DNA from: Chondrilla cf. caribensis
Lineage: Eukaryota > Porifera > Demospongiae > Chondrillida > Chondrillidae
Assembly: GCA_964020155.1 (NCBI GenBank)
Contig: OZ026564.1
Coordinates: forward strand, 2,044,955-2,108,954
Direction: 5' to 3'
DNA: 64,000 nucleotides
Shown: positions 1 through 64,000 of the stretch, one piece after another
Layout: the number at the start of each line of letters is the position of its first letter
Numbering within the stretch: the stretch's first letter is position 1
Position numbers and translations under genes: made by a program
Notes under the pieces: model-generated
Database searches by the model: none
Told to the model about the DNA's origin: nothing
What the model saw: the letters and a program-made list of their open reading frames with translations, nothing else

Positions 1-115
1 CAAGCCACGACAACAACTGGGAAGATTGGTCAGCTGCGCCTGGCGGGCGGTTGAAGACTTTAAGCTGTAATCATTTGGCTGTGAATGCAAGCGGCATTCA
101 ATCTGGTCTTGTGTG

Positions 116-25833
<25,718 letters not shown>

Positions 25834-26101
25834 GTATTGTGAATTGTTATTGACTCCACATTTCAAAATACCTGAATAGAACATTACTAAACACTAAGCT
25901 TGTTATTACTGTTTACTGTGTGATACTGCATTTTGCTAATTTTTTTCGAAAATAAGGATGTTAATCTTGTGTTTCTACTAACTGTAATAGCTGTATGAAT
26001 AGGTCACTTTATGTTGTTTGTAATTATGTTATATATATATGAGCACATAAGGTATTATATTTTATGAAAATTAGATATTAATAATAATATAATTATTAGT
26101 A

Positions 26102-26133
<32 letters not shown>

Positions 26134-27493
26134 TATGCATGCATGCGCTCAGTACATGCACTGAGCACATACTGTATCTATATTATGTATGTACAGTAGA
26201 AACTTGTTAAGACGAATACCCCTAAAACAATTCCTGCTTAACACGAACCACATTTTGAGCATTATTAATTTGGTTTGCTGTGGTAATGTACATGTAGTGA
26301 GTAAATCCTGATATAAAGAACATCTGATAACAAGATCCAGAACTGATTTTGTGGGTCCCTTATAGTTTTTTGGAACAAGTTTCCACTAGCTGTATATGCA
26401 CACTCACGTATACGTACATATAGCTTTAGTCATTGTGTTAGGACACTCAATCCCACAAAGGCACACCAAACACTAATAGCTATTCATTAATGATAATAAA
26501 TTAACATATCTAAACTTATAATTCACAGTATGTAGGGGTAGTTGTAATATAACTCCATGTGCAGGAGGCACAATCTTAAGCTTGTTACGTACTATAAATT
26601 CATTGTAGTATAATATGTGACACAGTGGGTCTTTGTCATGCAAATTATGCAAAATGAATACTATAATCAGTCGATCACAGAAGGTAGACAGGAATATACT
26701 GTATTATGGTAATTGAGAGCTAAACCATATACATAATAATGTATGTTCAAACAATTATTAATTATATAAATTTTTATTATAATACAGAATTGTACCGAGT
26801 AGTTTCCCTGAGAATAAGACCTGTGCATTGAAGTGTTAAAACACCAACACCGATACCAACGCATTCAGTATCCATGTGTATCCAAGTGTTGAACACCAAC
26901 ACCAACATCAACACTTTCAGTATCCATTGAAATAGGAATGTTCACTTTCAATATACTATACAATTAATTGTTCATTGAAGTTTTTCCTATTCAACAAAGT
27001 ACAGGTATATATCCTCCTAGTTTTGATGGACAGATGTGTGTGCCCTGCATGTGGCATGCACGAATGATGTGCATATGCATGTCAGCAGATATAACTGCAG
27101 TGCAAGTGACCAACAGACTGAGAAAAGGTGTATGATACCGATATCAATGAGATTTTTATAATCGAAATTTAATCAAGTAATTCAAGTGTGCTATGTCTGT
27201 ATACATTATACAGTAAATGGAGTTATGTATACAAGTATAATGACATATACTATGATAATTAATTACATTATATTATTAATTTTACTTGAAACATAATTAA
27301 AGTATTATAAATTAAGGGATTGCAGGGTTCCATTTCCATAATAATTTGGAATTCCAATATAGTAATATTGTAGTATTTGAAAGCTCAAAACATACTACAA
27401 ATATGTACATACACGCAAAGTTGAAAATTCGATTATAGACAACAGACAGAAATTCATGACACAGTACATCAAACATTACTTAGTAATGTGATG
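25834..27493. other. Intergenic region with one MITE
   Basis: No gene is seen. It contains a GCAC/CA run at 26101-26134 and an element at 26192-26394 with TACAGTAGAAACTTGTT and inverse AACAAGTTTCCACTAGCTGTA ends. The rest is AT-rich. The region separates convergent genes, so both 3' ends should fall here. Confidence 0.6.
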
Positions 27494-27499
27494 TTTATT
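27494..27499 (-). terminator. AATAAA polyadenylation signal
   Basis: AATAAA on the minus strand lies 50 bases past the stop codon of the WSC exon, a normal distance for a poly(A) signal. This supports 27549 as a true gene end. Confidence 0.6.
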
Positions 27500-27548
27500 A
27501 GTTGTTGAATGAAAGGATTGGACATACATACAGGATAAGTTTTACATA

Positions 27549-28223
27549 TTATAGTATTTTGTATACAGCTAAGCTGCTGAGTCCTCCACACACTTGATCA
27601 CGATGTTTTTGGCAACGCAAGTTACACTCACTACTGGCCACGGAAAAACGTTGCAAATTCCCATCCTTGACTTCTTTTACTTTCTCTCTAGACATGCAAT
27701 AGCAATTGCTCTCCTGCAGGCCAACATGAGAAAAACCGCTATTCAGACAAGAGTTTGCACATTCTTTAACGCTGACTGTACTCTTTCCACTGCTCCCAAG
27801 GTGAGGTATAATTTCTTGCTTGTAGCAACCGAGGTATGTGGCATCATAAGGTGTAACACGGTAGACACTATTAACTGACTGTCCTCCACAGATCTCATTT
27901 TTTTGAATCTGACAGGTATAGTTGCATTTTCCCTCAGGTAACTGCCCGTAAAGGCCGAACTCGTTGCCACAGTAGCACTGAAACCCTAATTGAAGACCAA
28001 AGTAGAAGAAATCTTTACAAAACTTCTTGCACTCATGAACGCTTCCGTGTTTGTCGGAGGAGTCGAAGCTTCCTATCAAATCCCTCATCCTAGCCGATGT
28101 GCTGTCTTGAAAGCAGCCAACATATCCATCTATGTTTGATGGAATTAAAGCAACTGTGTTATTATCTTCATCCCTTTCAAAAGATGGGCTTCTCCAGGTC
28201 TCAGCATGTCTTTGTTCAGAATC
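27549..28223 (-). other. Exon with two WSC domains
   Basis: The exon begins after a good acceptor (CATTGTACAG) in phase 0 and codes for 224 residues. The upstream continuation of the frame is AT-rich and closes at a stop without a convincing signal peptide, so this exon needs an upstream partner. WSC domains are cysteine-rich, putative carbohydrate-binding modules. Domain 1 runs from YVGCFQD to VNSVYRV and domain 2 from YLGCYKQ to the stop (VYKIL). Eight or more cysteines per domain are visible. Confidence 0.8.
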
Positions 28224-31200
28224 CTGTACAATGCGAATGTGATAACTAATACATTTCAACAACATTCGTACATACGCACATACACATATTATAAATAATA
28301 ATAAAGTAATAATTGAATAAAATTCAATCCGCAATCATTGTGCATACATGTTACATACCCATTAAGGTTATTACTATACAATGAATATTGTTAATCCACG
28401 GTTAATCTGCCAACAGCTTTATCCGCCATATTATTTTGAATTAAATTCACATTTATGGTTATGCTATACACATAATCCGTCCATCAAGCAAGCAATTCCA
28501 CTAGCACTTTTGTATGGGGTTTAGTGACAGATAATCTGCCCATTGTCAAGAAGCTGTGTTGGTGTAGAGCAAAAATGGCAGCAGAGCATTCAAAAGTTGA
28601 CTGAACAATGAAGCAGAAGAAGGATATTTGCAAAAACTGAGAGAGGAATCAGAAGACCTTGCACGAAATACTCACAGACCATTTCTCAAAGTGGACCCTA
28701 CAAATTGTGTGACAAATGGTAGGAGACATCCTGAAGAAGATCCATATAATATGTAATAGGTTAAAATATCCCCCGAAACCAATTGGAGAAATTAAAAAAC
28801 AAATATCAACTGTATTCCCATCAATATTCACACATAGTCACTAGTCTTGCTCTGCATTGAAGAGTAACATTTCAATTTAATGTGATCGATGCTGTAGCAC
28901 ATGTAATAGTTGCATCCCCTTTTTGGTCGGTACATATATGAAATCCCTATTTGATTACATATATGTACATGGGAAAATGTACTGAGGGGTGGGGAATCAG
29001 ATGATTAACCCTGGGTTGTGTCCTCAGATAATCAGCTGATATCCCCTAAGTACACTCCCATGTACATACTTACCAAAAGCGGGGTACAACTATTATGTAT
29101 CCTGTTCAATATCACCAAGTAGTAGTTGAGGTGAATTTGTTCATGACTTCAAACAAGACGATCTTCTCAAAGAGATGTAGATTGCTATCAACCCATTCAT
29201 TCGAGACAACACTAAAGAAGTACATGTATGCTTCTCTCAGAGGGCTCTGAGGCTGTTTATACATCCCAAACCAACAAGCCTCAGAATATTCATGGGCGAA
29301 TGAGGAAACTCGCCGAACCAACAAGCCTCAGGATACTTAGTAAACGAATAACAATTACTGCCGTGCAACGAAGTCTGTTAATTAATCAACACAACTAGCT
29401 CGGTTAAAATCTGGGCTCAGTGATGTACCTCGGTACATTGTAAATGCACTTCAGTCGGTCCCTTTGATCTTACATACGTACATAAGTGACGATATCACCC
29501 TTTGAGATATATTATGCATACATACCACATTTATACATGTGTTGCCTACTCAGGTTGGTTAGACAGATGCGTTTGTATCTCAAATATTATTAGTTTCACA
29601 TACAAAGCTTAAGTAAACTTTGGGTAAACATTGGTAGCAAGTCTGTCCCACAATTCATATAATATTATGTATAAAACTCTGTATAAGTCACCCGCAGTAT
29701 TATATATATAGATGTATGATTTTCTTTCGTTGTTGTTACTGAGAAACTCAATAATAGTTCCATAGGCAACTCCTCTCCCTCCATCTACATACAAACTCCT
29801 TCCTGCCCAGGGAGGCTTCAACTGAACATACGTACATCACACTAGTTAGTACCTAGTTAGTACCTAGTTAGTACCAGTCGTGTAACGTGTAATTCCCTAT
29901 TGCTATCACACACAAAGACTCACCTTGCCTAGATATGTAGAGTGCTCCGATATATGTTGGAATAGGTTTGGTGTCCTTTCGTATATTGCCTTTTTGAGCT
30001 TTTTGAACACAAATGTCGGTACAAGGAGATCAACTGGCCAATACCACGGTTTTTCAAGCAACATGTCAACAACTGCTTCCACAACAGATATATGATACAA
30101 CCATGCACATGCACCCCACACACTTCTGTTACGAGTGTCAGTTGCCTTTGTTGTACTCCATGTTCTTCGCGTGGAGGAGTAAAACGTAAGTAGACCCCAG
30201 TTTCGTATATCTGCCGCGAAATATTTCACTTTCTTCAAGACATTTTTAGCTGGAGTCACATCATCCTCTAGCACCAAGTTATACGTAGCATTGTACTTGA
30301 AAAGAGCTTGCAAAATTGTACTGTAGTCTAAAACTGAACAAAATTAGGTGTCATCAAATTAATTGAATATACATACATACATAATGTACACACAATCAGA
30401 CACATATGCGCATATTATACGTATATATGAGCATACGTACTTAGGTACGTACATTATTATGCATTTACCATACCTTAGGTATAGAGATTAAGAAACATTT
30501 TCAAGTTTCAATTTGAAACAAAATGGAGTGCATGCATACAGTACAGTACGTATATACGTACAGCACTGTATACATAAGTTAGTGGATGTACATATGTACG
30601 TAGTATGCACATACAGATATACGTACTAGAAATATTTGTTGTGTTGTGTCTGATTTTACTCATAAATGAAAGATAAACTATAGCTCATACCATGCATTGG
30701 AATGTATTTTAACACAGTTATTAGAGGTTCATTTCATGTTTGGTTTGTAGGTGGGAAGGTGCACACCACATGTCAAGCTACAGGAAATGAAATCAACTAT
30801 CATACCCATGTGAAATAGAAGTGCTTGGGGAACCAGTATAAGTAGCAGCATTGTGTCTGAAGGGCCTAATAATTATTACTGTCACAGGAAATAGGAAGCA
30901 CATTAAAACTGCAGTGGTAACTGACTCGTATCTCAAATACACAGCAATTACATACAGTACATGTAGTTACAGTGACTAATGGCGATTATACAATCAATTT
31001 TGTACAAGGGGCTGTAATACACAAACACAGTACCTTATCTAATAGGTTAGGGCAACTAGCCAAGATCCATGTACGTACTCTGTTTTCAGGTCAAGTAGTC
31101 ATCTGTTTACTCATAACAATTTCAGATACAGCAATAAATCATGACCAAGTATGCCATTACTTATGTTATTATTGGTACATGTTCAATAGTATATCATCAC

Positions 31201-33212
31201 CACAACATAAACAGACATGTATGTATGTTTATGTTGTGGTGATGATATACTATTGAACATTTACTATTAATAACATAAGTAATGGCATACTTGGTCATGA
31301 TTTAATGCAACATATATAAGCATAAATATATTATGTCTGTTTATGTTGTGGTGATGATATACTATTGAACATGTACCAATAATAACATAAGTAATGGCAT
31401 ACTTGATCATGATTTATTGCTGTATCTGAAATTGTTATATGAGTAAACAGATGACTACTTGACCTGAAAACAGAAGTACGTACATGGATCTTGTCTAGTT
31501 GCCCTAACCTATTAGATAAGGTACTGTGTTTGTGGGAAATCATACAATGACTTGCATATCGCCTATGTCCTCTACAGCTGTCATTAGTATCACCACATAG
31601 TGTGTAACCTGTAAAGTGCACTGGGAAAAAAGAAGCCTTGTATGTACCTAACAGACCTGTCCAATGAATTTACATGTATGGCTTCTCTACAATGTGAGCA
31701 GTTACATCTGTTCAATGTGCTGATTTTCTACAGTCTTTTCGGTTGTTAAGGAATTTCTCCTTATTATTGGATATAGTAGCTACTAACCTTCCTTGGATTC
31801 AGGTTAAAGATACCCTGACATATATATATATACATTCCACATTTTAGGATTGTATAGGATTCTTATGTGGGTATAGACGCACATAATATAATGTATGGCC
31901 ACCAACACTGAAAATGATAAAAAACATACATAGTACAGTACAGTTATGCTTCAGACCTTCACTGCAATAAGACATGTTGGACAAATTCTTTAGCTAGTCT
32001 ATGTCGTGAACATTCATCATTTAATGTACTTTCCACATACATACATACATACGTGGAGTAACAACTTGAACAAAGAATACAATAAGGGGGCTGACAGTAA
32101 ACAGTGTGTCAAGCAAGCTGTACTGATGTCAAAATAGCAGTAGTCTCAAGTGACCAAGTTCTATACCTATCATTTCTTTCGCAAAGGAGAGATTGTCAGT
32201 GGTTTATTCTCCATACAGAGGAAGGAAAGTGTGTGAGAATTTGTCTGGCTATACTAGACAAATTGATTTGGGAATAATTCATTGTCGCACTTTCAAGATG
32301 TCTTAATGCACCACAAAGATTGCATTGTTCCCAACAACCTACAAGTGGTATCGAATGCAATACACTTTTGTCACCCAACACACACACACGTGGAACCATA
32401 ATCAATCCAATAAGAAACTAATCTCATCTATAGCCTAACCAATTTGACCCTGTTAGCCATATTTAAAGGCACTTGTATTACCTCGTGTCCCCAGTTACTA
32501 CGTCTCACTAGTATATACTTCATGTACTAGTCACTGACAGTTAAAATTTGACAGTTATCATAGACTTGTAGTTTGAAGTGTAAATATAATATTATAAGCA
32601 TACATCTTATGTCAGCCATCGCCCAAAACCGAGCTGCATTGACCGTACGTCGGGGAACAGATTGCGATGCTGTTGCTCACCTTGCTTGGTTCGCCATATA
32701 GTCCGCTCCATGGAGTCGCCTCGTGTGTCCTTGATATTCTCTGCCTGCGCCTGTGGGTACGGATTTCTCTCCACGATTACTTCTATTCCATACCTCTCCT
32801 TGTAGTCGTAGAGGAAGCGTAAGATTTCCTCGTCACACGAGGTATCAAATGCAACGTGAACAAGAATCACCGTATCTACCGGTACTTCTTCGGAATATAA
32901 ATCTTCTAATAGACGATAAATTGTAGGAGGGTTCCTTTTGGCGACCGATATTCCTACTGCTAGCTTATAATTTATCGAGGTCTTGGTTGTGGTTGACTGT
33001 TCCAGAGTATCTATCAGTTTAAGACTCTGTAGAACACGCTCCGCTCCGGAGTCCTCAAATCGGGACAAGTACTTGATCTTCGGTGAGGACTCCTCTCTTG
33101 CCGTTTCATTGGACTTTACACCTGATGTTATTCTTAAAATGAGTAATGTCACGGTAAGCAAAAAATTTAGAAGAAGAAAGAGGAATAAGATTCGCTTCCC
33201 GATTCTCCACAT
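27549..33212 (-). CDS. MGAT4/GT54-type glycosyltransferase, probable fusion to two WSC domains
   Basis: The model joins exons 32681-33212, 29924-30327 and 27549-28223 (536 residues; phases 1 and 0). The start ATG at 33212 gives a short cytoplasmic end and one membrane helix (ILFLFLLLNFLLTVTLLIL), a Golgi type II topology. Exon 1 has KLAVGISVAKR and ends WRTKQ; exon 2 continues DYSTILQALF, then VLEDDV (acidic, residues 198-200, likely metal/UDP-sugar site) and NLFQHISEHSTYLGK. These match N-acetylglucosaminyltransferase IV (MGAT4, GT54), which adds beta-1,4-GlcNAc branches to N-glycans. The last exon holds two WSC domains (CF.....C..C and CGG patterns, starting GYVGCF and YLGCY). An alternative last exon (29609-29821) gives a 382-residue enzyme without WSC. 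The GT call is firm; the join to WSC is inferred from phase and the lack of a separate start. The substrate is not provable here. Confidence 0.65.
29609..29821 (-). other. Alternative terminal exon of the glycosyltransferase
   Basis: It follows a TTCAG acceptor, opens in phase 0 and reads LKPPWAGRSLYVDGG before a stop at 29609-29611. HSTYLGK joined to LKPPW resembles the MGAT4 continuation after the QH..HSS.AGK motif only weakly. The second half is AT-rich and may simply be read-through intron. Confidence 0.35.
31020..31534. repeat. 0.5 kb hairpin: two ~200-base inverted arms plus a partial third copy
   Basis: The left arm (31020-31217; starts CACAAACACAGTACCTTATC) is the inverse of 31333-31534 (ends GGTACTGTGTTTGTG) with few mismatches. 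Between them, 31217-31306 repeats the inner part of the right arm. The structure lies in intron 1 of the glycosyltransferase gene and has no recognisable coding content. Confidence 0.85.
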
Positions 33213-33407
33213 TGTAGCACCGGCAAACTTCACTTCTTTGATCGGTTAATTTTCCTCCGGATTTACTTCTTCTGTCCTATAAGGTTAGACCAGCAGCAAG
33301 TTGTCAACTACTCATAAATGGGTTAGCCCGGCATTAGCGGTCATGATAATCGAATATTACGCCCCTTCAGATATTATGTAAGGTGGATTATTGGAAGATA
33401 TACTAGA

Positions 33408-33599
33408 CTACCTGATCAATTTCCGGACAAGTCTATTTCCGGACACTCGTATCTTCCTGAATGCTGGAGCTACAGATTTACTTGAAACAAGTACCGTTTT
33501 GTAGCTCTTTTTCCTCTTAGCGAAGTCTATGACTTTGGCTTGAAAGAAGTATTTCGTCGCTTTGTAGCACGCATTTTTGTTAGTGTCCGTAGAATACAT
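33408..33599 (-). CDS. Small basic open frame (63 codons), uncertain
   Basis: It starts with ATG and is rich in Lys/Arg (RKKSYKTVLV, VSGNRLVRKLIR). It uses CpG-containing codons more than the AT-rich surroundings, which hints at real coding. It lies 200 bases upstream of the glycosyltransferase start on the same strand. No family is recognised; it could be an exon, a small gene or chance. Confidence 0.25.
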   Translation of the reverse strand: MYSTDTNKNACYKATKYFFQAKVIDFAKRKKSYKTVLVSSKSVAPAFRKIRVSGNRLVRKLIR

Positions 33600-34235
33600 A
33601 GGTTATAAATTAAATTTGGTAGTTAGCAAAAAATACAAAGTATTTACCAATAATTCTTAGTACTGTGTGCCCTGTTATAACTCATAGTGGTATTTCTTTG
33701 CTGTGTCGCTGTACTGTGCGCTCAATCAGGAACAACTTACCAACAAATTGAAACCACATGATATCATGATCAGTGTCTCAATTGCAAAGTGTTATGCTCA
33801 TTAACAATGAATAATATCAAAGGGCAATGTGTGAGATAATGCTTATGCTTGCATGAGAGCATGAGATCAGCACTGAATATGTGAGTCTCACGCATTATGC
33901 GTGAGCTGACATGTCTGCACATGTATTGAATGCAAGTTAATGATCTTGAGTTCATCATGCCTCGCTTGAAGCAACTTCAAAGTTGTCAATCTGTTGGTTG
34001 GATTGGTGTGAGGATCTGCATCCACATGTGCACATCACTGCTGATCTCAGGAGTGAATAGGCAAGCAGGCCTCTAATAAAAGTGATAGTTATTGAGTGGC
34101 ACTTTTTCTGATGGACTGCTATCATTGATGCAAGCTTTTTATAGACTAGCTACCTCCAATGTGGGACCCATTCCCCCTCATGTGGAGAAAACTAGTGGGG
34201 TAAATGACCCCTGTTCCACCTCTCTAATTCTCTCT

Positions 34236-35744
34236 TCATGCGTCCTCCTCTTTTCCTGCTCCTTCTGGCGGTAGAGTGCTGGAGGGGCAGTGGTACGCAA
34301 GCTTGGTGCTAATGGGTTGAAGACACTTACATCCAAAATCTTGTGCCACTATGTCTAGTCTTGCCCCATTCTCTCTGTTGGCGGATCTCAGAGAGATGAC
34401 TTCATTGGTCAATGGTTGGAGCAAAGGTTCAATTTCAACTCCTTTATATACCTCCTCCATTAGGCTAGCTGTGATGTCACGTAGCTCGTTATGCCTCCAT
34501 ATTGGGGAGCCTCAATGTCTGCAGCTTAGAGCATGTTCAATGCTGAAGGAGTGGGCACATATGCAAACATTGGGCAGGTGCTTGGTCTGCGGCCATATTG
34601 CAGACATAAGATGTCACAAAATTCACCATTGTTAAAGGCAAATCCATGTTCTTTGATGGGTAATACAGATAGCCAACTTGACCCACCCTTTTCCTGTGCC
34701 AAAGCCAATGATCTCTGTAGCAAGGGATTCAGATTCTTTAAGACCTCTTCACATCTCTCCATGATCTCTGCATTTCTATTTAATTTTTGTGTTACTTGTT
34801 TCTTTGTTTTCCCAAGATCTGCATTGGACTCAGAGGAGGTAAGTTTGCATGTTTTCTTTGACAAGTAATGACAGTGGGGCTGTGATTTTCTGGGATGCTT
34901 CATAGCGTTTATTGGCTTGTGTTGTTGGATTGGGTATACCCAACCCTCCTAGCTGAACAGGAAGAGCCAGTAGTTCACGTTGAGCATCACCGAAGGCAGT
35001 TCCTCCAATCAATGCTGGAATAAACTTGTGTCATATAACCTCTTCTAATGGTTGAAGGAGATGTCCTATGTTCTTGCATGTTCTGGATAGGAAAGTCCAT
35101 TTGTGTGTCATACCATGGGTGAATGCTGCATATGCTGAATGTGGTTGAGAGATAGCGACATCTGATAGGTTTAAAAGCCTTTTCATCCACAATGTGACTT
35201 TTGTCTTCGTATCTGTGTAAGGGGATATACCAAGCATGCCTCCAAGGTAGCGATGTCTTTCTGTTGTGATTTGGATTTCACTGTTGTTGAATGTAGCAAG
35301 GACCTTATAGTACACTGCTTCTTTCATTATAATCCACGTTTTTGAAGCATTAGGGTAGTAGCCAAATTTAGAACCAATGAGGTTGAGCTTATCCCACCAT
35401 GATTTACGATGCTCATGGTTTGAAGCTGCAGAGGCATCATCAGCATACCATATCTGGTGCACCTTATCAATTTGTAAGTGTTGGATGAGTGGGGCTGATG
35501 CGATGGCATACATAGCCATCGCAAGGGGGTCCCCCTGTCTGGTGCCTTCTTGGGAAATGATGGTTTCCCCACTGATAAACATCTGGACATCTGATCGAGA
35601 GGTATTGATGAGGGTAGTGGCCAAGGATAGGCACAAAACAGCAATATTGCATGATGCAACTTTCTTGTTGAAGTTGTTGAAAGCATTCTTAGCATCTATT
35701 AAGAGAACTCCATCGGTTGAAGCATCTGATAGAATGTCGTACAT
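34236..35744 (-). pseudogene. Decayed non-LTR reverse transcriptase fragment
   Basis: The frame at 35744-35031 holds a reverse-transcriptase core: GVLLIDAKNAFNN (catalytic Asp), GTRQGDPLAMAMYA and WYADDASA (the Y-x-D-D box). A TGA at 35031-35033 interrupts the same frame, which continues as HKFIPALIGGTAFGDAQREL, LPVQLGGLGIPNP. A frameshift near 34860 leads to QKLNR...ALAQEKGGSSWL and another to EPLLQPLTNEV...NGARLDIVAQDF, a restriction-endonuclease-like tail found in metazoan elements of this family. Several frameshifts and at least one nonsense codon show it is dead. The 5' part is missing. Confidence 0.85.
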
Positions 35745-35762
35745 CAGCTATCATTTATCCTG

Positions 35763-36300
35763 CACTGCAGTTCAGATACCCTTCAAACACCAACAAACCT
35801 ACGTCGCTGGAAAATCCAAATAAGTGCCCCGTGTGAACTGTGCAATGCCTCACAGGCAACAGCTCCGCACATCCTCAATGGATGTAAACAGGCACTTGAA
35901 GATGGGCATTACCCGTGGAGATATGACTCAGTGGTACTGAAAAATTGTGACAGAATTGAGGAACCTCCTCCCAGCGTCAAATTCAATCACTACAGGTCTA
36001 CCCAATCTCAGGGCAGATGAATCCCCACCAGCAACAGTCCCACCACAGCTTCTGTGTACGTCCGCCAGACCAGACATCGTTATTTGTAATGACAATGTAG
36101 TTCAAATTATTGAACTTACAGTTTGCTCTAACAACACCAGCGCCATGATGGTAGCCAAAAGAAGGAAGGAATGCAAGAAACTCCATCATGCATCATTAAA
36201 TGACCTGATGAGGAGAGACATCAGGGCCAGTTCTCTAGATCTGACAATTGAAATAGCTTGGTGCTCTATAGGACACCACCCGCCAGGACTTCCACACTGA
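35763..36300 (+). pseudogene. C-terminal fragment of a second reverse-transcriptase element
   Basis: The plus strand reads LQTPTNLRRWKI, then a zinc-knuckle-like CELCNASQATAPHILNGC, and PWRYDSVVL. After a frameshift near 35990 it reads ATVPPQLLCTSARPDIVI, then VVQIIELTV, a nuclease-like RPD...E-L-T tail seen in other metazoan non-LTR elements. It stops at 36298-36300. It lies head to head with the minus-strand fragment, about 20 bases away, and belongs to a different element lineage. Confidence 0.8.
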
Positions 36301-37551
36301 CTAGCCTCACTTCTTGAGATGAATTCGCAACATCAGGAAGCAGTCAAAATATCAATTTCATCATCCCAAATAATCTTTTGAGCCACAGGCTGCCAGAATA
36401 GGGAACTAAACAAACCATTATTGCAATGATCATTGTTTGAGATTAATTTTTATACCAGGTATAAGTATACGGTAATCATTTTCATGCCTTATATGCCCTA
36501 ACTTCCAATTGATCACGAATTGGGAAATGGTCTGTTGTTATCAATGGTCCCGTGTGCTCACCTTGTTGTGATTTGTGCTTCGCCTAACCTTTGAAAGCTG
36601 TTCAGTGAAGCGTTTACTGCCAGACTAGGGTTACGACTAGGGTTATAGCTGACTATTTGAAAGTGATGTACTCCTAGACTGAAGGATAATGGGTAGCTAG
36701 GATTCCCAGACTGAAGGATCACGGACCTGATCATGGTCTGACCTGTTAGCAATTTAGTTTCTATCCCTTGTCGTTGAGTTGTGGTACCTGCGTGTATGTG
36801 TGTGTGTGGGGGGTGTATGTGTGTGCGTGTGTGGGTGTGTCGGATTTGCATGTATTTTGTTCGTGTTTTTCATTTATGCATGGGATGGCCATGGGTATGT
36901 GGGTTAGTTGTGTGTATGCATGAATCCACATGTGTATAATATTATGTATGTCTGTGTGTGGGCCGGTTGGTTGGTTGTGTGTATGTGCATGTGCAGTGTA
37001 CATAGTATGTTTGTAAATGTGTCCTTGTCCTTGCCTTGATAGTGAGTATAATAATATGTATGCCCTCAAATCAAAAGAAGTGACTTTCAACAATATTATT
37101 CTCAAGTATTTGTATTGTTTTTTTCATAATATATGCTACCAGTGAATTTTCCTATATTCAACATGTACGTAAATAGGTGATTTGTTACATTCTGTCCAAG
37201 TGCACACTAGGTCCTCTGAACATGCCTGTGTAACACTCTACTATTGGTTCCTTGTTTGTTGGAAGTAGAGCTGTGTTATTCATTATCATGCCTCAATCCT
37301 CACCAATATGGTACACTGCACTGATGATAGCCAATTGGGCTGAAACAGTGTTATGAACATGTATGACTGTTACGTAGCTACTATCATCAGATATTAGCTT
37401 GTTATGCATGTTTGTAGCACTGTCTGCAGTTCCTTGATTAGTGGGTTGGAGCCTATTGTATTGTGTGTGTTTGGGTGTGTGTATGCACTGTGTATATCAT
37501 GACTGAGTGAATCATTCGTGGTCAAAGATGCAACTGTGCTTGCGTGTGTGT

Positions 37552-37592
<41 letters not shown>

Positions 37593-37669
37593 TGTGTGTG
37601 TGTGCGTGTGTGTGCACGTGTGTGTGTGTGTGTGTGTGCGTGTGTTGTGTGTGTGTGTGTGTGTGTCTC

Positions 37670-37703
<34 letters not shown>

Positions 37704-37903
37704 TGTGTGCATGTTTATGTGTCTGTATGTGTGATGAGCATACTGATAGTTGTGGCTAGAGATGCATGTGTGTACGCATGTGCTTGTGTGCATAAGTGTG
37801 CATTTGTCCATGTGTGTCACTTGTATATGCGCATATTAGTGTGGGTATATGCGTGTGAGTAAGTATGTGTCTGTGTATTATGTGTGTTTGTGTGACACTG
37901 TTG

Positions 37904-37940
<37 letters not shown>

Positions 37941-38700
37941 ATTTGTGTGTGTGCATGTGCACATGTATGCGTACACACGCACAATATAGTTATTTTTATA
38001 TAGTACTGGACATATATGTGTACAAATCATTTTTTATCTTTGTTAATTTATTATTTTTTGTTATGATTTCTCTTGTTTTTGTCATTTACTTCAATAGAAC
38101 ACTGTGTTCACAAACTAAAAATTGAATTCATGCGGTTGTACGTACTCCGCCAATACTACCTTCATTTTGTTGACTCAGGTGTTTTTTGTCCCAATCTTAT
38201 ATTTTTTCAGCTTTTAATCTTGGCTTTCTGGCTTCCACCTATGTAAGGTGTTGATGGTGTTGATGACTTATTATTGTACAGTATCTGTATAAATGAATCT
38301 GAAAATGAATACACCGTTTATACTATCAACATCATATTCAATGAGCTCGAGGACATCAGGGACATCACTTGTTTCAAAGTACTGGTTGCCCAACGTTCAA
38401 TGTATTGCTCCTCCTTTATGGGTTCATGGGACATTGGTGTGATGTTGATGATTAGGTATGATTGATGATTGACTAGTGGGTTGATTGGGGGGTACTGATC
38501 TATAAATGGCTGGGTAGGGGTACCTTTACCATGAATATCGCATATTATGATTATTGAAATTGTTATTACAAACTTCATGGTAGTATAATAGTACGTACGT
38601 ATGTTGCCAATACAATAATAAATCCACAAAATTTCACGCTGATCTACTACATAGTATTATAGTTAATAGACACACTTATGTATGCATACATGCATGTACA
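36301..38700. other. Intergenic, dominated by GT microsatellites
   Basis: No gene is seen. GT-rich tracts occur around 36790-36840, 37543-37745 (compound GT/GC/GA) and 37904-37975, giving spurious open frames on both strands. Confidence 0.8.
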
Positions 38701-38703
38701 TAC

Positions 38704-38706
<3 letters not shown>

Positions 38707-38784
<78 letters not shown>
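38707..38784. repeat. (CA)n microsatellite
   Basis: An almost pure CA run of about 78 bases. Confidence 0.95.
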
Positions 38785-38793
<9 letters not shown>

Positions 38794-39053
38794 TTATTGC
38801 TTCAATCTCATTGATTTTCCTTTATAGTCAATCACTTTCAGGGCAAGAAAAATCTGTGGAATGATAAACAGCACACAACATAATTCCATATAATTCATAT
38901 AATCAACAAATAAATGCATAATTATTATTAAGATATGTAGTGTCAGAAGTCAGGCTTAATTTGTTTCAAATACTCCAATTCTGTATGTACGTAAATGATG
39001 ATCATGTATATTTGTGGTAACTGTGTAGGTAAGTTTCCTTTCGCAGCATGCAG

Positions 39054-42000
39054 CTAAGCACGTGATATAAACACATAATTTGCTACATGTGTGGACAAAC
39101 CTTTCATACTGGTAGTATATGCATAACCAGATGCAGAGCCGAATCCATACATGACCACTCCAAACTGACATTGGCTGCCAGAGCACTCTATCTCATGGAA
39201 AGTAGCTCGCAGTTTTTGGATCCTCAAAACAACAAATTCTTTCCCATTTAGCGGGGGAGCCCACAGAATGTCATATTTAACAGATGATAGTGGCAAGTTG
39301 TCTAAGGTGAGTCTGCGCTCTAAAAATGCATTCTTGTCTGCAATGATGTTCACAAAGTGATGAATGAATCTATCCATCGAGAAACTGTTGAATACAACTT
39401 TGGTTGTGAACGATGTCGTATCCTTTAGAATAACAATAGCTGGGTCACCTCGTAAATCGCCTCCCCTACTTTTACTGAATTCAGCAACCATTACTGGTTT
39501 ACTGGCATAAATCCCACATACGTCGTTATGTGAAATGCTAAATTCCTTAACTTGTGTAGCACTAATTATCAATGTCTCCGCTGCCCTGTTTTTGCACAAA
39601 ATATTAACAGAAGTGGTATTATAAGCACCAATTATTTTAATATAAGCTCCATATCTTCTTCCGGCAAAAGCTGACACTATGTATTCTTTCCCAAGTGAAT
39701 GAATTGGTGGTAGTTGTTCAATCATATAATCACAAAAGTGTACTCCTTTAGGTACATTACCACAAGCATGGCCACTGTAAACTGCCAATGGAAAATTGGA
39801 GATAATTTCAGTCCCTGTTAAATCCTTGTGTGATGTCACAGATAAGGTCTCGTGAGTTTCCAGTGCAAATATACCAAGGGGTAGCTGGTATGAGTAATTG
39901 TGATTCTTGTAAATTTTAATTTGGGCCAATCCTTGTGGAGCTATGACACGAACCTGTGTGTTTGGAGTGGTTCCAACAATTGTGATGATTCCTTCTGGCT
40001 GCACTTTGTAATTGTATTGGTTGGTTGAAGCCACAGAGACTCCTAAGTAGTGGTAACTTTCAAAGGCATTAGAGTTTCTCGTGGGCATAATTTCAAATGC
40101 TCCAGCTGATCCAGAGGAGAAACTTCCTCCAATCAAAGTGACAGCTCTTAACGAAGACACTTGAACGTGGTAATCATCGTTTTTGATCAATTTTATGGTA
40201 GCTGGATTACCCTTATTCACAAAAGCTACTCTTTTGTCTAAGCCATCTGATGAGGTCACATAAATAATACCTTTATCTTCAGCTATTGCGAACAAGTAAG
40301 CGACTGATTGATCTTCTGTCCATTTCCGAGAGTAACCAACATAATAGTTTCTTGTACAAGTACCTGTGCAAATGAAAACGCACATGCAATACAATTAAAT
40401 TATAAAATTGATGCATACGTATGCAGCACACATGTACATATGTACATCAACATTATCATGTATGTACTGAATATAGCACTTAATATAGACTCACTTTTGT
40501 TACAGCTTGGTCCGGTATATTCAACAGTACAAAGACAATTCTGAGGATCAATGTTGACACCACCATTCAAGCACTGTTTATACAATTCCACTGATAATGA
40601 TTCGTATCCTAGAACATGGGGCGACCGAACAATGCACCTGTATTCACCGTGGTAATTTGTCTGCAATGTATTGAGGGACAGAGTAGCCGAACGCCTGTTA
40701 GAAGTAGTAGTCACATTTGCTATGCTGGGAAGAGAGCCATTGAATCCAACCATCTCCCATGAGACATACGCTTCAACACAAGCACAAGTAACTGAACACT
40801 GATACATCTTTACATTATCTGATGACGATAGCTGCTTGATAGTGCCTGCAAGTTCTACAGTAGCTGTGGTGCTCTTTTTAACCTCTACTGATAATGTAAC
40901 GTTGCGCGTCATGTTCATCACTGTAACATAGAAAGTCTCAGAAAAAGCACGCTTTCTTTCTAGATTGGCAAAAGATAACCTGGTGGAGAAAGAATACTGC
41001 CCTCCATTTGCCTCCCAATAGTAATCGTATTGAAATGGACTGGGGTTCCTGAAATCGAAGGATCCATATATCACGAAAGAAGTACCATCACTGGAGAAAG
41101 TGACGGTCTGTGTGCTGTCAGCGAGCAAAAGCATCTTGAAGTGTTGCATGGTGCCTTTGAATATGGGCAATGTTACCCTATCGTTCTCCTTCACAACAAT
41201 TTTCGCATCACAAGTTCTTCTATATAGAGGAATCGCTATTTGCGGAAGTGCATTAAAGTCACTCAAGCGATAAGTTTTGGTTGGATCGTTTGTCATAGCC
41301 TGTAGTTCCTTTTCACTGATCTTATTCCCAACGCCAACAACAAACAGTTCTATACCAGCCATACGTGCTGTCCATGCTGGAATGTGTACATCATCATATG
41401 ATCTTCCTTCTGTTATTACAACCATGACATGTGCAACTCCTGTTGAAATCGGTCTTGATCCAAATTCTTTTGAGAAACCGAGAATGCTTGACTGCTTAAT
41501 GGCTTTCCCAGTATATGAGAAACCTCCGAGATATTCGACCTTACCAATTGCATTTTGAATGTCTCTTGTATTATTGAATTGATTGAGACGGATTTGGCTG
41601 CGAATATCATCATCATAAACAATCACTCCAATTCGGACTTTATCATCTTGAAGATCATAATGACCTACCAGTTGCGACACAAAGTCAAGAAGTGCTTTGA
41701 AGTCATTCTGGCCTGTACTACCTGAGCCATCGAGCACAAAAACTACATCCATCTTGTTTGTACACTCCACCCCACAGGTATAGGTACCATAAGCTACTCG
41801 GGCTTGATTGTATCGTGTTTTAGCCAAATTACTTCCATCATAGTAATCTCTAAACATTTCCCACTGCGATTCTGCATACTTCGGAATATCGGCAAGACTT
41901 AGCCCTTGAGTGTTAAGGTCTTCAATTAAACTCAGGATAGTAAATAGTGCGGATACAATAGGTTTGTCTAGGTCTTGGTACTTGATACTACCAGGAGACA

Positions 42001-42373
42001 GAAAGTATACCTGAAACACACGATACACAGGTATAGTGTACAAACGAGAGCCATTTGTTTTGAAGTAAATCGAATTCTGGACTTTTGAGAATGTGTTCTT
42101 GTCCACCCTCCAGAGACCACCAATGTTCTCCTGTTGCAATGTCTCTCCATCCCTAGTCTCAAAGAAAGCCAGAAAACGTAGGAACCCATTGGTCGACCCA
42201 AATATCAGCCTGCTTGTATCATGAGTAACAGCTTCTTCAACCAGGGACACTACTGCTTCCACAGTCCCACAATAGTTGGTCCTTGGATTTACTGGTTCCC
42301 TCGTACTGTCGTTGCCACTACATCCGCAGATGGCATGAAGAACAAAGAGCAGAAATCCGATAGCTATCACCAT
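39054..42373 (-). CDS. Secreted VWA - Ig-like - EGF-like - IgGFc-binding-type protein
   Basis: Two exons, 40495-42373 and 39054-40363, join in phase 1 to give 1062 residues. ATG 42373 starts a signal peptide (IGFLLFVLHAICGC). Residues ~208-385 are a VWA domain: DVVFVLDGSGS supplies the DxSxS metal site and GFSYTGKA the threonine. The usual TDG is TEG here (residues 321-323), so metal binding may be altered. An Ig-like domain (~515-605, YQC...W...GEYRC) and an EGF-like motif (CLNGG...CLC...YTGPSC) follow. Exon 2 is an IgGFc-binding-type domain: LPLAVYSGHACGNVP, DYMIEQLPPIHSLGKEY and CQFGVVMYGFGSASGYAY. In vertebrate FCGBP this domain heads a mucin-like protein. The protein likely acts as an extracellular adhesion or matrix component. 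The last ~17 residues past the domain are uncertain, since a weak GTTTGT donor precedes them. Confidence 0.85.
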
Positions 42374-42429
42374 AGTCTACTGCGAAGATATCCTCAACTG
42401 ACTCGTGGTTGATTCAGGCAAATCCAAAC

Positions 42430-42436
42430 TTTTATA
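42430..42436 (-). promoter_or_regulatory. TATA box of the VWA gene
   Basis: TATAAAA on the minus strand lies 57 bases before the ATG at 42373. This would leave a 5' leader of only ~25-30 bases. Confidence 0.6.
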
Positions 42437-42596
42437 CCAAAAATTGCATCTTGAAGGGTTTCTCTGAGTAATAAACATACAAGTATTTCTGTTATTGTTA
42501 TTATTAGTCCCACTGAGCATTTTTATGTATTGTCTTGTATCCTAGCAACAGACCTAATTATGAGCATATGTACACTATAATACCAACAATAATATG

Positions 42597-42621
42597 TATA
42601 TATATATATATACAATAATAT

Positions 42622-42664
<43 letters not shown>
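42597..42664. repeat. (TA)n microsatellite
   Basis: TA dinucleotides occupy two blocks separated by CAATAATATGTT. Confidence 0.95.
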
Positions 42665-42669
<5 letters not shown>

Positions 42670-45600
42670 GAATCAATGCTGTATTTCACAAACAATATAA
42701 ATCTAGAAATAATATACGTATAAAGAGGGACTGTGACGATCCAGATAGGAATATTCTCCACATTAATTTTGTTACTTGAAAGGCAGTGGACCATATGACG
42801 GAATATGCAAGGTTGGTATGTACATAACTGTTGGTTCAATGCAACCCACAGCTGGTGAATACAGATCAATCAAATGGGTGAGTAGTTTCACATGTGGATG
42901 GACCGATTACACCTGGCTAGCACAATAAGCATCAACTGACCCTGAACTGTCCCCATCCAGTGCTGCATGGGACTGTGTACGAGGACTGACTATAAGCATA
43001 AAGTGAAAAGGGATATTCATTGGTACCTGCACATTGCATTGATACTGGGAATTGTGGCAGATTAAAAGGTTTGGCGGATGAAGCAGTGGTGGGTTAATGA
43101 GAACTATAAATTTGTACAGTTGACAGAAAAAGTACAAATAATTAATATAATATTATTATTATCCCAATGAGATCATTTATGTACGTTCTATATATGGTAT
43201 GTCTCACCTTTTCATGCAATCCCAAGGTCCAGAATATTGTACTATTCCTTATTATACCATGGATATTTGATTTGGGGGTTCAAGCAGGGTGATCACAAGT
43301 CATGTGCTGTACTGTAGTTTGATGCCCTGCCTAGTTGACACATGATTACACCATGCTGTACAGTACACCATCTTGTACACCTACACTATGATTGTACTTC
43401 ATTGTACATTAAATGTACATTGTGCATTCTCATACCTTCACACACAGCATACTGTAGTAATAGTGTACATTCTAAGACATCTGAAAACTACATGTGCAGC
43501 TAAACTAGACAGGAAAGCATTGTAAGAATCCAATATTGCAATTGTATTTGAGTGTTATAAAAAATTATGTACAGTAGCAAGTACTCTTTAGACCGAATGT
43601 GAATATGTAATTATAACACAAAGTTCACCTCCACATATTGAGAATAACTTGTACATATTTATGTACATTGCATGTGATATATACCTGTACACTAACAATC
43701 ATTGTTGTGACAAATTGCTCTAATTGATCAATTTGACTATTTTGTCTCCAGGTTAATGGCACATTTGCAGTGTTGTGGGTAGCTAAGGATTGTATTTCCA
43801 CACCAATGATGTAACATACTGATGACATGACCAAATATGAACAGGTGAACTCTATACAAAACAACCTGAAATCAATACTAATTACTGAAGCCATTCTTCG
43901 TCCTTCAACTTTAATCAGCAAGTTGCTGTAATTATAGTGTAACTACGTGTGATTGTATAAAAGGAATTATATAAAACAATATACGTACCATAGTGTAATC
44001 ATGTACTAATGTTTGTATAGGGTACATATGATATTGTTGTGATAATAATGGGATGCTCTTACATTGTTATGTTGTTATGTATACATACTTCTGTACATAC
44101 AGTATGAATATACGTATATCCTCTACATGAAGCAGCTGTACAATATGAAATTATAATGGTCACTTAGACATATGCCACATTACACAGTATGACAACACCC
44201 CATTGTGAAAATACTTGGTAATTGCTGGGTTAATGCTATGTTAATTGCATATTGTAATAATTCTATACTGTACATGCATATGGATGTACATGATATGCGT
44301 ATACGTAGTACGTGTGTGAAAAACAGGACGTTAAACCCATTTGGCTATGACCTGGTCTGCTGTTCACAAGTGAATCAATAGAGCTAATATCAAATAGTGC
44401 GCCATGAAAGATTCCCCGTGCCAAAGTTTCAACTTTCATTATAAAAAAAGCAGTCCCTCTGTTATACTTCTGTATCCTGGTAAATTCCCCAGTATTGATT
44501 GGTGAATTCCCCAGTAGTGATTGATGGATTCCCCAGTAACGATTGATGGATTCACCAGTGGTGATGGATGGATTCCCCGCAATTGATGGATTACCCCAGT
44601 AAAGATTGATGGATTCCCCAGTGATGATTGATGGATTCCCAGACAGACACTGTAATGAGGTATTCCCACGTATTCCCACGTCATGTACATAGTGATGCAC
44701 ACCTCAGTCAGGGGCTTGCCATAATGTGCCTTGTTTTGTTATGTGTTAGCAATGACCAGCCCCCAGGTTGGCATGCATGCCTAGGACGTATGTACATTTT
44801 ACTGGAATCTTTCCTATTATCACGTTACAATAAATATTGTCCATTATCACAAAAAGTATCTTTGTGGAAATAAACCCACATTCCTCTATGGGGGGCACCC
44901 ATAACAACACTGACGTCCATTCTTGCTCACACATTAAAATAGATGATATATGCATATATTGCATATACAATAATGTTGCGACTATAACCATTGTGTGGCC
45001 ATACACACTATGTAGTACAAAGAGATATCCTTTTGTGATAATTCGTGTTACACAAAATATTGAGCACTTGGCAGGCTTCATATCAACTTGAAGGTACTCT
45101 CATACAGATATGGATTCATTATTACATATTTAACTCTTAGAAAACATACTGTCTGACATCAGAGGAGTTTGTACAGTAGACATACAATGTACTGTTCTTG
45201 TGAATGAAAATTTCAATGTCATATAATATTATGTACGTAGGTTGATGCTTGATTGTTTTCATCATCATAATGAGACAGGTTGTATATTACATTAATTTTA
45301 TGAAGAGTTCCATTAATTTATTTGCATGGGACAAACAGTAATGATATAATATACCAATATTGTATATAGAGGTGTTTACATGTGGATAACAGGTAAATTT
45401 TGTAGCAATACTTCAATTTATGTGATTGTCAGCTGTACCAGGCAGGAGGTTGCCAGATTAGAGTCTGAAATACAGTGAAACCACCCATCCTTGAGACTTG
45501 CTTACTCCAATGACTGTTCATGGCAGATTAATAACACTGTATACTATATAATGATGATGATTTGGACATAATTACGTATGTATGCACTGTAATAATTAGA

Positions 45601-46040
45601 TAACGTATATATTGTTAAATACGTAGGCATTTGCAATGGACAATGTACTATTTCCAGATATTAATGTTAATTATTATTATAGATATCTTTGGTACATTTA
45701 AGCCAGTGAGCATGCCATACGTATGTACTGTAGCTACATAGATGTTCAAGAATGTACTGTTCTTATAAACGAAAATTACACATTATGTAGGCAAGTCGAT
45801 GTCATAATATTGTTTATTTCCACTTAATCTTCTTAGAAATTCACCTTAATATTGTAATACGTATGTAGTTTTTTTCAACTCAACACAGTAAATAATAGTT
45901 AGTAAATATCAACACATTAGATATCATAATACACAAAATTAAACTTGGTTTGTGTCAAAGTAATATGCACTATTTACCTAAATAAACTATGTTTGCCAAT
46001 GCAGTCCATGCTTAGTAACGGACAGTACTATTATTGGCCA
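42665..46040. other. 3.4 kb intergenic region
   Basis: No convincing gene. The sequence is AT-rich with many TACGTA/GTACAT palindromes. The only structured part is the minisatellite at 44482-44641. A minus-strand AATAAA at 45813-45818 could serve the pentapeptide gene, 220 bases past its stop. Confidence 0.6.
44482..44641. repeat. ~21-22-base minisatellite (GATTGATGGATTCCCCAGTA)
   Basis: About seven variant copies of GATTGATGGATTCCCCAGTA are arranged head to tail with 1-3-base length differences. Confidence 0.85.
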
Positions 46041-49000
46041 TTACACATAGTATCCACGGTAGCAGGTCTGCATACGATTCCTCTCAACGATGTTCTGTAT
46101 CGGCAAGAAGTCAGCAGGTTTGGCTTCGAAGTCAACCTCGCTAACAAACTCAGGGTGGTCCACATTTGTGGCAGTGTGGAGGAAAGCCGACTTGTAGATA
46201 ACAGACTCGGCAACTTCCCCTTCCATGACCACAGCATGGGTGACATTCAAGGACCTTATGTTGCTGCTGTTGATGGTGGTGTAGAGCATTGAAGTGTTCC
46301 CGATTACGATACTGTCGAAAATCGAGCCATTCATCCTGAAGAGGGTAAGAATGGTACTGTTGAAGACCAGGATGGAGTTGATGTTATAGTCCACAACCCT
46401 TGCAGTGGCATTGTTGAAAGTTACGTTGGTGAGGATGCAACATACAAAGGCATTAGTCCCGTTCAGAGTTGCATTCAGAATCGCAACATCTTCCAATCGA
46501 CTCTGGTGGAAGCGAGTGGTGTTGAACAGAGTATTATTGAAGGTTGTATTGAGGATATCTGCATTGGCCACAATTGAGTAGTTGAAGGTGACATTGTGCA
46601 GAATAGAGAAATTGAATGTAGCCCAGTTGATCAGGGTGTTATTGAGGGTTACATTGGTGAGATTAGAAGCATGAACAGTCAGTTGCAAGAGAGTGGAGTT
46701 GAGAATGGTTGTGTTCGAAAGAGAAGAATTTCTGAATGTCACATTGTAGAGAGTGACATTCGACAGAGTGGTGTTGATGAAGCTGAAGGGATAGATGTAC
46801 AAATTCATCTCATCAATTGCAGTCTGGTTGATGAAGTTGATGAATGTGGCATTGAATATGGTCGAGTTGACTAGGGAGCTGTTAACAAAGGTAACGTTGA
46901 GAGCAGTAACATTGACCATCAAGGTAGCATTCATTGAAACATTGTTGAAAGTGACGTTGTTTAAGGTCAGATTTGACACCAGGACAAATGGAAGAAGACC
47001 TTGCGGAACAAGACCAGTACCATTGGCAAAGGTGGTGTTCACAAATGTGACATTGACCCATTCGTTGTTTATAACAGTAAAATTCACAAGGGAAGAGTTA
47101 ACAATGGTAGTATTTACAAGAGAAACGTTGGAAAGAGTCATGTTGAGGAAGGTGACGTTAACAAGGGAAGCATTCAGGAAGACAAAGGGGGATCCAATGG
47201 TATTGTTCAACAGCTCATAAGACAGAATGACACAGCAATCGCAGAAGTTAGCAGTGACATTTGGTCCATAGAGGGTCACATTGATGAACACGGAGTCAAT
47301 CATTGTGATGTTGACGAATGTTGCATTGACACCAGTAACGTTCACAATCGAGATGTTGTTGAAGGTGACATTATTGTAGGTGACATTCAGCAGCGAGCAG
47401 TTAACCAGGACGTTTGCACTGGGGTGGGTGAGGTTGCCAAAAGTTGTATTGGCCACAGTCATGTTAACCAAGGTGCTGTTGACAAATGTGGTGTTAATGA
47501 ATGTGGATTCCAAAATGGTAGTGTTTAGTACGCTAGCATTTAGTACGGTGGTGTTCACGAAAGTGACGTTGAGAAGCGTAGCATTGAGGAAAGTGGGAAA
47601 GACTACAGGTACGAGCTTGTCTATTGTGTTGATCTCTTCAATGAGACCCTCTGTAATGTTCTGAACTGCAGCCAAGGACACATTCCAGAATGTTGAATTC
47701 AGCATGGTGATGTTAACAAAAGTAACATTTACTCCGGTTATGTTCCAGAAAGATACATTGTTAAAAGTGACATTATTGAAGGTAACATTCCTCATTGTTG
47801 TGTTTACAATGATGTTGTAATCTCTGTATCTGAATTCAATTGGGATCTCCTGTGAGATATTCAAAAAGGTGGCGTTCCTCATTGTTGTGTTTACAGTGAG
47901 GTTGTAATCTCTGTATCTAAATTCAATTGGGGTCTCCTGTAAGAAATTCGAAAAGGTGGTGTTAACGAAAACAACATTCACCCAAGTGTTACTGATGAAC
48001 GATGAATTTGAATATGACGAGTTAAAGATGGTGATGTTTATGAAAGAAGCGTTAAATAGGGTAACATTAAGGAAAGAAACATTAACAAAAGAGGAGTTTA
48101 CGAAGATAGAAGGAAAGAAGGTAGTATTTCCAGAGGTGACATTATTGAGGGTAACATTCACTAATGTACTGTTGACGACCGTCATGTTGAGGAAGGTGGA
48201 ATTGTACATGGTTGTGTTGACCAGGGATGCGTTGAACAAGGTGACGTTCAGGAAGGTTACGTTCACGAAAGAGGAATTTACAAATTCGCTCCGCAGGGTA
48301 ATGCTGTAGTTGAAGCATGTGTAACAATCTTTGCCGCTCTTCTCCATGAGGTCATAAGGGTGGTCACATGGAACTACAACCTTTTCTGGGTGAGATGTGT
48401 TACCGAAGGTAGTGTTAACGATTGAAACATTGAGCATCGTAACGTTGACAAAAGTAGAGTTGATGAAGGTTGTGTTAACAATTCTGTCGTATATGTCAGA
48501 TCGTGGGATTAAAATGTAGCAAACAGTATACTCAGCCACTTTGCCCTTTTTGATGAAGTACCTTTCTTCAATTCGGGAAATATTGTGTTTCTTGGAATAA
48601 CAAGGAACCTCCAGGTATTGTTCGGGTTGCACGCCAAAAGTGACATTGTTGAACGTAGTATTGAACCATGTGCTGTTGGCAATACTGGAGTTCACCATAC
48701 TTGTATTGTAGATAGTCAAGTTTAAGGTCGTGACATTGACGAATGTGACATTCACAAATGTCGAGTTGGTGATGAGGTTCAAGTTTAATTGGGTGTTGTT
48801 GTAAGGATTAGAAATGTTACCGAAGGTAACATTGACAAAGGTGACATTGATCCAAGTATTGTTCAGAATGGTCGAGTTGAAGAGAGTGGTGTTGTAAATT
48901 GTAGTCTCCACAAAGGATGCATTGCCAAAGGTGACGTTGTTGAAAGTGACATTGTTCATTGTAACATTGACAATAGCAACGTAGTAGGGCTTTGAGAACA

Positions 49001-50734
49001 CGTAACAAGCATGCTTTGATTTCTTTGACGTCCGGGAATACACTTCCAGGAGGTCATACGTGGATTTACAAGAAACCTTAGTCTTCTCAAATTCTTTGTA
49101 TTGGCCAAGTCTTGAATCCTGGAAGGTGAGGTTGGCCCAGGTAGCATTGGTGCCATTCAAGCGATCAAAAGTGCTGTTCACGATGGAGCTGTTTACAAGA
49201 CCGCCTTCGACAAGAACCACCTCGTGGAATGTAGCATTTACAAATGTACAGTTGACAAAGGTAACGTTGTATAACGTGCTGTTAAGAATCTTTGTGGAGA
49301 TTATGGTGGCATTGTGCATGACAACATTCCTCATGTGAGAGTCTACCAACTCAAAGGTAATGGGCAAGGTGTTTTCGGAATCGTAGGTGATGGAAACATT
49401 CTCCAAACGGGAACGGATCAGGCGGACACGTTGGGTAAAGAAATTGACAATGGTGGTGTTTATGGCAAAAATACTGCATTCCGCATTACTTAAGAATTTG
49501 TTCCTAATGGTGTCATCAATGCCAGGCAAATCTTGGGAGAGCGGATCAAAATCTCTTGGCTTGACAACTGCAGTGAAAGATAAGATAAGTTAATATAATT
49601 TCTACATCCAAGATTGTAATAATTAAATATTTTACTGTACAGGTTTAAATATGTCAGTAATTCAGTAATGTAAAAATTATCTGTATACTACCAAACTTGC
49701 TGAGTAAGTTCCCAAAGGGGAGTCATCAAATCTGTATTTTTATCGGAGGTACCCATAATGAGTACCATTTGACTTTGTGTACACACAGGAGGTAGGGTCT
49801 GAGTGAAGTGTTCATATTAACAGAGGTATGCACTAACCACGGTACTTACTAAGCAAGTTGTACCTTATACTGTGGGTATAGGTATATGTACATACAATCC
49901 CCGTATATTTGAATCATTTTGCAAGATAGGTCTAATGCAACCATAGTAATTGCATAGGAAAATAGTGTTCAGTATTGAGAGACAGATGTGAACATTGCAT
50001 GTATGCATGTACGTATAAGGTACACTGCTATCGATATCAGTCTATAGAACTGGATTGTTGTATACTTACACTACCCAATTCTTTTGTCATAATGCATGTA
50101 GTCCCCAACATATATAGAGCACATAATTGATGGTTACGTGAATTTTGTTTTTGTGAATTTCATGAAAATTTCATGAATCACAATTTCAAATCAACAGCCA
50201 GATGACAAACTGTATACAACTGAAAACTGTACACACACTGGGGAACCAGGTACAGTAACTCACAGATCTGCAAGGTGGTGTTCTCAGTAACACAGGTGTA
50301 CACTCCGCTGTTCTCTGGCATGGCTTTCTCAACGACCAAGGAACCATTGCGAATAACAACATTTTGTGGAAGAACATTCTCAAACTTCCACTCGCCAGCA
50401 GCATCAGAAGTGTAATTTTCTCCTTCCATCAGGACTACTACTTTCATCTGCAAGTAGTAGAGATGCATTCAATTGTGTTACCAATGACTCAAGATTAACT
50501 CAACACTAGATAGAGTTGATTGGACATGCAACTTACCTTGTCATTAATGGGGAAACATTCTGACGTGGGGATTTGTGGGGGTACAGGATCCTCAGGTTTC
50601 AAAGGGATTTCAGGGAGGGGAGTAGAGGCAATTGGCCTGGCAGGAATCTCCACACCCTCAAATTTGAATGGCTTTGAAAATCCATTACTAATGGCAATTG
50701 CCACCACCAAGGCACACAACACAATCTTAGCCAT
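46041..50734 (-). CDS. Secreted Ig-domain protein with hyper-N-glycosylated pentapeptide-repeat array
   Basis: Exons 50537-50734 (phase 0), 50264-50447 (phase 1) and 46041-49567 give 1302 residues. ATG 50734 starts a signal peptide (MAKIVLCALVVAIAISNG). A proline-rich stretch follows (residues ~30-58), then an Ig-like domain (C60, W near 90, SGVYTC). The large last exon is almost wholly pentads of the form N-x-S/T-[FLMIV]-x, for example NVTFV NVTFL NVTLF. Read as F/L at the central position, this is the pentapeptide-repeat pattern that folds as a square right-handed beta-helix. Asn and Ser/Thr recur so that almost each pentad makes an N-glycosylation sequon; I count about 137 in this exon and about 3 more in the Ig exon. 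Three cysteine-bearing loops interrupt the array. No membrane or GPI segment is seen. A known extracellular parallel is the luminal N-glycosylated pentapeptide domain of SV2 transporters. Function unknown. Confidence 0.85.
47792..47965 (-). repeat. 87-base in-frame tandem duplication inside the pentapeptide array
   Basis: Two adjacent copies (about 47792-47878 and 47879-47965) encode QE(T/I)PIEFRYRDYN(L/I) followed by VNTTMRN. There are a handful of base differences, so the event is recent relative to the rest of the array. Confidence 0.8.
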
Positions 50735-50744
50735 TGCTGATGAT

Positions 50745-50817
50745 CTATTCAAAACAGCAAAAGAAGAGGAGAGTCATTTTACATATGTCATTGTTACATG
50801 AGGTCAGTGTTACACAC
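50745..50817 (-). other. Probable 5'-UTR intron of the pentapeptide gene
   Basis: On the minus strand a GTGTGT donor (after CTAAG) and an acceptor TTTGCTGTTTTGAATAG enclose 73 bases. Removing them removes upstream ATGs and places the start ATG ten bases after the join. Confidence 0.5.
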
Positions 50818-50931
50818 CTTAGCTTGAGAACTTGACTCCTTCGAATATGCTGTATGGGGAGCTTGGACAGGGCCTCAGGAACACAACTCAATTCTGCTTA
50901 AGCACAGCAAGCTCTGCTGCTTTTGAGCTGC

Positions 50932-50938
50932 TTTTATA
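50932..50938 (-). promoter_or_regulatory. TATA box of the pentapeptide gene
   Basis: TATAAAA on the minus strand lies ~200 bases upstream of the ATG. Transcription would start near 50900-50910. Confidence 0.55.
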
Positions 50939-52636
50939 GAAGAGCAGCACATGTGAACAGCATGATTTGCAACTTGACCTCGAGTTAATGATATTCATAG
51001 TAATACAATATCAGCCAGCTCTGCACTTTCATGCAGTCTCATCAGGTTTCAAGCACATGAACTCTACACACATAACCACACACCTCTGCAACATAAGACC
51101 TAACAGGCCCTTTGTAACATGTTAACATAATACCTTTGTCAAGGGACAATTCAACACAATGCTCGAAACAACCGCACAGACTCAATGTCACCATTTCTAG
51201 ACCTCAATAGACAGCTGTGCTCAGCATACACAACTTAACATGGATTACACCCAGGAGGGGCGGCACTGTGAGTGTCAGATTGAGTAGAAGACATACAGAC
51301 AGACATACAGACATATCTATACATGCCGGATAGGTAGGATGTAACATTCAATGCATTTGCACATAATATGGTTATGCATGTATAGGAGCATTGTTTTTTG
51401 ATTGGCTGTGGCCCAAACATAGAGGCATATATATCACTGATCCAAACTAGAATTATTTGCCAATCATAATTCAACCCCACTGTCTGCAGTGCTACTCAAT
51501 GAGCTCACTGGACCAGAAAAACTTGAAGTAGTCTGAATTTCACAAATGTACTTTTTGTCTTTTTCCGGGATACGCCATCTTTTCACTTGGTATTAAAGAC
51601 TCTAACGAGTTAGTCCATGGAGGATTGATCAATTCTGAAATCTTTCATTTGAATCGCAAGTCAAAGACTACCAGCTCTTTCCCGTGGCTAATGAAACCCC
51701 AGGCAGATGAGTAAGTAACCACAGAGTACTGGGAATGCAGAGAGCACACCTAACACCAAAGATGACCATAATCTTGAGGATCTAAAAGGTTGATTACTCC
51801 CCTTGTTAGAGGTGATCAGCTGGGTCAGGAAATAGCTTGTTAAAATGCCACATAGACCATCTGATGTTGACTATGTGTTATGGGCCATGTGTACATAAGA
51901 AACAATAACTTTATTAACATAAAACAGCTCATATATATTCAGTAACACCCTACTCACAGATGACTCAAAAGCAACTTTCTCCCCACTGCCTGACATGTTC
52001 ATCCAACATGTACATGGATGTACAGGGACCTTGGTGGTGACCAATGAACATATACAAGTGCATGTAACAACTCGATCCGATATCGATATCTGCAGTTATA
52101 CGGTGAAACCTAACGGAACAAAGCATTCCTTTATAGCTGACTCAGTTACTACATACATGTGTTGTGCCTCACACAAAGTCTGTTGGTGGGTGTCTAGCTG
52201 TCTGCCTCGTTCATACAATATCCTCGTCAGGTGTACACAGACTGAGTGTGCACATAACACTGGTCAGAACGTTCGATGGAAATTGGTTCTATGGGTTGTA
52301 ATATGAGAATTTGATGTGAAAATTGGCCCAGTACTCTTGCTGGAGACGTGGTTTGTTTATACACACATATAAGTATACATAATTACATCTCATACAATGA
52401 TATTGTTATAAATCATCAAATTACTGTATGTACATGCAGCATCTAGTTTAAACAGATGCAATTCATGGTCGTTGTTCTGGTAGCTGTGAAGTGTGGTCTA
52501 ATACCCTCTGTATCAACATCACAGGATATATTATATATGTCATATACAGTACTTTTGTACTAACAGTATATAAATTTGAACTCTGCCACATGTATCTCGA
52601 TACACAATAGAAGGAACTCCTTTTCTAAACCTTTTC
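50939..52636. other. Intergenic, no gene seen
   Basis: Only short chance frames occur. A four-fold ACATACAGACAG-type repeat lies at 51291-51320. Confidence 0.6.
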
Positions 52637-53097
52637 TATGGACCAGTACTGCTATGGGTCTGTACTGCTATGGGCCAGTACTGCTATGGGCATGTACCGT
52701 TATGGGCCAGTACTGCTATGGGCATGTACTGCTATGGGCCTGTACTGCTATGGGCCAGTACTGCTATGGGCATGTACCATTATGGACCAGTACTGCTATG
52801 GGCATGTACCATTATGGGCCAGTACTGCTATGGGCCTGTACTGCTATGGGCCTGTACTGCTATGGGCCTGTACTGCTATGGGCCAGTACTGCTATGGGCC
52901 TGTACTGCTATGGGCCTGTACTGCTATGGGCCTGTACTGCTATGGGTCTGTACTGCTATGGGTCTGTACTGCTGTGGGCCTGTACTGCTATGGGTCTGTA
53001 CTACTATGGGTCTGTACTGCTATGGGCCTGTACTGCTATGGGCCTGTACTGCTGTGGGCCTGCACTGCTGTGGGCCTGTACTGCTATGGGCTTGTAC
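52637..53097. repeat. 16-base minisatellite (TACTGCTATGGGCCTG), about 28 copies
   Basis: The unit TACTGCTATGGGCCTG repeats head to tail with variants at the 3' end (CCAG, TCTG, CATG) and occasional GCTGTGG. Because 16 is not a multiple of three, all three forward frames stay open and encode the same 16-residue repeat (LLWACTAMGLYCYGPV). These overlapping open frames are a by-product, not genes. Confidence 0.95.
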
Positions 53098-53207
53098 AGT
53101 CTATTATTACAAATGTGAGTGCATGACAAAAAATTGTGGTCAAAATAAATATAATCTGAACAAGTATCAGGATAAGCCTTTAGTTTGCAAGACATCAAGT
53201 ATATGTA

Positions 53208-53209
<2 letters not shown>

Positions 53210-53269
<60 letters not shown>

Positions 53270-53301
53270 CACGCACGCACGCACGCACGCACACGCACGC
53301 A

Positions 53302-53338
<37 letters not shown>
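53210..53338. repeat. CA/GCAC compound microsatellite
   Basis: A CA tract with central GCAC repeats at about 53267-53310. Confidence 0.95.
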
Positions 53339-53340
<2 letters not shown>

Positions 53341-54096
53341 ATAAGACCTTTGCAGTAAATGTAATGGTGTTAAGTAAGCTGACATGAGCAATATTGTGGG
53401 GGCAGTTGCAGACGGTGACACCTGAAACAACACTGTTTATTCAATTAAACCCTGAATAAGCAAATATTTTTTAAAAATCTGATGTCTCCTACATAGTACA
53501 TAGTCAGCAAGACCTTATGCAAACCTTTTGCAAGATAATTACAATAAGGTAGCCATAATAGTAAGCCTAGTCTGAATCAACTGAAATGAGGAAGCATTGT
53601 AGATAAAATGCTACAAAGGGTGACCTCCATGAGCATTCAAGCATAACAAACATGTTTGCACACTTGAGGGTTTTATTGTGATTCCCTGACTTCTAGACCT
53701 AAGTGCACTCTGTATTTGATATTCATATTCCAAATTTCATAATTGCATGTATCATTTAGTATAAATTTTGTACATGTCAATAATCCTTCGTGGTATTTGC
53801 CAAATGTGGAATTCTTGGTTGGATTTAATCTACAAACATTTCATTTTTCGTGGTAATGCATGTGATGGAATATGTAATTCATCGAATCCCCCAATGATAG
53901 TGAAATATTACCACCAGTGTTTTACAGTCCACCTCATTCCACAAGCTCACAATAGCACAAGATAACATCATCCAAGTACATAAACACAAATGACAATGTT
54001 CTACGTAGTGCATATACATAGTATGACCTGTGCAAATATACAATAGGTATAGTAGCTTTAGTATGGTTTGGTAGTCATTTCAGCAGGATTGCTTAC

Positions 54097-54281
54097 TCCA
54101 GACAGGATCGATCCAAAGAGGAATGACCAGCCATATGTAGGTGTGAAGCTGAGAGACAACACTAACTGTCCTTCAAATGAGTTCCTGTGTTGTTGTGGGT
54201 AAGTGAAATTCTGCAGACCTTTGCTGATATCTCCTGGTGTTGGGTAAACAGGCATGAGGTCCCATGGACCCCACCAACACA
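54097..54281 (-). other. Orphan candidate coding exon (uncertain)
   Basis: An open stretch of about 62 codons between a TTAG acceptor and a GTAAGC donor reads VYPTPGDISKGLQNF, then SFEGQLVLSLSFTPTYGW. Its composition is more protein-like than nearby frames. I see no partner exons and do not recognise the family. It could be a remnant of a retrotransposed or moved gene. Confidence 0.25.
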
Positions 54282-57200
54282 CTAATCCAATTAAGACACT
54301 ACCCCCACCCCCTATTGATCCAGCTCACTCAACTTTTTAGCTTGAGATTGACTTGCATGCAGTTACCTACAGCAAGTGGCACAGTACAGTCACATCAAGT
54401 ATACACAGCCACATTAAGTGTAGAAAGCCTTTAACATACGTGCTTCCATTATATAAAACAAGGGAACAACGAGAAACTTCTATTGTTACATAGGAGATAA
54501 AACTCATAAGTAGAAGGCTGCATTTGGTAGATAACTCTGTATGCATACAAGTACCCTATGTCCATCGGTTGTCTGCTTCTGCAGCCTATGATCAAAGCTC
54601 TACCAGGAAGATATTGTTTTACCACAAACAACACTTGCATTCAATGCAATAAGCATGAAAGAAGGGTTTATGTTGTACAATACTTTGTATACATGTATAC
54701 AAATTCCCTATCTCTAGGTCCACTTGTTGTTTCTTTCAATGGCTCACAGTCACCAGGACCACTGGATACGAATCACACAGCCACAAACAAAACAATACTA
54801 TGTACTCTAGGGCTGTAGAAGGGTGCCGGTGATCAGGTGCTCACTACAATAGAATGAGTAGTTGCTTCCTGGATAATTAGTGAGAAAAGGTAACTATATT
54901 GTTTCAGGTATCAATGAATATCATTATAGCAGTCTCGAGGGAACTTATACCCAAAGTGTCAGAGGTTACAAGAAACCTTTTGGGACATGCTCTGTCAACA
55001 TATGTTGAAGGGTGCTCCCGGATTGCCCACACCCCCAACACCCACCTGATTCACTAAGGCAGACGAGGCTCTACATGTGATTTACACATGTTTAGGAGGA
55101 CCTTCATCTGATAATCACATTAAGAGCATGCACAAGTGCTGACTCAAACACAGATCACCTTACAATCACACCACAGGCTACCCAAATAGCTCAGCTGACC
55201 TTGCAGAGGGATTTTCACTTCACATAATATACTGTACATGGTTGAGTTTACCGGGTGAAGTCAACTGTATCACACCAAATTATGACACATGTACATATGT
55301 ATGCACATGGACATACGTATGGTGACCGCAGGGATACCATATACATAGACAGGGTCTACATAGTGTTCACTACTACAGATGAACTTAGGGACTGACTACA
55401 ATGGTAGCCTTGTAGTTGAAGGTTTCCAGAGGTGTAAAAGGATTCTGCATAGCTGTAATCCATAGTTGTAACTACAAGCAAGGTTCTTAACATTATACTT
55501 CCTGTTTTCCATGCACAGGTGACAGAACTAACGCTTTTACTGTACACATGTAGACTTCATCAACTAATATGTTGGGTAACAGAGAATTCATGTTTTGCAT
55601 TGAGTGTTAAATAACTGTAAATTCTCACAATAATCCAGTGTTATCTCTTAAAGAAAGAAATGAAGTGTTCTCTTGATCCTGCCTAGGGGAACAATTAATT
55701 TACCTATAGCATATGAAGGAGTGCACATACACACTTTTAGCATATGTAAGAGAGAACGTATGTGCTTGTAGCATATGCAAGGTGCATGTATGTACCAGTG
55801 GTATGTGTAAGAGTGCAAATATGTACTTGTAGTATATTGTACTTGTAGTATATGTAAGAGTGTACACGTGTAGTTATCTGTAGCACTTCATATTTTAGAC
55901 TCAACTCCTTAAACTTGTGTTATCATCATAGTTTCAAAACCCTCCTCTGTAAAGGCATGCACTTTGTTATCGGCCACCCAGCAGTACTAATCTGCTTGAA
56001 TAGAATAGACCATTTCTGGTATGATTGCTTCTATAGGTATGTTGGCACCAGCAAGGAAGTAGTCTTATAACTTGCACACAATTACATAACTCATTGACAA
56101 CCCAGCACATACATATGTACATACATGCATGATATAACATGCATGTATGTACATATGCGCATGTAAGGTAGAAATGTGTTACAACCATGATTAGTTGTAC
56201 AAACTGCACATTGAACCATGGAGCCAAAGTCCATCATCACATGCAACCATCACCCACTGATCATGCATGTGTATGGGGGGGGGGGGGGGGGCAATTCTGT
56301 TACATTACTGATTGTATATGGGCTAAGGAGGAATCAAATCACACAGGCACAGCACGTGGTTAGTTTTGGGAATCTGGGTAGCTCATATTACTGTGGTTGG
56401 TAGTCTAAGGTCATGACCTCAGGTGATACATGAACAGCTGAGTAGGGTTAGCCCACCAGCTGATGCAGCCTCATTATGTATACACACTTAAGCTGTAGGT
56501 GAGTGTTGAGTTACACAGTTCACATGTACGTTATGACCTGTAATCCTTTGATGTCCTGTGCTTCCAAACAGATCAATGCCCTTCCCCTACAAATACAAGA
56601 AACCTGACAAATCCAGGAATCTGAAATTAGCTGAACAGAACCCCAACTATTACTACTAACACCAATACTACTACTTCTATTACAGCTGCTACTACACAGT
56701 ACACAGGTACTGAGTTGTGGAAATCATTAAATAATTACATGCAGCGATATAAGATACAGTATGTGTATTTGAATGTACCAATACAGGTATATAATTGGCA
56801 TATAATTAATATTCCACACACGTATGTATACTGTAGGTATTGAGAATTATGCTTCTTAACATAGTCAGACATTGTACATGTATTGTATGTACATGTACAA
56901 TGTCTGACCAAAACTAGGCAAAATCGTTTCCCATGCAGTTTACCACCCACCCACCCTGCATGCTCTTTGGCTATGCCGTCCAGCATTTATTTTTCACTAT
57001 ATGGACAAAATGATCTACTCTACTTGGCCATTCAGAGTGCAATATGGCTGTTTTTATTAGTGTACACGTGTCTGCTGCGAATGGGACAGTTGTTCCGTGG
57101 AGTGCATGGGGTGTCTTTAGACCCATCAGATCGTTTGGTGGACCTTGTAAATAATGTATAATGAAAAACGACCTCCCTCCCGCATGCTATATTTGAACCA

Positions 57201-57950
57201 TTGGACGATATACTGTGGATCGAATTGACATGGCGTACAATAATGTCCCGATTACATTGTGGCGGTAAATGAAGGACTATGGGGCTCAGCGGTAGCTACA
57301 GTCCATGATACATGTGTTTCTACCTTGTAGGTAGTTTGCTTAAGCCTACAATAATATTCTGGCATGAGTGTACATTTCTTGTGACACAGTGCACCAACCT
57401 AAGCTAAATACCTTATAAGAAAAGCGGTTGCCATCCCTACGTATACTTGCGATCTGAGCTGTCTGAACTGAGTCTTCTCACGTGGTGAGGCCCGGCTTGT
57501 GTACAGATAATAATGGCTCAACATAAAATTGAATGCTCATTTAGATACATACTTTCCAGAAAATAAAATACTACATTAGTATAAAAATACCTAAAAAAAA
57601 TCTCGTCTCTATCGACTTATGCAGCCATTTTGAATTACGCAATCAATGATCGCAATTAGCTCTAGCACAGGAGAATGTGTAACGAACTACCTAAAAGGGA
57701 TCTTGTTTGCATCACACTGTCACCCTTTTCTACAATTGTTAGACAAGCATGCAAGGATCCATACGTATGGATACAATGGTACCAGCATAGATCTTATAGT
57801 GATGGCCGATATACGTGTATTGCATGTCAAACTTATGATCGAGTGCTTATTATATATTATTACTAGGTGTACCCTATGTGCAAATACCTCGCTATATGCA
57901 ACACACAGACATACATAAACACACATACATATGCATATATTAATATTATA
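54282..57950. other. 3.7 kb intergenic region
   Basis: No supported gene. It holds a diverged GTATGTAAGAG(T)GCA-type repeat at 55705-55870, a palindrome at 56104-56163 around ACATGCATG, a 17-base G run at 56275-56291 and a 15-base inverted repeat at 56866-56907 (CAGACATTGTACATG). Confidence 0.6.
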
Positions 57951-57989
57951 TAGAAATATGGCTAGTGGTAATGGTGTATGATCTATTGA

Positions 57990-58400
57990 ATGTTGAATGA
58001 AGATACAGTAGCAACCAGTCCATATTTATGTTATGACATTGTAATCCATTTTGCAAGTGTGGCTGTGGCTGAGATTGTGCTTGTTGCACGTGAATTGAGC
58101 TTGTGTTTGGTTGTGTATTATCTGGTGATGTGATTGTTTTTGATTTTGTATTACAAATTTTAAATTGGTGTTGAGATTGTGTTTGATTGATTGACATACT
58201 CAGATTGTGTCTGATTTTGTATTTGTTGAGAATTTGGATGATGTTTCATTTGCTCAACACAATATTGAGACTGCATTTGATTTGGTATCAGGTGTTGAAA
58301 TTGTGTTTGATGTTGTATTTGGTATTGTGATTGCAGCGATTTTGTGTTTGCTGTTGAGATTGTATTTGCTTTGTCAATAAACAAGTTTGACTCATAGTTT
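57990..58400. repeat. Degenerate TTG-rich repeat
   Basis: Variants of GAGATTGTGTTTGATTTTG recur with irregular spacing. The minus strand is open as Gln/Asn/Ser/Thr-rich peptide (NTISTANTKSLQSQYQ and similar). I treat it as a degenerate satellite rather than a prion-like coding exon, because no start, splice sites or neighbouring exons are evident. Confidence 0.6.
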
Positions 58401-59241
58401 GTGAGTGATTAGTTTGAATATTTTGTTTTTGCATTGGTTCCACATGGCTTAATTATTTGACCTACAAGTAGAGCACAGAATAATAGTGAACAACACATTG
58501 CAGTGATGTATATGCATGGATTACTTATAATCACTCATATTTCTAACTTCCAGCTGTGGATGGTTGTGAGCATATGAATGTTCTTGCATTATTCTTTTAT
58601 TAGCAGTTGCAACTGGTCTTATTAAAGACATTATGTAATTGCACTGCTGCTTTTGAAATATTAGAATGTGTTGACACGTCTTTTTCTACACGATTTTAGT
58701 ATGTTTGCACAGTTGGCAATACCAAACAAATTAGTCTGGTTTGATAAGGTCTTCGTATTCACCGATGCAATATGTTTATACATTTAATGTGATGCCAACA
58801 ATCACAGCCATCGCATGAAATAGCACAGTGGTGATCTAAACGCAAGCTCTACAAACTGGGCAATACTCTGTTGCCAGAGGACCAGGATTACTGTCACGAA
58901 AATTTTGGTCCGGCAAAAATTTTGGTCCGGGCGGACCAGAATTTGCGATAAATTTGGTCCCCCTCTGAAATTTTTGGTCCGGTGTCACAGTTTAAAGTAT
59001 CCCCCGTATAAAGCGCCAATATAGAGGAGATCCCTGCGTTTCTTCTCTAGTAGAAGCTGCCTACGAAGCGAGAAGTGGTCTATTACGCAGCGTTGACATT
59101 CTATCCCTCCATTCTGACGTCAGAGTGGAGGGATAAAATGTCGACCAATAGAAAGGTAACGGATACGATGAAGTGTAAGGATACTAACTTTCGACCAATG
59201 AGAAAGGTGCTAGGATAATCGCGCAGGTATATAAACGATAA

Positions 59242-59631
59242 GAAATATGTGCATTCAAGCCAAAGACAGAAGACTTTGTGCAGATTTTGTTTGATGACCG
59301 CGGACATTGGCTTACAGTTAGTACAGTTGGAGCAAAGGCAGAGAATGTTGTGATGGTGTATGACAGCCTATACAAAAGCATTGGTTTCCATGTTAAACAG
59401 CAAGTGGCATCCCTTATGACTTCAAAGAGCAACAAGTCTGAACTGAATATCAACATCATGGACATACACATGCAGTCAGGTACTAGTGATTGTGGCTTGT
59501 TTGCTATAGCCAATGCTACTGCAATTGTGCATGGAATTTCACCAGGCTCGCAAGCGTATAAACAGGAGGATATGCGAACACATTTTGTAAAATGTTTAAT
59601 AGATGGCAAGCTTACACCTTTTCCCTCATAA
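59242..59631 (+). pseudogene. Ulp1/SENP-like cysteine protease (C48) C-terminal fragment
   Basis: The frame has the catalytic series of C48 peptidases: HW in DRGHWLTVS, the Asp in VMVYDSL, and Q...DCG in MQSGTSDCGLFAIA. The N-terminal half is missing (an in-frame stop lies at 59239). The next domain lies in the -1 frame. Such proteases cleave ubiquitin-like modifiers and are common cargo of eukaryotic DNA transposons, which fits its position inside the element. Confidence 0.8.
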
Positions 59632-59837
59632 AAAGACGGAGATGTAAAGATCATGTGAAATCAAGCCAGTGTATTCAACTTTACTGCATATGTAGGATGC
59701 CAGACGATCCGCAATTGAACATGATAGAGTGTACTAATTGTAAACATTGGTACCATATTAGGTGTGTATCTGTCAGTAAGAAAGCTGTGTTGAATGCCAA
59801 TGTTGACTGGTTTTGTAAACAATGTAGTTTAAGCTAA
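59592..59837 (+). pseudogene. PHD finger, -1 frame relative to the Ulp1 fragment
   Basis: After a basic stretch (KRRRCKDH) the frame reads YCICRMP, ECTNCKHWYHIRC and WFCKQC, a C4HC3 zinc-binding PHD pattern. It overlaps the protease frame by 40 bases and probably formed one protein with it before a single-base indel. A programmed frameshift is less likely, as no canonical slippery heptamer precedes the stop. Confidence 0.7.
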
Positions 59838-60173
59838 GTCTTAAAGTACTCTTATATTATTTATACTATTATTTATTATATTATTTATATATTATATTAT
59901 TTATACTATTATTTATTATATTATTTATACTATTATTTATTATAATATTTATTTAAAATGGTCCTGGACCAAAATTTTCAGAAATGACACTGAAAATTTT
60001 GGTCCACCTGAACATACAGTCCAGGACCAAAATTTTCAGAGGGGGACCAAAATTTTTAGCACAATGTTTGAAAAAAATGGTCCTGGACCAAGATTTTCAG
60101 GAAAAATTGCTGAAAATTTTGGTCCCCGGACCAAAATTTTCGGGACCAAAATTCCAGTGACAGACCTCAACCT

Positions 60174-60213
60174 CTCATTACCGCGCGTGGGCGCGCCCCC
60201 GCGCGATAATGAG
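60174..60213. repeat. GC-rich palindrome (CTCATTACCGCGCG)
   Basis: CTCATTACCGCGCG is mirrored by GCGCGATAATGAG around GGGCGCGCCCCC. It is one of the few CpG-dense spots in the window. Confidence 0.75.
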
Positions 60214-60632
60214 AAATTGGGTCTAGCGAGCCAGACTAGCTACGGACCGGAAGCCATACGTCGAGATCATAAAACCTCGCTGTCGCTCGGAACTATACTA
60301 GTTCAGACAGAGTCTGAAGGGGCTCGCCTAAGCTCGCCCTGTTAGCAGGGGTTAGCATAGACGTGCAGTAGCTGGCATTGAAAACGTACACACAGACACT
60401 GACTGATGTCTGCAGCATGCTGTATTCAGGCAATTATGGAAATGCCAGTAAATCCATAAGTGCTTGACAGGGTGGCTAAGTAGCTACATGCAGTGTGCTG
60501 TGTCCTGCTGCTGTGCAGTAGTTGCAGTAGCAATAGCATGTTCATCCCATGTTGCAGCACAGAACGATGATAATGATTATTATATAGATGGATTACACAG
60601 CATTAAAATGAATCAATGCGTAAATATAAAAC

Positions 60633-60664
60633 CCTAACCCTACCCTAACCCTAACCCTACCCTA
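60633..60664. repeat. Telomere-like CCCTAA/CCCTA block
   Basis: Mixed CCCTAA and CCCTA units recur here and again at about 61921-61958, 62387-62419 and 63658-63690, each at the same place in the satellite unit and followed by a degenerate CTTAACTTAC tail. They are interstitial, not a chromosome end. Confidence 0.85.
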
Positions 60665-61438
60665 ACTCTACCTTAACTTACTCCCTACTCCAAATGTATA
60701 ATGGGAAGAAATACCAAATGTTGATCAGTGTGTACATCAAAATGCATTGATATTATCCCATTGTGTTAGACAGCTACAGCTTGTCCCATTCAGGTGCATA
60801 TGTCAGCATGTGCACATAGGGTCTGTCCCATTTAGCAGCAGATGTGCCCAAGTTGAAGTACAGGAACAATAGCAGTTGATGTATGCGTGTCGACAACGTT
60901 ACTTTGCGTTTCTATGTGTGAGACCATACGACATTAACATGTATTTCGAGATTCCTTGTTCCACAAGAGAATCATTCAGACACAAAAGGTTCAAAAGCAT
61001 TGATATGTGGTCTAAATAACCATGTAACAGTTTTAGAATGGTCAAAATAATGAGAGATAGATGTTTTAACACGTAAGATATAACGCCCGACTCGCCGAAG
61101 AAGGACCCTGGTCCCCCCGTCGTTTCCTGCCTTTCAGAAGATGTCCCGAGTGTCCCCGCGTCTTTCTACTTCCAGAAGAATGTTTCATGTGTCTGTCGAA
61201 CGGTTCGAAGGTGATCAATTCGGCCAGTACCAGAATTGGCAGTCGATCAAAATGGCACGGCGTCCCAAAGAAAGAATCGTCAACGTGTTCGAAAAATCGC
61301 CTCGATCGTCTCGAAAAGGGCATCCACGTCTTTCTCCAGACGTACCGGACGTCATGAAAAGAGTTTCCGTCCTTCAGAGGGTCGCACGATCGCGCCAGAC
61401 GTCGAAAACCTCGGCCAAATTGTTGGCCTAAATATAGA

Positions 61439-61445
<7 letters not shown>

Positions 61446-61503
<58 letters not shown>
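61446..61503. repeat. (TA)n tract, also at 63203-63243
   Basis: A pure TA run sits at the same position in two satellite units, 58 versus about 41 bases long. It is the main length difference between them. Confidence 0.95.
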
Positions 61504-61506
<3 letters not shown>

Positions 61507-63196
61507 ACACCGGAAGCGTAGGCGGGCAGGCGGCCGACTCGCAAGAGAGGGGCTCGCTTAGGCTCGCCCCAATAACTAGTTCAGACAGAGTCTGAAGGGG
61601 CTCGCCTAAGCTCGCCCTGTTAGCAGGAGTCAGCATAGACATGCAGTGGCTGGCATTGAAAACATACGAACAGGCACTAACTGATGTCTGCAGCATGCTC
61701 AATTCAGGCGATTATGGAAATGCCAGCAGATCCATAAGTGCTTGATAGGGTGGCTAAGTGTATGCAGTGTGCTGGGTTCTGCTGCTGTGCAGTAGTTGCA
61801 GTGATAACAATAGGCTTATCCCATGTTGCAGCACAGAAATGTATGTGTTGTATTGAAGAATGATAATGATTTTATAGATGTATTACACAGCATCAAAATG
61901 AGGCAATACGTAAATATAAAACCCTACCCCTACCCTAACCCTAACCCTACCCTAACCCAACCTTAACTTACCCTTTACTCCAAACGTATTATAGGAAGTA
62001 ATACCAAATGTTACTAAGTGTGTATGCAGCATGCTCTATTCAGGCAATTATGGAAATGCCAGCATATCCATAAGTGCTTGATAGGGTGGCTAAGTGCATT
62101 CAGTGCTGGGTTCTGCTGCTGTGCAGTATCGTACACACAGGCACTGACTGATGTCTGCAGTATGCTCAATTCAGGTGATTATGGAAATGCCAGCAGATTC
62201 ATAAGTGCTTGATAGGGTGGCTAAGTGTATGCAGTGTGCTGGGTTCTGCTGCTGTGCAGTAGTTGCAGTGATAACAATAGGCTTATCCCATGTTGCAGCA
62301 CAGAAATGTATGTGTTGTATTGAAGGATGATAATGATTTATAGATGTAGTACACCGCATCAAAATGATTCAATGCGTAAATATAAAACCCTACCCTACCC
62401 TAACCCTAACCCTACCCTAACTCTACCTTAACTTACTCCCTACTCCAAACGTTTTATAGGAAGAAATACCAAATGTTGCGAAGTGTGTACATCAAAATGC
62501 ATTGATGTCATCCCATTGTGTTGGACAGCTACAGCTTGCCCCATTCAGTTGCATATGTCAGCATCTGCACATAGTGTCTGTCCCATTTAGCAGCAGATGT
62601 GCCCAAGTTGAAGTACAGGAACAATAGCAATTGTTGTATGCGTTTCGACAACGTTACTTTGCGTTTCTATGTGTGACACCATACGGCATTAACATGTATT
62701 TCGAGATTCCTTGTTCCACATGAGAATCATTCAGACATAAAAGGTTCAAAAGCATTGATATGGGGTCTAAAGAACCATGTAACAGTTTTAGAATGGTCAA
62801 AACAATGAGAAATAGATGTTTTAACACGTAAGATATAACGCCCGACTCGCCGAAGAAGGACCCTGGTCCCCCCGTCGTTTCCTGCCTTTCAGAAGATGTC
62901 CCGAGTGTCCCCGCTTCTTCCCAGTTCTAGAAGAATGTTTCTTGTGTCTGTTAAACGGTTCAAAGAGGATCAATCTCGCCAGTACCAGAATTGGCAGTCG
63001 ATCAAAATGGCAAGGCGTCCCAAAAAAAAGAAACGTCAGCGTGTTTGAAAAATCGCCTCGATCGTCTCGAAAAGGGCATCCAGGTCTTTCTCCGGTCGTC
63101 CCTGACGTCTGGAAAAGAGTTTCCGTCCTCCAGAGGGTCGGACGATCGCGCCAGACGTCGAAAATCTCGGCCAAATTGTTGGCCTAAATATAGAAA

Positions 63197-63246
<50 letters not shown>

Positions 63247-64000
63247 ACACCGGAAGCGTAGGCGGGCAGGCGGCCGACTCGCAAGAGAGGGGCTCGCTTA
63301 GGCTCGCCCCAACTAGTTCAGACAGAGTCTGAAGGGGCTCGCCTAAGCTCGCCCAGTTAGCAGGGGTCAGCATAGATGCGCAGTAGCTGGCATTGAAAAC
63401 GCACACATAGGCACTGACTGATGTCTGCAGCATGCATGCTCTATTCAGGCGATTATGCAAATGCCAGCATATCCATAAGTGCCTGATAGGGTGGCTAAGT
63501 ACATGCAGTGTGCTGGGTTCTGCTGCTGTGCAGTAGTTGCAGTAGTGACATGTTTATTCCATGTTGCAGCACAGAGATGTCTGTGTTGTATTGAAGGATG
63601 ATAATGATTTTATAGATGTATTACACAGCATCAAAATGAGTCAATGCGTAAATATAAAACCCTACCCCTACCCTAACCCTAACCCTATCCTAACTCTACC
63701 TTAACTTACTCCCTACTCCAAAAGTACTACACTGTATAGGAAGAAATACCAAATGTTGATAAATGTGTACATCAAAATGCACTGATGTCATCTCATTGTG
63801 TTAGACAGCTACAGCTTGCCCCATTCAGGTGCATATGTCAGCATGTGCACATAGGGTCTGTCCCATTTAGCAGCAGATGTGCCCAAGTAGGAGTACAGGA
63901 ACAATAGCAGTTGATGTATGCGTGTCGACAACGTTACTTCGCGTTTCTATGTGTGAGACCATACGGCATTAACATATATTTCGAGATTCCTTGTTCCACA

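What the first reader, a model, noticed from the sequence alone, without database searches (positions are those of the whole stretch)
46041..50734. A pentapeptide-repeat protein in which nearly every pentad is an N-glycosylation sequon
The last exon translates into roughly 200 pentads of the form N-x-S/T-[FLMIV]-x, with about 137 sequons by hand count. If it folds as a pentapeptide beta-helix, the Asn side chains would line the outside at a regular step and display a dense, ordered lattice of N-glycans. With its signal peptide, Pro-rich hinge and Ig-like domain this would be a secreted glycan-presenting rod. I know of no described extracellular protein with this density; the SV2 luminal domain is a short parallel. 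This is the best candidate for an undescribed system here.
Basis: partly seen in the sequence, partly recalled or inferred. Interest (0 to 1): 0.93.

Follow-up and report, generated by a model that had tools for sequence, protein, structure and literature searches.

The report
Glycan-studded rod protein, sponge-like animal
The gene appears to encode a secreted rod-shaped protein with a sugar-attachment signal on most five-residue steps of its outer surface, and related genes seem to build the same rod with histidine, arginine or tyrosine there instead, which suggests one animal matrix scaffold made in several surface chemistries.

Summary
A predicted three-exon gene (50734-46041, minus) encodes 1302 aa: signal-peptide-like start, Pro-rich stretch, Ig-like domain, and a pentapeptide-repeat array in one exon. 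The last-exon frame has 137 N-x-S/T sequons (1000 shuffles: mean 38, max 56); 109 of 167 register pentads are sequons. A 125-residue stretch models as a four-sided beta-helix (pLDDT 89), matching solved pentapeptide-repeat proteins and the SV2 luminal domain. In SV2C a glycosylated Asn sits in the same pentad slot. Asn and Ser/Thr are lost together within a pentad but not between neighbours, Thr is favoured over Ser at +2, and synonymous codons are randomised, so the sequon itself appears selected. Beyond the finding: seven related genes in the genome (one partly masked) share the array fold family and, in the five loci checked, the same intron position, but their outward slots are rich in His/Met, Arg with Asp/Glu, or Tyr/Phe. 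Best reading: an extracellular Ig-capped rod family of varied surface chemistry, the window gene being the N-glycan member. Glycan occupancy, expression and function are untested. Known fold, new variant; no description found in the open papers searched.

The parts
50537..50734 (-). Exon 1: signal-peptide-like start (MAKIVLCALVVAIAISNG...), Pro-rich stretch, probable first Cys of the Ig-like domain
   Evidence: ATG at 50734, donor AAG|GTAAGT, phase 0; the most hydrophobic 19-residue segment of the protein is residues 1-19; highest after residue 40 is 1.59. Signal peptide and Cys assignment inferred
50264..50447 (-). Exon 2: Ig-like domain
   Evidence: acceptor TTGCAG, donor TCT|GTGAGT, phase 1; PF00047 E 0.0013, below cut-off
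46041..49567 (-). Exon 3: pentapeptide-repeat array and C-terminus, stop at 46041
   Evidence: Pentapeptide_4 122.6 bits, LD_SV2 83.6 bits
46239..49460 (-). Span from first to last of the 137 sequons of the last exon
47934..48308 (-). [quoted passage not shown]
   Evidence: (pLDDT 89.4, pTM 0.80)
47788..47963 (-). Recent internal duplication, 2 copies of 87 bp
   Evidence: TRF, 91% match
50931..50938 (-). TATA-box-like TATAAAAG upstream of the start codon
   Evidence: read from the sequence; function not tested
45813..45818 (-). AATAAA, candidate polyadenylation signal about 220 bases past the stop
   Evidence: function not tested

Best explanation
A secreted rod protein. SHOWN from sequence: the open array, the sequon pattern and its within-pentad coupling, the related genes. 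MODELLED (125 residues): the array coils into a right-handed four-sided beta-helix, four pentads per coil. By the pentapeptide-repeat rule (recalled) slots 1 and 3 (V/S/T/A and F/L/I) fill the core and slots 0, 2 and 4 face out. INFERRED: during entry into the ER the oligosaccharyltransferase adds N-glycans to many of the 137 Asn before the chain folds (Thr at +2, seen at 103 of 137, is the favoured form); the folded rod (about 14 nm of coil if all runs stack) then carries glycans on its faces. Outside the cell the Ig-like end tethers the rod in the matrix or on cells, and the rod acts as a hydrated polyvalent glycan surface for adhesion, recognition or barrier. Related genes use the same rod with His/Met, Arg with Asp/Glu, or Tyr/Phe in the outward slots, so the family looks like one scaffold offered in several surface chemistries.
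For: Sequon count against shuffles. Coupling of Asn with Ser/Thr in fixed register, run ends (sequons by construction) left out: 91 pentads [[79,3],[3,6]], Fisher 9.6e-6; the neighbour control is not significant (Asn against Ser/Thr of the next pentad p 0.16, previous p 0.55). T:S 103:34 at +2 against 54:65 elsewhere, p 1.6e-6. Adjacent sequon Asn codons identical in 38 of 87 pairs, distant in 4160 of 8313. Fold. Slots: Asn at slot 0 in 116 of 167 pentads against 10-16 of 50-66 in six paralogue frames; slot 2 T/S 70% against H 32-34%, R/K/E 41%, or T/Y/R. Same intron codon and phase in the window gene and 5 paralogue loci, splice sites by consensus. dN/dS 0.33-0.47 in 6 non-independent paralogue pairs. 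Glycosylated SV2C N559-C560-S561-F562 in the same slot.
Against: No transcript, peptide or glycan datum. The whole-ORF single-sequence model was poor (pLDDT 38.3), so continuity of the rod across the Cys loops is not shown. Only one gene found in this genome has the dense sequon form, and no relative of it was found elsewhere. Glycans on successive coils may not all fit, and closely spaced N-X-S sites are often skipped. Kinship of the window gene to the paralogues by sequence alone is weak (hhalign probability 66%, E 5.8e-5); its Ig exon did not find theirs, and two paralogue queries did not find it. The LD_SV2 profile also rings in 4 of 14 control genomes, bacteria and an archaeon (over cut-off in 1), so it marks the fold more than SV2 descent. 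The only young duplication in the window gene gives dN 0.11 and dS 0.13 over 29 codons: no sign of purifying selection, too few to tell.
Confidence: 0.6

Rival explanations
1. The sequons are a by-product. Slot 0 Asn is a structural favourite of this family, and this gene merely drifted to Thr/Ser on the surface as others drifted to His, Arg or Tyr; most sites stay bare, and the surface works as a plain Asn/Thr ladder or packs rod to rod.
For: Slot 0 Asn is already 26-31% in His and Arg types; the family shows strong residue biases; full occupancy is sterically awkward; Thr over Ser may reflect strand propensity.
Against: Asn and Ser/Thr of one pentad are lost together (6 'neither' where independence expects about 1), neighbours are not coupled; Asn raised to 69%. 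A signal peptide would expose the chain to the glycosylation machinery.
Confidence: 0.22
2. Amino-acid storage proteins: secreted reserves, each gene banking one residue class, as insect hexamerins do (recalled: arylphorins rich in Phe/Tyr, methionine-rich forms).
For: Genes rich in N/T, H/M, R with D/E, F/Y on one constrained fold.
Against: Does not predict Asn coupled to Ser/Thr at +2; an Ig-like domain and a stable beta-helix are odd for a reserve (inference).
Confidence: 0.08
3. Chance, assembly or repeat-expansion artefact: a microsatellite-like frame without a real gene.
For: Short period; simple repeats do give such frames in bacteria and elsewhere in this genome.
Against: Synonymous codons are randomised while residues are kept; TRF (score 100 or more) finds only one 87-bp duplication in the exon; 1182 codons open; consensus splice sites at a family-wide position.
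Confidence: 0.03

Closest known systems
SV2A/B/C luminal domain LD4 (Pfam PF23894)
   Different: SV2 is a 12-TM protein with a luminal domain of about five coils (passages of PMC8145042) and few glycans (recalled); this protein has no transporter-type segment, an Ig-like domain, about 29 coils' worth of pentads in runs and 137 sequons.
Bacterial pentapeptide-repeat proteins (Qnr, MfpA, AlbG, C. botulinum 6FLS)
   Different: Short, cytoplasmic, not N-glycosylated (recalled); DNA mimicry in the MfpA/Qnr branch (passages of PMC8145042).
EtpA, two-partner-secreted adhesin of enterotoxigenic E. coli (PMC11463764, passages)
   Same: Works like it: a secreted beta-helical rod (about 25 nm), densely N-glycosylated, about 61 glycans per molecule measured; 96 canonical sequons among 166 Asn analysed.
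   Different: Three-sided helix, bacterial secretion, mono- and dihexoses added by EtpC; 1 measured glycan per 24 residues, against 1 potential and unmeasured site per 8.6 here.
Sponge glyconectins / aggregation factors (PMC7828597, passages)
   Same: Possible functional parallel: polyvalent weak glycan-glycan contacts (over 100 repeats) drive adhesion.
   Different: Their polyvalency lies in large acidic glycans, about 20 copies on a multimeric core; no Calx-beta domain was found in this protein's last exon.

Membership tests
[quoted passage not shown]
   167 pentads in register; one run of 22 pentads
Pentapeptide-repeat superfamily | Profile match above curated cut-off | tested here: met
   PF13599 122.6 bits, cut-off 38
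Pentapeptide-repeat superfamily | Right-handed quadrilateral beta-helix | tested here: met
Pentapeptide-repeat superfamily | Consensus [S,T,A,V][D,N][L,F][S,T,R][G] | tested here: inconclusive
   Core slots fit; the slot before F/L is T/S instead of D/N, and Asn sits two after it
SV2 proteins | LD_SV2 domain | tested here: met
   83.6 bits, cut-off 29, 4 stretches; the profile also matches in bacterial and archaeal control genomes
SV2 proteins | 12-transmembrane transporter | tested here: not met
   No transporter family in the last exon; no 19-residue segment after residue 40 has a Kyte-Doolittle mean above 1.6
Ig-pentapeptide rod family of this genome | Separate Ig-like exon, then one large array exon beginning [V/F/I]VxP, joined by a phase-1 intron | tested here: met
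   6 of 6 loci examined, by consensus splice sites
Ig-pentapeptide rod family of this genome | Sequence similarity of the array exon | tested here: inconclusive
   hhalign E 5.8e-5, probability 66%; BLASTP E 5e-8 but in low-complexity stretches; not found by the His-type or Tyr-type queries
Sponge aggregation factor / glyconectin | Calx-beta-type core protein (recalled) | tested here: not met
   Pfam finds only pentapeptide and LD_SV2 families in the last exon and weak Ig in the first 146 residues
EtpA / two-partner-secreted adhesins | Three-sided beta-helix with TPS domain | tested here: inconclusive
   Pentapeptide four-sided fold modelled and no such family listed by Pfam
N-glycoprotein | Glycans on the sequons | not testable with these tools
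   Needs mass spectrometry

The most novel reading that the evidence does not exclude
The animal owns a surface-coded construction kit: one secreted Ig-capped beta-helix scaffold whose genes were each driven to display one chemistry at fixed 5-residue steps - N-glycans (window gene), His/Met ladders for metals, Arg with acidic residues for polyanions or mineral, Tyr/Phe for cross-linking - and mixes them to build or functionalise its matrix. In the glycan member the chitobiose cores would stack along each face at the beta-helix rise (about 4.8 A), close to the chain spacing of chitin (both recalled), a protein-templated one-dimensional sugar lattice.
Probability: 0.3. Interest if true: 0.9.

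Novelty: new variant of a known kind. Interest (0 to 1): 0.77.

Why it matters
If the sites are used, this is the densest ordered array of N-glycan sites on a defined solenoid that I know of, a natural test of how many glycans the ER machinery can place 5 residues apart, and a candidate adhesive or barrier glycoprotein. The family matters more: the same rod with four different outward chemistries lets one ask directly whether surface residues of a repeat protein are selected as a material property, and it offers a scaffold for designed polyvalent display.

Tried and rejected
Homologues of the array in 5.8 billion proteins: none by the full ORF (only the 8000 candidates sharing most words were scored, and the words are low-complexity) or by its C-terminal 98 residues. 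A profile of four paralogues found one protein among 888 candidates, P0001, 410 aa, 83% identical to the Arg type.

First coupling test: an early register gave p 2e-28, but its neighbour controls were also significant (2.8e-8 and 6.7e-11) because pentads were misregistered; I dropped it. Flanked sets gave [[79,4],[4,10]] and [[66,2],[2,7]], each with a few misregistered exceptions that inflate 'neither'; I rely on the 91 inner pentads.

In 30 of 124 the matching frame was the longest open frame there, and none of these 30 held more than 13 sequons; the most in any frame was 39. The window itself has no exact match to that pattern, since its runs mix I, M, V and AGY serine, so this control is rough.

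Whole-ORF single-sequence fold: poor. BTB/KCTD-like pentapeptide genes on C13 were set aside: they look cytosolic. Of 56 own-genome Pentapeptide_4 matches I looked at 21 loci from three searches; most outside the family are frames of simple repeats, as are the other 7 matches.

Printed descriptions: searches of the open-licence library listed none of such a protein; subscription papers were not searched. The paper on closely spaced acceptor sites was not held; I used passages of a review, PMC7226087. Papers seen as passages only: PMC8145042, PMC5923319, PMC7226087, PMC7828597, PMC11463764, PMC10280926. All others: search listing with start of abstract only.

Full report
OBSERVATION. The window's minus strand carries a predicted gene of three exons, 50734-50537, 50447-50264 and 49567-46041, with GT-AG introns and compatible phases; translation gives 1302 aa. 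A TATA-like box lies about 200 bases upstream and AATAAA about 220 bases past the stop. The last-exon frame has 137 sequons against 38.2 +/- 4.9 (max 56) in 1000 shuffles; 87 of the 136 gaps between neighbouring sequons are exactly five. The spliced protein has 140. Of the 137, 103 are N-x-T and 34 N-x-S. With a register that ignores slots 0 and 2, 167 pentads are found, 109 of them sequons. In the 13 runs of three or more sequons, 105 of 115 pentads are sequons, a figure inflated because the runs are defined by sequons.

IS THE SEQUON ITSELF SELECTED? Three results say so. First, in pentads whose register is fixed by flanking sequons, Asn and Ser/Thr go together: of 91 inner pentads 79 have both, 3 Asn only, 3 Ser/Thr only, 6 neither (Fisher 9.6e-6). 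Asn is not significantly coupled to Ser/Thr of the next (p 0.16; inner only 0.09) or previous pentad (p 0.55). The numbers of exceptions are small. An earlier, misregistered test with significant neighbour controls was dropped. Second, Thr is preferred over Ser at +2 (103:34) and not elsewhere (54:65), p 1.6e-6. Thr suits the co-translational enzyme better (PMC7226087, passages), though strand propensity could also favour it. Third, neighbouring pentads do not share codons more than distant ones (Asn 38 of 87 against 4160 of 8313; Thr 14 of 50 against 1618 of 4684), so the pattern is not recent copying; the tandem-repeat finder reports only one 87-bp duplication in the exon. That duplication has dN 0.11 and dS 0.13 over 29 codons, too little to judge selection.

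FAMILY. The window lies in a 137-Mb assembly. LD_SV2 gave 6 matches there: 3 on C2, 2 on C18 and the window gene. Protein queries extend this: C18 carries a Tyr/Phe-type gene (611 kb) and three Arg-type genes (621, 628, 635 kb); C2 carries His/Met-type frames at 3199, 3254 (partly masked) and 3536 kb, pieces at 3373 kb and a copy with stops at 3462 kb. Composition: Asn 15% and Thr 13% in the window gene; His 15-17% and Met 9-13%; Arg 10-11% with Asp/Glu; Phe 14.5% and Tyr 13%. The core slots stay hydrophobic while slots 0, 2 and 4 change; the paralogue frames hold 3-7 sequons in all. An Ig-like exon lies upstream of each of the 7 paralogues and of the 3373-kb pieces, below Pfam cut-off in the 3 tested. 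In 6 of 6 loci examined the intron falls in the same codon, phase 1, just before [V/F/I]VxP, with donor GTGAGT. The window gene's sequence similarity to the rest is weak outside this (E 5.8e-5, probability 66%; its Ig exon finds none of theirs), so common descent rests mainly on gene structure plus fold. Close paralogues show dN/dS 0.33-0.47 in 6 pairs, which are not independent and one of which has dS 0.006. One public protein, P0001, is 83% identical to the Arg type, so that type exists in another record, whether another species or another haplotype.

MECHANISM. Inferred chain: signal peptide, translocation, glycosylation of many Asn on the unfolded chain, coiling into rods broken by Cys loops, secretion. 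If runs stack, 115 pentads make about 29 coils, 14 nm at an assumed 4.8 A rise; 64 of 137 sequons have another exactly 20 residues on, that is on the same face one coil later. A volume estimate does not forbid full occupancy (dry shell about 13 A for Man9 at 100%), but crowding at the base and skipping of close N-X-S sites make partial occupancy more likely. The closest working analogue is EtpA, a 25-nm beta-helix with about 61 N-glycans (PMC11463764, passages).

VERDICT. Real, not chance, correctly described, and probably part of something larger than reported. The fold is known; the sequon-per-pentad surface and the family with exchangeable surface chemistry were not found in the open papers searched. 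Function remains inference.

Noticed in passing
L087, L089, L104: Three loci from the genome scan (L087 titled Methanotrichaceae) encode short secreted-looking proteins with 10-11 sequons, several N-x-T-[LI] pentads in a row, a possible archaeal parallel of a sequon array.
   Followed up: no
window 6945-7415, 13646-13981, 14264-14467, 14588-15067 (+): Calx-beta-like frames (the first below cut-off); the same contig and C14, C16, C18 hold many of the 150 Calx-beta matches scored.
   Followed up: partly
window 39054-42376 (-): Two adjacent frames with a von Willebrand A domain and an IgGFc-binding domain, possibly one secreted gene.
   Followed up: no
window 27549-28334 (-): Frame with two WSC matches.
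   Followed up: no
window 32607-33245 (-): Frame with a hydrophobic start and a weak MGAT4 match (E 0.014, 14.8 bits, cut-off 51.5), a possible N-glycan branching enzyme near the sequon gene.
   Followed up: no
window 52636-53097: 16-bp minisatellite, about 29 copies, open in three frames.
   Followed up: no
L159, L161 (G000:C2 3199 and 3536 kb): His/Met-rich pentapeptide frames (His 15-17%) with His in a third of slot 2 positions; possible metal-binding ladders.
   Followed up: partly
L144, L145, L147: Cluster of BTB/KCTD-like frames (recognised by eye) with a short C-terminal pentapeptide array on C13.
   Followed up: no
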